64,000 bases of DNA from Streptomyces sp. RPT161 (GTDB lineage Bacteria > Actinomycetota > Actinomycetes > Streptomycetales > Streptomycetaceae), in contig NZ_JAPZVN010000004.1 in the NCBI RefSeq assembly GCF_027533845.1, forward strand, positions 124,001-188,000, read 5' to 3'. Within the stretch, counting starts at the first letter, position 1. Every line of letters starts with the position of its first letter. Below are positions 1 through 64,000 of this stretch, piece after piece. The position numbers were made by a program, and so were the translations under genes. Below the pieces are notes generated by a model. It did no database searches. It saw only the letters and a list, made by a program, of their open reading frames with translations, and was not told the origin of the DNA.

Positions 1-50
1 CTGCCGGCGGCTCAAGTGGTGACGGGCCTTCTGCCGGCGACAGTAGCTGG

Positions 51-540
51 CTACGGCTCGTATGCCCATGCACGGCCTGTCTGGCGATACTCCTCGACGG
101 GGATAGGGGTGATGCCGACCTGCATGCGGGCGGTGTAGAGCAGGCCGTCGAGGTGGTCGATCTCGTGATTGATCAGACGGGCGAGTCCGCGTTCGTAGGT
201 GGTGGTCGCCAGCTGACCGTCCAGGGTGGTGGTCTCCCCAGTGATCTGCAGTGGTCGGGGGGCCAAGCCGCGGACGTCGAAGAAGGACAAGCAGCCTTCG
301 AACTGCTCGTCCGTCTCTTCTGAGCGGTCGGTGATACGGGGGTTGAGCAGGATTATCGCTGGGGTGTCCGGCTCGGCCGGCCGGACGATCGCGGCGGCCC
401 GGTCGATCCCGATTTGGGGGGCCGCGATGCCCATGCCCTTGGCGAAGCTCTGCGGCTTCGCGCTCGGCTGGCAGGTCGAAGGGACGGGCGGGCTCGGCGA
501 GGATGGGGGCGCCCTCCTGGACGACGCCGAGGTCACGCAT
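51..540 (-). pseudogene. def: Peptide deformylase, frameshifted by an internal deletion
   Basis: Peptide deformylase removes the N-formyl group from new proteins. All three family motifs are present in one frame: GMGIAAPQIGI (the GxGxAAPQ motif), EGCLS (the metal-binding Cys) and HEIDH (the metal-binding His pair and catalytic Glu). The normal N-terminus, MRDLGVVQEGAP, is encoded from an ATG at 540 but in a different frame. The two frames meet near 446-460, where roughly 15-20 residues normally found before FAKGMG appear to be missing. This looks like an out-of-frame deletion, so the protein is probably not made intact. An open frame to 548 carries the catalytic part but gives a nonsense N-terminus. 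It lies divergent from an integrase fragment in an accessory block; an intact housekeeping copy would be expected elsewhere. Confidence 0.75.
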
Positions 541-713
541 CTACTCACTGGGCCGCACCTGGATCACCTGAACTTCCTTTGGGTGGTGTCGCGTTCGGGT
601 CGGACCCGGAACCGCCATTCCAGACGGTACCGGGCGTGGAGGGCTGGTGTGGAGGTGCTCCAGGAGAAGACGCGCATGCCGTCCTCGTCGCGCCGGATCG
701 GTGCAGTCCGCAA

Positions 714-1235
714 CACGGCTGCGGCGACCGCTGCGGGCGCAAGCCCGGCTTCTGCCCGCAGAAGGAGCCGGTCCGGCGCGAGACCAAGGACACCAAGTCC
801 CGAGCCGGGCGACGCGCGGTGCCGCTGCCCGAGCAGCTCGTCGTGATCCTCCGCCAGCACAAGGAGGAACAGGACCGCGAGCGGGCCCTCGCTCGCGACC
901 TTTGGACGGACAAGGGCTACGTCTTCACCTCGGAGACCGGCGCGCCGCTCAACCCCAGCACCGACTACCACCACTGGAAGCGGCTCCTACACGAGGCCAG
1001 CATCCGCGACGGCCGCCTCCACGACACCCGCCACACCGCCTCGGCCGTGCTCCTCCTGCTCGGCGTGCCGGAGCGGATCGTCATGGCGATCACGGGCTGG
1101 TCCTCGACCGCGATGGCCCAGCGCTACCAGCACATCACTGAGCCGATGCTGAACGACGTCGGCAAGAAGATCGACGGTTTGCTTTGGGGGACGGCGACGG
1201 GCGAGTTCGAGATGACCGTCGGCGTCGTGAAGTAA
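714..1235 (+). pseudogene. Tyrosine-type integrase, C-terminal fragment
   Basis: This resembles the C-terminal half of the Streptomyces plasmid/phage tyrosine recombinases that insert into tRNA genes. Visible active-site parts are HDTRH (HxxR box), GWSS in place of the usual GH, and the RYQHIT stretch with the nucleophilic Tyr. A Cys-rich insert (CGDRCGRKPGFC) typical of one Streptomyces integrase group is at the upstream edge. Similarity stops near 714: the frame is open further upstream to 414 but reads as shadow sequence of the deformylase region, so the DNA-binding N-terminal domain is lost. It ends 61 bases from the convergent giant ATPase gene. It is most likely a dead remnant of the element that delivered this block; expression is unlikely to give an active enzyme. 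Confidence 0.8.
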
Positions 1236-1295
1236 TCGCCACAGCATGAACGTTGGGGCAGTCCAGCACGCAGGCTGTCCCAACGTCCGGACGGA

Positions 1296-4200
1296 TCAGT
1301 CGAACATTTCGTCGAGCTGCTCCGCGGCTGAGAGAGCTTGGTCCCAGCCCAGGCGAACGAAGCACTCAAGGAGCGTGCGGAGCGCAGTGGTGCAATTCTC
1401 ATTGCTGCTCACGATGTCGCGGTGGTCCACGGCGATGCGGCGAATGAATGTCACGGTCGTTTCGACGGCCATCGGCTCCCGCCAGTACGCTGGGTCATTT
1501 GAAACCGCGCGGGCAGCAACTTCGAGCGCGCGTTCAGGGTCCGTCTCGGCGATGTGGGCAATTACTTGAACGATGTGATGCGTCACCCGGGGAGTTGACG
1601 CGTCTGCCAGTTGATCTAGCAGCGGAAACACACGAAGGGCGAAGCCTCGTGTGTCACCGCGCTGACTATTCGACTGAATTCCTGGCTTCGCATCGAATGC
1701 GCCGCTTGCAAAATACAGGTTCTGGGAAACGCTGACCGCGACGGCGGCCGCGTTTACGCGCAGACGATCGTCGTTGCTGGGAGGCTCACCCAAACTACTG
1801 CGGATCCCTTCCACAACACGACTAGTGAAGGCGTATGCGCGGTCTTGGATCGGGCCCACAGGGTGCGGAGGGTTGAGGGCGTCGCGCAGCCAGCAGATGA
1901 CTGCCTGGACGCGTTCGGGGTGTTCTGCTGGGGTGGCGGCCCACTTATTCAGGACGTTGGTGGCATACGGCGCTTCGTGTACGAGGGCCAGGTGAGCAAG
2001 GAGGTTGACGGCAACGCTTCCTTCTTCGGACGGCCCCAGCTTTCGGTCTCCGGCCGGCGAGTTGGTAAGGACTGTCCAGCGTGCGTCGGGCTCCAGTGAC
2101 TGAAGGACCTGATCAACGCGTTCCGGCGTGGATGGTGCTACGTTGCCGAGGTGAACTAGGAGGCATGCCGCGATGTGTGGATCGGCTTCTTGACTTAGGA
2201 GTTCACCGACTTTGTCGATGAGATCATCATTTTCGGTGACTAGTGCGGGCAGGGCTTCTGTGACGAGAAACCGGTAGACCGGGTCTGTGCTGCCCAAAAG
2301 TGGTGTGAGAGACGAGCGTACCTGCGAGTGTGCTTGGCGCCAGTCGTCGCGCTTGGCGAGATACACCAGTCCTTCGACGGCAAGCGTCTCTGATGTCTGT
2401 CCCCAGCCGGGAGTTACTCCCTTCCGCCAGTTTTGCGAGGACGGGTGCGTGTTCGTCGGGGGCGGACAAGCGCCCTTGAGGAAATTCAGTACGCGCAATC
2501 CGTGGTCCGTGCTGGGCAGTATGTCGGGGTGCGTTGAGAGTCGTTCGGCAACCTCGACGTTGAGTTCACGAAGCTGTGAAGCCGTCAGGCTTACATTCTC
2601 TGGCGCCGATGGGAGTTGGTCCCATAGGGAGGCCAGGCGGTCAAGGCATTCCATCTGCGTGGCTGCGTCAGCGGCTGTTGCTCGGCTGGTCTGGGCCACT
2701 TCCCGAATCGTGCTGACAATGCTGTTCTCGGCAGTGGGTGGTGTCGTCGACCACACTGCCCGGGCTAGTGACGGGTCCTGGTCAGCCAGCTTTGGGAGCG
2801 GCGCCCCGGGCTCCACGTCATGTTCCGCCATGAGCGTCAGCGCCTTGGAGCTGAGTCTTTGGACGTCCAGGGCGGACAGAATGGTGCAGGCACGCTGAAT
2901 CATGGCCGCACGGCGCTGCTGGTCATGGGTGGCAGCCGAAGTCGTCATGGCCAAGACGGCCAACTCGACCTGCTGGTGCTGCTCAGTGGTCAGGGCTGGT
3001 GCGATGCGCGCAGCCAGATGGGTTGTCGCATCAGAGGTTGTGGGGTGGGAGTAGAGGGGCGGGCAATACAGCACAGGTTCCAGCGCCTCGTCCAAACTGG
3101 TCGCCCCCGATGCGGCGGCCAGTGTCAGTAGGCGTAGCCAGACACGGTCGTTGACCAGTTCGGCGATCAGTCGGCCGACAATATGCCGCAATTGACCTGA
3201 AGTATCAGCGGCTTCGCCGGGACGAGCGAGATTCTGCAACCCATCGAAGAACGCGTCGATCATCGGACCCAGGACGCTGTGGCCTCCCGAGAATTCGAGG
3301 ACATCGGCGTGCCGTAGTTTCGGGTCCTCAAGGACTTGTTCCTCGTCGGCCCAGCGGAACAGCCGTGGCAGGCCAGCGACCCGGAACAGGATATCGGTGG
3401 CGGCCTCCGGCGCCGCCTGCATCACAGCTGCGAAGCGCTCGCCCACCATGTAGCGCAAGCTCTCTAGATCCTGACTGCGGGTACTGGAAAGCCCGAGGAG
3501 CGCGCTTCGGAGCAGAGGCGTTGGTGTGTCGTTCGCTTCCTCATACTCCCAAACGGAGCCGGCCAAGGCTACGGCGAGTTGAGGCTCGTGCTGGCTGATC
3601 TCTGGGAGCTTGTTGATGAGCGGCCAAGCATGCGCGGTTCCCCACGCCTTGAGAAGCGCGGGTTCGGCCAGCGCTTCTACGGTGGCGGAGACGCTCTGTG
3701 GATCAGCGGCGGCTGCGATCGCGGTCAGGCGTGCCGCTGTCTCGCCGGCCTGTTGTCGTCCGGGATCCTGCAGGTCGCGCAATGCCACCTTCAGGCAGTT
3801 AGCGGCGGTCTCGCTCACACTGGTTGGGACTCTGCTCACGTCGGGCGGAAAGGCGGTAGCCGTCTTGTACACGAGCTGTGCTGCCAGGCTGGCGAGATCG
3901 ACGTCATCTGTGATGACCGCGGAAGCTGCGAGGCGGCGGGCAGCATCATCGACACACGAGCGGACGTCAACAGAAAAATGCGCTGCTGCCGCGGCCGCAA
4001 GAAGGAAGGCGACGTAGCGGGCTTCCCGCTCGCCCCAGATGCCAGAGGGGCCTCTCGTTTCCCCGATCGCTGCACTAACGAGGTCATCCAGTTCGGCCGG
4101 CGTGGCGAGCTCACGCACTGCGGTTTGGACTGCCGTGTTTGCGGCCAACGGGTGACCAGCTGAGAAGGAAGCCAACTCAAGTGTCATGTACCAGAATCGA

Positions 4201-6167
4201 CGGCGCGAAGCGTCCTGGTCCCACTCGAGAGCAAAGCGGTATTCAAGGCTGGGTCGGACCGCTAGGACGAGGTTTGGTGACGCGCTAAGAGTCTTGGTCA
4301 GGCTTCCTGCCTCGCGCACATCGCCCAGCGCAAGCTGCGCGATGGCGTAGTCGCGCAACACAGGATGCGCGAACGCCGTGGCGGGAAGGAGATCGCCAGG
4401 ACGCCCGCTCTGTAGAAGCACGCCCTCTTGGAGGAGCTCCATGTGCGCTGCCTCGGTGACTTCGGGGACTTCGAGGACACCAACTGCCTGCTTCCCAGAC
4501 CTGAGCATGCGTTCGGCCAGGGCTTTGAGCGCCCGCCACCGGTCAAGCGAGCCCGGCAGGGGGCCAACTCGCTTGTCCCAGTAGCGCTTCAGCAACCCGG
4601 CGCGGCTGCGGATGCTGGTCAACGCCGAATCCCCATCGGCGAGCAGTTGCCCGGCGAGATCGAGATTGAACGGATTGGACAGCAGTGCGCGAAGGCGCTC
4701 GTCGGCCTCGCGTAGCAGGCTGGTTAGTGCCGGGCTGGCGGCAGTCACCTGCGCCAGCTCAGCCTGATCGAAGTTTGCGACCGCCAGGTGCCGGACGTTT
4801 CCAAGGCCAGCTGCAGCGTGGAGGGGCGACACAGGAGTTCCGGGAAACATCTGTTGCCAGCGAGGGCCATGCGCGAGATCGAATGAGCGGATGGTGGCCA
4901 CGATCTGCCAGCGGCTTCCGGTCAGATCATCAGCAAGTTGCGGCAGCCAGGCGGGGAAGTCGCCAGCGCGGAACCTGGGCTGGTCCAACCCATCGATCAG
5001 GAGCAGGGCGGGGCGCTCGCCAGTCCAGCCGCACAGGACCTCGGACAAGTCATGGCTGAGGTTCAGTTCGGTCCGCGTCTGGCCTCGATCAGCTTTGAGC
5101 GCGTCGGAGTCGAGCACGACCAGATCATGGGAGGTTGCCGCAACCCGGGCCAATGTGTGCAGCACCACGCTCTTGCCTGCTCCGGGCTCGCCGGTGACGG
5201 CGACGTGGCCTTCCGCTCCGAGTAGTAGATCTTGGACCCTGCGATCAAGGTACAAAGGCCCCTCGGGAGCGCTAATCGCCAGCCGGCGGCGGCCCAACAT
5301 TTTCAGGGTTGCTGCAGTGCGGTCGCGCAGACGCTTGATGTCGTCGCGCAGTCGGACGACGGGGCGCAGTACGATCTTGTGGGGCGCTGCCTCGAGTCGC
5401 CGGATCAAGGAGCCGCGGTCCAAGTAGGCGCGTTCCTCCGCGAGGCGCTGGCTCTCGATAAGCAGGGCCTTCCACACGTCGGCAGCCCGGCCGCGGTCCC
5501 CAGCTAGCTCTGTGAGCATGATCAGTGCTGTCTCGAGATCTGGTCCGCCGTCGACCAGGTTCAGCGTGCGAATGCACGCAAGTTTGAGTAGCCCACGCAG
5601 GTCCGCATCGGCCATCGGCCTGCCGCACTCGGCTCGCCAGTGTCGGCCCAGGTGGTCCTTAAGGACTTTGAACGCACTTTCCTCAGGCGCGTTGACCGGT
5701 GCATCACTGAGCGGAACCTGTACTGGAAGGTCGCGAACGCGGGTGACCAGCGAAGAGAGCGCTGAAGTGATCGTCGCGGGTGCGCCTTCGTCAGTCGCGA
5801 TGATTACTAGGTCACGGCCGGAGTCGACAGTTCTGACAGCTTCCGTGTCCGGCCAGTCAGGAACACCGATGAGCACTGCCTGCACAAGCTGGCCCAGCGC
5901 CTTACTCAAGGGCCCGTCCGGAGTGGTGCCGAGCTTCAAGCCCTTCTTGGCCTGAACGGTGACCCAACCCGAGTCCGTGATGATTGCTAGGTCATCGACT
6001 GGTCGGTTGGTCTGGCCTCCTACGGCCAGCACAAGGCCACCGGATGCCCATGCCGGCAGGGGAGTTTCGGTCAACATGTGTGCTGCGGCCCATGCCAGGA
6101 AGCGGCCCTCGTGCCCGACTCCTCCGGCTGTTCCAGCCCCTCCCGCTGACCCCCGGTTCCTGGTCAC
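1296..6167 (-). CDS. Giant nuclease-NACHT/STAND ATPase with helical-repeat C-terminus (Avs/bNACHT-like defence candidate)
   Basis: About 1,620 residues. Numbering from an upstream in-frame ATG at 6230, residues 40-100 carry a PD-(D/E)XK-like nuclease pattern: Glu in GHEGRF, Asp in PVDDLAI, then VQAKK. A P-loop GEPGAGKS follows at about 347-354, Walker B LLLIDGLD at about 409-416, a sensor-like ATIRSF, and a NACHT-type NPF box. The remaining ~1,000 residues look all-helical and repetitive, as in the sensor regions of Avs and bacterial NACHT anti-phage proteins. Those families recognise a phage product, oligomerise and release the effector, here presumably DNA cleavage. I chose the GTG at 6167 because AGGAGGG lies 10 bases upstream; the ATG at 6230 lacks such a site. 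No partner gene is adjacent, so it may act alone. Domain order is visible; the defence role is inference from architecture and position beside an integrase remnant and a tRNA gene. Confidence 0.75.
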   Translation of the reverse strand: MTRNRGSAGGAGTAGGVGHEGRFLAWAAAHMLTETPLPAWASGGLVLAVGGQTNRPVDDLAIITDSGWVTVQAKKGLKLGTTPDGPLSKALGQLVQAVLIGVPDWPDTEAVRTVDSGRDLVIIATDEGAPATITSALSSLVTRVRDLPVQVPLSDAPVNAPEESAFKVLKDHLGRHWRAECGRPMADADLRGLLKLACIRTLNLVDGGPDLETALIMLTELAGDRGRAADVWKALLIESQRLAEERAYLDRGSLIRRLEAAPHKIVLRPVVRLRDDIKRLRDRTAATLKMLGRRRLAISAPEGPLYLDRRVQDLLLGAEGHVAVTGEPGAGKSVVLHTLARVAATSHDLVVLDSDALKADRGQTRTELNLSHDLSEVLCGWTGERPALLLIDGLDQPRFRAGDFPAWLPQLADDLTGSRWQIVATIRSFDLAHGPRWQQMFPGTPVSPLHAAAGLGNVRHLAVANFDQAELAQVTAASPALTSLLREADERLRALLSNPFNLDLAGQLLADGDSALTSIRSRAGLLKRYWDKRVGPLPGSLDRWRALKALAERMLRSGKQAVGVLEVPEVTEAAHMELLQEGVLLQSGRPGDLLPATAFAHPVLRDYAIAQLALGDVREAGSLTKTLSASPNLVLAVRPSLEYRFALEWDQDASRRRFWYMTLELASFSAGHPLAANTAVQTAVRELATPAELDDLVSAAIGETRGPSGIWGEREARYVAFLLAAAAAAHFSVDVRSCVDDAARRLAASAVITDDVDLASLAAQLVYKTATAFPPDVSRVPTSVSETAANCLKVALRDLQDPGRQQAGETAARLTAIAAAADPQSVSATVEALAEPALLKAWGTAHAWPLINKLPEISQHEPQLAVALAGSVWEYEEANDTPTPLLRSALLGLSSTRSQDLESLRYMVGERFAAVMQAAPEAATDILFRVAGLPRLFRWADEEQVLEDPKLRHADVLEFSGGHSVLGPMIDAFFDGLQNLARPGEAADTSGQLRHIVGRLIAELVNDRVWLRLLTLAAASGATSLDEALEPVLYCPPLYSHPTTSDATTHLAARIAPALTTEQHQQVELAVLAMTTSAATHDQQRRAAMIQRACTILSALDVQRLSSKALTLMAEHDVEPGAPLPKLADQDPSLARAVWSTTPPTAENSIVSTIREVAQTSRATAADAATQMECLDRLASLWDQLPSAPENVSLTASQLRELNVEVAERLSTHPDILPSTDHGLRVLNFLKGACPPPTNTHPSSQNWRKGVTPGWGQTSETLAVEGLVYLAKRDDWRQAHSQVRSSLTPLLGSTDPVYRFLVTEALPALVTENDDLIDKVGELLSQEADPHIAACLLVHLGNVAPSTPERVDQVLQSLEPDARWTVLTNSPAGDRKLGPSEEGSVAVNLLAHLALVHEAPYATNVLNKWAATPAEHPERVQAVICWLRDALNPPHPVGPIQDRAYAFTSRVVEGIRSSLGEPPSNDDRLRVNAAAVAVSVSQNLYFASGAFDAKPGIQSNSQRGDTRGFALRVFPLLDQLADASTPRVTHHIVQVIAHIAETDPERALEVAARAVSNDPAYWREPMAVETTVTFIRRIAVDHRDIVSSNENCTTALRTLLECFVRLGWDQALSAAEQLDEMFD

Positions 6168-6410
6168 TCGGCGCCGACCCTCCTGAGCACTGGTCGTGTG
6201 CAAGGCGCGCCGCCCTGATGTACCGATCAACGGCGCTTCGATGAGCGCAGCCTACGGCGGTGCTGGCTCCGCCGACAGGTCCCGCCGACACACGAGATTC
6301 GTGCGTTCGGCGCTCCTGTACTGGGGCTTTGGCAGCGCGCCGGCTTCCGGGCGACAACGGGGCTTCTGTCCCAGGGACCGCAACTGAGACCAAGACTGAG
6401 ACCACGGCAC

Positions 6411-6449
6411 GACGAAGGACCCGACCGCCGAGCGGTCGGGTCCTTCGTC
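6411..6449 (-). terminator. Perfect 18-bp stem-loop after tRNA-Ser(GGA)
   Basis: The arms GACGAAGGACCCGACCGC and its exact complement flank a 3-base loop, 19 bases past the tRNA 3' end. There is no T-run on the minus strand, but the position suits tRNA termination. The bases between it and 6167 hold no gene I can see, only the upstream region of the giant ATPase. Confidence 0.6.
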
Positions 6450-6467
6450 TGCCCTGCTGGGCGAGTG

Positions 6468-6552
6468 CGGAGGATACGAGATTCGAACTCGTGAGGGGTT
6501 GCCCCCAACACGCTTTCCAAGCGTGCGCCCTAGGCCTCTAGGCGAATCCTCC
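6468..6552 (-). tRNA. tRNA-Ser (anticodon GGA)
   Basis: The minus strand folds with acceptor GGAGGAT pairing with ATCCTCC, a long variable arm typical of serine tRNA, the anticodon loop TTGGAAA, and the T-loop GTTCGAATC. CCA is not encoded. Its 3' end faces the accessory block at 1-6.2 kb, the usual arrangement when an element inserts at a tRNA 3' end. Confidence 0.96.
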
Positions 6553-6627
6553 GCGGGAAACATTACAAGACTCCGGGGGGTGGTTGCGAACTCGATCCCC
6601 AGTGGGCCGATCGGGTACCCTGGGCGC

Positions 6628-6715
6628 AGCCCCTCACGTGGCGCTATCTCGCTGAACCCCCCCAGGGCCGGAAGGCAGCAAGGGTAGGTGGGCTCTGGCG
6701 GGTGCGTGAGGGGTC
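6628..6715 (+). ncRNA. ffs: Small signal recognition particle RNA (4.5S type)
   Basis: The conserved SRP tip motifs are visible: GAACCCCCCCAGGGCCGG followed by AAGGCAGCAAGGG, which form the asymmetric loops bound by Ffh. The ends GCAGCCCCTCACG and CGTGAGGGGTC pair to close the hairpin. It guides ribosomes making membrane and secreted proteins to the translocon. Ends are approximate. Confidence 0.9.
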
Positions 6716-6820
6716 TTCTGCTGTTCGGAGCCGCTCCGCCCACGAACCCGCTTCCCCGTACAGGCTCGCACCGCTGCGGCGAGGCTGCGCCCGCACAGCC
6801 TTGGCCGGTAGGCTTTCCGT

Positions 6821-7117
6821 GTGATCTTCAAGCGCATCGGAAGCACTCGGCCGTATCCCGACCACGGCCGCACGAGCACCCGCGAGTGGGCGGACGTCGC
6901 GCCGCGCCCGGTACGCCTCGACCAGTTGGTCACCACGAAGGGCCAGCTCGACCTGGAGACCCTCCTGGCCGAGGACTCCACGTTCTACGGGGATCTCTTC
7001 GCCCATGTCGTGAAGTGGCAGGGCGACCTCTATCTGGAGGACGGTCTGCACCGGGCCGTGCGGGCGGCGCTCCAGCAGCGCCAGGTGCTGCACGCGCGCG
7101 TCCTTGAGATGGACTGA
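6821..7117 (+). CDS. Conserved small actinobacterial protein (often labelled VapB-like)
   Basis: A 98-residue cytosolic protein with no membrane segment. I recall close homologues as strongly conserved across Streptomyces and sometimes annotated as a VapB-family antitoxin, but no toxin gene is adjacent and the sequence (ending LHARVLEMD) has no clear AbrB-like fold to my eye. The start is GTG, seven bases after a good -10 hexamer TAGGCT (6809-6814), so the message is probably leaderless. It lies between the SRP RNA and the LytR_C-domain gene in a core segment. Function unknown; the antitoxin label should be treated with caution. Confidence 0.8.
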   Translation: MIFKRIGSTRPYPDHGRTSTREWADVAPRPVRLDQLVTTKGQLDLETLLAEDSTFYGDLFAHVVKWQGDLYLEDGLHRAVRAALQQRQVLHARVLEMD

Positions 7118-7219
7118 TCGGCCTTCCCCCAAGGGGTAATTGATCCTTTCGGGTTGACGGCGGCGCCGATCGTTGATCATTTAGTAGGCCTCGGCGGGTT
7201 CCCGCACTACGCTGCGGCT

Positions 7220-7858
7220 ATGAGCATGCTCACACCCCCAGGCATGGGCGGGAAGTACCGGATCACCGGGAACCAGTACCCGCGCATGCGGCGCCCCCGC
7301 AACAATCGCCGGATCGTGCTGTCCGCCGTCGTCGCCGTTGCCGTGGTCGGGCTGATCAGCTGGGGGACGGTGCAGCTCATCCATGTCTTCGGCGGGAAGT
7401 TCGGGCGCTCGCACAGCACCGTGAGCGCCGCGCACTGCTCGGGCGGCGGCAGGGGCGGCACCCTGGCCAGCGTGCCGAAACCCGGTGCCATCACCGTCAA
7501 CGTGTACAACGCCACGCAGCGCGGCGGGCTCGCCAAGACCACCGCCGACGAGCTGAAGAAGCGCGGCTTCGCGGTCGGAAAGGTCGGCAACGCCCCGGCG
7601 GCCTACGACAAGAAGGTCAAGGGCGCCGCCATACTGCTCGGCGGGCCCAGGGCGCAGGGTGCGCTCAAGGTGCTGGGCACACAGCTCGCGGCGGCCGAGG
7701 TGAAGACGGATCCGGCGCGGAACGGCGCCTCCGATGTGGATCTGATCATCGGTGACGGGTTCGGTGCGCTGGATCCGCAGAACAGCGCGGCTCACGCGCT
7801 GGCCCAGCTGTCCTCGCAGGGAGCGCCCAAGCCGTCGGCCTCCGCCAAGGGCTGCTGA
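7220..7858 (+). CDS. Membrane-anchored LytR C-terminal-domain protein
   Basis: About 212 residues: a basic cytoplasmic N-terminus (RRPRNNRR), one membrane segment around residues 31-52 (IVLSAVVAVAVVGLIS), then an extracytoplasmic LytR_C domain with the typical VNVYNATQRGGLA start and alternating beta/helix pattern. LytR_C domains occur alone or attached to cell-wall glycopolymer ligases; this protein lacks the ligase domain and may bind wall material or a partner. I used the ATG at 7220, close to the membrane segment; an ATG at 7226 and an upstream in-frame start at 7154 are alternatives. It converges on upp with a shared terminator. Confidence 0.8.
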   Translation: MSMLTPPGMGGKYRITGNQYPRMRRPRNNRRIVLSAVVAVAVVGLISWGTVQLIHVFGGKFGRSHSTVSAAHCSGGGRGGTLASVPKPGAITVNVYNATQRGGLAKTTADELKKRGFAVGKVGNAPAAYDKKVKGAAILLGGPRAQGALKVLGTQLAAAEVKTDPARNGASDVDLIIGDGFGALDPQNSAAHALAQLSSQGAPKPSASAKGC

Positions 7859-7886
7859 GCGGCTGCCGGAACCTTCCGGCAGCCGC
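7859..7886. terminator. Bidirectional terminator between convergent genes
   Basis: A perfect 12-bp inverted repeat (GCGGCTGCCGGA and its complement) with a 4-base loop starts right after the LytR_C stop codon and lies just before the upp stop, so it can serve both genes. Confidence 0.8.
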
Positions 7887-7900
7887 ACCAGGCCGGAGGG

Positions 7901-8536
7901 CTAGCCCGCCGTGCCGTACATCCGGTCGCCCGCGTCACCCAGGCCCGGAACGATGTAGCCGTGCTCGTTGAGCCGCTCGTCGATCGAGGCGGTGACCACG
8001 GTGACCGGCCGACCGGCCAGTTCGCGCTCCATGACCTCCACGCCCTCCGGCGCGGCCAGCAGGCACAGGGCGGTCACGTCGTCCGCGCCCCGCTCGATGA
8101 GCGTGTTGATCGCGGCGACCAGCGTGCCGCCGGTGGCGAGCATCGGGTCGAGCACGTAGACCTGGCGGCCGGACAGGTCGTCCGGCATCCGCGTGGCGTA
8201 CGTGGACGCCTTGAGCGTGTCCTCGTCACGGACCATGCCGAGGAAGCCGACCTCGGCGGTCGGCAGCAGCCGAACCATGCCGTCGAGCATGCCGAGCCCG
8301 GCGCGCAGGATCGGTACGACCAGCGGACGCGGACGTGCCAGCCGAACGCCCGTGGTGGGGCAGACCGGCGTGGCGATGTCGACGGATTCGGTGCGCACGT
8401 CACGCGTCGCCTCGTACGCGAGCAGGGTGACCAGCTCGTCGGCGAGCCTTCGGAAGGTGGGCGAGTCGGTGCGCTGATCGCGCAGCGTGGTGAGTTTGTG
8501 CGCCACCAGCGGGTGGTCGACGACGTGGATCCGCAT
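7901..8536 (-). CDS. upp: Uracil phosphoribosyltransferase
   Basis: Converts uracil and PRPP to UMP in the pyrimidine salvage pathway; cytosolic. 211 residues, the normal family length. The PRPP-binding loop reads [10 protein letters not shown] near residue 129, and the C-terminal uracil-binding [13 protein letters not shown] is intact. The start [10 protein letters not shown] matches the family; the open frame continues far upstream on the minus strand but that part is non-homologous. It is a single-gene unit, convergent with the LytR_C-domain gene. Confidence 0.97.
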
Positions 8537-8730
8537 GCCCTCGACATTAACCGAGGTTCCGGGGTGGGCCGTGCCACCTAGGCGGTCACGGAAGCCGGCG
8601 CAAGGGCCGCATCCGGGCATCGCGAGGGCCGGTGCCGACGCCCCCGCCACCGCTTGACGGGCATCAAACCCGATGCTGCGGGAAAGTGTGACGGTACGGC
8701 CGTACATGACCGTACGTAGAGGTGGTGGCC

Positions 8731-8991
8731 ATGACCGAACGGCAAGGAAGGCGCGACGAACAGCGGGCGCCGGTCGATCCCGGCGCCGAACGCTTCCCGG
8801 CCGATCCGGCCGCGCCCGCCCCGCCGCAGGAGAACGGAACCCGGGACACCACCGAGGAGCGCAGGCGGCGCCGCGCCCTGTTCCTGCGCGAGCTGCACGA
8901 GGCCAAGGAGCTACGGGACCGGGTACAGCCCAGAAGGGCCCGCGCGGCCCGAGCCCGCGAGCAGATGCGGATGCGGACATTCCGCTGGTGA
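8731..8991 (+). CDS. Small conserved charged protein of unknown function
   Basis: An 86-residue protein rich in Glu and Arg, with a Pro/Ala-rich first half and a helical, basic second half ([20 protein letters not shown]), ending in MRMRTFRW. I do not recognise a domain; I recall near-identical proteins at the same place next to upp in other Streptomyces. The ATG at 8731 has GAGGTGG five bases upstream, better than the in-frame GTG at 8722. A perfect palindrome GTACGGCCGTAC (8694-8705) lies in the upstream region. A small hairpin (9028-9042) follows the gene. Confidence 0.75.
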
Positions 8992-9215
8992 GTGTGATCA
9001 CATCCCACCCGATGAGCCGGGGTGTCCGGCGGTAACACCGCCATCCAGCCACCCGAGCGCCCTAAAAAGCCCGAAAAAACGTGCACGGCCTGGCACGACG
9101 CAGTGCGGAAGACCCTTCCCAACGCTTAGGTTTCTGCCACGATGCCGAGTGGGCGGGACTGAACTGCCGACGTCTCGTCCGTCCCGGCACACCTAGGACC
9201 AGTGGGAGAGTCACG

Positions 9216-9740
9216 GTGTACTTCGCCGCACTGCTCGCGCGCACCGAGGACGGGTGGGAAGCGAGCGATACGGAGCTTGACGATGTGGAAGCCCTCGCCG
9301 ATCTAGCGGACCTCGCCCGCGAGGCCGCGATCGACGAGGACACAGTGCTCGTCTTTATCGAGCAGGAAGACGCGTGGTTCGGCATCGTCCGGGTGGACGG
9401 CGAGGACGACCCGCGGATCTTCGTATCGGACGCGTCCGCCGCGTCCCGCAGTTCGTACGGGGCCATGCTCACGGACGAGCTGCTGGGGCGCGACGCGGAC
9501 GAGGTGGATGAGCTCGACGCCCTCGACCTGGACGGCACCGAGGACGGCGAGGACGAGGAGACGGAGGACGAGGAGGCCGCCGACGAGACCAATCCGGTCC
9601 CGGCCGGCCCGCTGGGCGACACCAAGCTGCTGTCCGACCTCGGCGTCAGCGAGAAGGAGTTGTTGGCCCTCAGTGATGACGCGCTCGGCGAGATCGCCGA
9701 CGCGCTCGGGTGCTCCGAGGTGCTGGAGGCCGTCCGCTGA
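9216..9740 (+). CDS. tRNA adenosine deaminase-associated protein
   Basis: A 174-residue acidic protein with a strongly acidic middle (runs of Asp/Glu around residues 95-125) and a conserved start YFAALLARTEDGW. This family is encoded immediately before tadA in most Streptomyces and is named for that; its biochemical job is not known to me. Start is GTG at 9216 with GGGAGAG upstream. The gene overlaps or abuts tadA, indicating co-translation. A role helping the deaminase or its tRNA substrate is inference from position only. Confidence 0.85.
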   Translation: MYFAALLARTEDGWEASDTELDDVEALADLADLAREAAIDEDTVLVFIEQEDAWFGIVRVDGEDDPRIFVSDASAASRSSYGAMLTDELLGRDADEVDELDALDLDGTEDGEDEETEDEEAADETNPVPAGPLGDTKLLSDLGVSEKELLALSDDALGEIADALGCSEVLEAVR

Positions 9741-10306
9741 GCACCGAACCACCGGCACGGCCCGGTCCCCACGGCGATCCGCTACGGGGGCCGTGGGCCG
9801 CGTCCATGCGGCTCGCCCTGGACGAGGCCGCGCTTGCCCCTCGCACCGGCGACGTGCCGGTGGGCGCCGTGGTCCTCGCACCGGACGGCAGCGTCATCGG
9901 CCGGGGGCACAACGAACGCGAGGCCTGCGGCGACCCGACCGCGCACGCGGAGGTCCTGGCGATCCGCGAGGCCGCGCGGGCGGTCGGCGAGTGGCGGCTG
10001 TCCGGCTGCACACTCGTGGTCACACTGGAGCCCTGCACCATGTGCGCGGGCGCCATCGTGCTGTCCCGGCTCGACCGGGTGGTGTACGGGGCGCGGGACG
10101 AGAAGGCCGGTGCGGTGGGCTCCCTCTGGGACGTCGTGCGTGACCGCCGGCTCAACCACCGCCCCGAGGTGATCTCCGGAGTGCTGCCCGAGGAGTGCGG
10201 CAGGCTGCTCACCGACTTCTTCCGCGGCGACCCGGACCCCCGCTCCGGATCCGCCGAGGGGGCCGGAGAAGGAACCGATTTCAGCGCACGGCCCAGCGTC
10301 CGCTAA
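9710..10306 (+). CDS. tadA: tRNA-specific adenosine deaminase
   Basis: Converts the wobble adenosine of tRNA-Arg(ACG) to inosine. Zinc and catalytic motifs are intact: TAHAE (His ligand and catalytic Glu) and PCTMCAGA (two Cys ligands), followed by the conserved VYGARDEKAG. The catalytic core begins near MRLALDEAA at 9806. The true start is unclear: the GTG at 9710 would overlap the previous gene by 31 bases, while the ATG at 9806 has no evident ribosome-binding site; the upstream PLRGPWAAS segment resembles homologues, favouring an upstream start. The C-terminus has a short variable tail. Its substrate tRNA-Arg(ACG) is also in this window at 29.3 kb. Confidence 0.93.
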   Translation: MLRGAGGRPLSTEPPARPGPHGDPLRGPWAASMRLALDEAALAPRTGDVPVGAVVLAPDGSVIGRGHNEREACGDPTAHAEVLAIREAARAVGEWRLSGCTLVVTLEPCTMCAGAIVLSRLDRVVYGARDEKAGAVGSLWDVVRDRRLNHRPEVISGVLPEECGRLLTDFFRGDPDPRSGSAEGAGEGTDFSARPSVR

Positions 10307-10316
10307 GCTCTCTCTC

Positions 10317-10406
10317 GGTAGCGTGTCCGAGCGGCCTAAGGAGCACGCCTCGAAAGCGTGTGAGGGGGCAACTCCTCCGTGGGTTCAAATCCCACCGCTA
10401 CCGCCA
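10317..10406 (+). tRNA. tRNA-Ser (anticodon CGA), CCA encoded
   Basis: Acceptor GGTAGCG pairs with CGCTACC; the anticodon loop is CTCGAAA, the variable arm is long, and the T-loop is GTTCAAATC. The 3' CCA is encoded. It starts 10 bases after the tadA stop codon and may be read from the same transcript. Confidence 0.96.
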
Positions 10407-10409
10407 GCA

Positions 10410-10449
10410 CCCCCTCTGGGACGTGGAGACACGTGCCAGAGGGGGTTTT
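10410..10449 (+). terminator. Strong intrinsic terminator after tRNA-Ser(CGA)
   Basis: CCCCCTCTGG pairs with CCAGAGGGGG, with an inner ACGTG/CACGT stem, followed by TTTT. It ends the tadA/tRNA unit. Confidence 0.85.
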
Positions 10450-10956
10450 GCTTGTGCGTGGACCCCGTACCCCAAGCGCCCTGTGCGCGGCGCTCACGCG
10501 CCCATGTGCGCCGCGGCCGGTACGGCGCCGCACGCCGGGAGCCCAGCCCGCGCGTACCGGCGCGCGCCGACCCGCAGGGCGCGGCGCCTGGCCTGCCGCG
10601 GCGCGAGAGCCCCAACCACGGCCGGGAGATGGGGACTTGGCCCGGTGGCGCCCCCGCCTCCGGCCCACCCAGGTGGACGGACCGGGAGGCCGGGGGCGGG
10701 GCGCACCACCGGGCAGTGACGGTCAGGGGGAGCGGCTTTGGAGGGACACGTCCGCTCCCCCTGATCGAGGGGGCCTCCGGGCTCGGCCGCGGTCAGGGTG
10801 GGCCACGGCGCGGCCCCCGTAGGGGAGGTCCCGACGACCCGCCGGGTTCCTGCCAGACCCGACGGGTTCACAAACAATTCTGATCAGTTCTGGTCGTCTT
10901 CGCGCTCGACAAAGGGCCTGGATCCAGGGGACCTTGGACCATAAAAGTGCGCTAAA
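10450..10956. other. Intergenic region without a recognisable gene
   Basis: About 500 bases of very GC-rich sequence between the tRNA terminator and the promoter of the next small gene. Several frames are open because of base composition, but none has a convincing start, ribosome-binding site or protein-like composition. Confidence 0.6.
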
Positions 10957-10986
10957 TGACAGGCTCGGACACTGGGTGGCTAGACT
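10957..10986 (+). promoter_or_regulatory. HrdB-type promoter for the small membrane protein gene
   Basis: TGACAG and TAGACT are separated by 18 bases, a reasonable match to the principal Streptomyces sigma factor; it lies about 65 bases before the ATG at 11053. Confidence 0.5.
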
Positions 10987-11052
10987 CTCGCCACTGCGCG
11001 GTGTGGCGAAACCGTGGTCCGGCGCGCCACGGCTGAGGAGGCAGAGCAGGGA

Positions 11053-11217
11053 ATGGCACAGGCGAAGAAGATAGCGATGTACCTCCTCATCGTCTTCGTG
11101 TTGTACACGATCATCACCTCCCCTGCGCGCGCCGCCCAACTGGTCCAGGTAGGGTTCGAGGGCATTTCAACCGCTGCCAAGGGCGTCGGCAAGTTCATGA
11201 CGTCGCTCGTCAACTGA
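11053..11217 (+). CDS. Small single-pass membrane protein
   Basis: A 54-residue protein: short basic N-terminus (MAQAKK), one hydrophobic segment (residues 7-22, IAMYLLIVFVLYTIIT), then an amphipathic tail. The hydrophobic region lacks a clear cleavage site, so it is probably an anchor. ATG at 11053 follows a CAGGGA ribosome-binding site. I recall such a protein being conserved near sigF in Streptomyces, but its function is unknown to me. Confidence 0.7.
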   Translation: MAQAKKIAMYLLIVFVLYTIITSPARAAQLVQVGFEGISTAAKGVGKFMTSLVN

Positions 11218-11344
11218 GAACGCGGCCAGTGGCAAGGCCTGATCGTCGGAGCGAAACGGTTCCTCGCGCCGACCGGACCGCTACCGCTCCGCGCCGACCA
11301 GCGCCTGACGGCAGGCTGTCGGCACGGCCCCAGAGGAGCGCCAC

Positions 11345-11638
11345 ATGATCCGTCACCTGGTCCTGTTCAAGCTCAACGATGGCGTCGACCGCGACGACCC
11401 CCGCGTGGTGGAGGGCGTGCGGGCCTTCGAGCGGCTCGGCGCGCAGATTCCCGAGCTGGCCTCGTGGGAGTGCGCCTGGAACATCACGGACCGGCCCGTC
11501 GCCTACGACTACGCGATCAACTGCTCCGTCGCCGACCGCGACGCACTGGTCCGCTATCTGGAGCATCCCGCCCACCAGGCGGGTGTCGCGATCTGGCAGG
11601 AAATCTCCACCTGGGTGATCGCGGACTACGAAATCTGA
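11345..11638 (+). CDS. Dabb (stress-responsive A/B barrel) family protein
   Basis: A 97-residue protein beginning MIRHLVLFKL, the typical first strand of the dimeric alpha/beta barrel family, with a later conserved His (EHPAHQ) and a C-terminal strand VIADYEI. Members are small dimers linked to stress or to polyketide cyclisation; the substrate here is unknown. GAGGAG lies upstream of the ATG. It is monocistronic, with its own terminator, upstream of sigF. Confidence 0.88.
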   Translation: MIRHLVLFKLNDGVDRDDPRVVEGVRAFERLGAQIPELASWECAWNITDRPVAYDYAINCSVADRDALVRYLEHPAHQAGVAIWQEISTWVIADYEI

Positions 11639-11661
11639 CAGAACGCCATAGTTTTCCGAAC

Positions 11662-11694
11662 GCGCGGCCCCTGCCCTGTGGCGGGGGCCGCGCC
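11662..11694 (+). terminator. Terminator after the Dabb gene
   Basis: A 14-bp GC-rich stem (GCGCGGCCCCTGCC with one G-U pair) and 4-base loop follow the stop codon. Confidence 0.65.
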
Positions 11695-11849
11695 ATGCGT
11701 AGCACGGTTCCCGAGACGGGCTCCCGGCGGGCACATGACGGCAAGAGTCACCCAACTGCCCACCAACACGGCACTTTACGGTGCTTGCACACAGTGGACA
11801 TGTCTTGTGATGCTATGACCGCTTTTGCCGGATCAGTGACCGTCGATGG

Positions 11850-12947
11850 GTGGTGAGAGTCCTGGCCGCTCGAACCGTGCCTTCGCCATCCACGACATCC
11901 ACCGACCCCCGCGCGGCGAACTCTCGTACGGCCGCGTCCCACGCCTCGGAGCCGCCCTCCCCGCCCATGGATCCGACCGAACGACATGCGGATCCGACCG
12001 ACCCGCACCCAGATCCGACCGGTCACCATGAGCGGCAGGTCGACGCGTGCACGGAACCGTCCGCCGCACGCCCGGAACCGACCGAATCAGCGCCACCAGC
12101 AACCGACACCGCCTCACCCGACGCCCCGTCGCCCGACGCCCCGCCACATGGCACCCCGCAGGCCGGCCGTCCTCCCCGCAACAGCCGGGCCGCTGACGCG
12201 CGGGCCCTGACGCAGGTGCTGTTCGAGGAGCTGTCCAAGCTGGAGCCGGGCACCCCCGAGCACGCCCGGGTGCGGGCCGCGCTGATCGAGATCAACCTGC
12301 CGCTGGTGCGCTACGCGGCGGCCCGGTTCCGCAGCCGCAACGAGCCGATGGAGGACGTGGTCCAGGTCGGCACGATCGGGCTGATCAACGCGATCGACCG
12401 GTTCGACCCGGAGCGCGGGGTGCAGTTCCCGACCTTCGCGATGCCCACCGTGGTCGGCGAGATCAAACGTTATTTCAGGGACAACGTCCGCACCGTCCAC
12501 GTACCGCGCCGACTGCACGAGCTGTGGGTGCAGGTCAGCGGCGCCATCGAGGACCTGACGGTGCTGCACGGGCGGTCGCCCACCACCGCCGAGATCGCCG
12601 AGCGCCTAGGGCTGTCCGAGGAGGAGGTGCTGGCCTGCCTGGAGGCCGGTCGGGCCTACCACGCGACGTCGCTGGAGGCGGCGCAGGAGGGCGACGGCGC
12701 CCCCGGGCTGCTGGACCGGCTCGGCTACGAGGACCCCGAGCTGGCCGGTGTGGAGCACCGGGAGCTGGTCCGGCACCTGCTGGTGCAGCTGCCGGAACGC
12801 GAGCGCCGCATTCTGCTGCTGCGCTATTTCGGGAATCTGACCCAGTCACAGATCAGTGCGGAGCTCGGCGTCTCCCAGATGCATGTGTCGCGGCTACTCT
12901 CGCGCAGCTTCGCTCGATTGCGATCCGCAAATCAGCTCGAAGCGTAG
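11850..12947 (+). CDS. sigF: Sporulation sigma factor SigF (SigB/F/G family)
   Basis: A sigma factor of the stress/sporulation group; in Streptomyces SigF acts late in spores and is needed for normal spore walls and pigment. From about residue 115 there is a full sigma core: region 2 ([18 protein letters not shown], then the -10 recognition helix around [19 protein letters not shown]), region 3, and region 4 with the DNA-binding [18 protein letters not shown]. The first ~115 residues are a low-complexity Pro/Thr/Asp/Ala tail with repeated DPT units, reflected in three copies of GATCCGACCG in the DNA. The start is uncertain: GTG at 11850 is the earliest; ATG at 11967 is possible. It is directly upstream of the paralogue sigN. 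No anti-sigma gene is adjacent; two RsbW-like ATPases lie 32-40 kb away. Confidence 0.93.
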
Positions 12948-13031
12948 CTGACGAGGGCTAAGGTCACCTGACAAATAAGTCGACATGACGCTACAGCGTG
13001 TTGCCGACATGTGACATTCTGCTTGAACCGC

Positions 13032-13057
13032 GTTTGTCGCGGCTCGGCCTCCGGTAT
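13032..13057 (+). promoter_or_regulatory. SigB/F-type promoter upstream of sigN
   Basis: GTTT, 16 bases, CGGTAT closely matches the GTTT-N14-16-GGGTAT class read by SigB/F-family sigma factors. It lies 54 bases before the sigN ATG and suggests control by SigN itself, SigF or another family member. Confidence 0.6.
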
Positions 13058-13110
13058 GCAGGTGGAGGAAACCGTTGCTCGCGACCCGTCCGCGACCTCA
13101 AGGGGGTGGC

Positions 13111-13983
13111 ATGTCCGTAGAAGTGGGCAGTCCGAAGGTGCTGGAAGCCGAGGCGCCGTTCGACGCCGACAATGCGGCGCCGCTCAGCGCCGAAGCGGTG
13201 CTCGGCGCCGACACCGGCGAAGCCATCAACACGCGCACGCTGTCCCGCTCCCTGTTCCTGCGGCTCGCCGAACTGCCGCCGGACAGCCGGGAGCGCGGCT
13301 ACGTACGCGACACGCTGATCGAGCTCAACCTCCCCCTGGTCCGGTACGCGTCCGCGCGCTTTCGCAGCCGCAACGAACCGATGGAGGACATCGTCCAGGT
13401 CGGAACGATCGGTCTGATCAAGGCGATTGACCGTTTCGACTGCAACCGCGGAGTCGAGTTCCCGACGTTCGCGATGCCCACGGTGGTCGGCGAGATCAAG
13501 CGCTTCTTCCGGGACACCTCGTGGTCGGTGCGGGTGCCGCGCAGGCTCCAGGAGCTGCGGCTGGCGCTGACCAAGGCCAGCGACGAGCTGTCGCAGCGGC
13601 TGGACCGCTCCCCCACGGTCTCCGAACTCGCGGGCGCCCTTGGGGTGTCGGAGGAGGACGTGGTCGACGGACTGGCGGTCGGCAACGCCTACACGGCGTC
13701 CTCGCTGGACTCCCCGCCGCCCGAGGAGGACGGCGGCGAGGGCTCGCTGGCGGACCGTCTCGGCTACGAGGACGCCGCGCTCGAAGGCGTCGAGTACCGC
13801 GAGTCGCTCAAGCCCCTGCTGGCCCAACTCCCGCCCCGCGAACGGCGGATCATCATGCTCCGGTTCTTCGCCAACATGACGCAGTCGCAGATCGGCGAGG
13901 AGGTCGGCATCTCCCAGATGCACGTATCCCGCCTGCTGACAAGGACGTTGGCACAGCTGCGGGACGGACTGACGGCCGAGTAG
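13111..13983 (+). CDS. sigN: Sigma factor SigN (SigB/F/G family)
   Basis: A 290-residue sigma factor paralogous to the upstream SigF: region 2 ([18 protein letters not shown]) and [19 protein letters not shown] are almost the same, and region 4 ends [17 protein letters not shown]. It lacks SigF's long low-complexity tail. In S. coelicolor the sigma gene next to sigF is sigN, active in the subapical stem below the spore chain and needed for nepA expression; a nepA homologue is at 41 kb here. The ATG at 13111 has a strong AGGGGGTGG site. A SigB/F-type promoter lies upstream. The name rests on position and similarity and could not be checked by tree. Confidence 0.88.
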   Translation: MSVEVGSPKVLEAEAPFDADNAAPLSAEAVLGADTGEAINTRTLSRSLFLRLAELPPDSRERGYVRDTLIELNLPLVRYASARFRSRNEPMEDIVQVGTIGLIKAIDRFDCNRGVEFPTFAMPTVVGEIKRFFRDTSWSVRVPRRLQELRLALTKASDELSQRLDRSPTVSELAGALGVSEEDVVDGLAVGNAYTASSLDSPPPEEDGGEGSLADRLGYEDAALEGVEYRESLKPLLAQLPPRERRIIMLRFFANMTQSQIGEEVGISQMHVSRLLTRTLAQLRDGLTAE

Positions 13984-14027
13984 TCGCGGTCTAGGCGTAT
14001 CTGACGATGCGTCAGTACACTGGCGTG

Positions 14028-14798
14028 ATGCTTCGGACAGCCGACCGCCGGGGAAAGCGGAGGCGGAACCCAAGGGGTTCCGCGCATCGAAGGCCGGGAG
14101 CGGGCAGCGGACGGGTCCTCCTGGCCGCCTCGGCGGTCGTGCTCTGTCTGGCGGCGCTGGCGCTGCTGACCTGGGGCACGGGCGGTACGGGTGGCGGCGG
14201 CCGTCTGGCGGTGGGCTCGGCGGGCTCCTCCGCCGATCCGGCCCACGCCGTACCCCCCGACGGCAAGGTCACCCTCGTCCCGCTGGACGGCACATCCGGC
14301 TCGGCGACGCCGCCTACGGGCACCGTGGCGGCCGGTTCCACCGCACCCCGTACGAGCGAAGGCGCCTCGCGTCCGGTGGTCACCGCGCCGAGCGGCAGCG
14401 CCCGGAGCGGGCCGTGGACCAGTCCCCAGGCCCCCACGTCCCCGGCACCGACCACACCGGGCTCACCCAGCACACCCAGCGCCCCCGGAAGCCGTCCCGC
14501 GCACCTGGTGGTCGGCGGGCTGCGGCAGGCGGCGGCCGGACAGCGGTGGTGCCAGGAGGTGACCGTGGACCTCGCCAACTCCGGCGACCTGCCCGTGACT
14601 TCGGGGTCGGTGACGTTCGCCACCCATGTCATCGGCCTGCTGGGCGTCGACTGGGCGACCATCGACACCACCGAGAAGGTGCCGGTTCCGATCGCCGGAG
14701 GCCAGCGGGTGAGCAGGACCTGGGAGATCTGCGTGGACTCCTGGCGGGTCCCGTTGGGCGTGCACATCGAGACCCGGAGCGTCACGCTCCAGGCCTGA
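14028..14798 (+). CDS. Membrane-anchored extracytoplasmic protein, unknown function
   Basis: About 256 residues: very basic N-terminus (RRGKRRRNPRG), one membrane segment (LLAASAVVLCLAALALL), a long Pro/Ser/Thr/Gly-rich spacer of about 100 residues, and a compact C-terminal beta-rich domain (from about HLVVGGLRQ) with two Cys that could pair. It is probably tethered outside the cell with a wall-spanning linker. A TACACT -10-like hexamer sits eight bases before the ATG at 14028, suggesting a leaderless message; an ATG at 14007 is the alternative. I do not recognise the C-terminal domain. Confidence 0.7.
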   Translation: MLRTADRRGKRRRNPRGSAHRRPGAGSGRVLLAASAVVLCLAALALLTWGTGGTGGGGRLAVGSAGSSADPAHAVPPDGKVTLVPLDGTSGSATPPTGTVAAGSTAPRTSEGASRPVVTAPSGSARSGPWTSPQAPTSPAPTTPGSPSTPSAPGSRPAHLVVGGLRQAAAGQRWCQEVTVDLANSGDLPVTSGSVTFATHVIGLLGVDWATIDTTEKVPVPIAGGQRVSRTWEICVDSWRVPLGVHIETRSVTLQA

Positions 14799-14865
14799 GC
14801 CGATTCCGGGCGGTATCGCCGGTGTTATGCGGGATCGACCCCGCCGCGGGGGCGCCCCCCGCGGA

Positions 14866-15081
14866 TCATCCCAGGGCGAAGTAGGCGACCGCGGCGATGA
14901 CCAGCACCGCCACGACGACGCCCACCACCACACCGGTCCGGGAGCCGCCGCGCGCGCGGCCGTACGTCGTACCGGCGCCCGCGGCCGGTCGCTGGTCGAC
15001 GCCCTCGTCCACGAAGGCGCGGAACATCTGCGTGCTGCCCGCCGGGTCCGGGTTCTGGTTGGGGTTCTGGTAGTCAGCCAT
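14866..15081 (-). CDS. Small tail-anchored membrane protein
   Basis: A 71-residue protein with an Asn/Pro-rich N-terminus (MADYQNPNQNPDP), a soluble middle and one C-terminal hydrophobic segment (GVVVGVVVAVLVIAAVAYFALG), so it looks tail-anchored with its N-terminus in the cytoplasm. It is transcribed divergently from the aldo/keto reductase, with 65 bases between starts. No known domain is visible to me. Confidence 0.7.
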   Translation of the reverse strand: MADYQNPNQNPDPAGSTQMFRAFVDEGVDQRPAAGAGTTYGRARGGSRTGVVVGVVVAVLVIAAVAYFALG

Positions 15082-15146
15082 GACGCAGGACCCTAGCGAA
15101 GTCAGGAAGCGGAATACCAGAGACCCCCGCGGCGCTGTGGTTGACC

Positions 15147-16088
15147 ATGGCACGTATCGGAAGTTCTGAACTCGACGTCTTTCCGCTCGCCTTCGGCGGG
15201 AACGTCTTCGGCTGGACCGCCGACGAGAAGGAGTCCTTCGAACTACTGGACGCCTACACGGCGGCGGGCGGCAACTTCATCGACACGGCGGACGTCTACT
15301 CCGCCTGGGTACCGGGCAACTCCGGCGGCGAGTCCGAGGCCATCATCGGCCGCTGGTTCGCCGCCCGCGGCAAGAGCAAGCGGGACCAGGTGGTGGTGGC
15401 CACCAAGGTCGGCTCGCACCCGGACTTCAGGGGTCTGCGGGCCGAGAACGTCAGGAGCGCGGTCGAGGCGTCGCTGCGGCGGCTGCAGACCGACCGCATC
15501 GACCTCTACTACACGCACCGCGACGATCCGGACACCCCGGTCGAGGAGTTCCTCGGCGCCCTCGACCAGCTGGTCAAGGAGGGCAAGGTGCGGGAGATCG
15601 GCGCCTCCAACATCAGTGCGGAGCGGCTCACCGAGGCGCTGGCCGCCTCCGAGCGCGAGGGCCTGGCCAGGTATGTCGCCCTTCAGCAGCACTACAACCT
15701 GGTGGAGCGCGACGAGTACGAGGGCGCGCTGGCCGAGGTCGTCGGCGAGCACGGCCTGTCGTCGGTCCCGTACTACGCGCTGGCGTCCGGCTTCCTCACC
15801 GGTAAGTACCGGCCGGGGGCGAAGGTGGACAGCGCTCGGGCCGGGAGCGCGGGCAAGTACCTGGACAGCGAGCGCGGACAGCGCGTCCTGGTGGCCCTGG
15901 ACGAGGTGGCGGAGGCCCACGGCGCCGAGGTGGCGACGGTGGCGCTGGCCTGGCTGGCGGCACAGCCGACAGTGGTGGCGCCGATCGCCAGCGCCCGCAC
16001 CCTCGACCAGCTGCCCGCACTGCTGGCCATGGCGGATCTCACACTCTCCGCCGACGAGGTGGCGAAGCTGACCGCCGCCTCGGCCTGA
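15147..16088 (+). CDS. Aldo/keto reductase
   Basis: An NADPH-dependent oxidoreductase of the (beta/alpha)8 type. The catalytic tetrad is present: Asp and Tyr in FIDTADVYSAW, Lys in VATKVGSH and His in YYTHRDD. About 313 residues, typical length; the C-terminal cofactor-binding stretch APIASARTLDQL is intact. The substrate cannot be told from sequence. ATG at 15147 is preferred over an in-frame TTG two codons upstream. It stands alone between the small membrane protein and the MarR unit. Confidence 0.93.
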   Translation: MARIGSSELDVFPLAFGGNVFGWTADEKESFELLDAYTAAGGNFIDTADVYSAWVPGNSGGESEAIIGRWFAARGKSKRDQVVVATKVGSHPDFRGLRAENVRSAVEASLRRLQTDRIDLYYTHRDDPDTPVEEFLGALDQLVKEGKVREIGASNISAERLTEALAASEREGLARYVALQQHYNLVERDEYEGALAEVVGEHGLSSVPYYALASGFLTGKYRPGAKVDSARAGSAGKYLDSERGQRVLVALDEVAEAHGAEVATVALAWLAAQPTVVAPIASARTLDQLPALLAMADLTLSADEVAKLTAASA

Positions 16089-16199
16089 GCGAGCGGCTGA
16101 GCAGGCAGTACGTCCGATGCCGCCCGGTTCCCCTGGAGGGAGGCGGGCGGCATCTTTGCGTCATCTTTACATACCAATGGCCGAATTCATTTGCGTGTA

Positions 16200-16235
16200 G
16201 CAACTAACCGGGCTTAAGGTTGCTTCAGGCAACTA
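16200..16235. promoter_or_regulatory. Likely MarR operator
   Basis: A perfect inverted repeat GTTGC-TTCAG-GCAAC (16219-16233) is preceded by another GCAACTA half-site (16200-16206), the two GCAACTA motifs being 29 bases apart. It lies 24 bases before the marR start and is probably where that regulator represses the operon. Confidence 0.6.
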
Positions 16236-16256
16236 GTACTGACTGGGGGGTGCTCC

Positions 16257-16766
16257 ATGGTGACGCGGACACGGTGCGCGGACCTGGTACAGCACCTCAG
16301 CGCACTGACCGCGGTCAGCCGTGGGCTCGGCCGCGCGTTGCCGCCCGACTGCCCGGCCGCCTCGGTCGCGGCGCTCCGGACACTCAGCCGGTACGGCGAG
16401 ATGCGGATCAGCCGCCTGACCGAACTCCTGGACGTGGACATGTCGGTGACCAGCCGTCATGTCGCACACCTGGCGGCCCGGGGCTGGCTGGACCGCCACC
16501 CCGACCCACAAGACAAGAGATCGCGGCTGCTGCGGCTCACCCCGCTCGGCGAACAGGTCCTGCGCGTGGCGTCGGACCGGATCGCCGAGGAACTGGCCGA
16601 CTTCCTCCTGGACTGGACGGACGACGAAGTGACGCAGCTCACCGTGCTGTTGGCCCGGTTGCGCGCGAGCTTCGACGACTGCCGACCGGGCCATCGCGCG
16701 ACAGCGGCACACACAGAGGTTTCCCCCGCCACCGCCCCACAGGTGGCCGGGACGAGTAAAGGATGA
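16257..16766 (+). CDS. MarR-family transcriptional regulator
   Basis: A 169-residue winged-helix regulator. The helix-turn-helix lies around residues 45-75 (RISRLTELLDVDMSVTSRHVAHLAARGWL), and the wing contains DPQDKRSRLLRLTPLG, the classic MarR signature. Its stop codon overlaps the next gene's region (ATGA), so it is co-expressed with the transporter that follows, as is usual for regulators that sense an exported compound. The operator-like palindrome just upstream suggests autorepression. The Ala/Thr-rich tail of about 20 residues is not conserved. Confidence 0.93.
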   Translation: MVTRTRCADLVQHLSALTAVSRGLGRALPPDCPAASVAALRTLSRYGEMRISRLTELLDVDMSVTSRHVAHLAARGWLDRHPDPQDKRSRLLRLTPLGEQVLRVASDRIAEELADFLLDWTDDEVTQLTVLLARLRASFDDCRPGHRATAAHTEVSPATAPQVAGTSKG

Positions 16767-16768
16767 CG

Positions 16769-19327
16769 ATGGCTTCAACCACACCGGCCGGTGTGCGGGA
16801 GGCGGATCCGAAGCGCGGTGCCCATCGGGCCCACGGGTCCCACGGCACACACGGCAACCACGGCACGCATCGGGACCACTCGGCTCCGATGACCCACCGA
16901 CAGATCATGGAGGCGCTCTCCGGGCTCATGCTCGGACTGTTCGTGGCGATCCTCTCGTCCACGATCGTCTCCACCGCCCTGCCCACCATCCTCGCCGACA
17001 TCGGCGGTGGCCAGGAGGCGTACACCTGGATCGTCACCGCGGCGCTGCTCGCGGTCACCGCCACCACCCCGCTGTGGGGCAAGATGTCGGACCTGGTGAG
17101 CAAGAAGCTCCTGGTCCAACTGGCGCTGGTGCTCTACATCGTGGCCTCCGTCGTCGCTGGTTTCTCGCAGAACGCCGGAACGCTGATCGCCTGCCGCGTG
17201 GTGCAGGGCATAGGCGCGGGCGGTCTGTCCGCCCTGTCCCAGGTGATCATGGCCGCGATGATCTCGCCGCGGGAGCGCGGCCGTTACAGCGGCTACCTCG
17301 GCGCCACCTTCGCGGTGGCCACCGTCGGCGGACCGCTGATCGGTGGTGTCATCACCGACACCAGCTGGCTCGGCTGGCGCTGGTGCTTCTACGTGGTGGT
17401 GCCCTTCGCGCTGATCGCACTGGTGGTGCTGCAGAAGACCATCCACCTTCCGGTGGTCAAGCGCGAGGTCAAGGTCGACTGGCTGGGCGCGTTCTTCGTC
17501 ACCGCCGCGGTCTGCCTGCTGATGGTCTGGGTCACCCTCGCCGGTGACAAGTACCCCTGGCTGTCCTGGCAGACCTACGTCATGGTGCCGGGCTCGGTGG
17601 TACTCGGCCTGATCTTCCTGTTCGTCGAGAGCAGGGCGAGCGAACCGATCATCCCGCTGCGGCTGTTCCGCAACGCCACGATCACCCTCACCTCGCTGGC
17701 CAGCGTCTTCGTCGGCGTCGCGATGTTCGCCGGAACGGTGTTCCTGAGCCAGTACTTCCAGTTGGCCCGCGGCAGGACGCCCGCGATGTCCGGTGTGCTG
17801 ACCATTCCGCTGGTGGTCGGGCTGTTCGTGGCATCCATGGCCTCCGGCCAGGTCATCACCCGCACCGGGCGCTGGAAGATGTTCCTGGTCTCCGGTGGTG
17901 TCTTCCTGACGGCGGGCGGCGGACTGCTGAGCCTGATGCGGTACGACACCCCGTACTGGCAGGTGGCCGTCTACATGGCGCTGCTCGGCCTGGGCATCGG
18001 TCTGATGATGCAGAACCTGGTGCTCGCCGTGCAGAACCAGGTGGCACCGAAGGACCTGGGCTCCGCCAGCTCGCTGGTGACGTTCTTCCGCTCGCTCGGC
18101 GGTGCGGTCGGCGTGGCCGCGCTCGGCGCGGCACTCAGCAACCGCATCAGCCACTACTCGTCCGAGGGCTTCGCGGCGCTGGGCATTCCGATGCCCGCCT
18201 CGCAAGGCGGCGAGGCGAACATCCCGGATCTCAAGAAGCTTCCGCTTCCGATCCGTACGATCGTCGAGAGCTCCTATGGGCACGGCATCGCGGATGTCTT
18301 CCTCTACGCCGCGCCGTTCGCGTTCGTCGCCTTCCTCCTGGTGCTGTTCATCAAGGAGGTGCCGCTGAAGACCGCGAGCGGTCTCCAGCAGACCGCGGGA
18401 GTTCCCGCGCACGACAGGGCGGCGGCGGACGCCCCCGTCACCATCCCAGCGCCGGCTCCCGAATCCGAGCTGGTCGCCGTGGCCGCAGCCGCCGATGCTC
18501 AGCCGGTCACCGTGTACGCCTCGGCGGGTAGGGGCCCGTCCGGCGAGGAGGTTCCCATGAACGGCATCACCATCCACGGTTCCGTCCGCAACGCCGAAGG
18601 CGTGGGCGTCGGTTCCGCTCATCTGACCCTGATATCCCTCCAGGGACGGCAGTTGGGCCGCGCCCAGGCCGGGACGGACGGCGGCTACTGGCTGGCCGCA
18701 CCCGGTGCGGGCTCCTACGTGCTGATCGCGGCGGCCGACGGTCACCAGCCGCAGGCCACCACCGTGGTGGTCGGTGACGCGCCGCTCGGCTACGACATCG
18801 TGCTGTCCGGCACCAGCGGCCTGGCCGGTGTGGTGCGCGGCGCCGCCGACGGATCGCCGGTGGACGGCGCCATGGTGGTGGTCACCGACGTACGGGGTGA
18901 GGTGCTGGCCACCGCGAAGACCGGTGAGTCGGGGGCGTTCACCTTCGACGAGCTGTCCGCGGGCGTCTTCACGCTGGCGGTCAACGCGGCCGGGTTCCGT
19001 CCGGCGGCGCAGCCGGTGGAGGTCGGTGGCCAGGGCGTCACCCGGGTGGAGATCCAACTCGCCTCCGGCGCGCATCTGCAGGGCACGGTACGGGCCGGTG
19101 CGGACCGGCTGCCGATGGCCGACGCGCGGGTCACGCTGATCGACGGGGCGGGCAACGTCGCCGGCACGGCGACCACCGATGACGACGGCTCCTACGCCTT
19201 CACCGATCTGAGCGCGGGCGACTACACGCTGATCGCCAGCGGCTACCCTCCGGTCGCCCGCACGCTTGTGGTGGACGGCAGGGGCGAGGACGCCTTCGAC
19301 GTCGAACTCGGCCACCCGGCCGAGTAA
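16769..19327 (+). CDS. 14-TM drug/proton exporter fused to Ig-like carboxypeptidase-regulatory repeats
   Basis: 852 residues. Residues 40-535 form a DHA2-type (14-segment) major facilitator: the loop GKMSDLVSKK follows segment 2, and motif C-like GATFAVATVGGPLIGG lies in segment 5. Before it is a His-rich cytosolic stretch with eight His in about 30 residues. After it, from about 595, are three tandem beta-sandwich units of the carboxypeptidase-regulatory-like type, recognisable by repeated DGSYAFTDLSAGDYTL-like endings. Transporters with such a tail are uncommon; the tail may bind substrate, a partner or the YceI-family product of the next gene, which carries the same domain. Start ATG 16769 has AAAGGA at good spacing. 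Substrate unknown; control presumably by the MarR upstream. Confidence 0.88.
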   Translation: MASTTPAGVREADPKRGAHRAHGSHGTHGNHGTHRDHSAPMTHRQIMEALSGLMLGLFVAILSSTIVSTALPTILADIGGGQEAYTWIVTAALLAVTATTPLWGKMSDLVSKKLLVQLALVLYIVASVVAGFSQNAGTLIACRVVQGIGAGGLSALSQVIMAAMISPRERGRYSGYLGATFAVATVGGPLIGGVITDTSWLGWRWCFYVVVPFALIALVVLQKTIHLPVVKREVKVDWLGAFFVTAAVCLLMVWVTLAGDKYPWLSWQTYVMVPGSVVLGLIFLFVESRASEPIIPLRLFRNATITLTSLASVFVGVAMFAGTVFLSQYFQLARGRTPAMSGVLTIPLVVGLFVASMASGQVITRTGRWKMFLVSGGVFLTAGGGLLSLMRYDTPYWQVAVYMALLGLGIGLMMQNLVLAVQNQVAPKDLGSASSLVTFFRSLGGAVGVAALGAALSNRISHYSSEGFAALGIPMPASQGGEANIPDLKKLPLPIRTIVESSYGHGIADVFLYAAPFAFVAFLLVLFIKEVPLKTASGLQQTAGVPAHDRAAADAPVTIPAPAPESELVAVAAAADAQPVTVYASAGRGPSGEEVPMNGITIHGSVRNAEGVGVGSAHLTLISLQGRQLGRAQAGTDGGYWLAAPGAGSYVLIAAADGHQPQATTVVVGDAPLGYDIVLSGTSGLAGVVRGAADGSPVDGAMVVVTDVRGEVLATAKTGESGAFTFDELSAGVFTLAVNAAGFRPAAQPVEVGGQGVTRVEIQLASGAHLQGTVRAGADRLPMADARVTLIDGAGNVAGTATTDDDGSYAFTDLSAGDYTLIASGYPPVARTLVVDGRGEDAFDVELGHPAE

Positions 19328-19463
19328 CTGAAGCGACTGGCGGGCGCGCACAGCGGAGACGCGTACCGCCAGTTCGGGGGAGACGGGTTCCGGTCGGCGG
19401 CCGGAGCAGGGGACGGCCGAGGCCGTCCGACCGGGACCCGTGACCAAACCAACAGGAGATGCA

Positions 19464-20309
19464 ATGACCACGCATGCGGGTGAGGGCAACACCGGTCTTC
19501 GGGCCCGGATCCGGACCAAGGACGGTTGGGCGGTGCAGCACGCGGTGCTGACCGTAACGGATATGACGGGCAGTCAGATACAGCGGGCGACCACGGACGA
19601 CGACGGCGTGGTGCGCACCGATCCGCTGCCGCCGGGGGCGTACACGGTGATCGTGACGGCCGTCGGCTACCAGCCCACCGCCTCGACGGCGATCGTCGGT
19701 GCCGCCGGGCGAGCGGACCTGGGCAACCTGGTGCTGGCCCGGCAGGGCGGGGTGGAGCTGCCGCCGCCGGGCCCCTGGACCATCGACCCGGCGCACTCCT
19801 CGGTGGGCGCCGTCGCGCAGCACCTGGGCATCTCCAGTGTGCGCGGCCACTTCACCGAGTTCCGCGGCCGGATCGAGATCGCGGAGAACGTCGAGCAGTC
19901 GTCGGTGGTCGCGGCGATTAGCACGGCGAGCATCGACACCGGCAACAAGATGCGCGACGACCATCTGCGGTCGCCCGACTTCCTGAACGTCGACGTCCAC
20001 CCGGAGATCACCTACCGCAGCACCGGCGGGGTCACCCCGGCCGGACCCGACCGCTGGACGGTGCGCGGCGAGCTGACGATGAACGCGCTGACCCGCCCGG
20101 TGGACCTGGACCTGACCTACCTGGGCACCGGCCCGGACCCGTGGGGCGGCACGCGGGCCGCGTTCCGCGCCACCGCGGAACTGCGGCGGGAGGACTTCGC
20201 GATGAACTACAACCAGGTCCTCCAGGCGGGCATCGCCGCCATCGGCACGACACTCCGCGTGGAACTCGACATCCAGGCGGTCCAGGGCGATTCGCTGCCG
20301 ATGGCATAA
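19464..20309 (+). CDS. YceI-family protein with N-terminal Ig-like domain
   Basis: A 281-residue protein. Residues 10-95 form a carboxypeptidase-regulatory-like beta-sandwich (ATTDDDGVVRTDPLPPGAYTV), matching the repeats on the preceding transporter. Residues 107-275 are a YceI lipocalin-like barrel starting at GPWTIDPAHSSVGAVAQHLG. YceI proteins bind isoprenoid or other lipid-like molecules; many are periplasmic, but this one has no signal peptide, so it is predicted cytosolic. AGGAGA precedes the ATG. It is 136 bases from the transporter and very likely in its operon. A role in delivering a hydrophobic compound to the exporter is inference. Confidence 0.88.
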   Translation: MTTHAGEGNTGLRARIRTKDGWAVQHAVLTVTDMTGSQIQRATTDDDGVVRTDPLPPGAYTVIVTAVGYQPTASTAIVGAAGRADLGNLVLARQGGVELPPPGPWTIDPAHSSVGAVAQHLGISSVRGHFTEFRGRIEIAENVEQSSVVAAISTASIDTGNKMRDDHLRSPDFLNVDVHPEITYRSTGGVTPAGPDRWTVRGELTMNALTRPVDLDLTYLGTGPDPWGGTRAAFRATAELRREDFAMNYNQVLQAGIAAIGTTLRVELDIQAVQGDSLPMA

Positions 20310-20342
20310 GACGCGGGGTGCGCCCTGGGGGCGCGAGCGCCG

Positions 20343-21110
20343 CTATGCGTGCGGAGCGCGCCCCCGCATCGCCTCGATCCCCGCGATGACGCACTCCAGC
20401 GCGAAGCCGAAGTCGCGCTCGCGGTACTGCGCCACCGGCCCCTCCATACGTTGGTCGATGATCGGCCCGAGTTCCCCGTACTCGGGCCGATCCCGTACCG
20501 CCCCCGCCATCTCGCGGAAGAGGTCGTCCTCGCTGGTACCGGTGCTACGGCACAGTTCGGTCCAGCGGCCCTCCACCGTGCCGTACCCGTACACGAACTG
20601 GTAGACGGCGGCCAGCGCGCCGGGGATGTGTTCCGGCGCCAGGCCCGAGCGCCGCATGACCCTGTGCGCCGCGGTGCTGAACGCCACTGACTTCGGGCCG
20701 ACGTTGGCGTACTCCCCCATCAGCCGGGACGCCCACGGATGCGTGGCGAGCGTCCTGCGGTAGCTGGTCGCGAACTCCCGTACCGCGTCGCGCCAGTCGC
20801 CCCCCGTCTCCGCGGCCTGTAGCGGAATCTCGGCGAACACCTCGTCCAGCGCGTATTCGAGCAGGTCGTCCTTGTTGTCCACGTACCAGTAGACGGACAT
20901 CGGCGTCACCCCGAGTTCGGCGGCAAGGCGGCGCATCGAGAAGTTCTGCAGGCCGTTGGCGTCCAGCAACTGGACCGTGGTGCGCACGATCTTGCCGTGG
21001 TCGAGGCCGACCGGCTGCTGGGAGGACTTCCTGCGCCGGCCGTCCCGCGCGCCGCCGCTCAGCCACACACTCGCTTGCGGCTTGCTGGCGCGGGGGGCGG
21101 CGGGGGCCAT
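20343..21110 (-). CDS. TetR-family repressor of the adjacent MFS exporter
   Basis: A 255-residue regulator with a TetR helix-turn-helix around residues 45-85 (FSMRRLAAELGVTPMSVYWYVDNKDDLL) and a C-terminal TetR_C ligand domain of the tetracycline/tetracenomycin-repressor type. A basic, variable N-terminus of about 35 residues precedes it. GAGGAG lies upstream of the ATG. It follows the MFS gene on the same strand with a 49-base gap, so the pair forms an operon and the repressor probably controls its own synthesis through the palindromes ahead of the MFS gene. Confidence 0.92.
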   Translation of the reverse strand: MAPAAPRASKPQASVWLSGGARDGRRRKSSQQPVGLDHGKIVRTTVQLLDANGLQNFSMRRLAAELGVTPMSVYWYVDNKDDLLEYALDEVFAEIPLQAAETGGDWRDAVREFATSYRRTLATHPWASRLMGEYANVGPKSVAFSTAAHRVMRRSGLAPEHIPGALAAVYQFVYGYGTVEGRWTELCRSTGTSEDDLFREMAGAVRDRPEYGELGPIIDQRMEGPVAQYRERDFGFALECVIAGIEAMRGRAPHA

Positions 21111-21159
21111 GGGCTTCTCCTCGGTCGAGCTTGCTCAGCGGTGCGCTGCGTACGTGATG

Positions 21160-22671
21160 CTAAGCCGCCACTTCCGCGGGGGCCGAGCTGCGGCGGTCCG
21201 AGTCGGCGCGGTCCGCACGGTGCAGCAGGAACGCGGCGAGCAGCCCACCGGCGAGCACGGCCGCCGCGCCGACGAGTTGGCTGACGCTGACGCCGGAGGC
21301 GAACGCGTGCGCCACAGCGGTGCGTTGCTCCTGGCCGTGCGCGGCGGCCAGTGCGGCGGGCAGCGAGCTGGCGCCGATCGTGGCCGGAAGCAGCGCGGCG
21401 AAACGGGAGTTGAGCACCGCACCGAGTACCGCGTTGCCAAGGCCGTTGCCGAACTCGGTCAGCGTGCCGTTGACGCCCGCGCCGATGCCCGCGCGCTCCG
21501 GCGGGATGGCACCCATGATCGCCGCGCCCATCGCGGGCGAGGCCATGGCGATGCCCACGCCCATCGTGATCAGGCCGACCACCATTCCGCCGTAGCCGTG
21601 GCGTCCCAGTACGGAGACGAGCGCGAGGCCGAGGGCGATCAGGGTCATGCCCAGCACCACCACACCTGCCGTGCCGAGCCTGCGCAGCAACCGGGCGCCG
21701 ACTCCCAGGATGTTGAGCAGTGCGATGCTCAATGCGAGCGGAACCGTGCACAAACCGGCCTTCAACGGACCGTAGCCGAGCACGAATTGCAGGTGCTGGG
21801 TGAGCAGGAAGAGGGAGCCGCCCATGCCGAACGCGACGAGGATGCCGCCCGCGACCGCGCCGACGAACCGCCTGTCACGGAAGAACCGCAGGTCCAGCAT
21901 GGGATGCGGGGTACGGCGCTCCCAGAGCGCGAAGCCGGTCATACCGGCGATGCCTACGAAGGCGGGCAGCAGTACGTCGCTGGAGCTCCAGCCGTGCACC
22001 GGGCCGGAGATGATCGCGTAGACGACGCCGAGCATGCCGATGACGGACAGGCCCGCGCCGGGCAGGTCGGGCCGATCGCCCAGCGGGTTCCTGGATTCGG
22101 GGATGTAGACGGTGACGGCGGTCAGGCCAAGCACTGCCACCGGCACGTTGACCAGGAAGATCGATCCCCACCAGAAGTGGTTGAGCAGCACCCCGCCGAT
22201 CAGCGGCCCGGCGGCGAAGCCGAAGGTGAGGACGGTGCTCCACAGGCCGATGGCCCTCACCCGCTCCTCGGCGTCGAAGACCTGGACGATCACCGCGAGG
22301 GTGCTGGTCATCAGGATCGCTCCGCCTACCCCCATTCCCGCGCGGGCCGCGATCAGCTCACCGGGGCTCTCAGCCAACGAAGCGATCAGCGATCCGATGC
22401 CGAAGAGCCCAAGTCCGGTCATCAACGCGCGCTTTCGACCGTATCGGTCGGCGGCGCTACCGACGGTGAGCAGCAGGCCGGACTGCGCCAGCGAGTAGGC
22501 GCTGATCATCCACTGTATGTCCGCGGTGCTCGCGCCCATTCCCTTGGTGAGGGAGGGGATGGCGACGTTCAGCACGGTGTTGTCGAGCAGGACGGTGAGG
22601 TGGGCGAGGCAGATGACGCCGAGGATCAGCCAGCGTCGGGGATGGGGCTGGATCTGGGCGGGGGCGGTCAA
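21160..22671 (-). CDS. DHA2-type multidrug exporter (EmrB/QacA-like)
   Basis: A 503-residue, 14-segment major facilitator. Typical features are the first segment with LTVLLDNTVLNVAIPSL (motif D1), the loop GSAADRYGRKRAL (motif A), and the segment 5 motif GFAAGPLIGG (motif C). The best start is a TTG at 22671, because AAGGAG lies six bases upstream; the frame continues upstream through the operator palindromes, which should not be coding. It probably exports antibiotics or other toxic compounds under control of the TetR regulator encoded just downstream. Confidence 0.92.
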   Translation of the reverse strand: MTAPAQIQPHPRRWLILGVICLAHLTVLLDNTVLNVAIPSLTKGMGASTADIQWMISAYSLAQSGLLLTVGSAADRYGRKRALMTGLGLFGIGSLIASLAESPGELIAARAGMGVGGAILMTSTLAVIVQVFDAEERVRAIGLWSTVLTFGFAAGPLIGGVLLNHFWWGSIFLVNVPVAVLGLTAVTVYIPESRNPLGDRPDLPGAGLSVIGMLGVVYAIISGPVHGWSSSDVLLPAFVGIAGMTGFALWERRTPHPMLDLRFFRDRRFVGAVAGGILVAFGMGGSLFLLTQHLQFVLGYGPLKAGLCTVPLALSIALLNILGVGARLLRRLGTAGVVVLGMTLIALGLALVSVLGRHGYGGMVVGLITMGVGIAMASPAMGAAIMGAIPPERAGIGAGVNGTLTEFGNGLGNAVLGAVLNSRFAALLPATIGASSLPAALAAAHGQEQRTAVAHAFASGVSVSQLVGAAAVLAGGLLAAFLLHRADRADSDRRSSAPAEVAA

Positions 22672-22679
22672 GGCAGCTC

Positions 22680-22744
22680 CTTGTACGGCGTACGGGACCA
22701 CACGGTGCTGTACACCGTAGAAGTTCCCCCGTACGCCGTACAAG
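22680..22744. promoter_or_regulatory. Triple-palindrome operator of the MFS-TetR operon
   Basis: A perfect 17-bp inverted repeat (CTTGTACGGCGTACGGG at 22680-22696 and its complement at 22728-22744) flanks a third palindrome, ACGGTG-CTGTA-CACCGT (22702-22718). Each arm contains its own GTAC-GGC-GTAC dyad. The array overlaps the MFS ribosome-binding site, as expected for TetR-type repression. Confidence 0.75.
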
Positions 22745-22845
22745 GCAATTTGTTCCGGCCGGGCCCTGGGCCACGTTCTGGCTTGAATTCCCCTTGGGGA
22801 AAAGGAGTTGGGTGAGGCGCCCGTAGAGCGTGGGGCGCGCGGCGA

Positions 22846-23664
22846 TCACCCGGCTTCGGCGGGCTTGATCAGATATCCGGCGCCACGCCGGGTGTGGATC
22901 ATCGGCGCCCGCCCAGCATCGATCTTGCGCCGCAGGTACGAGATGTAGAGCTCGACCACATTGGCCTGACCGCCGAAGTCATAGCTCCACACCCGGTCCA
23001 GGATCTGGGCCTTGCTGAGCACCCGGCGCGGGTTGCGCATCAGGTACCGCAGCAGTTCGAACTCGGTGGCGGTGAGGTGGATGGAACGACCGGCGCGGCT
23101 GACCTCATGGCTGTCCTCGTCCAGCGTGAGATCCCCGACGACCAGCAGCGACTCCGAGCGGATGGCCGCCGCCCCGGACCGGCGCAGCAGCCCGCGCAGC
23201 CGGGCCACCACCTCTTCGAGGCTGAACGGCTTGGTCACGTAGTCGTCGCCACCCGCGGTGAGCCCGGCGATCCGGTCCTCCACGGCGTCCTTGGCGGTCA
23301 GGAACAGCACGGGCACGTCGGGCAGTTCACGGCGCAGCCGGGAGAGCACGTCGAGCCCGTCGGCGTCGGGCAGCACGATGTCCAGCACCACCGCGTCGGG
23401 CAGGAAGTCACGGGCGGCCCGCAGCGCGGCGCCGCCGTCGGCCTCGGTGCGCACTTCCCAGCCCTCGTAGCGCAGCGCCATGGAGAGCAGATCGGCGAGC
23501 GCCGACTCGTCGTCCACGACGAGCACCCTGACCGGCGATCCGTCGGGTCGCAGCAGTTCGGTACGCCCCCCGGTCACGGGCGCGGCGGCGGTCTGACTGG
23601 TGGCGGTCCGGCTGGCGCCCATGGCGGTCCGGCCGCTCTGCGTGGAAGAAGGAATGGCAGGCAT
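22846..23664 (-). CDS. OmpR-type response regulator without an adjacent kinase
   Basis: A 272-residue regulator. The receiver domain starts at VRVLVVDDESALADLL (the acidic pair), has the phosphorylated Asp in AVVLDIVLPDADG, Thr in FLTAKD and Lys in DYVTKPFS, so it looks functional. The C-terminal winged helix ends TRRGAGYLIKP. The ~45 residues before the receiver are low-complexity. The start is the ATG at 23664. The next gene downstream is the unrelated MFS exporter, and the upstream neighbour is divergent, so the histidine kinase normally paired with such regulators is absent here. Confidence 0.93.
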   Translation of the reverse strand: MPAIPSSTQSGRTAMGASRTATSQTAAAPVTGGRTELLRPDGSPVRVLVVDDESALADLLSMALRYEGWEVRTEADGGAALRAARDFLPDAVVLDIVLPDADGLDVLSRLRRELPDVPVLFLTAKDAVEDRIAGLTAGGDDYVTKPFSLEEVVARLRGLLRRSGAAAIRSESLLVVGDLTLDEDSHEVSRAGRSIHLTATEFELLRYLMRNPRRVLSKAQILDRVWSYDFGGQANVVELYISYLRRKIDAGRAPMIHTRRGAGYLIKPAEAG

Positions 23665-23823
23665 GGCCAACACCTTCGACCGCGCCGGTGAGAGCATCCT
23701 TTCCCCAATCTGTGAGTTGTCTGAGAAACTTCTGGCCGCCGCGTCGAGGAATAGCCGGAGGAAACCTCCGGTTGTCGCTGCCAAAAGGCATCACAAGCCA
23801 CACCGCAACGGAGGGAACGGGCC

Positions 23824-24687
23824 ATGGCGCTGGGACGGTACGGAATCTGGAGCATCGAACTGCGGGCGCAGCCCAACGCGGACAACGGCGAGGTCATCGA
23901 GGCCGTACAGGAACTGGAGGAGCTGGGGTACGGCGCCCTGTGGATCGGCGGCAACAGCGACATCTCCCATGCCGCCCCGCTGGTCGAAGCCACCTCCTCG
24001 ATCGTCCTGGCCACCGGCATCCTCAGCATCTGGGAGCACGACCCGGCCGATGTCGCGGCCCGCCACACCGCACTGACCGCCGCGCACCCCGGCCGTTTCC
24101 TCCTTGGCCTCGGCGCCAGCCACGCCAAGCTGGCCGCCGCATACGAGCGGCCGTACTCGAAGATGGTCAGCTACCTCGACGCGCTCGACGCGGCCGAGCC
24201 CCCGGTGCCCGTCAACGAGCGCGTACTCGCCGCCCTCGGCCCGAAGATGCTCAAGCTCGCCGCCGACCGGGCGGTCGGCGCCCACCCCTACCTGGTCACG
24301 GCGGAGCACACCGCCGAAGCCCGCTCCATCCTCGGCGAAAGCGCCCTGCTGGCACCGGAGTTGAAGGTCGTCCTCGAACCCGACCCGGAGCGCGCCCGTG
24401 CCATCGCCCGGGACTACCTTGCCCACTACCTCGCCCTGCCCAACTACACCAACAACTTCCTCCGCCTCGGCTTCACCGAGGACGACTTCGCGAACGGCGG
24501 CAGCGACCGGCTGGTGGACGCGGTCGTCGCCTGGGGCGACGCGGAGCGGGTACGCGCACGGACCGACGAGTTCCTGGCGGCGGGTGCCGACCACCTCGCC
24601 CTGCAACTCGTCGAGCCCTCCGACGCCAAGGGCCTGCCGCGGGAGGGCTACCGCCGCCTTGCCGAGGTGCTGAGGCTCAAGGGCTGA
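23824..24687 (+). CDS. LLM-class F420-dependent oxidoreductase
   Basis: A 287-residue luciferase-like (beta/alpha)8 flavin or F420 enzyme (start RYGIWSIELRAQP, LGYGALWIGG, GRFLLGLGASH, AVGAHPYLVTAEHT). It lacks the long insertions of true luciferases and belongs to the short actinobacterial group assumed to use coenzyme F420. The substrate is unknown. GGAGGG lies upstream of the ATG. It may form a short operon with the VOC and FMN-reductase genes that follow on the same strand. Confidence 0.88.
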   Translation: MALGRYGIWSIELRAQPNADNGEVIEAVQELEELGYGALWIGGNSDISHAAPLVEATSSIVLATGILSIWEHDPADVAARHTALTAAHPGRFLLGLGASHAKLAAAYERPYSKMVSYLDALDAAEPPVPVNERVLAALGPKMLKLAADRAVGAHPYLVTAEHTAEARSILGESALLAPELKVVLEPDPERARAIARDYLAHYLALPNYTNNFLRLGFTEDDFANGGSDRLVDAVVAWGDAERVRARTDEFLAAGADHLALQLVEPSDAKGLPREGYRRLAEVLRLKG

Positions 24688-24755
24688 GCGCTCTGGCAAC
24701 CTACCCTCGGACCCGGCCCGTCGGCCCTGCCGCCCAACTCCCCCTGGAGCAGCCC

Positions 24756-25169
24756 ATGCGTGTGATCGGCTTCGACCATCTCGTCCTCAACGTCACCGAC
24801 ATCGAACGCTCACTGGCCTTCTACGGCGGCCAGCTCGGCCTGGCGCCGGTCCGCGTGGACGAATGGCGCGCGGGCGAGGCACCCTTCCCCTCGGTACGGG
24901 TGAGCCCGACGACGATCATCGACCTCGTCCAGCGCCCGGACGGCTCCGTCCAGGGGTCCAACGTCGACCACATCTGTCTGGTCGTGGAACCCCTCGACTG
25001 GCAACAGGTCGTCGACTCCGGCGAGTTCACCGTCCTCGACGGCCCCGGCCCCCGCTTCGGCGCCCGCGGCACCGCCCAGTCCCTCTATGTCCGCGACCCG
25101 GACGGCAACACGGTGGAACTCCGGTGGTACCCCGTGGAGGGGAATGCGGAGAATACGGTTCTTTCATGA
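24756..25169 (+). CDS. VOC-family (glyoxalase/dioxygenase-like) protein
   Basis: A 137-residue vicinal-oxygen-chelate protein: FDHLVLNVTDIERSLAFYGGQLGL opens the first beta-alpha-beta-beta-beta module and SLYVRDPDGNTVELRW closes the second; His and Glu in these segments are the expected metal ligands. Such proteins include glyoxalases, dioxygenases and resistance proteins; the substrate here cannot be told. Its TGA overlaps the next gene's ATG (ATGA), showing tight coupling. Confidence 0.88.
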   Translation: MRVIGFDHLVLNVTDIERSLAFYGGQLGLAPVRVDEWRAGEAPFPSVRVSPTTIIDLVQRPDGSVQGSNVDHICLVVEPLDWQQVVDSGEFTVLDGPGPRFGARGTAQSLYVRDPDGNTVELRWYPVEGNAENTVLS

Positions 25170-25723
25170 CGCTCCTCGCGATATCCGACAGCCTGCGGGC
25201 GGCCTCTTCCAATGGTGTGCTGCTGGGTGCGGTGCTCGAACTGGCGCGGGCTGGGGGTTGGGACGGCACGGCGGTGGCCGGGATCGGCGAACTTCCGCTG
25301 TTCAACCCCGACTTGGACGGCGAGGATGCCATCGCGCCCGAGGCCGTGGATGCGTTGCGCCAGGCGGTGGCCCGGGCCGACGCGGTGGTGATCGTCAGTC
25401 CGGAGTACGCGCATGGCGTTCCGGGCGCGCTGAAGAACGCCCTCGACTGGCTGGTGAGCAGTGCGGAGTTCGTGGACAAGCCGGTGGCGGTGATCACCGC
25501 TTCGGCGAGCGGCGGCGCGTACGCCAACGCGCAGTTGCGTGAGACGTTGCGCATGATGACGGCCACGGTCGTCGAAGGGGCCTGCCTCACCGTTCCCCGC
25601 GCCGCCGCCAAGATCGACCATGCGACCGGTGACGTCACCGATGACGCCCTCCGTGAGGAATTGCGCGGGGCGCTCGGCGCACTGCGGACGGCCGTGCGGT
25701 CCGCGAGCGCGGCGGCGGACTGA
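25166..25723 (+). CDS. NADPH-dependent FMN reductase
   Basis: A 185-residue flavodoxin-fold reductase. LLAISDSLRAASSN near the N-terminus forms the FMN phosphate loop, and SPEYAHGVPGALKNALDWL is the family signature. It could supply reduced flavin to neighbouring enzymes such as the LLM-class oxidoreductase, or act as a quinone or azo reductase. It overlaps the VOC gene by four bases. Confidence 0.92.
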   Translation: MTLLAISDSLRAASSNGVLLGAVLELARAGGWDGTAVAGIGELPLFNPDLDGEDAIAPEAVDALRQAVARADAVVIVSPEYAHGVPGALKNALDWLVSSAEFVDKPVAVITASASGGAYANAQLRETLRMMTATVVEGACLTVPRAAAKIDHATGDVTDDALREELRGALGALRTAVRSASAAAD

Positions 25724-25745
25724 GCCGCTTCGGCGGCACGCCGGG

Positions 25746-26537
25746 TCAGACGATGAAGTCCCTTATGAGCGCCACCAGTTCGTCGGGGCGCTCGTAGATC
25801 ACCATGTGCCCGCTGTCCAGCTCCTCGTAGCGGCTGCCCCGTATCGCCTTGTGCAACTGCCGTGTGTAGGTGACCGGCACCATCTGGTCCCGGGTCGCGC
25901 CTATGACCAGGGTGGGCGCGGTGATGTCGGGCAGTAGTGCGCTGATGTCCAGTTCGGCGTCGAGGTCTATCTGGCGCCGGATGCCCTCCGGAAAACTGGT
26001 CTCCGCCACGGTCCGCTCGACCGCCGCGTCCCCGGCACCGTCCAGCCAGGCCGGGGACCAGCCCTCGGCGGTGACGAAGCGCGAGAACAGCGCCGGATCC
26101 GCCGACCACAGCCGCCGCCAGAGGTCGAACGCCAGGCGCTGCCGCGGCCCGGTGACCGCCCACCCGGCCACCAGCACCAGCCTGCTGACCATTTCGGGTC
26201 GAACGGCCGCCAGGGCCGCCGCCACGCCGGCGCCGAGCGAGAACCCCACCACGGCCACCGGCCCCGGCACCCCCGAGTCCACGATCGCCGCCTCCACCTG
26301 CCGGGCAAGGCCCTCGACGGTCAGCGGGCCGCCGGAGTCCTTCGTACCGCCACTGCCCGAGTAGTTGGGTGTGATCACCGTGTGCCGATCGGAGAAGCGG
26401 TCCACCAGATGCCCGTAGTTGCTCTCCGCGTCGCCGCCGGTGCCGTGCACCAGCACCAGCCCGGGGCCGCCGCCCGCGGTCGCGTACTCCACCAGGTCCG
26501 TCTCCACCAGGCCCGTAGCGTTCGCCACGTATCGCAT
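25746..26537 (-). CDS. Alpha/beta hydrolase
   Basis: A 263-residue alpha/beta-hydrolase-fold enzyme. The oxyanion-hole region reads LVHGTGG, the nucleophile elbow GFSLG (Ser), and the C-terminal catalytic His is in DSGHMVIYERP; an acid is available near GATRDQMVP. Substrate unknown. ATG at 26537 has AGGGG upstream; the in-frame ATG at 26570 would run toward the operator region. It is divergent from a TetR-family gene that probably regulates it. Confidence 0.9.
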   Translation of the reverse strand: MRYVANATGLVETDLVEYATAGGGPGLVLVHGTGGDAESNYGHLVDRFSDRHTVITPNYSGSGGTKDSGGPLTVEGLARQVEAAIVDSGVPGPVAVVGFSLGAGVAAALAAVRPEMVSRLVLVAGWAVTGPRQRLAFDLWRRLWSADPALFSRFVTAEGWSPAWLDGAGDAAVERTVAETSFPEGIRRQIDLDAELDISALLPDITAPTLVIGATRDQMVPVTYTRQLHKAIRGSRYEELDSGHMVIYERPDELVALIRDFIV

Positions 26538-26591
26538 GGCACACCCCTCCCGTTGCCGCGACCATTCCATAATGACCGCTACACAAAGACC

Positions 26592-26619
26592 ATAGCACGC
26601 TGGCTATCGATCGCTATAG
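26592..26619. promoter_or_regulatory. Operator-like repeats between the hydrolase and TetR genes
   Basis: ATAGC (26592-26596) and GCTAT (26603-26607) form an inverted repeat, and a second GCTAT (26613-26617) lies 10 bases on. They sit in the ~90-base divergent region, just before the TetR start, fitting dual control of both genes. Confidence 0.55.
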
Positions 26620-26629
26620 AATTTCCACC

Positions 26630-27262
26630 ATGACCGGAACACAGCCGCGGCAGCGGCGGGAGGAGAAGGAGCGGCCGAAGGGCCGCCCCCGCAGCTTCGA
26701 CCGGGAGACGGCGCTGGAGCGGGCCCTCACCCTCTTCTGGCAGCACGGGTACGAAGCCACGTCGATCTCCGGACTGACCAAGGCCATGGGCATCAGCCCG
26801 CCCAGCCTCTACGCCGCCTTCGGCGACAAGCGCTCGCTGTTCGAAGAGGCCGTCGCCCGGTACCAGGAGTCGTACGGCGCCTTCACTCCCCACGCGCTCG
26901 CCGAGGAGTCCACAGCCCGGAGCGCGATGGAGCGCGTACTGCGTGAGGCCGCCGCCGAGTTCACCACCCCCGGACGGCCACGCGGCTGCCTGGTGGTCTC
27001 CGCCGCCGTCAACTGCGGGCCGGAGTCCGGCGATGTGGAGGAGGCACTGCGCGCCCAGCGTGAAGCGGGCATGCGCGCGATGCGCGACCGCATCACCTCC
27101 GGCGTCCGCACCGGCGAACTCCCCGCCGACACCGACACGGAGGCCCTGGCCCAGTACTACGCCGCGGTCTTCCAGGGCATGTCCACCCAGGCCCGCGACG
27201 GCGCGACCCGCGAACAGCTCGAAGCCCTGGCCGAACTGGCCATGCGCGCCTGGCCGAAGTGA
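26630..27262 (+). CDS. TetR/AcrR-family regulator
   Basis: A 210-residue regulator. The helix-turn-helix is in TSISGLTKAMGISPPSLYAAFGDKRSLF (about residues 43-70), the exact pattern of the AcrR/ComR-like group. The ligand domain has GCLVVSAAVNC, where Cys residues may sense a reactive compound, though that is speculation. It probably represses itself and the divergent hydrolase. A strong terminator follows. Confidence 0.92.
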   Translation: MTGTQPRQRREEKERPKGRPRSFDRETALERALTLFWQHGYEATSISGLTKAMGISPPSLYAAFGDKRSLFEEAVARYQESYGAFTPHALAEESTARSAMERVLREAAAEFTTPGRPRGCLVVSAAVNCGPESGDVEEALRAQREAGMRAMRDRITSGVRTGELPADTDTEALAQYYAAVFQGMSTQARDGATREQLEALAELAMRAWPK

Positions 27263-27290
27263 GCGCGGAACCCAGGCGCGTACGGAAAAC

Positions 27291-27328
27291 GCCACGGTCC
27301 CGGCACTCGTGAGTGCCGGGACCGTGGC
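27291..27328. terminator. Bidirectional terminator, TetR gene and initiator tRNA
   Basis: A perfect 17-bp stem (GCCACGGTCCCGGCACT) with loop CGTG. On the minus strand it is followed by GTTTTCC, an effective T-run for the tRNA; on the plus strand it ends the TetR message. Confidence 0.85.
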
Positions 27329-27330
27329 CT

Positions 27331-27407
27331 TGGTAGCGGGGACAGGATTTGAACCTGCGACCTCTGGGTTATGAGCCCAGCGAGCTACCGAGCTGCTCCA
27401 CCCCGCG
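27331..27407 (-). tRNA. Initiator tRNA-fMet (anticodon CAT), CCA encoded
   Basis: The minus strand starts CGCGGGG and ends CCCCGCTACCA, so the first base pair is unpaired (C1 opposite U72), a mark of initiator tRNAs. The anticodon loop CTCATAA is held by three G-C pairs (GGG/CCC), the second mark. The 3' CCA is encoded. Confidence 0.95.
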
Positions 27408-27608
27408 TCGGTGAACACCACCTTACAGGTATCGGGACCCGTCGGTGCACCACACCCCCACCGGGACGCCGCACGGGGCGCTCGACGCACAAGAGAGGCG
27501 CACGCCCCACACCCAACGCGCGGGCGCACGTGAACAGGCCGGTGGGGTATGCCCAGTGCTCTACCGACAGCCGCAAGGCCCTGTCATCATTCACCCTCAG
27601 GAGGAGAC

Positions 27609-27737
27609 GTGACCTGTCCCATGTGCGGCTCGACGGACGGCAGGCAACTCAACAATGGAAACTGGCAGTGCAACAAGTGCGGAGCGGTCACGGCAGGCCA
27701 GGGCCGCGTGGGAAGCCCTGGATCCCGAGACGCGTGA
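27609..27737 (+). CDS. Small zinc-ribbon protein
   Basis: A 42-residue protein with two CxxC pairs, CPMCGSTDGRQLNNGNWQCNKCG, forming a zinc ribbon. GTG at 27609 follows a strong AGGAGG site. The second half (after CGAV) is not structured to my eye, and another protein-like frame begins inside the gene, so either two small genes overlap or one gene carries a frameshift near 27690. Function unknown. Confidence 0.65.
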   Translation: MTCPMCGSTDGRQLNNGNWQCNKCGAVTAGQGRVGSPGSRDA

Positions 27738-27855
27738 GCGCGTGCCGTTCCTGTCGCCCGAGGAGTTCACGGTCGCCGACGGCGAGGAGTCGGCCCAGCA
27801 GTGGCAGCGCTTCGTCGACGTCCTCGACCGCGCGGAACGCCACGAGGGGCTGTAG
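27655..27855 (+). CDS. Small acidic protein overlapping the zinc-ribbon gene
   Basis: A 66-residue frame shifted relative to the zinc-ribbon gene and overlapping it by 83 bases. From about residue 13 its composition (ARAAWEALDPETRERVPFL, then an acidic helix) is convincingly protein-like. It has no evident ribosome-binding site of its own at ATG 27655. It could be the true C-terminal half of the zinc-ribbon protein after a frameshift, or a translationally coupled gene. Confidence 0.5.
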   Translation: METGSATSAERSRQARAAWEALDPETRERVPFLSPEEFTVADGEESAQQWQRFVDVLDRAERHEGL

Positions 27856-27892
27856 CCGAGGACCGCGTTCCGCCGCACCGACCACCGAACTC

Positions 27893-27934
27893 GCCGCACA
27901 CACAGCGGCCTCGCGCCGCACACAGCGGCCTCGC
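27893..27934. repeat. Short tandem duplication
   Basis: Two near-identical copies of GCCGCACACAGCGGCCTCGC lie in tandem, the first with one extra CA. The surrounding stretch 27856-28138 holds no gene that I can see. Confidence 0.6.
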
Positions 27935-28138
27935 GTCGCGCACATCGACGTCGCGCCCGGGCCCTTTGAGGGTTCGGCCGGGGTAGTCGTCCGGTGACAG
28001 GGAACCTCGACCGGTCGCGCGTTCGGCCCGCAGTGCGGTCCGCCCCTGGCCCCGGCACCACGGACGGCGTGATCGCCCGCGCCCCTCACTGTCAGGCGTG
28101 GCTGACAGCTGCCTCGCCCTTCTACCTGGTCACGGGGC

Positions 28139-28483
28139 TCACGGCAGCTGGCGGAGCCCGATGACGTTGCCGTCCGCGTCCTTGACGGACGCGACCAGCA
28201 GGCCGCCGCCGACGTCATGCGGCTGTTCGTCGGACTCGGCGCCAGCGGCGAGAAGGGCCTGGTAGGCGGCGGCGATGTCGGGCACGTCGCGGAAGCAGAC
28301 CGGGCCGGTGAGGCCGCGCCCCTGGCCGTCGGGGACGAGGCCGATCTGCTGGCCGTCGAACTCGAAGCCGACGTAGTACGGCGAGTCCGTCGTCGGCTCG
28401 ACGCCGAGGAACGTCCCGAAGAGCGCCTTGGCCCGGGCCAGGTCCTTGACGTGGTAGATGATCACGCTGATGCCACTGCTCAT
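28139..28483 (-). CDS. VOC-family protein
   Basis: A 114-residue glyoxalase/bleomycin-resistance-type protein: IIYHVKDLARAKALFGTFLG opens the fold and VASVKDADGNVIGLRQ closes it, with PYYVGFEFDGQQIGL in between. The usual N-terminal metal His is in YHV. AGGAG precedes the ATG. It is a single gene, with no neighbours that point to a substrate. Confidence 0.88.
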   Translation of the reverse strand: MSSGISVIIYHVKDLARAKALFGTFLGVEPTTDSPYYVGFEFDGQQIGLVPDGQGRGLTGPVCFRDVPDIAAAYQALLAAGAESDEQPHDVGGGLLVASVKDADGNVIGLRQLP

Positions 28484-28693
28484 GACGTGGGTGCTCCTGC
28501 TTTTCGGGGTTGTCCTGCGGCGGACCTGCGGGTTCCGCCGGTGATCCCAGCGTAGGCACGGGGTGCGGACGGCCGCTTCTCCGAAACTGACCGATCAGCC
28601 GGTGCAGGCGGCCGCGTCGCGGCCGTCGCTTCTGAGCGGGTCGCCCTCCCAGCTCGTCCTCGGGCAGCTCGGGCTCCTCAACTCACAGGGCAC

Positions 28694-29228
28694 GATGCCG
28701 TGTGCCTCGGGCTGCGCCGAGGCGAGGTGCTGGGCCTGTCGTAGAAGCGCATCGACTTCGAAGCCGGGGAGCTCTACGTGGATCACCAGATCCGGCACGC
28801 CGGACGCCAGATCTCGCACGGCGAGCGAGACGAAGACCGCGGACTCGGAGGACTTCCCTCCGCTGCCCGCGCTGTGCCTGAAGGTGCTACGGATGCGCCG
28901 GGCCCGGCAGTTCGGCGCCCGGAAGGCGGCGGCCGATCTCTGGCAGGACGATCATGGTCTGGTGTTCACGACCAATAGGGGACGCCGATCGAGCCAGGGA
29001 ACTCACCCGCATGTTCGCCCTGCGGTTCATGTGTGCCGGGCTCTGCGGCATCCCGCTGCGGGGGCGCGGCTCGCTCCTGGTCGTCCTCAAGGTGCACCGA
29101 AGGCGGCCCAGCGGATCCTGCGGCGCTCGCAGATCGCTATGACAATGGAGGTCCCCACCGAGGCGGGTGACACCGAAGTGCCCGCCGCCGTCGGCAAGTT
29201 GTCCGAGGCCATGAGCGGAACCGGCTGA
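28694..29228 (+). pseudogene. Decayed tyrosine-type integrase beside tRNA-Arg
   Basis: Pieces of a Streptomyces integrase appear in successive frames: VCLGLRRGEVLGLS then a TAG stop, KRIDFEAGELYVDHQIRHAG; after a shift KTADSEDFPPLPALCLKVLRMRR and WQDDHGLVFTTNRG; after further shifts MFALRFMCAGL; and finally RILRRSQIAMTMEV, the C-terminal region before the catalytic Tyr, where the usual YTE reads PTE. The HxxR box is missing. With one stop, at least two frameshifts and lost active-site residues it is dead. Its 3' end points at the 3' end of tRNA-Arg(ACG) 90 bases away, the normal geometry of pSAM2-like elements. Confidence 0.8.
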
Positions 29229-29274
29229 CAGCACCTCCGAGCCCATTGCTGTACTTCGCTGCGGCAGAGCACGA

Positions 29275-29310
29275 CAAAGCCCCCTCCGGGATGATCCCGA
29301 GGGGGCTTTG
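29275..29310 (-). terminator. Terminator after tRNA-Arg(ACG)
   Basis: CAAAGCCCCCT pairs with AGGGGGCTTTG around an inner CGGGAT/ATCCCG stem, nine bases beyond the tRNA 3' end. Confidence 0.75.
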
Positions 29311-29318
29311 ATCTGCTG

Positions 29319-29391
29319 TGCACTCGGCAGGATTCGAACCTGCAACCTTCTGATCCGTAGTCAGATGCTCTATCCGTTGAGCTACGAGTGC
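29319..29391 (-). tRNA. tRNA-Arg (anticodon ACG)
   Basis: Acceptor GCACTCG pairs with CGAGTGC; anticodon loop CTACGGA; T-loop GTTCGAATC. CCA is not encoded. It is the expected substrate of TadA (A34 to inosine) and lies next to a decayed integrase. Confidence 0.96.
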
Positions 29392-29545
29392 TTGGCTTCC
29401 CGGTTTTTCTTGCCGGTCGGCGTTGCGGGAACAACATTACATGAACCCCGCCGTCAGGCGAAATCCATTCCCCGGACCGTCACTGACCTGCGGAAACGCC
29501 GCAACGAGCCGGTGTGGGGCGAGGGGCGGACGGGTCGGAGAAGCG

Positions 29546-29582
29546 CGACAGCCCCGTCCGGAGAATCCGGACGGGGCTGTCG
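29546..29582 (-). terminator. Terminator after tRNA-Ser(GCT)
   Basis: A perfect 17-bp stem (CGACAGCCCCGTCCGGA) with a GAA-type 3-base loop, eight bases past the tRNA 3' end. Confidence 0.8.
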
Positions 29583-29589
29583 GCAAGAG

Positions 29590-29679
29590 CGGAGGCTCCG
29601 GGATTTGAACCCGGGATGGGCGATTAACCCAAACCGCATTAGCAGTGCGGCGCCATAGACCAGACTAGGCGAAGCCTCC
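29590..29679 (-). tRNA. tRNA-Ser (anticodon GCT)
   Basis: Acceptor GGAGGCT pairs with AGCCTCC, anticodon loop CTGCTAA, long variable arm, T-loop GTTCAAATC; CCA not encoded. Confidence 0.96.
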
Positions 29680-29913
29680 AGCACGCCCGCGCGAGCGCAA
29701 GGCGTGTGCAGATGATGGCACATCCCCGAAGGGCGTTACCAATCGCAGCCTACGGTACAAGGACGCCGGTCGGGAGGGCAAAGCCGTTGCGAACCGGAGC
29801 GGCGACATGCCCACGATCGGGTGCAATGCCGGGGCAGCGCCGGGTGTGGGCGGTAAGGAGAGGCGCGTCCGCACCCTTCACTCCGGCGCATCGCCACCTC
29901 AGGGAGCCACCCC

Positions 29914-30429
29914 ATGTTCCGTCTCCGTGACCGTGCTCACACCAAGGGCCACGCTCGAACCCGTTCGCCGCGGGCGCTCGGCCGCTCGCTGTCCGCCACG
30001 GTGGTGCTGGCGCTGGCCGCCGTGCCGGTCCCGGCCTCCGCCGCCGCACGGATGCCGCTGCCCCTGCCGCTGCCGCTGCCACTGCCCGAGGCGGCGGGCG
30101 ACCAGCTGACCATCACGTACGACGACGGCAGCGGCGCCACCGTCACCAACACCCTCAGCTGCCACCCGGCCGGCGGCTCGCTGCCGAACGCGCAGGCGGC
30201 GTGCGACCGGCTCGACGCGCTCGACGGTCCGCTCGGACCCGTACCGCACGACCAGATGTGCACCGAGTTGTACGGCGGACCGCAGAGCGCGCGGATCACC
30301 GGAACCTGGCACGGGCGGCACGTCGAGGACACGTACAACAGGAACGACGGCTGCCAGGCCGCGCGCTGGCAGCGGATGGAGCCGGTACTGCCCGCGCCGG
30401 GCCGGGTGTCCGGTGCCCCGGTGCACTGA
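29914..30429 (+). CDS. Secreted subtilisin-inhibitor (SSI) family protein with Glu at P1
   Basis: 171 residues with a signal peptide (basic start, LSATVVLALAAVPVPASA, cleavage after about residue 43), then a run of alternating Pro-Leu. The SSI fold is recognisable: SCHPAGG, the four Cys (83, 97, 116, 147) that form the two disulfides, and GTWHGRHVE. In classical SSI the reactive loop reads CPMVY with Met at P1; here it reads CTELY, so P1 is Glu118. SSI proteins block extracellular serine proteases during development; a Glu P1 predicts a glutamate-specific protease target rather than subtilisin or trypsin. GGGAG lies before the ATG. It is monocistronic. Confidence 0.85.
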   Translation: MFRLRDRAHTKGHARTRSPRALGRSLSATVVLALAAVPVPASAAARMPLPLPLPLPLPEAAGDQLTITYDDGSGATVTNTLSCHPAGGSLPNAQAACDRLDALDGPLGPVPHDQMCTELYGGPQSARITGTWHGRHVEDTYNRNDGCQAARWQRMEPVLPAPGRVSGAPVH

Positions 30430-30777
30430 GCCGCGCGGGCGCGCCCGCCGAGCCAGCCGGGTACCGGAATCACCCGCGCCGCCAACCGCTCAGCGCACAC
30501 GCTCATCCCAGGCCGGGGAACGGTCCGGCGCGGGCAGGAACGATCCGGCTTGGTCGGCATTAGTCGGGGTTAGTCGGACCCGGACAAGATCGTCACGGAA
30601 CCTCTTCTTCCTCTACGTCATCCGCCACCGTGCCCAGGAGCCCGCCCCTTACACTCCTGTGGTGACATGCCACGGGGGGAAGGGCAAGATGGGCCATCGG
30701 TGATAGCAGCCCGCGATCACCGAGCCAGCTGAGCAAAGAGCGGTACAGCAAGTGCGGTATCAGGGAGGACGCGTCTC
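30430..30777. other. Intergenic region without a recognisable gene
   Basis: It contains a direct repeat TTAGTCGG (two copies near 30560-30575) and presumably the promoter of the large gene that follows; no coding frame is convincing. Confidence 0.5.
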
Positions 30778-33700
30778 GTGAGCAGCAGGCCATCCCGAGG
30801 CGCTGCTCGCCTCGCGGCAATACTCGACGCCCTCCCCGACGCCCTGCTACTGGTGAACGCCAACGGAACGGTCGTCAACGCCAACGCCATAGCCCTGGAA
30901 ACGTTCGAGGCCCCCGGCACCGCCCTGGTCGGTCGGGGTCTGCTCGACCTGCTGCCCGCCTTCGACTCCCGGCGCATCCCCGGTTCGATGCGCCGCCCGG
31001 ACTCGGAGGAGGACCGGCGCACCAAGCCGACCCGGATGGTCGCCCGGCGCACCGACGGCAGTGAGTTCCCGGTCGAGGTGACCAGCGCCAACGTGGAGGA
31101 CGGGCGCACCCCGTACGCCGATCCGCACCATCTGTACACCGGCGACGAGCTGCTGATGCTGGTGGTGCGGGACCTGACCGGCACCCTTGACACCGAGGCC
31201 GAACTCGCCCGCCAGCAGCGGCAGACCGAGATGATCCTGCGCGCCGCAAGCGAGGGCGTGGTCGGCGTGGACACCGAGGGCAAGGTCGTCCTGGTCAACC
31301 CGGCCGCCGCGCAGATCCTCGGCTTCCGGGCCAGCGATCTGGGCGGCCAGGAGCTGCATCCGCTGATCCACCACTCGCGGGCCGACGGCAGCGCGCTGCC
31401 GTGGGAGGAGACGCCACTCGCCGACACGCTGCGCTCGGGGCGCAAGCACCGGGTGCGCGGCCAGGTGCTGTGGACGAAGAACGGCCGCGCGGTACCGGTC
31501 GACCTCACCACCGCGCCGGTGCGCGAGGGCGACCAACTGGTCGGCGCGGTGATGTCGTTCACCGACCGCAGCCGCTTCGACGCGCTGGCGGCCCGGCACG
31601 CACAGCTGCGCGAGGTGCTGGACGCCTCGCTGCGCGCGCCGTTGGACGAGCTGCGCGGCGAGCTGTCCGGGCTGGCGGCCGACCCGGCCGGGCAGTTGTG
31701 GCCGGAAGCCAACCAGACGCTGCACCATCTGGCCGCCGGATACGCCCGGATGACCACGCTGATCGACAACGTGCTGGCCTTCCAGCGGCTGGACTCCGGC
31801 AAGGAGAAGCTGGACCGGACGGCGGTCGGCCTTGACGACGTGGTCGCGGCGGGGGTGGAAGGGGCGATCGAGCTGATCGGCCCCGGCCGCGCGCAGTACG
31901 CGGTGCACGCGCCGCCGATCGAGGCGGTGGTCGACGGGCCCAGGCTGTCGCAGGCGATCGCGCACCTGATCGCCGACGTGGCGGGCGTGGACGCCACCGG
32001 ACGCACCGCGGTGGTCGCCGGAGGCGGCGACTCCACGATCGTGGTCGCGGCGGCGCAGCGCGGCGACGTGGTACGGATCGAGGTGCGCGGCCCGCACAGC
32101 GGCGGCAGCCCGGTCCATCTGCCGATCACCCGCGGGATCGTTGAGCGGCACGGCGGAGTGCTGCAGACGCACGAGGTCCCCGGGCAGGGCGGCAGCGCCT
32201 ATGTGCTTGAGGTGCCGGTCGACGAAGGCGGCGGTGACGCGGCGCACGGCAAGGCGGCGGCGCGGGAGTCCGAGACGACGGTGCTGCCGATGCCGTCCGC
32301 CCCGGCGCGCGGCACCCAGGGCACGGCGGACGGGCCGAAGCCCGTCGACACGGCCGGGCAGAACACCGGGCGGGCGCCGCGGCCGCGGCGCCCGGTCCAC
32401 GAGAGCAACGGCGGCCCCGGCGCGCCGATCGCGCTTCCGGCCGGCCCCTCGGCGAACGCCGCCCCACAGGAGCAGCCCACCGGGCGGCGCCGTGCGCTGC
32501 GCCGCGCTGAGCCCGGTGGCGTCGAGCAGCCGCCCGCCCCGGACGGCGCCGCGGTGAACGAGGCCAACGGCTCCAACGCGGCCGGTCCGCAGTCCCAGGC
32601 CCGGCCGACCGGTCGCCGGGCCCGGCGCGCACTGTCCGAGGGCCAGCAGCCGGAACTGCCCGCGCTGCCCGCCGCTCACGCGCTGCCGCCCGCCGCACAG
32701 AGCGATCCGGAACCGGCCGAGCCGCTGCGCGCTGCGCAGCAGGCCGAGTCCGGGCGCCCGGCCCTGCCCGCGCTGCCTGAACAGGCGACGGCCACGCCAC
32801 GCGGACGCCGGGCGCGTCCCGGCGCGCTGCCGCAGGAGGCGGGTCCGCGGCCCGCGCAGCCAGAACCGCTGGCGATCGAACCGGCGTTGCCGTCGGCCGC
32901 GGCGGAGCAAGCGCCCCGGCCGTCCGGCCGCCGGGCCAGGAAGCCCGCCGCCGGTCCGGAGCTGCCGGCTGCGCTGCCCCCGGCCGCCCAGGCCGTCGAC
33001 GACCCCGTGCACCAGGGCCTGCCGCAGGGCGAGGGCGAGAGCCCGGCGGACGCGGCACGTCCGGTCCCGCACCAGGTCAACGGCCAGCCCAATCCGCCCG
33101 GTTGGCAGGCCGCGAACGGAACGCCGCAGGCCGCCGAGTCGCCGCAGTCGGAGGGCCGGGCGATCAGCGTGCGGACGCTGGGGCAGGGTGTGGCGTACGC
33201 CCAGCCCGGGCAGCCGACGCCGCCCGGCGGGGTGCCCGCGGCGGGCAGTGGTTCCGGGCGGCGCCGCAAGCTGACCGCTCCCCCGCAGACGCAGACCGCC
33301 GAGCCCGCCCGGCAGCACCCGACGGACCAGGCCGCGGCGTCGAATCCGGCGTTCCAGGCCAGCGACAGCCAGGGCGAAGGCCAGGCGTTCGCCATAGGCG
33401 CGCCCGCCGAGGGGGACGAGGGACCCGAGCATCTGGACGGCCCGAACGGCGCGGTGGAGGTCAGCGCCGCCCCGGCGGCGGACGGCGCGGCGGCGGAGCT
33501 GAGCAGTCCGCGTCGGCTGCTGGTCTGGCCTGAGCCCGATGTGTCGACCCGGCAGGCGCTGACCGACCGCGGCTACCGTCCGGTGACGGTGCGCTCGCGG
33601 GAGGAGGTGGACGCGCAGGTCGCCGAGTATCCGGCGGCGCTGTTCGTGGACCCGCTGACCGGGCCGATCACCCGCACCGCGTTGCAGTCGCTGCGGGCGG

Positions 33701-34212
33701 CGGCGGTGGCCGCGGAGGTTCCGGTGCTGGTGACGGCCGGGCTCGGGCAGGCGACACGGGAGGCGGCGTACGGCGCCGACCCGGCGGTGCTGCTCAAGGC
33801 GTTGGCGCCGCGCGACAGTGAGCAGCACCCGCCGCGGGTGCTGCTGGTGGAGAGCCACCAGGACATCGCCGCGGCGTTCACCGCGACCTTGGAGCGGCGC
33901 GGCATGCAGGTGGCGCACGCGGCGTCGGAGGGCGACGCGGCAACGCTCGCCGCGCAGTTGCGACCGAATCTGGTCGTGATGGATCTGATGCTGATCAGGC
34001 GGCGCCGGGTCGGGATCGTCGACTGGCTGCGGGCGAACGGTCTGTTGAACCGCACCCCGCTCGTCGTCTACACCTCGGTGGACATCGAACCGGCCGAACT
34101 GCCGCGCCTCGGATCCGGCGAGACGGTGCTGTTCCTCGCGGAACGTTCCACAAGCGCCGAGGTGCAGGGCCGGATCGTGGACCTGCTGAGCAAGATCGGC
34201 ACCGAGCTGTAG
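30778..34212 (+). CDS. Giant degenerate PAS-kinase/receiver hybrid protein
   Basis: 1,144 residues. Two PAS domains (about 10-130 and 147-264) are followed by a histidine-kinase-like dimerisation segment, where the usual SHELRTPL box reads DASLRAPL, so the phosphorylated His is absent, and by an ATPase-like domain (350-481) lacking a clear N box. Then comes a ~430-residue Pro/Ala/Gln/Arg-rich linker with recurring GRRARR-like units. The C-terminus has two receiver-like domains: the first (from ~910) lacks acidic residues; the second (from ~1019) keeps an Asp in VVMDLML but has Glu where the conserved Lys should be. It likely acts as a sensing scaffold rather than a true kinase. GTG start with GGGAGG upstream. 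I recall large proteins of this type in other streptomycetes but no assigned function. Confidence 0.8.
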   Translation: MSSRPSRGAARLAAILDALPDALLLVNANGTVVNANAIALETFEAPGTALVGRGLLDLLPAFDSRRIPGSMRRPDSEEDRRTKPTRMVARRTDGSEFPVEVTSANVEDGRTPYADPHHLYTGDELLMLVVRDLTGTLDTEAELARQQRQTEMILRAASEGVVGVDTEGKVVLVNPAAAQILGFRASDLGGQELHPLIHHSRADGSALPWEETPLADTLRSGRKHRVRGQVLWTKNGRAVPVDLTTAPVREGDQLVGAVMSFTDRSRFDALAARHAQLREVLDASLRAPLDELRGELSGLAADPAGQLWPEANQTLHHLAAGYARMTTLIDNVLAFQRLDSGKEKLDRTAVGLDDVVAAGVEGAIELIGPGRAQYAVHAPPIEAVVDGPRLSQAIAHLIADVAGVDATGRTAVVAGGGDSTIVVAAAQRGDVVRIEVRGPHSGGSPVHLPITRGIVERHGGVLQTHEVPGQGGSAYVLEVPVDEGGGDAAHGKAAARESETTVLPMPSAPARGTQGTADGPKPVDTAGQNTGRAPRPRRPVHESNGGPGAPIALPAGPSANAAPQEQPTGRRRALRRAEPGGVEQPPAPDGAAVNEANGSNAAGPQSQARPTGRRARRALSEGQQPELPALPAAHALPPAAQSDPEPAEPLRAAQQAESGRPALPALPEQATATPRGRRARPGALPQEAGPRPAQPEPLAIEPALPSAAAEQAPRPSGRRARKPAAGPELPAALPPAAQAVDDPVHQGLPQGEGESPADAARPVPHQVNGQPNPPGWQAANGTPQAAESPQSEGRAISVRTLGQGVAYAQPGQPTPPGGVPAAGSGSGRRRKLTAPPQTQTAEPARQHPTDQAAASNPAFQASDSQGEGQAFAIGAPAEGDEGPEHLDGPNGAVEVSAAPAADGAAAELSSPRRLLVWPEPDVSTRQALTDRGYRPVTVRSREEVDAQVAEYPAALFVDPLTGPITRTALQSLRAAAVAAEVPVLVTAGLGQATREAAYGADPAVLLKALAPRDSEQHPPRVLLVESHQDIAAAFTATLERRGMQVAHAASEGDAATLAAQLRPNLVVMDLMLIRRRRVGIVDWLRANGLLNRTPLVVYTSVDIEPAELPRLGSGETVLFLAERSTSAEVQGRIVDLLSKIGTEL

Positions 34213-34270
34213 GGCGGTCCGGCGGTCAGCGACCGCCGGACCGTGCCAACCACCGGGCGGGGACGGCGAC

Positions 34271-35917
34271 TCAGAACACCGTGACGTCCAACTTGCCGTC
34301 CGCGTACTGGCGTCGGATCACCTTCTTGTCGAACTTGCCCACCGACGTCTTGGGCACGGCGGAGACGATCGTCCAGCGCTCCGGAACCTGCCAGCGGGCG
34401 ACGCGTTCGGTGAGGAAGACGCGCAGCGTGGCGTAGTCGGCCACGGCGCCCTCCTTCAACACCACGGTGGCGAGCGGCCGTTCACCCCACTTCTCGTCGG
34501 GGACCGCGACCACGGCCGCCTCCGCGACGTCGGGGTGGGCCATCAGGTGGTTCTCCAACTCCACCGAGGAGATCCACTCACCGCCCGACTTGATGACGTC
34601 CTTCGCGCGGTCGGTCAGCGTCAGATAACCGTCCGGCGAGATCGCCCCGACGTCGCCGGTGCGCAGCCAGCCGTCGTGGAACTTGTCCTCGGGGGCGAGG
34701 GGTTCGGCTCCGGCGCCGCCGAAGTAGGCGCCCGCGATCCACGGACCGCGCACCTCCAGTTCGCCCGTGCTCGTGCCGTCCCACGGCATCACCTCACCGG
34801 ACGGGCCGATCAACCGGGCCGCCACCGAGGCGGGGAACCGGCCCTGGGTGAACCGGTACGTCCACGCCTCCTCACCGGTGGCTCCGGCCGGGGGGTGGGA
34901 GGTCGTGCCCAGCGGCGAGGTCTCGGTCATCCCCCAGGCGTGGCAGACCTCGATGCCGTGCCGCTCCTGGAAGTCCCGCATCAGCGAGGGCGGGCAGGCC
35001 GAGCCGCCGATGATCACCTGGCGCACCGAGGAGACGTCCCGTGGCCGTTCGGCGAGTTCGGCGAGCAGCCCCTGCCAGATGGTGGGGACGGCGGCGGCGT
35101 GGGTGGGCCGCTCGGCCTCGATCATCTCGGCGATGGCGGCGGGTTGCAGGAACCGGTCGGTCATCAGCATGTTGATGCCCGTCATGAACGCGGCGTGCGG
35201 AATGCCCCAGGCGTTGACGTGGAACATCGGGACGATGGGCAAGGTGGTGTCCCGGTCGGTCAGCGAGAACGACTCGGCCATGTTCACCTGCATCGAGTGC
35301 AGATAGATGGAACGGTGGCTGTAGACGACGCCCTTGGGTTCGCCGGTGGTGCCCGAGGTGTAGCACATCGCCGCGGCCTGCCGTTCGTCCAGCTCCGGCC
35401 ACTCGTACCGCTGCGGGCGGTCCGCGATCAGCGACTCGTACTCGTGGACGGTCGCACGGCAGCCGTCCAGCACGGAGGTGTCGCCGGGACCGACGACGAC
35501 CAGGTGCTCGACGGACTCCAGCCGCGGCAGCAGCGGGGCGAGCAGCGGCAGCAGCGTACCGTTGACCAGGATGACCCGGTCCGCCGCGTGGTTGACGATC
35601 CACGTCAACTGCTCCGGCGGCAACCGCAGGTTGAGCGTGTGCAGCACCGAGCCCATGCACGGGATCGCGAAGTACGCCTCGACGTGCTCCGCGTTGTTCC
35701 ACATCAGCGTCGCCACCCGGTCGTCGGGGGCGACGCCGAGTTCGTCGCGCAGCGCGTGCGCGAGTTGGGCGGCGCGTGCGCCGATTTCGGCGAAGGTCCG
35801 GCGCCGCGGTCCAGCGTCCGCGGTCCAGGTGGTCACCCGCGCTCGACCGTGCACGGTCGAGCCATGGGTCAGAATCCGCGAGACCAGCAGGGGTACGTCC
35901 TGCATCGTGCTCAGCAC
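34271..35917 (-). CDS. Acyl-CoA ligase (AMP-forming, long-chain type)
   Basis: A 548-residue adenylate-forming enzyme that activates a fatty acid or similar carboxylate to its CoA thioester. The P-loop-like [11 protein letters not shown], the A5-type WGMTETSP, the hinge-region [12 protein letters not shown], and the catalytic Lys in [10 protein letters not shown] are all present. I chose GTG at 35917 because AGGAGG lies seven bases upstream; the ATG four codons later is too far from it. It could feed the CoA-thioester operon at 38-40.7 kb, though other genes lie between. Confidence 0.92.
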
Positions 35918-36116
35918 CGGGGAGCCTCCTCGTTGACGCACTACGCGAGAGTAGGTTTCCCGTGATTGTGCTGGCATACCGTGCGGTATGGCTAGGCCGC
36001 GACGGGTTCCTTTCGGCCGACCTGGCCCGGCATCGGCGTGCCCCTTCCGCTTCCGATCGGGGGCAGCCGGGACGAGCGGCGCCACCGGGCCACGCGTTCC
36101 CTTCTACGGCGTCCGG

Positions 36117-36629
36117 TTACCAGGCGAGGAGTTCCGGGTCGGAGCGCAGCTTCACCAGGGCCCGGGAGACCGAGCTCTTGACCGTGCCCACCGAGACGCC
36201 GAGCAGCTCGGCGGTCTGCACCTCGGTGAGGTCCTCGTAGTACCGCAGCACGACCATCGCGCGCTGGCGGGCCGGCAGCCGCCCTATGGCGGTCCACAAC
36301 GCGTCGCGCTGCGCCTGGTGCTCGGCCGGGTCGGGGCTGGGGACGCTGCTCTCCGGCAGCTCCTCGCAGGCGAACTCGTCGACGCGGCGCTTGCGCCACT
36401 GCGAGGTGCGCGTGTTGACCAGCGTGCGCCGTACGTAGCCGTCCAGCGCACCGTGGTCGGCGATCCGGTCCCACGCCAGGTAGGTCTTGGCCAGCGCCGT
36501 CTGCAGCAGGTCCTCGGCGTCACACGGGTTGGCGGTCAGGGAACGGGCGGTGCGCAGCAGCACCGGTCCCCTGTCCTGGACATAACTGGTGAACTGCTGC
36601 TGAGCGCTGGTGCACACAGGCGTGGTCAT
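36117..36629 (-). CDS. ECF sigma factor of the SigE-like family
   Basis: A 170-residue group-4 sigma factor. Region 2 contains ANPCDAEDLLQTALAKTYLAWDRI and the -10-reading RTLVNTRTSQWRKRR; region 4 contains YYEDLTEVQTAELLGVSVGTVKSSVSRAL. This group is abundant in actinomycetes. No anti-sigma gene is adjacent: the downstream neighbour is the acyl-CoA ligase and the upstream one the secreted DUF1906 protein. An in-frame start upstream at 36692 is less likely than the ATG at 36629. Confidence 0.9.
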   Translation of the reverse strand: MTTPVCTSAQQQFTSYVQDRGPVLLRTARSLTANPCDAEDLLQTALAKTYLAWDRIADHGALDGYVRRTLVNTRTSQWRKRRVDEFACEELPESSVPSPDPAEHQAQRDALWTAIGRLPARQRAMVVLRYYEDLTEVQTAELLGVSVGTVKSSVSRALVKLRSDPELLAW

Positions 36630-36868
36630 GCACTCAACGCTATGAGCGCCGACGGCGTCGGGGATCGGCCGCAGGTCCCGAAGCTGGGTCACTCTGAAGT
36701 CGTAGGGGTGAGGGTCTCCCTACCTCCCGAGGGTGGACACGGTCCGGGGTTCCACCCGAAGGGACGCCACGGACCACGGCGCGCGTTGCCTGCCGGTCGC
36801 GACAGGATCACATCACGTTGAGTGACGGCCTCCCTCGGCGGCGGGCGCGCGCCGTGCGTGGCCCCGCG

Positions 36869-38134
36869 TCATCCGTCCTTGCGGATGATCGCCACCGGTG
36901 CGTCGACCAGGTCCCGGTCGATGACGAGGGTCCGGCCGCCGTGCGTCTCGCGCTTGTCACCGGCGTACTGGTGGACGCGGCGGTGCGGGCGCCAGGCGCC
37001 GCTGGACAGCTTGGGCTCCTCATAGACGTCCGGCTCCACGCCCCAGTGCGCGAACCACACCAGGTCCGGCAGGTCGGAGTGGCCGTGCCGGCGGGCCCGC
37101 TCCATCTGGGCGATTCCGGCGTTGGCGTTGCTGTAGAAGCCGGGAAGGTATCCGCGGGCGCGCACTTCCCGGCTCCACGCCTGGACGAACTCCAGTACCG
37201 GACGCGTGCAGAACCGGTACTTCGTGTCGTACGACTCCATGTCGAAGTAGATGGGGCTGTTGCGGTCCATGCCGAGGCGCTCCGCGTTGTACACCGCGTC
37301 ATCGGCCTCGTGCGTCGCCTGGCCCTCGATGTCGTCCTCGTCGATCACGTAGGTCCGGTGCCGCTCGTCCGTGGCGCACGGCGACTGCGAGCCGACGTAG
37401 ACCGGCAGCAGCCGCCAGCCCATGCTGGTCACCTTGCGCACCCAGTGGGAGGTGAGGTTGTCCTGGGCGCAGCTACGGGAGATCCCGCCGATGTAGACGC
37501 CGATCGCGCCGTACTTGGAGTCCCGCCAGGCCCGCATGGTGTCCAGCGAGGGCGCGGAGCAGATGTCGAACCCCCAGCCCTGGAAGATCTGGGCGCCGTG
37601 GTGGCGGGGGTCGTCGGTGGTGGGCCACACCCGCGACTGCGCGGCGCGCTGGTGCGGATTGCGCGTGCTGGGCGGGGTCGGGGCCGGTGAGGCGGGGGGC
37701 TGCGTGTGCCCCGGGTCGCCGGGGATGTCCACGCCGCCCACGATGCCCACGCCGCCCAGGTCGCCGAGGTCGCCCAGGTTGCCCAGGTCCCGAAGGTCGC
37801 CCAGGTCCGGCAGCCGCAGGTCACCGGGCCAGCCGGGGCCCGGGAAGGGGTTGCCGGGCTGCCCGGGGCCGGGCAGCGGACCGGGTCCGAGCTGTGCCGG
37901 TCCGGACCCCGGGCCGGGGTCACGCGGCCGACGCGACGGTGCGCGGTTGACGCCGCCGGGTCTACGCGACGGTGCCCGGCCGGTGCGGCGTCCCTCGGTG
38001 GTGGTGACCCTCTGGTGCGGGCCCGGCCGCCGGGCCGAGCCCTTCGCCGCGACCGGCATGATGCCCGCGACAGCGCAAGCGAGGGACGCCACCATGACAA
38101 GCACAAGTCGGATGATCCGGTTGTTATCACGCAT
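36869..38134 (-). CDS. Secreted DUF1906 (glycoside-hydrolase-like) protein
   Basis: 421 residues. A signal peptide (RLVLVMVASLACAVAGIMPVAAKG) is followed by a ~145-residue Pro/Gly/Arg-rich linker that contains a striking run of (L/x)GDL units around residues 107-128, then a DUF1906 domain from about 184 (GWGFDICSAPSLDTMRAW) with acidic residues in YFDMESYD, a TIM-barrel relative of the GH25 lysozymes. It probably acts on peptidoglycan or another wall polymer; activity is not proven for the family. The linker suits wall anchoring or multimer formation. The ribosome-binding site is weak. Confidence 0.85.
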   Translation of the reverse strand: MRDNNRIIRLVLVMVASLACAVAGIMPVAAKGSARRPGPHQRVTTTEGRRTGRAPSRRPGGVNRAPSRRPRDPGPGSGPAQLGPGPLPGPGQPGNPFPGPGWPGDLRLPDLGDLRDLGNLGDLGDLGGVGIVGGVDIPGDPGHTQPPASPAPTPPSTRNPHQRAAQSRVWPTTDDPRHHGAQIFQGWGFDICSAPSLDTMRAWRDSKYGAIGVYIGGISRSCAQDNLTSHWVRKVTSMGWRLLPVYVGSQSPCATDERHRTYVIDEDDIEGQATHEADDAVYNAERLGMDRNSPIYFDMESYDTKYRFCTRPVLEFVQAWSREVRARGYLPGFYSNANAGIAQMERARRHGHSDLPDLVWFAHWGVEPDVYEEPKLSSGAWRPHRRVHQYAGDKRETHGGRTLVIDRDLVDAPVAIIRKDG

Positions 38135-38247
38135 GACGGGGAGTCAAAAGGGCGACGGGCACGGTACGCGGGAGGCGCGCCCCGTGGGACGTCGGGTTCA
38201 GCCGTCTGCACCCATCGGGTCCCCCGTGAGTGGCGTGAGGGCGGCCG

Positions 38248-39432
38248 TCAGCCGTCGCGGCCCAGCAGCAGCCCGGAGGTCGGCACGCCGGTGCCCGCGG
38301 TCACCAGGGCACAGGAGGCGTCCGGGACCTGGTTGACGCTGGTGCCCCGCATCTGCCGCACGGCCTCGGCGATGCCGTTCATGCCGTGCAGATACGCTTC
38401 GCCGAGCTGGCCGCCGTGGGTGTTGACCGGCAGCCGCCCGTCGATCTCCAGCCCGCCGTCGGCGGCGAAGCCGGCCGCCTCACCGCGCCCGCAGAAGCCG
38501 AACTCCTCCAGTTGCATCAGCACGAACGGCGAGAAGTGGTCGTACAGCACGGCCGTGTCCACATCGCCCGGCCCGAGCCCGGAGGTGCGCCACAACTGGC
38601 GGGCCACCACCCCCATCTCCGGCAGCCCGGTGAGGTCGTCGCGGTAGAAGCTGGTCATCTGCTGCTGCGCGCGGCCCGCGCCCTGTGCCGCCGCGGTGAT
38701 GACGGCAGGGCGTTGCCGCAGGTCACGGGCGCGCTCCAGGGTAGTGACGACGAGTGCCTGGCCACCGTCGGTCTCCTGGCAGCAGTCGAGCAGCCGCAGC
38801 GGTTCCGCGATCCAGCGCGAGGCGGCGTGGTCGGCGAGGGTGATGGGCCTGCCGTGGAAGTACGCGGCCGGGTTCGTCGCGGCGTGCCGGCGGTCGGCGA
38901 CCGCGACCGGCCCGAAGGCGTCCGGGCCCAGCGCGTACGTGTACAGGTACCGCTGGGCGGCCATCGCGACCCAGGAGGCGGGCGTCAGCAGGCCGAACGG
39001 CAGCACCCAGCCCAGTGCCACGCCCTCGGCGGACGGTTCGCGGTGCTGGACGCCGGAGCCGAAGCGGCGGCCGGAGCGCTCGTTGAACGCCCGGTAGCAG
39101 ACCACCACCTCGGCCACCCCCGCCGCCACCGCGAGCGCCGCCTGCTGGACGGTGGCGCATGCCGCGCCGCCGCCGTAGTGGACGCGGGAGAAGAAGGTCA
39201 GCTCGCCCATGCCGGTCGCCTGGGCGACGGTGATCTCCGGGCTGGTGTCCATGGTGAAGGTGACCAGCCCGTCGACGTCGGCGGGGCGCAGCCCCGCGTC
39301 GTCCAGCGCGGCGCGTACCGCCTCGGCGGCGAGCGAGAGTTCGCTACGGCCGGAGTCCTTGGTGAACGCGGTGGCGCCGATCCCCACGATCGCGGCCCGC
39401 CCTCCCAGAGCATCAGGACCGTGCAGGCTCAT
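38248..39432 (-). CDS. Ltp2-like thiolase-fold lipid-transfer protein (aldolase candidate)
   Basis: 394 residues with a thiolase fold (AAIVGIGATAFTKDSGRS, VHYGGGAACATVQQAA, NTHGGQLGEAYLHGMNGI). In this SCP2-thiolase/Ltp2 group the protein works as a retro-aldolase that cleaves a hydroxyacyl-CoA side chain together with a DUF35 partner. Here a MaoC and a MaoC-DUF35 gene precede it on the same strand, overlapping by 20 bases and abutting respectively, the same order as Rv3542c-Rv3541c-Rv3540c of the M. tuberculosis cholesterol side-chain operon. Acyl-CoA dehydrogenase and P450 genes found there are missing. The actual substrate is unknown. Confidence 0.85.
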   Translation of the reverse strand: MSLHGPDALGGRAAIVGIGATAFTKDSGRSELSLAAEAVRAALDDAGLRPADVDGLVTFTMDTSPEITVAQATGMGELTFFSRVHYGGGAACATVQQAALAVAAGVAEVVVCYRAFNERSGRRFGSGVQHREPSAEGVALGWVLPFGLLTPASWVAMAAQRYLYTYALGPDAFGPVAVADRRHAATNPAAYFHGRPITLADHAASRWIAEPLRLLDCCQETDGGQALVVTTLERARDLRQRPAVITAAAQGAGRAQQQMTSFYRDDLTGLPEMGVVARQLWRTSGLGPGDVDTAVLYDHFSPFVLMQLEEFGFCGRGEAAGFAADGGLEIDGRLPVNTHGGQLGEAYLHGMNGIAEAVRQMRGTSVNQVPDASCALVTAGTGVPTSGLLLGRDG

Positions 39433-39835
39433 GGCCGCCTCCCCGTGGCAGACGGATGGTGACCTGTCCGGTGACGTGCTGGCCGAGCGCGTTGGCGCCC
39501 GTCACCTCGATGACGGCCGTCTCGCCGTCGGCGTCGGTGCCCATGGACGTGACCCGTCCGCTCAACTCCATCTCGCCGTCCGGGTAGTTGGGGACGCCCA
39601 GCCGGATGGCGACCTTGCGCAGTTCGGCGGCCGGCCCCAGGCGCTCGGCGATGTAGCGGCCGACCAGGCCGTTGGTGGTGAGGATGTTCATGAAGATGTC
39701 GGGGGAGCCCTTGGCGCGGGCGGCCTCGGCGTCGTGGTGCACGTCCTGGTAGTCGCGGGTGGCGATGGCACCGGCGACGATCAGGGTTCGGGTGATCGGT
39801 ATGCGCAGCGGCGCCAGTTCGTCACCGGCACGCAT
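39413..39835 (-). CDS. MaoC-like enoyl-CoA hydratase subunit (ChsH1-like)
   Basis: A 140-residue single hot-dog protein. DYQDVHHDAEAAR resembles the catalytic Asp/His hydratase motif, and SPDIFMNILTTNGLVGRY the following helix. In the steroid system ChsH1 forms a heterotetramer with ChsH2 and hydrates a 2-enoyl-CoA. Its ATG abuts the stop of the ChsH2-like gene and its end overlaps the Ltp2-like start, so the three are translationally coupled. Confidence 0.85.
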   Translation of the reverse strand: MRAGDELAPLRIPITRTLIVAGAIATRDYQDVHHDAEAARAKGSPDIFMNILTTNGLVGRYIAERLGPAAELRKVAIRLGVPNYPDGEMELSGRVTSMGTDADGETAVIEVTGANALGQHVTGQVTIRLPRGGGHEPARS

Positions 39836-40720
39836 CTAAACCTCCTCCTTCGCCCGAAACACCGGAAGCGTCAACTCCGAGTCGACGCCGGTGAATTCGA
39901 GCTCCACCGGCATACCGATGCGCACCTTGTCGCACGGGACACCGGTCACGTTGGCGACCATCCGCACCCCTTCGGCCAGCTCCACCAGCACGACCGCGTA
40001 CGGGGGGTCGAAGGCCGGGAACGGCGGATGGTGCATGACGACATACGAGTAGACGGTGCCGGAGCCGCTCGCCCTGACGGTGTCCCACTCCTGCCCACCG
40101 CACCGGTCGCATCCCGGCAGCCAGGGGAAGCGCGGTGTAGCGCAGTGCGTGCATCGCTGGATGAGCAGTTCGCGGCGCGAAACCCCGTCCCAGAAACCGG
40201 CGTTGTCACGGTTGACGACCGGGCGCGGCCGTTTGGCGGGCGCCTTCCGATGTACGGGTGCGTACTTGAGGATCCGGAAGCGGTGGGTGCCGACCGGTTC
40301 CGCTGCGCAGCGCAGGTCCATCCTGGTGGTGATGAAGTAACCGGTGCCCAGTTTGGTGGCCTTGGGTGGCGAGACCGACTCGATGACGGCGTCGAAGGCG
40401 ATCCGGTCGCCGGGGCGCAGTGGTCGCAGGTACTCCTGCTCGCAGTCCGTGGCGACGACGGCGGTGAACCCGGCGGCGTCGAGGGCGCCCAGCAGTTCGT
40501 CGTACGGCCCGGACCGGTCGCCGTGGCCGGGGAGTCCAGCCATGGTCCACACCTGCAGCATGGTGGCGGGCGCGGAACCGTCAGCGGGTACGGGGTGGCC
40601 CAGCGCCTCGCACCAGTGCCTGATCATGGGGGAGTTGACGGGATCCCTTCCCTCGCCCCCGGTGACGGCCGACCGCCCCTCATACGCCTTGATCCGCTCA
40701 TAGAGCCCCGCATCCGCCAT
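39836..40720 (-). CDS. MaoC-DUF35 fusion (ChsH2-like)
   Basis: A 294-residue protein: N-terminal half a degenerate MaoC hot-dog (to about residue 150), C-terminal half a DUF35 OB-fold with a rubredoxin-like zinc ribbon, CTHCATPRFPWLPGCDRCG. In ChsH2 the MaoC half pairs with ChsH1 for hydration and the DUF35 half docks the Ltp2 aldolase so the product is passed on. The start is the ATG at 40720, with a weak CAGGA site. It is the first gene of the three-gene operon. Confidence 0.87.
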   Translation of the reverse strand: MADAGLYERIKAYEGRSAVTGGEGRDPVNSPMIRHWCEALGHPVPADGSAPATMLQVWTMAGLPGHGDRSGPYDELLGALDAAGFTAVVATDCEQEYLRPLRPGDRIAFDAVIESVSPPKATKLGTGYFITTRMDLRCAAEPVGTHRFRILKYAPVHRKAPAKRPRPVVNRDNAGFWDGVSRRELLIQRCTHCATPRFPWLPGCDRCGGQEWDTVRASGSGTVYSYVVMHHPPFPAFDPPYAVVLVELAEGVRMVANVTGVPCDKVRIGMPVELEFTGVDSELTLPVFRAKEEV

Positions 40721-40757
40721 ATCCTGACTGTCCGTCAGATTAGCTGGGGGCGTCAAG

Positions 40758-40800
40758 ACGCCGGGAGGTTGTCCACACCCTGTGGACAACCTCCCGGCGT
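40758..40800. repeat. Perfect 20-bp inverted repeat carrying two DnaA boxes
   Basis: ACGCCGGGAGGTTGTCCACA and its exact complement flank CCC. Each arm ends in TTGTCCACA, the preferred Streptomyces DnaA box, in opposite directions (40769-40777 and 40781-40789). It lies between nepA and the ChsH2-like gene and may also work as the nepA terminator, though there is no T-run. Confidence 0.8.
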
Positions 40801-40926
40801 CCACGGCAGCCCCAAAAAGGCTGTGCGACGGCATCGATCATGCCGCCGCACAGCCACCTCACCGACCTGCCGCGCGGGACTCCGGCGCCGCTACCTACGG
40901 AAGCGCGCCGAGGGCTCGCGCCGCCT

Positions 40927-41184
40927 TCACCAGCACCTGGAGAAGATCACCCGCACATTCTGCTGCTCGATTCGGGTATCACCGGACCCGTTCACACTGG
41001 CGGTGTTGCTCTGGTTCGTGGCGCCCGCGCCCGAGGACACCTGTCCCGTGCTGTTGACGCTCGACTGCGAGTGGTCGTTGGCGAAGGAACCGTTGTCCGC
41101 CGAGGCGGTGCCCGCGAACAGAACCGCGGTGAGCGGCAACGCGGCGAAGGCGGCCAGGACACGGGCGGTACGGATCTTGCTCAT
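40927..41184 (-). CDS. nepA: Small secreted spore/cell-wall protein (NepA-like)
   Basis: 85 residues: a signal peptide (MSKIRTARVLAAFAALPLTAVLFAGTASA split by cleavage near residue 29) and a ~56-residue mature part that is hydrophilic, Ser/Asn/Gln-rich (SSVNSTGQVSSGAGATNQSN) and ends RVIFSRCW. NepA of S. coelicolor is a small, insoluble wall protein that keeps spores dormant and depends on SigN; position relative to the sigma gene and DUF1906 neighbour agrees with that locus. I found no SigB/F-type promoter in the 200 bases upstream. GGGAGG precedes the ATG. Composition also recalls chaplins, but the chaplin hydrophobic domain is absent. Confidence 0.7.
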   Translation of the reverse strand: MSKIRTARVLAAFAALPLTAVLFAGTASADNGSFANDHSQSSVNSTGQVSSGAGATNQSNTASVNGSGDTRIEQQNVRVIFSRCW

Positions 41185-41755
41185 GTTCAATTCCTCCCAG
41201 GCTGGTGTGGGCGAGCGGCCGGCCAACCGCTTCGCCACCTCTGCGGCGCCGCGAATCCAGACTTGCCCACGGGAACCACCAAGAACCACTCCGGGCACTC
41301 CATTTACCTCGCAAGCGTGACGATCTGTCGATAAACATGGCTTCAGGAAGTCGACTTGGCGACGCGTGAGAGTCACGTGCGGAAACGCACCCGTCGGCAT
41401 CAGGCCCAGCCGAGCTGCCGCCGCGGCCCCTGGCCGCGGCGGCCCCCCCGCCCTTGCCCACGCGGCCGGATCAACGGCCGCCCACTGTCAGGGAGATGGC
41501 TGATGCCGTCCCCCGACTGGAATCCCGCTCTGCCTGAACCCGACGGCGGACGCGTACGATCTCGCCGCGCTGGCCCGTGAGGCCGCGGCGTCGCCGAAAC
41601 CGGTCGAGCACTGCGGAGACCCTCGCGACCAGGAGCGGCCCACAGGGGTCTCCCACCGAGGCGGACGCCGTAGGCACCGAGGGACGGGAGTACGCCGAAG
41701 GGGTGCCCCCGTTCTCGGGAGCACCCCTTCTGACCAGCACCTACGCTGACCTGCG
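41185..41755. other. Intergenic region upstream of nepA
   Basis: About 570 bases. It should hold the nepA promoter on the minus strand. A short plus-strand stretch near 41530-41600 reads like protein (DAYDLAALAREAA) but is interrupted by a stop shortly upstream and has no start; at most it is a gene relic. Confidence 0.5.
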
Positions 41756-41842
41756 CGGAGAGTGTGGGATTTGAACCCACGGTGACATCGCTGCCACGAC
41801 GGTTTTCAAGACCGTTCCCTTAGGCCGCTCGGGCAACTCTCC
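41756..41842 (-). tRNA. tRNA-Ser (anticodon TGA)
   Basis: Acceptor GGAGAGT pairs with ACTCTCC, anticodon loop CTTGAAA, long variable arm, T-loop GTTCAAATC; CCA not encoded. Confidence 0.96.
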
Positions 41843-41899
41843 CCCGCGTCGTCTGGCGACGCGAGGGACAGCCTAGCCGGTTCGGTGGGATCTTGTCGG

Positions 41900-43321
41900 T
41901 CAGCTGTCGCCCTTGCGTTCGCCCAGGGTGACCGTGGTGGTGTGGGTGGAGCCGCCGCGCTGATAGGTGATCTGGACCTGGTCGCCGGGGCGGTGCTGCC
42001 AGATCGTGCCGATCAGGGTGGGGCCGCTGTCGATCATGGTGTCGTCGAGCTTGGTGATCACATCGCCCGCCTTGAGGCCCGCCTTGTCGCCCGGGCCGCC
42101 CGGAGTGACCGCCGAACCGCCGTTGGCGCCGTTGTCGGAGATCTGGGCGCCCTGGCCGTTGTAGTTCATGTTCACGGACAGGCCCATCACCGCGTACACC
42201 GGCTGGCCGGTCCTGATCAGGGTGTCGGCCACGTACTTCGCCTCGTTGATCGGGATGGCGAAGCCGAGACCGATACTGCCCGCCTGCGACGAGCCGCCGA
42301 ACATGTTCCCGCCACCGTTGTTGGCCGACTGGATGGCCGAGTTGACGCCGATCACCGCGCCGTTGGCGTTGAGCAGCGGGCCGCCGGAGTTGCCGGGGTT
42401 GATGGAGGCGTCGGTCTGCAGGGCGCTCATGTAGGAGGCGGTGGTGCCCTGGCCGTCGCTGGAGGCGACCGGACGGTTCTTGGCACTGACGATGCCGGTG
42501 GTGACCGTGCCCGACAGGCCGAAGGGCGCACCGATCGCGATCGTCGCGTCGCCGACCTGGGCCTGGTCGGAGTTGCCGAGCGGCAGCGGGGTCAGCTTGG
42601 CGTCGCCCGCGTTCTTGAGCTTGATCACGGCGATGTCGTAGCCCTGGGCGCGGCCGACCACCTCGGCGTCGTATGTCTTGCCGTTGGAGAAGGTGACGGT
42701 CAGCTTGCCGCCGCCCGCGGCGGGGGCCACCACATGGTTGTTGGTGAGGATGTGGCCCTGCGTGTCGTAGACGAAGCCGGTGCCGGTGCCGCTCTCCTGG
42801 CTGCCGCTGGCGTTGATGGTCACCACGCTGGGCAGTGCCTTGTTCGCTATTCCGGCGATCGAGTTGGGCGGGCGGTTGAGCGCCTTGGGGTCGACGGCGG
42901 ACGACACTGTGGTCGAGCCGTTGTCGGCGCGGTTGGCCGCCCAGTAGCCGATGCCGCCGCCGACGCCGCCCGCGACCAGCGCGGCCACGATGACCGCGAC
43001 GACCAGACCGCCGGCGCCACGGCGCTTCGGTTCGGGCGTGGGGCTCAGCGCGTACGAACCGTACGGGTCCTGCGGGCCGTTCGGCGGCTGCTGTCCGAGC
43101 GGCGGCTGGCCCAGCGGCGGGGGCGGTGGCGCAGTGGGCTGGCCGGGGACGGAGAAGGCCGACGGCGGTACCGGAGGCGGCGTGCTGGGGTGCGTCGGGG
43201 GGACGGGGGGCATCTGCGCGGTGTCGCGGGGCTGCTCCGAGACGCCCGGCTCGCCCTCCAAGGGCCGGCCGCCACCGTCCTGCCCGGAGGCGGGGAGGCC
43301 GCCCTCGTTCTCGGTGCTCAC
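41900..43321 (-). CDS. HtrA-like serine protease with PDZ domain
   Basis: 473 residues: a Pro-rich cytoplasmic tail (~100 residues), one membrane anchor (GGLVVAVIVAALVAGGVGGGIGYWA), a trypsin-like domain with catalytic His in LTNNHVV, Asp in GYDIAVI and Ser in NPGNSGGPLL, and a C-terminal PDZ domain (VTPGGPGDKAGLKAGDVITKLDD). It is an extracytoplasmic quality-control protease. Start GTG at 43321 has GAGGAG upstream; the long open frame before it is not conserved in composition. A tRNA-Ser lies just downstream on the same strand. Confidence 0.95.
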   Translation of the reverse strand: MSTENEGGLPASGQDGGGRPLEGEPGVSEQPRDTAQMPPVPPTHPSTPPPVPPSAFSVPGQPTAPPPPPLGQPPLGQQPPNGPQDPYGSYALSPTPEPKRRGAGGLVVAVIVAALVAGGVGGGIGYWAANRADNGSTTVSSAVDPKALNRPPNSIAGIANKALPSVVTINASGSQESGTGTGFVYDTQGHILTNNHVVAPAAGGGKLTVTFSNGKTYDAEVVGRAQGYDIAVIKLKNAGDAKLTPLPLGNSDQAQVGDATIAIGAPFGLSGTVTTGIVSAKNRPVASSDGQGTTASYMSALQTDASINPGNSGGPLLNANGAVIGVNSAIQSANNGGGNMFGGSSQAGSIGLGFAIPINEAKYVADTLIRTGQPVYAVMGLSVNMNYNGQGAQISDNGANGGSAVTPGGPGDKAGLKAGDVITKLDDTMIDSGPTLIGTIWQHRPGDQVQITYQRGGSTHTTTVTLGERKGDS

Positions 43322-43559
43322 AGCTGTATCTCCTCGAAGGTGCGCGATGGGACGCGATGCGGGGCTGACGGGGGCCGCCAGCTGACTGACAGGGGAAAGA
43401 GTGCCGTAGCACAGTTTTTCCCATGGGCCGTCGGACCACCGTAAGCAGTCCCCGCCCAGGTGGCCGTCCTCCTTTACAAGCGGCGAAACGGCCACCCCTC
43501 ATGAAGGGGAAAACTCTGACCAATCGGACTCTGTCACCAGACGATGGCACGATAACCCC

Positions 43560-44393
43560 GTGACCCATGCGTACCCGGCCGGAGATGCACCGCCCGGCCC
43601 GAAGGCCATCCAAGTCGTCGCCCACCGCGGAGCGTCGGAAGACGCTCCAGAACACACCCTCGCCGCCTACCGCAAGGCCGTCGAGGACGGCGCCGACGCG
43701 CTGGAGTGCGACGTTCGGCTCACCGCCGACGGTCACCTGGTCTGTGTACACGACCGACGCGTCAACCGTACGTCCAACGGGCGCGGAGCGGTGTCCACGC
43801 TGGAGCTGTCCGAGCTGGCGGCACTGGACTTCGGGTCGTGGAAGGACGCCTACGAGTCCCCCGACTGGGAGAGTTGGACGCCCGACCCGCTGGAGCGCAG
43901 CTCGGTGCTCACCCTGGAGCGGCTGCTGGAACTCGTGGTCAGCGCCGACCGGCGCATCGAATTGGCGATCGAGACCAAGCATCCGACGCGCTGGGCGGGG
44001 CAGGTGGAGCAGCGGCTGCTGGAACTGCTGGGCCGCTTCAACCTGTTGCGCCCGGTGGACGGCCGCCCGCAGGTACGGGTGATGAGCTTCTCGGCGCGCT
44101 CGCTGCGCCGGATCCAGACCGCCGCACCGGACCTGCCCACGGTGTTCCTGATGAGCTACGTGCTGCCGAGGTACCGCGACGGACGGCTGCCCGCCGGAAC
44201 GCGGATCGCCGGCCCCGGTATCCGCATCCTGCGCGCCAACCCCGGGTATGTGGCGCGATTGCATCGGGCCGGACATCGGGTTCACGTCTGGACGGTGGAC
44301 GATCCGGCGGACGTGGAGCTGTGCGTACGGCTGGGAGTTGACGCCATCATCACCAACCGACCCAGGCGAGTACTGGAACAACTCGGGCGATAA
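43560..44393 (+). CDS. Glycerophosphodiester phosphodiesterase
   Basis: A 277-residue GlpQ-type TIM-barrel enzyme that hydrolyses glycerophosphodiesters to glycerol-3-phosphate and an alcohol. The signature VAHRGASEDAPEHTLAAYRKAVEDGAD and the metal ligands in LECDVRLTADGHLVCVHD are complete. No signal peptide is visible, so it is predicted cytosolic. GTG start. Divergent from the HtrA gene. Confidence 0.94.
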   Translation: MTHAYPAGDAPPGPKAIQVVAHRGASEDAPEHTLAAYRKAVEDGADALECDVRLTADGHLVCVHDRRVNRTSNGRGAVSTLELSELAALDFGSWKDAYESPDWESWTPDPLERSSVLTLERLLELVVSADRRIELAIETKHPTRWAGQVEQRLLELLGRFNLLRPVDGRPQVRVMSFSARSLRRIQTAAPDLPTVFLMSYVLPRYRDGRLPAGTRIAGPGIRILRANPGYVARLHRAGHRVHVWTVDDPADVELCVRLGVDAIITNRPRRVLEQLGR

Positions 44394-44581
44394 ACCGAGA
44401 AAGCCGACAAGATTTGGTGATAACTGGATCACTTCGGCACCTGCCCCACACGCGGAGTACACCGGCGCGTTCGGACCGTGTTCGACTGCCAAGAGTGCAC
44501 CAAGGGACGGTGAATGGCCTGTTTCCGGTCCAGTCCTTTGGGGCATCCAATCCGTGGCGCGGGGTGAAGGAGGTAGCGGGG

Positions 44582-45112
44582 GTGGCGTTGGTGGCAGCCC
44601 GAGAGGTAACGGCATCCTCGACCATGGCCCTGCCTCATGGTCCGGCGGGGGTAGGTGCGGCACGTCGGCGACTACGTGAGGAACTGGGCGAGTGCCAGAC
44701 CCCGGACACGGTGGTCGACGACGCGGTACTGGTCCTGTCGGAGCTGCTGAGCAACGCGTGTCGGCACGGCCGCCCGATCGACGGTGACGGCGACGGAGTG
44801 CGCGACTCCGGCATACGCGCGGCCTGGCGGCTCGACGCGGACGGGCTGTTGACCCTGGAGGTGACCGACGGCGGCGGGCCCACCCGCCCCAAGCCGTCCA
44901 GCCCCTCGCTGACCGCGCGCGGCGGTCGGGGACTCGGCATCGTCGGTGCCCTGTCGCTCGACTGGGGCGTCAGGGACCGGCCCGGCGAGGTGACGGTGTG
45001 GGCGGTGCTGCCGGTGCGCGGTCGGCACGTGCGACGCGACGCCGTGGGCACGCGCATGGCCGTGCCCGCCGCGCTGGGCGACCTCGGCGGCCTCTTCGAC
45101 GAACTGGGCTGA
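44582..45112 (+). CDS. RsbW-like ATP-binding protein (anti-sigma kinase family)
   Basis: A 176-residue HATPase_c protein of the actinobacterial regulatory group. The N box reads DAVLVLSELLSNACRHG, the G1 box LEVTDGGGPTRP and the G2 box GGRGLGIVGALS. Such proteins often bind sigma factors or phosphorylate STAS partners; no STAS gene is nearby. I chose GTG 44582 because AGGAGG lies seven bases upstream; an in-frame GTG at 44510 is possible. It may be relevant to the PP2C-like protein at 48.7 kb. Confidence 0.88.
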   Translation: MALVAAREVTASSTMALPHGPAGVGAARRRLREELGECQTPDTVVDDAVLVLSELLSNACRHGRPIDGDGDGVRDSGIRAAWRLDADGLLTLEVTDGGGPTRPKPSSPSLTARGGRGLGIVGALSLDWGVRDRPGEVTVWAVLPVRGRHVRRDAVGTRMAVPAALGDLGGLFDELG

Positions 45113-45235
45113 CAGCGGCCCGACTTCCGCCGCGGCTTCTTCACCGGTGGACACGTCCGGCGCGACAACGTCCGCGGCCCGTAGGGCACTAGGCTCGCGT
45201 GGGAAACGTACACCGCACGCGGGAGACACCCAGTC

Positions 45236-46216
45236 ATGGCCAAGAAGCGCCCCCTCACCAAGGACCGCAAGCCCTCGGCCGCGCCCGGCGACGGGGAGGT
45301 CCCGGTCGTCGGTGCGCGGGAGGCCTGCCCGTGCGGTTCCGGCCGCCGGTACAAGGCCTGCCACGGGCGCGCGGCGGCGCATGCGGTGACCGAGCTGGTG
45401 CGGCGGCCGTTCGAAGGCCTGCCCGGCGAGTGCGACTGGGTGGCGCTGCGGGAGCTGGTCCCGGCCGCCACCGCGGAGTTGGCGCTCAAGGGCGGACTGC
45501 CGCAGGGCGTACCGTCGGTGACGTTGGCCACCGTGCTGCCGATGGCCTGGCCCGCGTTGCGCCGCGAAGACGGCGCCGTACTGCTCGGCCTGCAGAACGA
45601 CACCGCGTCCGGGGACATCAGCCGCGATCTGGCCGAAACGCTGCGGCGCGCGCTGGAGACCAAGCCCGGCAACCAGGTGGAGGCGGTGCGCCCGGACCCG
45701 TCCGCCCCCCGGTTGCAGGACCTGCTCGACCTGACCGAGCCGTTCACCCCGGTCGTGCACACCGGCTTCGAGTTCTGGCTGGGCGGCCCGGAGGAGGCGG
45801 CGAAGGCCACGGGTGAGGTCGCCGCGTCCCTGGAGCGGGCGAACGAGGCGGCGCTACCCACCGTACGGCTGACCGGAGTTGAGGCCGCGTACTGGTGCGA
45901 GACCCCGGAGAAGAACCATCTGCGCTGGGTGATGCCGCACCCGGAGGAGAAGCTGCTGGACGCGCTGGCCCGGCTGCACGCGGCGGACGCCTCGTCGTTG
46001 GGCGAGGGGACGCGGCTGGTGGGCTCGTTCCGCGCGCACGGCCTGGTCGTGCCGGTGTGGGACCTGCCGGTGTCGATGCGGGCGGAGGACGTCGAGCAGC
46101 CCGCCGCGGCGTTCGGCGAGCGGCTCGGTGAGGCGCTGGCCTCGGACGCGCCGCTGACCTCGCAGGAGCGCAAGGCGCGCAGCGGCCTGGCGAATCGGCA
46201 GATCACGCTGAGCTGA
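45236..46216 (+). CDS. DUF5926 family protein with SEC-C metal-binding motif
   Basis: A 326-residue conserved actinobacterial protein. Near the N-terminus is a SEC-C zinc motif, CPCGSGRRYKACHG, as at the end of SecA. The rest (~280 residues) is the DUF5926 domain with no known activity. The start MAKKRPLTKDRKPS is basic. A TAGGCT -10-like hexamer lies ~45 bases upstream. It converges on the next minus-strand gene. Confidence 0.9.
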   Translation: MAKKRPLTKDRKPSAAPGDGEVPVVGAREACPCGSGRRYKACHGRAAAHAVTELVRRPFEGLPGECDWVALRELVPAATAELALKGGLPQGVPSVTLATVLPMAWPALRREDGAVLLGLQNDTASGDISRDLAETLRRALETKPGNQVEAVRPDPSAPRLQDLLDLTEPFTPVVHTGFEFWLGGPEEAAKATGEVAASLERANEAALPTVRLTGVEAAYWCETPEKNHLRWVMPHPEEKLLDALARLHAADASSLGEGTRLVGSFRAHGLVVPVWDLPVSMRAEDVEQPAAAFGERLGEALASDAPLTSQERKARSGLANRQITLS

Positions 46217-46255
46217 ACGGCAGCTGACCGCCATCGGTTCAAACGTTCACCAGTG

Positions 46256-46283
46256 CGTGATCGGCACGTGATTCCCGCGTGAT
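46256..46283. repeat. Three helically phased CGTGAT repeats
   Basis: CGTGAT occurs at 46256, 46267 and 46278, exactly 11 bases apart, between two convergent genes; one face of the helix could bind a protein. Confidence 0.5.
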
Positions 46284-46342
46284 CCCCGTCACAACTCCCC
46301 ATAGGGGCTGGTAAATAGGGGTTTTGATCTCGGCACACGAAT

Positions 46343-46424
46343 TTGCGAACGGGCGATCTCTTGTTACCGTTAATTACAGCCCGGTCGCTGGTGCATCCCC
46401 CGTCGCCAGCGACCGGGCCTTTCC
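46343..46424 (+). ncRNA. Candidate small RNA: promoter plus C-loop hairpin
   Basis: TTGCGA (46343-46348), 16 bases and TACCGT (46365-46370) look like a promoter. About nine bases on is a perfect 13-bp stem (GCCCGGTCGCTGG, 46379-46391 with 46406-46418) whose 14-base loop contains CCCCC, followed by CCTTTCC. No gene follows on this strand. The C-rich loop recalls the actinobacterial 6C RNA, but only one such hairpin is seen; it may instead be a terminator for the convergent genes. Confidence 0.35.
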
Positions 46425-46477
46425 ATGTCCGGATGCCGCCGACGGGTCAGTCGCGCCGATACCGACCGGACCAGCGT

Positions 46478-47152
46478 CTATTGATCCGGGTCGCCGCCCT
46501 CGTTGCTGCCCGCGTGCAGCAACACCCGGTCCCCGTCCGGCGCCGCGAACTCCGCCACCGCCTGGTACGACGGCGCGTCCTGGCCAGTGGTCACGGTGGG
46601 GTCGTGCGGCGTCTCGCACACCCGGGGATCGGCCGCGGCGGCAATCGGGCAGTGCACCACCACGGTTCGCTGGTCGGGTCGCATGAGGGTGAGTACCGCG
46701 TTGAGCGGGCCGCCGGTCATATTCCGGTAGTAGGTGCGGCCCCAGGTCTCACGGCCGTCGGTGAGAACACAGGTCTGGGCCTCGACGGCGTTCCGCGAAG
46801 TGAGTTGCGGGCCGCAGTCGGCAGATGCGGAAGATTGCCCTCCGGCATTGGATCGCATACCGGCGGACGCGCCCCCTGCGGGAATTGACGGAAGGCCCAG
46901 CCCTGAGTCGCCCAGCAGACCGGCGGCTTCCGACGGTGATTCCCCCGGCTTGCCGTCGGCGGTTCTCCCGGGCGCGCCACCGGCGGCGCCCCTGGAGGCG
47001 TTCCGGGACGCGTCGCCGACCAGCCCGGGCGTCTTCGCCGACGCCTTTCCGTGCTCCGCCGGGCCCGCCGTCGCGGCGGCGAGCGGCAGCGCCACGGCGA
47101 GGGCTGCGACGCTTGCCAGGGCGATCATGCGCAGATTCGACGCGCGCTCCAT
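46478..47152 (-). CDS. Secreted protein of unknown function
   Basis: 224 residues: signal peptide (RMIALASVAALAVALPLAAATAG), a ~90-residue Gly/Ala/Ser/Pro-rich spacer, and a C-terminal globular part from about residue 108 with four Cys (CGPQ, TCVL, HCPI, VCET), probably two disulfides. AGGTGG lies before the ATG at 47152. No known domain is visible to me. The gene is convergent with the DUF5926 gene and shares strand with the prim/pol-like gene 145 bases upstream. Confidence 0.75.
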   Translation of the reverse strand: MERASNLRMIALASVAALAVALPLAAATAGPAEHGKASAKTPGLVGDASRNASRGAAGGAPGRTADGKPGESPSEAAGLLGDSGLGLPSIPAGGASAGMRSNAGGQSSASADCGPQLTSRNAVEAQTCVLTDGRETWGRTYYRNMTGGPLNAVLTLMRPDQRTVVVHCPIAAAADPRVCETPHDPTVTTGQDAPSYQAVAEFAAPDGDRVLLHAGSNEGGDPDQ

Positions 47153-47297
47153 GGGGACCACCTGCGGTGCCGGGGACAGCTTGATGGAGCCGAACATATC
47201 GGGCGGAACAGGGCTGTTCCGGTGGCCGCGCGCGGTACAAGCCGCTATGGGCGGCCTCTCACACCCGAAAGAGTGAACAGCCGCGGATGTCAGGCCC

Positions 47298-48008
47298 TCA
47301 GTACGCGAGACGGCTGCCGTCGGGCGCGGACGATCCCGCCTCGACCAGGGTGTCGACGATGACCGAGATCTCCGGCAGCCACGGCGCCCCGCCCCCCGGC
47401 CCCGGCTGCGGCGCCCGCTCCCAGCCCACCCGGCCGGCACCGGTGCGCGAGGGCGGCAGCACCACGTAGCCCCCGCGCCCGTGGTACCGCAGCGAGGAGG
47501 GCACCCAGTCGTGCTGGTGCAACAGTTCGCCGAGTTCCTCCATGGAGTACGGCGCGACCAGCAGCGCGGTGCGGGTCGGCGTCGCGACCACGGGGCCGAG
47601 CCGCACCCCCATCGCGTCGAGCGTGGCCAGCGCCCTGACACCAGCGCTGGCGGGCAGGCTGACCGCCGACACCGTGCGGCCGGTGGCGAGCAGCACGGGG
47701 GCGTCCGGGCGTTTGATCCACCACCAGCCGACCATCCGTGCATCCGTCGTCGCGGCGAGCAGGTCGGGGTCGTGCGGATGCGCGCCGGGCACGGCGCAGT
47801 CCACCCGCGCGCAGGCGCAGGTCAGCGCCGCATCACCGCGGGACGAACCGCGCCGCTCCTCGGCCGCCAAGCCGGTTCCGACGCCGGGTACCACCGGCCA
47901 GCTCCACCGCTCGGCGTAGGTGAGTGCCGCGCCGCGCGGTGTCGACCGCTCCCGCCTGGACCACTTGGACCACATGAACCCGCGTCGCCTTCCGAGGATC
48001 TCGCGCAT
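47298..48008 (-). CDS. Prim/Pol-like (bifunctional DNA primase/polymerase N-terminal) protein
   Basis: A 236-residue protein resembling the Streptomyces family named for the primase/polymerase N-terminal domain: ALTYAERWSWPVVPGVG at the start, then a Cys-containing CACARVDCAVPGAHPHDPDLL. The helicase part of true replicative prim/pol proteins is absent and the catalytic acidic pair is not obvious, so replicative function is doubtful. It begins MREILGRRRGFMWSKWSRRE with an AAAGGAA site. It is divergent from the PP2C-like gene across a 600-base regulatory region. Confidence 0.8.
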   Translation of the reverse strand: MREILGRRRGFMWSKWSRRERSTPRGAALTYAERWSWPVVPGVGTGLAAEERRGSSRGDAALTCACARVDCAVPGAHPHDPDLLAATTDARMVGWWWIKRPDAPVLLATGRTVSAVSLPASAGVRALATLDAMGVRLGPVVATPTRTALLVAPYSMEELGELLHQHDWVPSSLRYHGRGGYVVLPPSRTGAGRVGWERAPQPGPGGGAPWLPEISVIVDTLVEAGSSAPDGSRLAY

Positions 48009-48592
48009 GTGCGCTCGTTCCTTTCCCGTAAACGCTCCAGGATCTGCCCGTTACCAACCGAACGCGTCTCCCCCATGAGGGCAGCACACCGCGTACGAGG
48101 CAGCGCATCACGCCGTCGGCCAAGCGTGAAACATGGCGAGGGGTGGCGCTTACATGGCGTTTCGCTTGCTGTCCTGCAAAAGTTCCGACGCCGGTGCCGC
48201 TTGCCGACACCCCTCTGCTCGCAACGCCTCTGTTGTCGCAACCCCTTGTACAGGGGTTCGTCAGCCGTCGTCGTGTAGGACGCGCGGGCCGGGTCGCGGG
48301 TTCCTGCCGGATCTGGTCGATCGGGCGGCCCTGCCCCTGTCCCATCACGTACGTACCCGCCGACGCGGATATGACGCACTGTTGGACACGCTGGTGATTG
48401 GCACTGATTGGCGCCAGTCGATCGTGAATTGACTTAGCCGACGGCTATTTTAAGTCAACCTCTCACCATGAGCCGCTTCTGTGGCCCCTCAGAGACACCC
48501 GCGCGGCCACCTGCGCAATCCTGGACATGCCCTCATCCATGCGTGTACAAGGGAGGTATTGATAGCGGCGCAGCATGACATGGGGGTTTGCA
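48009..48592. other. Repeat-rich divergent intergenic region
   Basis: About 580 bases, less GC-rich than its surroundings. It contains GAAACATGGCG and ATGGCGTTTC in opposition (48128-48166), a perfect AACCCCT-TGTAC-AGGGGTT dyad (48240-48258), tandem TGATTGGC (about 48393-48415) and TTGACTT/AAGTCAA (about 48430-48459). No convincing gene is present; it is probably a control region for the two divergent genes. Confidence 0.55.
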
Positions 48593-48718
48593 ATGCTATT
48601 GACAGAAAAGGGCAGTTCAGCCGCCGAGACAAACGTCACGCCCGAATACCAGCAAAGCGGTAGAAATCCGGGCAACCTCCACTGCGACCGGATTCACTCC
48701 GGAAGCCCCCGACCATGA
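48593..48718 (+). CDS. Possible 41-residue leader peptide coupled to the PP2C-like gene
   Basis: ATG at 48593 with GGGGG upstream starts a 41-codon frame (MLLTEKGSSAAET to the end GSPRP). Its TGA overlaps the next gene's ATG (ATGA), an arrangement seen in coupled genes. The peptide has no recognisable domain. It could be a genuine small protein or a leader that sets translation of the following gene. Confidence 0.4.
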   Translation: MLLTEKGSSAAETNVTPEYQQSGRNPGNLHCDRIHSGSPRP

Positions 48719-50259
48719 GTACAGCCCGCATCCCGAAAGTGGCCGGAATCGATCCTCCCACTACCGGCGTCACCGAGAATCCCGCCAGCGTGGCCGACTC
48801 ACCCCCCGCCGAGACCACCGCCGGCACCCCGTCAGAGCCATCCGCCGAAGCCCCGAGGAAACCGTCCGCGGCCAGCGGAGCCTCTTCGCGCACAGCGCCC
48901 TCCGCACCGCGTGGCGATCGCACCACGACCCCCGCGGCCGACGGACTCGCCGAGGCCTTCCGGTCGATCGACCAGCTCGCCGCCCTCCAGGACCGCATGG
49001 CCTCCTGGATCTCCGACCTCACCACGCTGCACGAGCTGACCGAGGAACTGGCCCGTACCGCCACCCTCGACGCCACCCTCAAGGAACTGCTGCGCACCGG
49101 CGCCGGTCTGGTCGGCGCCCGCCGCGGCCTGGCGGTCCTCGAACCGGCCGACGGCCTGGGCCCGCACACCTCCATCGGCTACGGGCTGCCGCGCGCCGAC
49201 CTCGGCACCATGGAGACGGTGCCGCGCGGCGAGGCCGCCTTCGGCCGCCTGCTGGACGGCCCGGTGGTCGGCTACGCCGACGGCCTGGTGGAGGTGCTGC
49301 ACACCGACCTGGCCCGGGAACCCGAGTTGGACCAGCGCCATCGCGAGGTCGCCCGGCAGCTCGGCTTCGGCGCCAGCTACGGACTGCGGCTGTCGACCAC
49401 CCGCTGCGGCCGGCTCGGCGCCGTGGTCTGGCTCTACGACGAACCGGCCGAACCCACCGAGCGCCAGCGGCATCTGGCCGCCCTGTACGTGCGGTACGCG
49501 GCCGAGCTGGTCGCCCGGCAGATCGAGCACACCAGGGCGCACGACACCCTCGCCGTGGTGCGCGAGGAGTTGCTGCCCAGCAGGCTGCCCCGGGTGCCGG
49601 GGGTGCGGATGGCGGTGCGGCACCGGACCGGGCCGCGCGGTGGCGGTGACTGGTACGACGCGCTGCCGCTGCCGGAGGCCGCGCTCGGCCTGGCGGTCGG
49701 CTCGGTCACCGGCTCGGGTCCCAGCGCGGTGGCCGCGATGGGGCGGCTGCGGGCGTCGCTGCGGGCGTACGCGGTCATGGAGGGCGAGGACCCGGTCGCG
49801 GTGCTGTCCGACCTGGAGCTGCTGCTGCGGGTGACGGAACCGGCCCGGTCGGCGACCGCGCTGTTCACCTACGTGGAGCCGGGGAGCCGCAAGCTGCTGC
49901 TCGCCGGGGCCGGGCACTGCCCGCCGCTGGTCGTCGGCGAGCGGCGCGCCGAGTACGTGGAGACCTCGCTGTCCGCACCGCTGGGGATGCTCAGCTGCTG
50001 GGAGGCGCCCAGCGTGGAGTTCGAGGTGGAGCGCGGCGAGACACTGCTGCTGTACACCGACGGGCTGCTGCACCGGATGGGCCAGCCCGTGGACCGGGCG
50101 TTCGCGCTGCTGCACGCGGCGGCGGCGGACGCGCCCCGGGCCGCCCAGGAGGACCCGGAGCTGCTCGCCGACCACATGCTGCGGGTCTGCCTGCCGGACG
50201 AGCGGGAGACGCCGGGCGTCGACGACATCGTGCTGCTGGCCACCCGCTTCGACGACTGA
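48715..50259 (+). CDS. GAF-PP2C (SpoIIE-like) protein with altered active site
   Basis: 514 residues: ~75-residue low-complexity N-terminus, a short helical linker, a GAF domain (about 110-270) and a PP2C/SpoIIE phosphatase domain (about 285-512). GGDWYD (310-315) keeps the first metal Asp, and TDG (448-450) and VDDIVLL (502-508) keep the last ones, but the normally invariant GDVxGHG reads GSVTGSG (329-335), losing a metal-binding Asp and the His. Such proteins dephosphorylate STAS anti-anti-sigma factors; this one may be weak or inactive. It sits among two RsbW-like ATPases at 44.6 and 52.0 kb. Confidence 0.88.
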   Translation: MSTARIPKVAGIDPPTTGVTENPASVADSPPAETTAGTPSEPSAEAPRKPSAASGASSRTAPSAPRGDRTTTPAADGLAEAFRSIDQLAALQDRMASWISDLTTLHELTEELARTATLDATLKELLRTGAGLVGARRGLAVLEPADGLGPHTSIGYGLPRADLGTMETVPRGEAAFGRLLDGPVVGYADGLVEVLHTDLAREPELDQRHREVARQLGFGASYGLRLSTTRCGRLGAVVWLYDEPAEPTERQRHLAALYVRYAAELVARQIEHTRAHDTLAVVREELLPSRLPRVPGVRMAVRHRTGPRGGGDWYDALPLPEAALGLAVGSVTGSGPSAVAAMGRLRASLRAYAVMEGEDPVAVLSDLELLLRVTEPARSATALFTYVEPGSRKLLLAGAGHCPPLVVGERRAEYVETSLSAPLGMLSCWEAPSVEFEVERGETLLLYTDGLLHRMGQPVDRAFALLHAAAADAPRAAQEDPELLADHMLRVCLPDERETPGVDDIVLLATRFDD

Positions 50260-50312
50260 ACGTCGACCGAGCGGCGCCCGCGGAGAGCCGCTTGACGCGG
50301 CCCCGACAGATG

Positions 50313-50344
50313 TTGTCCACAGGCTGGTGCAAGTGTTGTCCACA
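50313..50344 (+). promoter_or_regulatory. Two directly repeated DnaA boxes
   Basis: TTGTCCACA at 50313-50321 and 50336-50344, each inside a 17-base direct repeat TGTTGTCCACAGGCTGG (one mismatch), 23 bases apart, upstream of aminopeptidase P. Confidence 0.7.
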
Positions 50345-50408
50345 GGCCGGTCTGCACGCGCCCGCACGCGCTTACGATGGCATTCGTCCTAGTGCGAGGA
50401 GGCATGAC

Positions 50409-51866
50409 GTGGCCGAGGAGCGCGCCCCGGAGAACCCCGAAGGCGATGAGCCGATCAAGCAGCGGAAGAACGGCCTGTACCCGGCCGTCTCCGATGAACT
50501 GGCCGAGTTGATGAAGTCCGGCTGGGCCGACACCGAGCTGCGTGACCTGCGGCCGATCGCCCAGGCTCGGTACGCGGCCGAGCGCCGCGCCGCACTTTCC
50601 GCGCGTTTCCCCGGCGAGCGGCTGGTGATCCCGGCGGGCAACCTGAAGACCCGCTCCAATGACACCGAGTACTCCTTCCGCGCCTCGTCGGAGTACGTGC
50701 ACCTGACCGGCGACCAGACCCACGACGCCGTGCTGGTGCTGGAGCCCACGGCGGACGGGCACACCGCGACCGCGTACCTGCTGCCGCGTTCCGACCGGGA
50801 GAACGGCGAGTTCTGGCTGGACGGCCAGGGTGAGTTGTGGGTCGGCCGTCGGCACAGTCTGGCCGAGGGCGAGTTGCTGCTGGGGCTGCCCACCCGCGAT
50901 GTGCGCAGGACCGCCGAGGAGTTGACCGCCGCCGCCCCGGCCCCGACGCGCATCGTCCGCGGCTATGACGCCGGTCTTGAGCAGGCGCTCGCCGAGGTGC
51001 TGGACGCCGGGCGGGACGAGGAGCTGAAGGAGTTCCTCAGCGAGCTGCGGCTGGTCAAGGACGAGTGGGAGATCGGCGAGCTGCAGCGTGCGGTGGACTC
51101 CACCGTGCGCGGCTTCGAGGACGTGGTGAAGGTCCTCGACAGGGCCGAGGCCACCTCGGAGCGGTACATCGAGGGCACCTTCTTCCTGCGCGCCCGGGTC
51201 GAGGGCAACGACGTGGGCTACGGCAGCATCTGCGCCGCCGGTCCGCACGCCACCACCCTGCACTGGGTGCGCAACGACGGCGCGGTGCGCTCCGGCGACC
51301 TGCTGCTGCTGGACGCGGGGGTGGAGACCACCACCCTCTACACCGCCGACGTCACCCGCACCCTGCCCATCTCCGGTACCTACACCGAGTTGCAGCGCAA
51401 GATCTACGACGCGGTGTACGAGGCCCAGGAGGCGGGCATCGCCGCCGTCCGCCCGGGCGCCAAGTACCGCGACTTCCATGACGCCGCGCAGCGCGTGCTG
51501 GCCGAGAAGCTGGTCGAGTGGGGCATCGTCGAGGGCCCGGTGGAGCGCGTACTGGAGCTGGGCCTGCAGCGCCGCTGGACGCTGCACGGCACAGGCCACA
51601 TGCTCGGCATCGACGTGCACGACTGCGCCCAGGCCCGCACCGAGACCTATGTGGACGGCACGCTGGAGCCGGGCATGGTGCTCACCGTGGAGCCCGGTCT
51701 GTACTTCCAGGCCGATGACACGCTGGTGCCGGAGGAGTACCGCGGCATAGGCGTCCGCATCGAGGACGACATCCTGGTCACCGAGGACGGCAACCGCAAT
51801 CTGTCGGCGGCGCTGCCGCGGCGGGCGGACGAAGTCGAGGCGTGGATGCGGGAGTTGCGCGGCTGA
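50409..51866 (+). CDS. Aminopeptidase P (Xaa-Pro aminopeptidase)
   Basis: A 485-residue cytosolic metallopeptidase that removes N-terminal residues before proline. The C-terminal pita-bread domain holds the five metal ligands: Asp in LLLLDAGVET, Asp in TADVTRTLP, His in HGTGHMLGIDVHD, Glu in LTVEPGLY and Glu in GVRIEDDILV. The N-terminal AMP_N domain (about 40-190) is typical of the larger PepP group. Start GTG at 50409 has GAGGAGG upstream; the frame before it contains the DnaA boxes and is not coding. Confidence 0.95.
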   Translation: MAEERAPENPEGDEPIKQRKNGLYPAVSDELAELMKSGWADTELRDLRPIAQARYAAERRAALSARFPGERLVIPAGNLKTRSNDTEYSFRASSEYVHLTGDQTHDAVLVLEPTADGHTATAYLLPRSDRENGEFWLDGQGELWVGRRHSLAEGELLLGLPTRDVRRTAEELTAAAPAPTRIVRGYDAGLEQALAEVLDAGRDEELKEFLSELRLVKDEWEIGELQRAVDSTVRGFEDVVKVLDRAEATSERYIEGTFFLRARVEGNDVGYGSICAAGPHATTLHWVRNDGAVRSGDLLLLDAGVETTTLYTADVTRTLPISGTYTELQRKIYDAVYEAQEAGIAAVRPGAKYRDFHDAAQRVLAEKLVEWGIVEGPVERVLELGLQRRWTLHGTGHMLGIDVHDCAQARTETYVDGTLEPGMVLTVEPGLYFQADDTLVPEEYRGIGVRIEDDILVTEDGNRNLSAALPRRADEVEAWMRELRG

Positions 51867-51973
51867 GGCCGACGGCCTGACGATCGCGGTACGGGGTGCG
51901 CGCCCCGCACCGCGGTCCGGGCTCACCCGCCGCGAGCAGCGCGGGCCGGTCCGCGGGATGGTGGCGGTCGTGG

Positions 51974-52426
51974 TCAGGACGCCTTGAGCAACGAGTCCTC
52001 GCGCCACTTGAGGACCTTGTCGAAGCTGACGACGGCGCCATGCCCGGGCCTGTTGTGGAAGTGGACGTGGTCCACCAGCGATTCGATCAGGAACAGCCCC
52101 CGGCCGTGCTCCGACTGGTGGGACCTGCGGCCCAGCGGGCGCACGGTGCGCCGGATGCGGCCGAGTGGGAAGCCCGGTCCCGAGTCGGTGACCTCGATCC
52201 GGCAGCGGTCGCCCTCGATGTGGGCGGTGACCTGGTATCCGCCGCCCGTGCTCGCGCCACCCGCGTGCTCCACGGCGTTCGCGCACGCCTCGGAGAGCGC
52301 CACCGACAGGTCGTAGGAGATGTCCGGATCGACGCCCGCGGTCTCCATCGTGCCGAGCAGTAGCCGACGGGCGAGCGGAACGCTCGCAGCTTCGCGCCGC
52401 AAATGGAGTGACCACCAGATGCTCAT
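51974..52426 (-). CDS. RsbW-like ATP-binding regulatory protein
   Basis: A 150-residue HATPase_c protein: N box LSVALSEACANAVEHAGG, G1 box EVTDSGPGFP, G2 box SEHGRGLFLIESLVD, all intact. This is the classical anti-sigma-factor kinase layout. ATG at 52426 has AGGAGG upstream. A partner could be one of the SigB/F-family factors of the genome (sigF and sigN are in this window), but no gene linkage proves it. Confidence 0.92.
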   Translation of the reverse strand: MSIWWSLHLRREAASVPLARRLLLGTMETAGVDPDISYDLSVALSEACANAVEHAGGASTGGGYQVTAHIEGDRCRIEVTDSGPGFPLGRIRRTVRPLGRRSHQSEHGRGLFLIESLVDHVHFHNRPGHGAVVSFDKVLKWREDSLLKAS

Positions 52427-52617
52427 GCTCCAGCCTCCTGGCCGCGGCTCGATGTACGGATACGTATTGCCGCGAAAGTCGACCGGTAAGCGTGGTGTTG
52501 ACGTGATGCCGCTCATTCGGCGGACGCATAGAACAGACATAGCGGAGTAATGGGGCACCTTTCGCGCACCGCCCCGAGCCGGGCACCCTGCTGTTCGGGT
52601 TGCCCGGGGCGGGTGGG

Positions 52618-53418
52618 ATGATGACGGCCGCCATGACTGCCCCCGTGCGCGCCGGCGCCGATCTGAGACTGCTGAGGGCCGCGGTGTTCGCCGCGGTCTG
52701 CGTCACGCTGTCCGCGGCCGGGCACTCCATGGCGTCCGGGAGCGGCATCCCGCTGTGGGCACTGCTGGCCGGTTGGGCCGGGGTGCTGGCGGTGGCCGCG
52801 CCGCTGGCGGGACGGGAGCGTTCGCTGCCCGGCATCGCGGCGGCCCTGCTGGGCGGCCAGCTGGGCCTGCACGCCCTGTTCAGCGCCGGGCAGTGGTGCG
52901 CCGAACCGGTGACCGACGGGCGGTCGAGCCGGATCATGGCGCTCGCCGGGCATCTGCTCTGCAACGACCAGTTGCTGCGGCTGACCCCGGACAGCGCCGA
53001 GCGTCTGCTGCGGCAGGCCCATATCGACCCGTCGTCAGCTCCCACCCCCCCTCAGAACATGCCCGGAATGCCGGGAATGGCGGTCGGGCACGGCTGTCTG
53101 GCGTACTCGCTGCCGATGCTCTTCGGCCATCTGGCCGCCGCGCTGGTCACCGGATGGCTGCTACGCCGCGGTGAGGCCGCGCTGTGGCGGTTGGTGCAGC
53201 TGTCCGGCCACGGTGTGCGGCAGGCCGCCGGACTGCTGCCGCTGCGCGTCGCGCTGATCGCGGTACGGACCCTGGCCCTCGTCGCCGGACTGCTCGCCGA
53301 GCGGCTGACCGGGGTACGGCGGGGCCGTGCGGCGTACGGCTGCGCGCATCCGGAGTCGGTGCTCCTTCAGCACTCGGTGATCCGGCGGGGTCCGCCCGCC
53401 CTGGCCCTCGCGGCCTGA
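52618..53418 (+). CDS. Integral membrane protein upstream of the copper genes
   Basis: About 266 residues with roughly five or six hydrophobic segments (LRAAVFAAVCVTLSAAG, LWALLAGWAGVLAVAA, and others). An exposed loop contains NMPGMPGMAVGHGC, rich in Met with His and Cys, of the kind that binds copper. It comes just before YcnI on the same strand. It resembles nothing I can name, but the Met-rich loop and the context suggest a part in copper handling. Start could be any of the ATGs at 52618, 52621 or 52633. Confidence 0.7.
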   Translation: MMTAAMTAPVRAGADLRLLRAAVFAAVCVTLSAAGHSMASGSGIPLWALLAGWAGVLAVAAPLAGRERSLPGIAAALLGGQLGLHALFSAGQWCAEPVTDGRSSRIMALAGHLLCNDQLLRLTPDSAERLLRQAHIDPSSAPTPPQNMPGMPGMAVGHGCLAYSLPMLFGHLAAALVTGWLLRRGEAALWRLVQLSGHGVRQAAGLLPLRVALIAVRTLALVAGLLAERLTGVRRGRAAYGCAHPESVLLQHSVIRRGPPALALAA

Positions 53419-53533
53419 CGCGACCTCCCCTAACACACACGGATCGGCGGAACACGCCCGTCGGCTACTGGGGTCGCGGCCGCATGCGCGTCACCCTGAA
53501 GATCGCCTTCCGCATCCGTGGAGTTCCAACATC

Positions 53534-54253
53534 ATGACCATGACCACCTCACGCAAGCGCGCCATCAACCGTCTCGCGGCCGTCGGCGCCGCCGCCGGCG
53601 CCTCCGTGCTGCTGCTCGCCGCACCGGCCTTCGCGCATGTCACCGTCACCCCGACCACCGCCGCCAAGGGCAGCTACAGCACGGTGGAGTTCAAGGTCCC
53701 CAACGAGGAGGACAACGCCAACACGGTCAAGGTCGAGGTCAACTTCCCCACCGACCACCCGCTCGCCTCGGTACAGACCGAGCCGGTTCCGGGTTGGACC
53801 GCCTCCGTCACCAAGACCAAGCTCGCCAAGCCGATCAGCACCGACGACGGCCAGGTCACCGAGGCCGTCACCAAGATCACCTGGTCGGGCGGCCAGATCA
53901 AGCCGGGTGAGTTCCAGCGCTTCCCGGTCGCGCTGGGCCCGCTGCCGACCGACACCGGCACGCTCGCCTTCAAGGCGCTCCAGACCTACGACAACAACCA
54001 GGTCGTGCGCTGGATCGACACCTCGACGCCGGGCGGCGCTGAGCCCGCGCACCCCGCCCCGACCATCACCTTGACCGACGCCAAGAGCGGCGACGCCACC
54101 CAGACCGCCGCGCAGTCCACCGCGGCGAAGTCGTCCGGCGACAGTGACGACACCGCCCGGGTGCTGGGCGTCGTCGGCATCGTGCTCGGCGCCGCGGGTG
54201 TCGGCTACGGCGTGTTCGCCGGTCGCCGCCGCGGTGACGGCTCCGCCGCCTGA
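53534..54253 (+). CDS. YcnI-family (DUF1775) copper-binding protein
   Basis: A 239-residue extracytoplasmic protein: signal peptide ending APAFA, giving a mature N-terminus HVTVTP; this first His is the copper ligand in YcnI proteins. The cupredoxin-like domain runs to about residue 165, then a Ser/Thr/Ala spacer and a C-terminal anchor segment (VLGVVGIVLGAAGVGYGVFAG) with basic end. It is the first clear gene of the copper operon (YcnI, Sco, PCuAC, CopCD, DtpA). Confidence 0.92.
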   Translation: MTMTTSRKRAINRLAAVGAAAGASVLLLAAPAFAHVTVTPTTAAKGSYSTVEFKVPNEEDNANTVKVEVNFPTDHPLASVQTEPVPGWTASVTKTKLAKPISTDDGQVTEAVTKITWSGGQIKPGEFQRFPVALGPLPTDTGTLAFKALQTYDNNQVVRWIDTSTPGGAEPAHPAPTITLTDAKSGDATQTAAQSTAAKSSGDSDDTARVLGVVGIVLGAAGVGYGVFAGRRRGDGSAA

Positions 54254-54326
54254 CCTTCTCTCCGTACGGTCGTCCCGGTCCGTCCAGCGCGGGCCGGGGC
54301 CCGCACCACCTTTGGGGAATCCCTGA

Positions 54327-54992
54327 ATGCGTACACGTAACCACCGCAGCCGCACGGTCGCGCTCTGCGCGGCTTTCGCGGCGGCCGCCGCGCTCGCCCT
54401 GACCGCGTGCGGCAGTTCCACCGACGACAAGCCGGTCGCCTCGGTCTCCGCCTCCGCCGCCAGTGGCAGCGCGCTGCCGCTCACCCCGCCGATGGCCAAG
54501 CCGAACCTGGTGCTCACCGACACCCACGGCCAGAAGTTCGACCTCGCCAAGGAGACCGCGGGCAAGCCCGTGCTGCTCTACTTCGGCTACACGCACTGCC
54601 CGGACGTCTGCCCGCTGATCATGTCCGACATAGGCAACGCCAAGCGCAAGCTGCCCAAGGCCGAGCAGGACAAGATCCAGGTCATCTTCATCACCACCGA
54701 CCCCGACCGGGACACCCCGCAGCGCCTTGCCAGCTGGCTGCCCGGCCAGGGCCAGGGCTTCATCGGGCTGACCGGCGACTTCAACACCATCCAGGCGGGC
54801 GCCAAGTCGCTCGGCATAACGATCGAGAAGCCGGTCAAGCAGCAGGACGGCAGCTACACCGTCACGCACAGCGCCGAGGTCCTGGCGTTCTCCCCCAAGG
54901 ACGACAAGGCGCACTACGCGTACACCGACAGCGCGGACTCGGACACGTACCAGCGTGACATCCCCAAGTTGATCAAGGGTGAGGACCTGTGA
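54327..54992 (+). CDS. sco: Sco-type copper chaperone lipoprotein
   Basis: 221 residues. A lipoprotein signal (LTAC lipobox) is followed by a thioredoxin-fold domain with the copper-binding CPDVC (in YTHCPDVCPLIMSD) and the distal His in VTHSAEVLAF. In S. lividans the matching Sco protein is needed for copper-dependent aerial development and cytochrome oxidase. Its TGA overlaps the GTG of the next gene. Confidence 0.94.
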   Translation: MRTRNHRSRTVALCAAFAAAAALALTACGSSTDDKPVASVSASAASGSALPLTPPMAKPNLVLTDTHGQKFDLAKETAGKPVLLYFGYTHCPDVCPLIMSDIGNAKRKLPKAEQDKIQVIFITTDPDRDTPQRLASWLPGQGQGFIGLTGDFNTIQAGAKSLGITIEKPVKQQDGSYTVTHSAEVLAFSPKDDKAHYAYTDSADSDTYQRDIPKLIKGEDL

Positions 54993-55477
54993 GACGACTC
55001 GCGGCGACCACGGCCGCTCTCGCGATCGGCGCGGTGGCGCTTACCGGATGCGGATCCTCCGGTTCCGGCAACGGAAAGCCCGCGGGCTCCTCCCAACCAG
55101 CCAGCGCCAGGCCCGAGTTGAAGGTCAGCGGCGGATACGTGCCGCAGCCCGCGATGGACGACATGGCGGCGGGCTACTTCACGGTGGACAACACCGGCGG
55201 CGCCGACGACCAACTGACCGGTGTCACCAGCGACGTGGCCTCCGACGTCACCATGCACCGCACCGAGTCGGACATGATGCAGGAGGTCAAGTCGTTCACT
55301 GTGCCCGCGCACGGAAGGCTCGTGCTGAGCACCGGCGGCAACCACCTGATGCTGATGGGGCTGAAGAAGAAGCCGACGGTGGGCGGGAAGGTGTCGTTCA
55401 CCCTGCGCTTCGCCAAGTCGGCGCCGATCACGGTGACCGTCCCGGTGGAACCGGCGACCTACCGGCCGAAGGGCTGA
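54989..55477 (+). CDS. ecuC: PCuAC copper chaperone lipoprotein
   Basis: A 162-residue extracytoplasmic Cu(I) carrier. Lipobox LTGC, then the PCuAC domain with its copper motif in two parts: VTMHRTESDMM and GGNHLMLMGL (Met-His and His-x-Met ligands). In S. lividans the equivalent protein ECuC passes copper to Sco. GTG start overlaps the sco stop by four bases. Confidence 0.92.
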   Translation: MRRLAATTAALAIGAVALTGCGSSGSGNGKPAGSSQPASARPELKVSGGYVPQPAMDDMAAGYFTVDNTGGADDQLTGVTSDVASDVTMHRTESDMMQEVKSFTVPAHGRLVLSTGGNHLMLMGLKKKPTVGGKVSFTLRFAKSAPITVTVPVEPATYRPKG

Positions 55478-55484
55478 TCCGCCC

Positions 55485-57377
55485 ATGGCCGCCGAACCGC
55501 TGACCACCACAGGGGGAAGGACGACCGCGCGGCGACTGCTGCTGGTGCTCGCCGCGCTGCTGACAGCCCTGCTGGCCGGGGCGGCCCCGGCGTCCGCGCA
55601 CGCCGCGCTGCTGCGTACCGACCCCGGCGAGGGGTCGGTGGTGCCCTCGGCGCCGTCGCGGGTGCTGCTCACCTTCTCCGAGGGCGTGCTGCTGTCCAGC
55701 GACTCGGTACGGGTGCTCGACCCGTCCGGCAAGGAGGTCCAGCAGGGCGCCGCCCAGCACGCCAACGGCGCCACGGACACCGCGACCGTGCCGCTGCGCA
55801 CCGGCCTCGGCAACGGCACGTACACCGTTGCGTGGAAGGCGGTCTCGGCGGACACCCATCCGGTCGCGGGCGCCTGGACGTTCTCCATCGGCGCGCCGTC
55901 GAAGACCTCGGCGGCGTTGCCCCGGCAGGACGTCGGCGGTGGCGCCGCCGGGGTGCTGTACGGGATCGGGCGCTATGTGGCGTACGGCGGGTTCGCGCTG
56001 CTGGTCGGTTGCTGCGCGTTCCTCGCGGTGTGCTGGCCGCGCGGCGCCCGGCTGCGGGTGATGCGACGGCTGGCGGTCGGCGGCTGGGCGGCGATGGCGG
56101 TCTCCACGCTGGCGTTGCTGCTGCTGCGCGGCCCCTACGTCAACGGGACCGGCCTTGGCGGGGTCTTCGACCTCGGTGCGGTGCGGTCGGTGGTCGACAC
56201 CAAGCCGGGAACGGCGCTGCTGTGCCGGTTGCTGCTGCTCGCCGCGGCGGCGGTGTTCCTGTCGGTGCTGTTCGGTGCCGCGTTCACCCGGGGTGGCTGG
56301 GCCGGACGGCGGAACCTGGCGGTCGGGCTGGCGGTCGGCGGCACGGCGATCGCGGCAGGGCTGGCGGCGACCTGGTCGCTGGCCGAGCACGCCTCGGTCG
56401 GCATCCAGCCGGGCGTGGCGATGCCGCTCGACATGCTGCACCTGCTGTCGATGGCGGTCTGGCTGGGCGGGCTCGCCGCGCTGCTGACCGCGCTGTACCG
56501 GACCGCGGGCATCGAACGGGAGGCGGTGCGCCGCTTCTCGCGGATCGCCTTCGGGTGCGTGTGCGTGCTGGCGGCGACCGGCGGCTACCAGGCGTGGCGG
56601 CAGGTCGGCTCCTGGCACGCGCTGCTGACGACCTCGTACGGGCAACTGCTGATCGCCAAGGTCGCGCTGGTCGCGGTGGTGCTCGCCGCCGCGTACGTCT
56701 CCCGGCGCTGGACCGGCCGACTGGCCGAGCAGGACGTCCCGCAGGACGAGCCGGAACCGGTACCGGCCGCAGGGCCCGCCGAGACGACGTCCACGAATCC
56801 GGCGCGGGCCGCCCAACTCGCCCGGCAGCGGGCCGCGTTGGCCACCGCACGGGCACGCAGGCACCGGGACGCCGATCCGGCGCGCACCGGCCTGCGCCGA
56901 TCGGTGCTGGCCGAGGCGGCCGTCGCGGTGATCGTGCTGGCGGTCTCCACCGTGCTCAGCGGTACCGAGCCGGGCCGGGCGGTGGAGGAGGCCGCCGCGG
57001 CGGGGGCCGCGCCTGGCGCGGTGCCGGTGAGCGGCGGACCGGTGTTCGCCGCCATCCCGTACGACACCGGCGGGGCGAACGGCAAGGGCACCGCCGGCGT
57101 GCACATCGACCCGGCCCGTACCGGAAGCAACGAGCTGCACCTGATCCTGACCGACCCGGCGGGCAACCCGGTCGACGTGCCCGAGGTGGACCTCTCGTTC
57201 ACCTTGAGGTCCCGGGGCATAGGGCCGCTGCCGGTGAAGCTCAGCCACGCCGGTACCGGCGCGTGGACGGCGGAGTCCGTCCAGTTGCCGATGGCCGGGC
57301 AGTGGCAACTGTCCCTGACCGTGCGCACCTCCGACATCGACGAGGTCACCGAGACCAAGAATGTGGCGATCGGCTGA
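55485..57377 (+). CDS. CopC-CopD fusion with C-terminal YtkA-like domain
   Basis: 630 residues. A signal peptide ending ASAHAALL gives a CopC domain with a mature N-terminal His (about residues 39-135, with DTHPVAG as second His site). Eight or so membrane helices of CopD follow (about 150-430), then an Arg-rich cytosolic loop, another helix and an extracytoplasmic YtkA/FixH-like beta domain. It is likely to bind and import copper. It ends by one-base overlap with dtpA, so the operon is tight. Confidence 0.92.
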   Translation: MAAEPLTTTGGRTTARRLLLVLAALLTALLAGAAPASAHAALLRTDPGEGSVVPSAPSRVLLTFSEGVLLSSDSVRVLDPSGKEVQQGAAQHANGATDTATVPLRTGLGNGTYTVAWKAVSADTHPVAGAWTFSIGAPSKTSAALPRQDVGGGAAGVLYGIGRYVAYGGFALLVGCCAFLAVCWPRGARLRVMRRLAVGGWAAMAVSTLALLLLRGPYVNGTGLGGVFDLGAVRSVVDTKPGTALLCRLLLLAAAAVFLSVLFGAAFTRGGWAGRRNLAVGLAVGGTAIAAGLAATWSLAEHASVGIQPGVAMPLDMLHLLSMAVWLGGLAALLTALYRTAGIEREAVRRFSRIAFGCVCVLAATGGYQAWRQVGSWHALLTTSYGQLLIAKVALVAVVLAAAYVSRRWTGRLAEQDVPQDEPEPVPAAGPAETTSTNPARAAQLARQRAALATARARRHRDADPARTGLRRSVLAEAAVAVIVLAVSTVLSGTEPGRAVEEAAAAGAAPGAVPVSGGPVFAAIPYDTGGANGKGTAGVHIDPARTGSNELHLILTDPAGNPVDVPEVDLSFTLRSRGIGPLPVKLSHAGTGAWTAESVQLPMAGQWQLSLTVRTSDIDEVTETKNVAIG

Positions 57378-58648
57378 TGAAGAAAGCTACGGCCAAACCG
57401 GCGGCGGAAAAAAGTGAACTGACGGTACGTCAGGAGATAACGAGACGGCGGCTGCTGGGGGCCGCGTCGGCCGCCGGTGCGGCGGGCCTGGTGGTCGGCG
57501 GCGCGGGCGGTGCGTACGGGTACGCGGCGACGTCCGATCACGCGCCACTGACGTCGGTGGGCAGTACGGCGGTCCCCTTCCACGGCGACCACCAGGCGGG
57601 CATCGTCGACCCGGCGCAGGCCACCGGGCACCTGGTCGCCTTCGACCTGGCACCGGACGCCGGGCGCAAGGGCGCCGCCGCGCTGCTGCGCCGCTGGTCG
57701 GCGGCGGCCGAGGCGATGACGGCGGGACGGGCCCCGAACGGCGACAACCAGATCGCCCTGGACGCCGGGCCGTCCTCGCTGACCGTGACCTTCGGCTTCG
57801 GTCTCGGCTTCTTCGACAAGACCGGGCTGAAGGACCGGGTGCCGGAGAACCTGGCGCCGATCCCGCCGTTCTCCTCCGACGCGCTCGACCCCAAGCTGAG
57901 CGACGGCGACCTGTGGGTGCAGATCGGCGGCGACGACGGGCTGGTCGCCTTCCACGCGCTGCGCGTGCTCCAGAAGGAGGCGGCCGGCACGGCGACGCTG
58001 CGCTGGCAGATGAACGGGTTCAACCGCGCCCCCGGAGCCACCGAGCGGCCCAGGACGCCGCGCAACCTGATGGGCCAGATCGACGGCACCAACAACCCCA
58101 AGCCGACCGACAAGGACTTCGCCGCCAAGATCTTCGTCTCCGGCCAGACCGGCGCCGCGAGCTGGCTGAACGGCGGCTCCTACGCGGTGGTGCGGCGCAT
58201 CCGGATGCTGCTGGACTCCTGGGACCACCTGTCGCTGGACCGCCAGGAGCGGGTGATAGGGCGGCGCAAGTCGGACGGCGCTCCGCTGTCGGGCGGAACC
58301 GAGACCACGCCGGTGGACCTCAACAAGATCAACCCGGACGGTTCGCTGGCGATCCCCGGGGACGCCCACATCCGCGTCGCCGCACCCGCCTCCAACGGGG
58401 GCGCGGCCATGCTGCGGCGGGCGTTCTCGTACCACGACGGATACGACCAGGACGGCACGCCCAACGCCGGACTGCTGTTCGTGGCCTGGCAGTCGGACCC
58501 GTTCAACGGCTTCATCAAGGTGCAGCAGAAGCTGGACCGCGCGGACGGGCTGTCCCGCTTCATCCGGCACGAGTCCAGCGCACTGTTCGCGGTGCCGGGC
58601 GGCTGCGCACCGGGCGAGTACGTGGGGCAGCGGCTGCTGGAGTCCTAG
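57377..58648 (+). CDS. dtpA: Tat-exported DyP-type peroxidase DtpA (EfeB/deferrochelatase family)
   Basis: A 423-residue haem peroxidase. A twin-arginine signal (ITRRRLLGAASAAGAAGLVVGGA) fits folded export. The DyP motif GQIDGTNN carries the distal Asp, and the proximal haem His is in DAHIRVAAP. In S. lividans DtpA works with the copper radical oxidase GlxA in hyphal-tip glycan synthesis and depends on Sco/ECuC-type copper supply, matching this operon. Many databases label such proteins EfeB. The start ATG overlaps the copCD stop. Confidence 0.93.
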   Translation: MKKATAKPAAEKSELTVRQEITRRRLLGAASAAGAAGLVVGGAGGAYGYAATSDHAPLTSVGSTAVPFHGDHQAGIVDPAQATGHLVAFDLAPDAGRKGAAALLRRWSAAAEAMTAGRAPNGDNQIALDAGPSSLTVTFGFGLGFFDKTGLKDRVPENLAPIPPFSSDALDPKLSDGDLWVQIGGDDGLVAFHALRVLQKEAAGTATLRWQMNGFNRAPGATERPRTPRNLMGQIDGTNNPKPTDKDFAAKIFVSGQTGAASWLNGGSYAVVRRIRMLLDSWDHLSLDRQERVIGRRKSDGAPLSGGTETTPVDLNKINPDGSLAIPGDAHIRVAAPASNGGAAMLRRAFSYHDGYDQDGTPNAGLLFVAWQSDPFNGFIKVQQKLDRADGLSRFIRHESSALFAVPGGCAPGEYVGQRLLES

Positions 58649-58697
58649 GTACTGGACGGGCGCCCCCGACGGGCTGCCGTCGCACTAGGGTGGCCCC

Positions 58698-59633
58698 ATG
58701 ATGTCCTCGTCCGCCGCCAGGTACACGTATCTCGGGCCGGAAGGCACCTTCACCGAGGCCGCGCTCCGTACGCTTCCGGAGGCGGCGACCCGTGAGCTGG
58801 TGCCGATGGTCTCGGTGCCCGCCGCGCTGGACGCGGTGCGCAACGGGGAGGCGGGCGGCGCGCTGGTGCCGATCGAGAACTCGGTCGAGGGCGGGGTCAC
58901 CGCGACGCTGGACGAACTGGCCACCGGCACACCGCTGATGATCTACCGCGAGGTACTGCTGCCGATCGCCTTCGCACTGCTGGTACGGCCGGGCACCACG
59001 CTGGCCGACGTGAAGACGGTCACCGGGCATCCGGTGGCCCAGCCGCAGGTCCGCAACTGGCTGAAGGCGAACCTGCCGGAGGCGGTGTGGGAGTCGGCGG
59101 CGTCCAACGCGGACGGGGCGCGGCAGGTCCAGGAGGGCCGGTTCGACGGCGCGTTCGCGGGCGCGTTCGCGGCGCGGACGTACGGGCTCGAACCGCTGGT
59201 CACCGAGATCCACGACGCACCCAACGCGCAGACCCGGTTCGTCCTGGTCGGGGCCCCCGGGCGGGCGGCGGCGCGGACCGGCGCGGACAAGACGTCGGCG
59301 GTGTTCTGGCTGGGTGACGACCACCCCGGGGCGCTGCTCGAACTGCTCCAGGAATTCGCGGTGCGCGGGGTGAACCTGCTGCGCATCGAGTCCCGGCCGA
59401 CCGGTGGCGGCATCGGGCGCTACTGCTTCTCGGTGGACGCGGAGGGGCACATCACCGACCGGCGGGTCGGCGAGGCGCTGATGGGGTTGAAGCGGATCTG
59501 CCCGCAGATCCGCTTCCTCGGCTCGTACCCGCGGGCCGACGAGACGCCGCCGCAGGTGCGGCCGGGCACCACGGACGAGGAGTTCGCGGCGGCGGCCGAC
59601 TGGCTGACCCGAGCCCTGGACGGCCGGGCGTAG
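58698..59633 (+). CDS. pheA: Prephenate dehydratase
   Basis: Makes phenylpyruvate for phenylalanine synthesis. A 311-residue monofunctional enzyme: PDT domain (YLGPEGTFTEAAL, IENSVEGGVTATLD, the catalytic Thr in NAQTRFVLV) followed by an ACT domain (HPGALLELLQEF, LRIESRPTGGG) that binds phenylalanine for feedback control. A -10-like TAGGGT lies six bases before the ATG, so the message is probably leaderless. Confidence 0.96.
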   Translation: MMSSSAARYTYLGPEGTFTEAALRTLPEAATRELVPMVSVPAALDAVRNGEAGGALVPIENSVEGGVTATLDELATGTPLMIYREVLLPIAFALLVRPGTTLADVKTVTGHPVAQPQVRNWLKANLPEAVWESAASNADGARQVQEGRFDGAFAGAFAARTYGLEPLVTEIHDAPNAQTRFVLVGAPGRAAARTGADKTSAVFWLGDDHPGALLELLQEFAVRGVNLLRIESRPTGGGIGRYCFSVDAEGHITDRRVGEALMGLKRICPQIRFLGSYPRADETPPQVRPGTTDEEFAAAADWLTRALDGRA

Positions 59634-59749
59634 CGCCCGCCTGCCGGTCGGTCGGCGGCGCGACCGCTGCGGGCCGGTTCGGTATCGCCCGCCTCCGACC
59701 GTGGCGGCTGCTCGCCGCCGCGGCGGGCGGAGACCTGCGGGCGGACGCG

Positions 59750-60079
59750 TTATCCACGGAGTTATCCACAGGTGCCGCTCGGGCTGGGGATAAGTCGACA
59801 GATCGGCGTTGGGGGTAATGCGGCTTAGTCGACAAATCGGTTCAACAAGAACAACCGGGCGTAGGAGGCAGGCACGCATCATCCGTCAGCTTAATTCCGG
59901 CAGGCAACCCTATAGAGGGAGTCAAGCGGAGTGATTCTCACTCGAAAGTGAGTATGGGGCCGGTTTAAACCCGGAATCATTGCCGCCAGCTCGTACCACA
60001 AAACGATCAAGACCGTTCTCCACAGACGCCGCGCACACCCTGTGGATAACGAAAAGCATCCCCACTCGCCTGTGGATAA
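59750..60079. promoter_or_regulatory. Cluster of DnaA boxes in the pheA-serS gap
   Basis: Perfect TTATCCACA at 59762-59770 and, reversed, at 60041-60049 and 60071-60079, plus TTATCCACG (59750-59758) and TTCTCCACA (60016-60024). The 631-base gap also holds stem-loop CTCACT-CGAA-AGTGAG (59937-59952) and GATAAG/CTTATC (60151-60171), but no gene. Likely a DnaA-binding locus outside oriC, or DnaA control of serS. Confidence 0.7.
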
Positions 60080-60264
60080 CCAGGGCCCCAACTCCCCTGC
60101 TCCACAGGGGAGATGCCCCCCAGGGAGGGATGCGGTGAATTCGGTTGACGGATAAGTTTCCCACCCTTATCGACTTTCCCCACCCTTTCCTTAAAACGGG
60201 CAAATCGCCACATAACGCACTTAACTTGTCGCGGCCACGGTCGGCGTCCCGGTAGCCTGTAGCC

Positions 60265-61554
60265 GTGATTGACCTTCGCCTGCTCCGTGAGGACCCCGAC
60301 CGTGTGCGCGCCTCCCAGCGCGCCCGTGGAGAGGACGTCGGCCTCGTCGACGCACTGCTCTCCGCCGACGAGCGGCGCAGGTCGTCCGGCTCCCGCTTCG
60401 ACCAGCTGCGCGCCGAGCAGAAGACGCTCGGCAAGCGCATCCCCAAGGCCACCGGCGACGAGAAGGCCGAACTGCTCAAGCAGGCCGCCGAACTGTCCGC
60501 CGCCGTCAAGGCCGCCGACGCCGAGCAGGACGAGGCCGCCGAGGAGGCCCAGCGCCTGCTGCTCCAGCTCGGCAACGTCGTCCACCCCGACGTCCCGGTC
60601 GGCGGCGAGGAGGACTTCGCGGTCCTTGAGACCGTCGGCACCCCGCGCGACTTCGCGGCCGAGGGCTTCGAGCCCAAGGACCACCTGGAGCTGGGCCAGG
60701 CGCTCGGCGCCATCGACGTGGAGCGCGCCGCGAAGGTCTCCGGCTCGCGCTTCTACTACCTCACCGGCGTCGGCGCCCTGCTGGAGCTGGCCCTGGTCAA
60801 CGCGGCCATCGCGCAGGCCACCGAGGCCGGTTTCACCCCGATGCTCACCCCGGCCCTGGTCCGCCCGCAGGCCATGGAGGGCACCGGCTTCCTGGGCCAG
60901 GCGGCGGAGAACGTGTACCACCTGGAGAAGGACGACTACTACCTGGTCGGCACCTCCGAAGTACCGCTCGCCGCCTACCACATGGACGAGATCCTCGACG
61001 CCGCGCGGCTGCCGCTGCGCTACGCGGGCTTCTCGCCCTGCTTCCGGCGCGAGGCGGGAACATACGGCAAGGACACCCGGGGCATCTTCCGGGTCCACCA
61101 GTTCGACAAGGTGGAGATGTTCTGCTTCGTCGCCCCGGAGGAGGCCGAGGCGGAGCACGCCCGGCTGCTGGCCGGGGAGAAGCAGTGGCTCAGCTCGCTC
61201 GGCCTGCCGTTCCAGGTGATCGACGTGGCCACCGGCGACCTCGGCGCCTCGGCGTCCCGCAAGTTCGACTGCGAGGCGTGGATCCCGACCCAGGGCAAGT
61301 ACCGCGAGCTGACCTCGGCCTCGAACTGCACCGAGTTCCAGGCCCGCCGGCTCTCCGTACGGATGCGCGAGGACCGGGACGGCAAGCAGGTCACCCGGCC
61401 GCTCGCCACGCTCAACGGCACGCTGTGCGCGGTGCCCCGCACCATCGTGGCGCTGCTGGAGAACCACCAGCAGGCCGACGGCTCGGTCGTGGTGCCCGAG
61501 GTGCTGCGGCCGTACCTCGGTGGCCGTGAGGTGCTGGAGCCCGTCGCCAAGTGA
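60265..61554 (+). CDS. serS: Seryl-tRNA synthetase
   Basis: A 429-residue class II synthetase: N-terminal coiled-coil arm (about 30-105) that grips the long variable arm of tRNA-Ser, motif 2 in [25 protein letters not shown], and motif 3 near [14 protein letters not shown] start; TAGCCT seven bases upstream suggests a leaderless message. It is followed by an overlapping HAD gene. All four of its tRNA substrates are encoded in this window. Confidence 0.97.
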
Positions 61555-62354
61555 CGCCGCCATACCGCCTCATCGCCACCGACCTCGACGGCACCCTGCT
61601 GCGCGGCGACGGCACCGTCTCCCGGCGCACCCGTGACGCGCTCGCCGCGGCCGCCGCGGCGGGCGCCGCGCACATCGTGGTGACCGGGCGCCCCGTATCC
61701 CGTACGAAGCACATACTGGACGCCCTCGGCTACCAGGGCCTCGCGGTCTGCGGACAGGGTGCGCAGGTCTACCACGCCGGGGAGCACCGGCTGCTGACCT
61801 CGGTGACGCTCGACCGGCGGGCGGCGGCGACGGCGCTGGCGAAGATCGAGGCGGAGACCGGCGAGCTGGCCGTCGCCACCGTCCGGGACGGCCTGGACGG
61901 CGAGTTCCTGATGGGCGACGGCTACCGGCTGGCGACCGAACTGCCGATCACGCGACTGAGGGAGCGCGCCGAGCTGTGGGCCGCGCCCATCGGCAAGGTG
62001 TTCATCCAGCACCCGCGGCTCGGCGACGACGCGCTCGCCGAGATCGCCCGGGGCGCCGCGGGCCACCTGGTCGGCGTGGTCATGGCGGGCGAGGGCATCG
62101 TCGAGCTGCTGCCGCTGGGCCTGAGCAAGGCCACCGGCCTGTCGCTGGCCGCCCGTCGGCTCTCACTGACCGCGTCGGACACCATCGCCTTCGGTGACAT
62201 GCCCAACGACGTGCCGATGTTCGGCTGGGCCGCGTACGGCGTCGCGATGGCGAACGCGCACCAGGAGCTGAAGGCGGTCGCCGACGAGGTGACCGCGAGC
62301 AACGAAGAGGACGGAATCGCCCTGGTCGTTGAGCGGCTTCTCGGCGACCGCTGA
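61551..62354 (+). CDS. HAD-superfamily (Cof-type) phosphatase
   Basis: A 267-residue hydrolase of the Cof/sugar-phosphatase type. The nucleophile motif is DLDGTLL ([13 protein letters not shown]), motif II is VVTGRP, Lys in [11 protein letters not shown], and the acidic motif [10 protein letters not shown]. It probably dephosphorylates a sugar phosphate or a flavin precursor; the exact substrate is unknown. The GTG start overlaps the serS stop by four bases, so they are co-translated. Confidence 0.93.
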
Positions 62355-62410
62355 GGCGGGAGTGACGGGGGATTTTCCGGGGACAGGCGCCCGGAGCCCG
62401 CATATACGAT

Positions 62411-62426
62411 GTCTACAGCCGTAGAC
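62411..62426. promoter_or_regulatory. Inverted repeat at the probable metG transcription start
   Basis: GTCTAC-AGCC-GTAGAC immediately follows a -10-like TACGAT (62405-62410) and lies 20 bases before the metG ATG, a position fit for an operator or a 5' hairpin. Confidence 0.45.
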
Positions 62427-62446
62427 GAATCCTGGGAGCCCGAGCA

Positions 62447-64000
62447 ATGGCCCGACACCTGATCACCAGCGCCCTGCCGTACATCAATGGCATCAAGCAC
62501 CTGGGCAACATGGTCGGGTCCATGCTCCCCGCCGACGTGTACGCGCGGTACCTGCGGCAGCGCGGCCATGAGGTGCTCTACATCTGTGCCACCGACGAGC
62601 ACGGCACCCCCGCCGAACTCGCCGCCAAGGAGGCCGGACTGCCGGTGGACACCTTCTGCGCGCAGCAGCACGAAGCGCAGAAGGCGGTCTACGACGGCTT
62701 CGAGCTGTCCTTCGACTACTTCGGCCGCAGCTCCTCCGCGGAGAACCGCGACATCACCCAGCACTTCGCGCGCCGGCTGAAGGAGAACGGCTTCATCGAG
62801 GAGCGCGCGATCCGCCAGGTGTACTCGCTGGACGACGAGCGCTTCCTGCCCGACCGCTACATCGTCGGCACCTGCCCGCACTGCGGCTACGACAAGGCGC
62901 GCGGCGACCAGTGCGAGAACTGCACCCGGGTGCTGGACCCGACCGACCTGATCGACGCCCGTTCGGCGATCAGCGGCAGCAGCCGTCTGGAGGTCCGGGA
63001 GACCAAGCACCTGTTCCTGCTCCAGTCCAAGCTGCAGCCCGAGGTCGAGGGCTGGCTGGACTCCAACGGCAGCAAGGAGTGGCCGACGCTGGCCTCCTCC
63101 ATCGCCCACAAGTGGCTGACCGAGGGCCTCCAGGACCGTGCGATCACCCGCGACCTGGAGTGGGGCGTGCCCGTACCGGCCGATGCCTGGCCGGAGTTGG
63201 CGGCCGAGGGCAAGGTCTTCTACGTCTGGTTCGACGCCCCGATCGAGTACATCGGCGCCACCAAGGAGTGGGCGGACGCCGCGCGAGACACGGACCAGGA
63301 GGACCGGGACTGGAAGTCCTGGTGGTACGAGGCCGACCACACCGTCCGGTACACCGAGTTCATGGCGAAGGACAACGTCCCGTTCCACACGGTGATGTTC
63401 CCGGCCACCCAGCTCGGCACCCGTGAGCCGTGGAAGAAGGTCGACTACGTCAAGGCCTTCAACTGGCTGAACTACTACGGCGGCAAGTTCTCCACCAGCC
63501 AGCGGCGCGGTGTGTTCACCGACGCGGCGCTTGAGCTGCTGCCCGCCGACTACTGGCGCTACTTCCTGATGGCGAACGCGCCGGAGTCCGACGACACCAG
63601 CTTCACCTGGGAGTTGTTCGCCTCCTCGGTCAACAAGGACCTGGCCGACACCCTCGGCAACTTCGTGAACCGCGTGCTGTCCTTCTCCCGCAAGCGGTTC
63701 GGCGACACCGTCCCGGCGGGCCGCGAAGCGGGCGAGGCGGAGGCCAAGCTGGGCGAGCAGATCGCGGAGCTGCTGGCCGAGTACGAGGAGCACATGGAAG
63801 CCCTGCAGTTCCGCAAGGCCGCGCAGGCGCTGCGCGCGCTGTGGAGTGCGGGCAACTCCTACCTGGAGGAGAAGGCTCCCTGGCTGGAGATCAAGACCGA
63901 CCAGGACGGCGCGGCGCTCACCCTGCGCACCGCCATGAACCTGATCCACCTGTACTCGGTGGTCTCCGAGCCGTTCATCCCGGCCTCCGCGCGGGCTATG
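62447..64000 (+). CDS. metG: Methionyl-tRNA synthetase (5' part, runs off the window)
   Basis: The first 518 codons of a class I synthetase. The HIGH-type motif is HLGN in [15 protein letters not shown], the zinc knuckle is [17 protein letters not shown], and the KMSKS-type loop reads KFSTS in [12 protein letters not shown]. The anticodon-binding helical domain begins at about residue 390. No stop occurs before the window end. The start [15 protein letters not shown] matches the family. Confidence 0.96.

Follow-up and report, generated by a model that had tools for sequence, protein, structure and literature searches.

A tailed MFS exporter and a YceI-family lipocalin carrying the same type of domain form a recurrent gene pair in Streptomyces sp. 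RPT161 and its relatives. Within the window, the whole analysed stretch of 64,000 nt (contig NZ_JAPZVN010000004.1, positions 124,001 to 188,000), the exporter ends in three CarboxypepD_reg domains (R domains, R1 to R3), and the YceI protein (R-YceI) begins with one (RY). Profile searches confirmed that this pairing, noted at the locus in the first-pass annotation, is real. Our leading, though still tentative, explanation is an antibiotic-inducible efflux operon in which a cytosolic R-YceI would bind a hydrophobic compound, dock on the tail and feed the pump.

Gene arrangement and relation to SAV4189-SAV4190

The following features were delineated, all genes lying on the forward strand:

16191..16203: candidate operator 1, TTGCGTGTAGCAA, SAV4189-type 13-bp palindrome with 1 mismatch to the consensus TTGCCYKHRSCAA
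16220..16232: candidate operator 2, TTGCTTCAGGCAA, 29 nt from operator 1, 2 mismatches to TTGCCYKHRSCAA
16257..16766, +: MarR-family regulator, 169 aa (PF01047, 44.7 bits)
16769..19327, +: DHA2-type MFS exporter with three C-terminal R domains (PF07690 and three PF13620)
16895..18346, +: pump membrane body, 14 helices (AlphaFold2)
18371..18559, +: low-confidence linker from body to tail (residues 537-599, pLDDT under 50)
18563..18811, +: R1, CarboxypepD_reg (PF13620), beta-sheet in the model
18812..19069, +: R2, CarboxypepD_reg (PF13620)
19070..19324, +: R3, CarboxypepD_reg (PF13620)
19464..20309, +: R-YceI, 281 aa, no signal-like N-terminus (PF13620 and PF04264; model pLDDT 75)
19491..19745, +: RY, N-terminal CarboxypepD_reg of R-YceI (PF13620, 48.2 bits; fold matches 1qmu and 5aq0)
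19776..20279, +: YceI lipocalin domain (PF04264, 146 bits; folds 7bwl, 1y0g, 1wub and BcnA/BcnB)

The pump more likely starts at ATG 16769 than at 16763, since, counted from 16763, the near-invariant columns in an alignment of 40 homologues start with residue 3. The start of R-YceI was taken as ATG 19464, 24 nt inside an ORF opening at GTG 19440. Upstream of the MarR gene lies an aldo/keto reductase gene (15141-16088), in whose place S. avermitilis has a divergent membrane-protein gene (PMC6036246). No sigma-70-like site was found in 16050-20500, pump-YceI gap included, and the only terminator-like site of this region lies within the pump gene. At all 77 loci inspected, the 330 nt downstream of the pump stop codon contain no TTGC-N5-GCAA motif. 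As neither promoter, terminator nor operator was found in the gap, the R-YceI gene is likely co-transcribed with the pump.

Judging by gene order, sizes and operators, the window operon appears to be the counterpart of SAV4189-SAV4190 of S. avermitilis; SCO4032-SCO4031 of S. coelicolor is also among the closest known systems. The likeness to SAV4189-SAV4190 comprises a MarR of 169-171 aa, a short gap, a large pump gene and 13-bp TTGC-type operators, for which TTGCCYKHRSCAA is the published SAV4189 consensus (PMC6036246). Paired sites like those of the window occur once in the whole genome. All 75 loci with a MarR gene have at least one operator and 74 have two, these being 13-bp palindromes 28-29 nt apart with 0-2 mismatches; among 3490 control pieces, 6 contained at least one site and 1 contained two. 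Together with the PF01047 gene upstream, these sites support the earlier suggestion of MarR control at the level of predicted elements. Seven loci have three operators, and in the four for which the union of sites was compared with the published consensus, it was identical in two (L043, L071) and nearly so in the others (L053, L070). The MarR-pump gap measures -4 to 32 nt in 69/75 loci and 43-146 nt in 6, compared with 22 nt in S. avermitilis (PMC6036246). Of the 75 MarRs at paired loci, 72 share 51-63% identity with that of the window, and those of L004, L007 and L008 share 70-93%; for Streptomyces homologues of SAV4189, 72-80% protein identity was reported (PMC6036246).

The S. avermitilis operon is derepressed by hygromycin B and thiostrepton, its SAV4190 pump thus being antibiotic-induced, and deletion of the pump gene (+104 to +2446) raised the avermectin yield by ~56-67% in the wild-type and ~15% in an industrial strain (PMC6036246). 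It was treated as a two-gene operon and the word "YceI" is absent from the text (PMC6036246), whereas the window operon has R-YceI as a third gene. The earlier description as a little-studied module is supported, although work on the MarR-pump half exists for S. avermitilis. Given the wide distribution of the operon in Streptomyces and the gain in avermectin yield upon pump deletion, this unstudied third gene is a worthwhile target for mechanistic work and strain improvement.

Predicted location of the shared domain

The pump matches MFS_1 (PF07690) with 157.6 bits (E 5e-46, cut-off 33.4) and scores 220.2 bits against TIGR00711 (DHA2/EmrB), below the cut-off of 230.2; it is DHA2-like, but not a certified member of that family. 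Its tail matches PF13620 with 123.2 bits over three stretches, and R-YceI matches the same profile with 48.2 bits at residues 12-84 (cut-off 32.3), so the domain sharing recognized earlier is borne out. CarboxypepD_reg is a transthyretin-like domain, and the fold of RY is TTR-like, matching 1qmu and 5aq0. The AlphaFold2 model of the pump shows the 14 membrane helices that had been predicted, a low-confidence linker that is probably disordered (residues 537-599) and a beta-sheet tail. We counted 19 K+R on the N-terminal/tail side versus 10 on the opposite side; model and charge bias together place the tail, by prediction, in the cytosol.

R-YceI matches PF04264 with 146.1 bits at residues 105-272 (cut-off 23.7), and its barrel aligned by Foldseek to 7bwl, 1y0g, 1wub, BcnA, BcnB, 3hpe and 2fgs with TM-scores of 0.71-0.86 (target length). 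The structure alignments comprised the window and 39 pumps as well as the window and 40 R-YceI proteins, from 80 loci. The N-terminus of the window R-YceI is free of hydrophobic stretches (hydropathy over 12 residues at most 0.88, versus 2.40 for pump TM1), as are the N-termini at the 80 R-YceI loci (maximum 12-aa mean 1.44). Unlike secreted bacterial lipocalins, R-YceI thus appears to lack an export signal and is predicted to be cytosolic, on the same side as the tail, consistent with the geometry proposed in the first-pass annotation.

Across the 7.7-Mb genome, PF13620 scored above cut-off 12 times, of which 11 matches lie in four tailed MFS pumps and one in R-YceI; two weaker matches occur elsewhere. 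The shared domain is therefore unlikely to be coincidental. RY resembles R1-R3 about as closely as these resemble one another (33-44% identity) and, at 34-44%, is not clearly nearest to any of them, so we rejected a recent origin of RY from any single tail repeat.

Occurrence and exchange of the pair

The first-pass annotation had made its reading depend on the two genes occurring together elsewhere, and they do: a paired-class R-YceI lies just 3′ of a tailed pump at 80/80 of the closest named loci, three of which (L024, L047, L059) are contig ends with a tail only and no pump body and were left out of the pump alignments. The same arrangement was found for 28/28 matches in 61 genomes of the family and 24/24 matches in 246 genomes of the class, altogether 52/52 matches or, with 10 loci common to both samples, 42 distinct loci. 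The pairing spans four families and, judging from these comparisons, is old. Pooled over the first 150 close pairs, dN/dS was 0.19-0.28, indicating purifying selection on every part.

The pairing is not strict, and the earlier interpretation is to this extent only partly supported: there are unpaired tails, only one of the genome's four tailed pumps has an adjoining R-YceI, and a second class of R-YceI stands alone. Among the best 93 tails in the 61 genomes (down to 140.5 bits; weaker or partial matches, among them two-repeat pumps, fall outside this count), 65 have no neighbouring R-YceI. Class-2 R-YceI genes lack a nearby tailed pump at 12/12 loci (at L107 and L114 the R domain was assigned by tblastn coverage, not by phmmer) and, overlapping ORFs aside, share neighbouring ORFs only at three of the 12 (L104, L109, L110). 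From the unpaired tails and the solitary class-2 R-YceI together it follows that the tail also has another role. In three of six R-YceI-less genomes examined (G030, G036, G053) no protein other than the pump has above-cut-off R domains, so there the tail must do something alone. One genome (G212) has kept MarR, operators and pump (body 72% identical) without an adjoining R-YceI, and none was detected in it at E 1e-40 among the 10 of 37 candidates scored; another (G192) has kept the pump (body 64%), with R-YceI missing beside it. Some of the per-genome scorings covered at most 10, 10 and 3 candidates per genome. That unpaired tails are always served in trans was rejected, as 17/44 tail-bearing genomes have no paired-class R-YceI. 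Three genomes (G007, G021, G238) possess extra paired-type tails on foreign bodies and a paired-class R-YceI as well.

In Streptacidiphilus fuscans, one locus (L005) carries a ~1.9-kb block of tail and R-YceI on a different pump body. Identity to the window is 43% for the body, 67-75% for the tail and 82-88% for R-YceI, and homology to a second S. fuscans operon (L008) extends from the linker through the R-YceI stop codon, no further. The L005-type body is tail-less in 7/7 relatives examined, with matching flanks on both sides; tail and R-YceI hence move as one cassette. Their presence on a different pump in one species suggests that they work as a unit, although, being adjacent on the DNA, both could be moved by one recombination event without protein contact. 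With one cassette joined to two different pump bodies, S. fuscans provides a natural control.

Body and tail trees disagree for L005, L131 and L132. At L116, R-YceI accompanies a pump from a different lineage (L099-type); as a body/tail mismatch this locus was rejected, because body and tail (82% support) both group with L099. In a distance test on 53 of 87 paired loci, retained after thinning by identity, RY and YceI distances followed the tail (partial r 0.44 and 0.52) and not the body (-0.03 and 0.07), also when L005 and L116 were omitted (0.37 and 0.48), but DNA adjacency explains these correlations too, making them weak evidence. Between the S. fuscans duplicates, dS is 0.15-0.38 for the tails and lower, 0.05-0.11, for R-YceI; this difference points to gene conversion and makes dN/dS unsuitable for dating the graft. 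Only in L171 and, with a further gap, in L170 does the end of the body lie near the downstream flank. In the three nearest relatives (L165-L167), ~2.0-2.1 kb of other genes, alike among the three and without an R or YceI gene, fill the site; a clean insertion was therefore rejected, replacement being equally likely. At the translated level, L167 and the S. fuscans block share two short and weak matches (49 and 34 residues).

A possible inner-side carrier and its alternatives

According to our tentative explanation, MarR would repress the operon at the two TTGC-N5-GCAA operators and be released upon binding a toxic compound, by analogy with SAV4189, for which repression and ligand release were demonstrated (PMC6036246). 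The exported compound would be hydrophobic and resemble a drug or a lipid, and the three R domains of the pump would hang into the cytosol via the flexible linker. R-YceI, as a cytosolic lipocalin, may bind this compound, use its own R domain to dock on the tail and deliver the ligand to the pump, at its membrane entry or inward-facing cavity. Among YceI relatives, isoprenoid binding and the capture of hydrophobic antibiotics are known (PMC5350466). It is also possible, with less confidence, that tail and matching lipocalin represent a transferable cassette for feeding MFS pumps from the inside via a dedicated carrier, moved between distant bodies. Hygromycin B, one inducer of the S. avermitilis operon, is hydrophilic and in this unlike known YceI ligands, which counts against the leading explanation.

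A somewhat unlikely alternative is a parallel defence without contact, the MarR-driven pump expelling the compound and the lipocalin soaking it up, with R domains serving stability or self-assembly. Conservation of the operon fits this, as do the solitary class-2 R-YceI, the 65 of the best 93 tails without R-YceI and the secreted YceI lipocalins that sequester antibiotics alone (PMC5350466). Against it speak the restriction of above-cut-off R domains in this genome to tailed pumps and R-YceI, and that the block on the second S. fuscans pump consists of tail and R-YceI. Less probable is R-YceI as a ligand-sensing regulator or assembly factor, whose loaded lipocalin would bind the tail and alter pump activity or clustering without delivering cargo; the same pairing and cassette evidence applies, and tails without R-YceI would be expected of an autonomous regulatory or oligomerising domain. 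More doubtful still is quinone or lipid chemistry, in which R-YceI would carry menaquinone or another polyisoprenoid while the pump moved lipids as Rv1410-LprG moves triacylglyceride: lipid-bound EfpA and MHAS2168, a homologue of the triacylglyceride exporter, are among the nearest folds, and YceI structures hold octaprenyl ligands (PMC5350466, PMC9113575), but the antibiotic induction of SAV4190 (PMC6036246) points to xenobiotics. Mere hitch-hiking of functionally unrelated neighbours, with a domain shared by local duplication, would agree with the even similarity of RY to R1-R3 and is nevertheless highly improbable given retention over four families, purifying selection on every part and the 52/52 adjoining matches.

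In the usual view, MFS exporters draw their substrates straight from the cytosol or the membrane. The best PDB folds for the pump body are EfpA, MHAS2168/Rv1410 (including the Rv1410 homologue 8pnl), EmrB, QacA and NorC; the DHA2 exporters EfpA, EmrB, QacA and NorC also have a 14-helix body, related to it in fold and sequence, but we know of none with a YceI partner or a tail of three R domains. YajR of E. coli (3wdo), also among the fold matches, likewise joins an MFS body to a folded cytosolic C-terminal domain, but has 12 helices, an unrelated tail fold and no known lipocalin partner. To our knowledge, the Burkholderia YceI lipocalins BcnA/LcoA have no R domain. Like the proposed R-YceI, these antibiotic-induced proteins capture hydrophobic drugs, and their genes are linked to that of a membrane protein, with fusion of the two in some species; unlike it, they are secreted or periplasmic and their partner is a cytochrome b561 (PMC5350466, PMC9113575). 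In the mycobacterial LprG-Rv1410 system, a lipid-binding partner and an MFS pump hand over hydrophobic cargo, but LprG, a periplasmic lipoprotein, is located on the outer side (PMC10576003), whereas the proposed carrier would act inside, using a domain common to the pump. A tail-docked cytosolic lipocalin, if true, would be an inner-side mirror image of that system.

Gene arrangement and operators

As the first-pass annotation had it, an exporter and a YceI-family protein in a MarR-headed gene set share a domain: three PF13620 domains form the pump tail, and one more lies at the N-terminus of the YceI protein (called R-YceI). The three genes are:

16257–16766, plus strand: MarR regulator (from the ORF listing)
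16769–19327, plus strand: MFS exporter, an MFS_1 body followed by three C-terminal CarboxypepD_reg (PF13620) domains, R1–R3 (from domain profiles)
19464–20309, plus strand: R-YceI, an N-terminal CarboxypepD_reg domain (RY) followed by a YceI lipocalin domain (from domain profiles)

The nearest named relative of this R-YceI, from Streptantibioticus rubrisoli, is 96% identical, the window genome being assigned to Streptomycetaceae. The pump N-terminus (16769–16890) is disordered and histidine-rich and begins with a conserved MATTTPAGVR-like stretch; at least four histidines occur there in 25 of 68 homologues.

The region before the MarR gene carries 13-bp TTGC-N5-GCAA palindromes (operators), at least one in 75 of 75 loci and two, 28–29 nt apart, in 74. 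Among 3490 control pieces, six had at least one and a single piece had two. A third site lies 41–42 nt further upstream in seven loci. The window has two operators, with 1 and 2 mismatches, a pair unique in its genome.

Such operators are known from Streptomyces avermitilis, where the 171-aa MarR protein SAV4189 is co-transcribed with the pump gene SAV4190 across a 22-nt gap and three 13-bp sites follow the consensus TTGCCYKHRSCAA (PMC6036246). The union consensus of three sites, derived for four loci, equals the published one exactly in L043 and L071 and not quite in L053 and L070. Judged by operators, gene order and size, the window operon is the counterpart of sav_4189-sav_4190. Hygromycin B and thiostrepton derepress the S. 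avermitilis operon, raising pump mRNA ~75- and ~71-fold, respectively, and deletion of sav_4190 yields ~56–67% more avermectin; in the authors' view, avermectin itself is no substrate of SAV4190 (PMC6036246). The S. coelicolor homologues are SCO4032 and SCO4031 (PMC6036246), both among the genes differentially expressed upon rapid chromosome relaxation (PMC6637917) and during hyphal differentiation (PMC3897704).

The module had been called little studied. This holds for the pair, on which we found no paper by title or abstract in the mostly open-access literature, but not for its MarR-pump half, described as SAV4189-SAV4190 (PMC6036246). The word YceI is absent from the text of that article, and no mention of SCO4030 or SCO4029 was found in mostly open-access papers.

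Association of the pump tail with R-YceI

The window genome has 12 PF13620 matches above the cut-off, 11 in four tailed pumps and one in R-YceI; two weaker matches fall elsewhere. The other tailed pumps have three repeats (L098, L099) or two (L100). A MarR gene adjoins L099 and L100; no adjoining YceI gene and no nearby operators were found at any of the three, nor was an R domain seen in the genome's two other YceI genes.

The predicted co-occurrence of the two genes was recovered in other genomes. An R-R-R tail lies directly upstream in all 80 of the closest R-YceI loci in named genomes, 75 of which have the MarR gene; the other five comprise three loci cut by contig ends, L005 and L006. The last has two operators directly before the pump gene (its positions 2336–2377) and no MarR match. 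Among the matches listed from 61 genomes of the family, 28 of 28 in the paired class (identity of 64% or more) are located 69–381 bp 3′ of a tail, compared with 0 of 12 in a second class (40–42%). Among those from 246 genomes of the class, the matches beside a tail were 24 of 24 and 0 of 10, respectively, and three further families also have paired loci, with identity as low as 49%. Ten paired loci are common to both samples, giving 42 distinct ones, some of which may be of the same species as the 80 named loci. Second-class fusions (L104–L115) stand alone, with neither a tailed pump nor a widely conserved neighbour.

Tails are also frequent without the partner. In the family sample, 65 of the best 93 tails have no adjoining R-YceI, and 17 of the 44 genomes bearing these tails lack a paired-class R-YceI. 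Six of these genomes were examined. In G030, G036 and G053, no protein other than the pump has R domains above the cut-off; in the remaining three, large ORFs or further proteins also have them. Because many tails occur without R-YceI and the pump can be the sole R-domain protein, we conclude that the tail has its own function and that some tailed pumps have R-YceI as an accessory. R-YceI is dispensable in some lineages, since G212 keeps operators, MarR and pump (body 72%) with no R-YceI adjoining, and G192, from a different family, retains its pump (body 64%) but not the partner. Gene order varies in another family: MarR follows R-YceI in L147 and the pump gene in L138, which has no R-YceI.

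Over 53 loci, RY and YceI distances track the tail (partial r 0.44 and 0.52) but not the body (−0.03 and 0.07), also without L005 and L116; adjacency on the DNA can explain this correlation. Pooled dN/dS values (0.19–0.28) show that each part is under purifying selection.

A tail and R-YceI block in Streptacidiphilus fuscans

Body and tail trees conflict for L005, L131 and L132. L005, from S. fuscans, is 82–88% identical to the window in R-YceI, 67–75% in the tail and 43% in the body, and the palindrome scan found no operators there. Seven relatives, of the same genus by database labels, have the L005-type body as a tail-less pump of 535–597 aa with DNA matches on both sides, and no R or YceI gene was found in the corresponding stretch. 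From body end to downstream flank there are 54 bp in the relative L171 versus 1983 bp in S. fuscans. The block, R1–R3 plus R-YceI, is 87% identical to L008, the species' normal operon, from the linker through the R-YceI stop codon, beyond which no homology was found. Since the body is tail-less in relatives and the block matches L008 only from linker to stop, the sequences indicate that tail and R-YceI arrived together on another pump. The assembly has a listed contamination of 10%; a chimera is nevertheless unlikely because both flanks match relatives. Further genomes matched in the body only, among the candidates scored.

The block may have replaced genes, since the three nearest relatives (L165–L167) have ~2.0–2.1 kb of other DNA at its position, alike among the three, with ORFs that by eye resemble an oxidoreductase and a sigma factor. 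The two S. fuscans R-YceI copies are ~98% identical versus 81% for the tails, which suggests gene conversion of R-YceI between L005 and L008.

Elsewhere, the R-YceI of L116 (64%) has as its partner a pump that groups, in body as well as tail, with the window genome's unpaired pump L099. L131, L132, L139 and L140 have paired-type-like tails on distant bodies without R-YceI, which lies elsewhere in those genomes.

Predicted geometry, possible mechanism and neighbouring genes

The proposed 14 membrane segments and cytosolic tail agree with prediction. The AlphaFold2 model of the pump (mean pLDDT 74) consists of 14 helices, a beta-sheet tail and, between them, a linker modelled with low confidence, its best solved folds being EfpA, MHAS2168 (Rv1410 homologue), EmrB, QacA and NorC. 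The side bearing the N-terminus and tail has 19 lysines and arginines versus 10 on the opposite side, which by the positive-inside rule places the tail in the cytosol. The R-YceI model (pLDDT 75) matches the YceI lipocalins 7bwl ("antibiotic sequester"), E. coli YceI, T. thermophilus TT1927b, BcnA and BcnB; for its R domain, the match is to the transthyretin-like carboxypeptidase domain. A hydropathy scan found no hydrophobic stretch at its N-terminus, so that it is predicted to be signal-less, as had been supposed. Given the predicted cytosolic tail, both likely lie on the same inner side.

YceI relatives contain isoprenoids and bind hydrophobic antibiotics (PMC5350466); one raises E. coli tolerance to pinene and terpinolene, but not to limonene or terpinene (PMC4596283). 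In other bacteria, a membrane partner is linked to the YceI protein or fused with it (PMC9113575), and in Burkholderia xenovorans a YceI gene lies within a methylglyoxal-responsive putative efflux operon (PMC4349456). Rv1410-LprG serves as the working analogue on the outer side (PMC10576003).

On the best reading, the pump would be an antibiotic-inducible exporter and R-YceI a lipocalin that docks onto its tail from the inner side; we infer docking, ligand and direction of transfer. Hygromycin B is hydrophilic, which counts against a simple scheme in which MarR, YceI and pump share one ligand. Alternatively, pump and lipocalin may form a parallel sink, acting as separate defences with no contact.

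A TetR regulator and an SmvA/QacA-like MFS pump (20343–22743, minus strand) converge on the operon, and many related loci have minus-strand MFS genes in a comparable position. Directly upstream of the operon lies an aldo/keto reductase gene (15141–16088, plus strand); in Burkholderia, a YceI lipocalin and an aldehyde reductase act together (PMC9113575).
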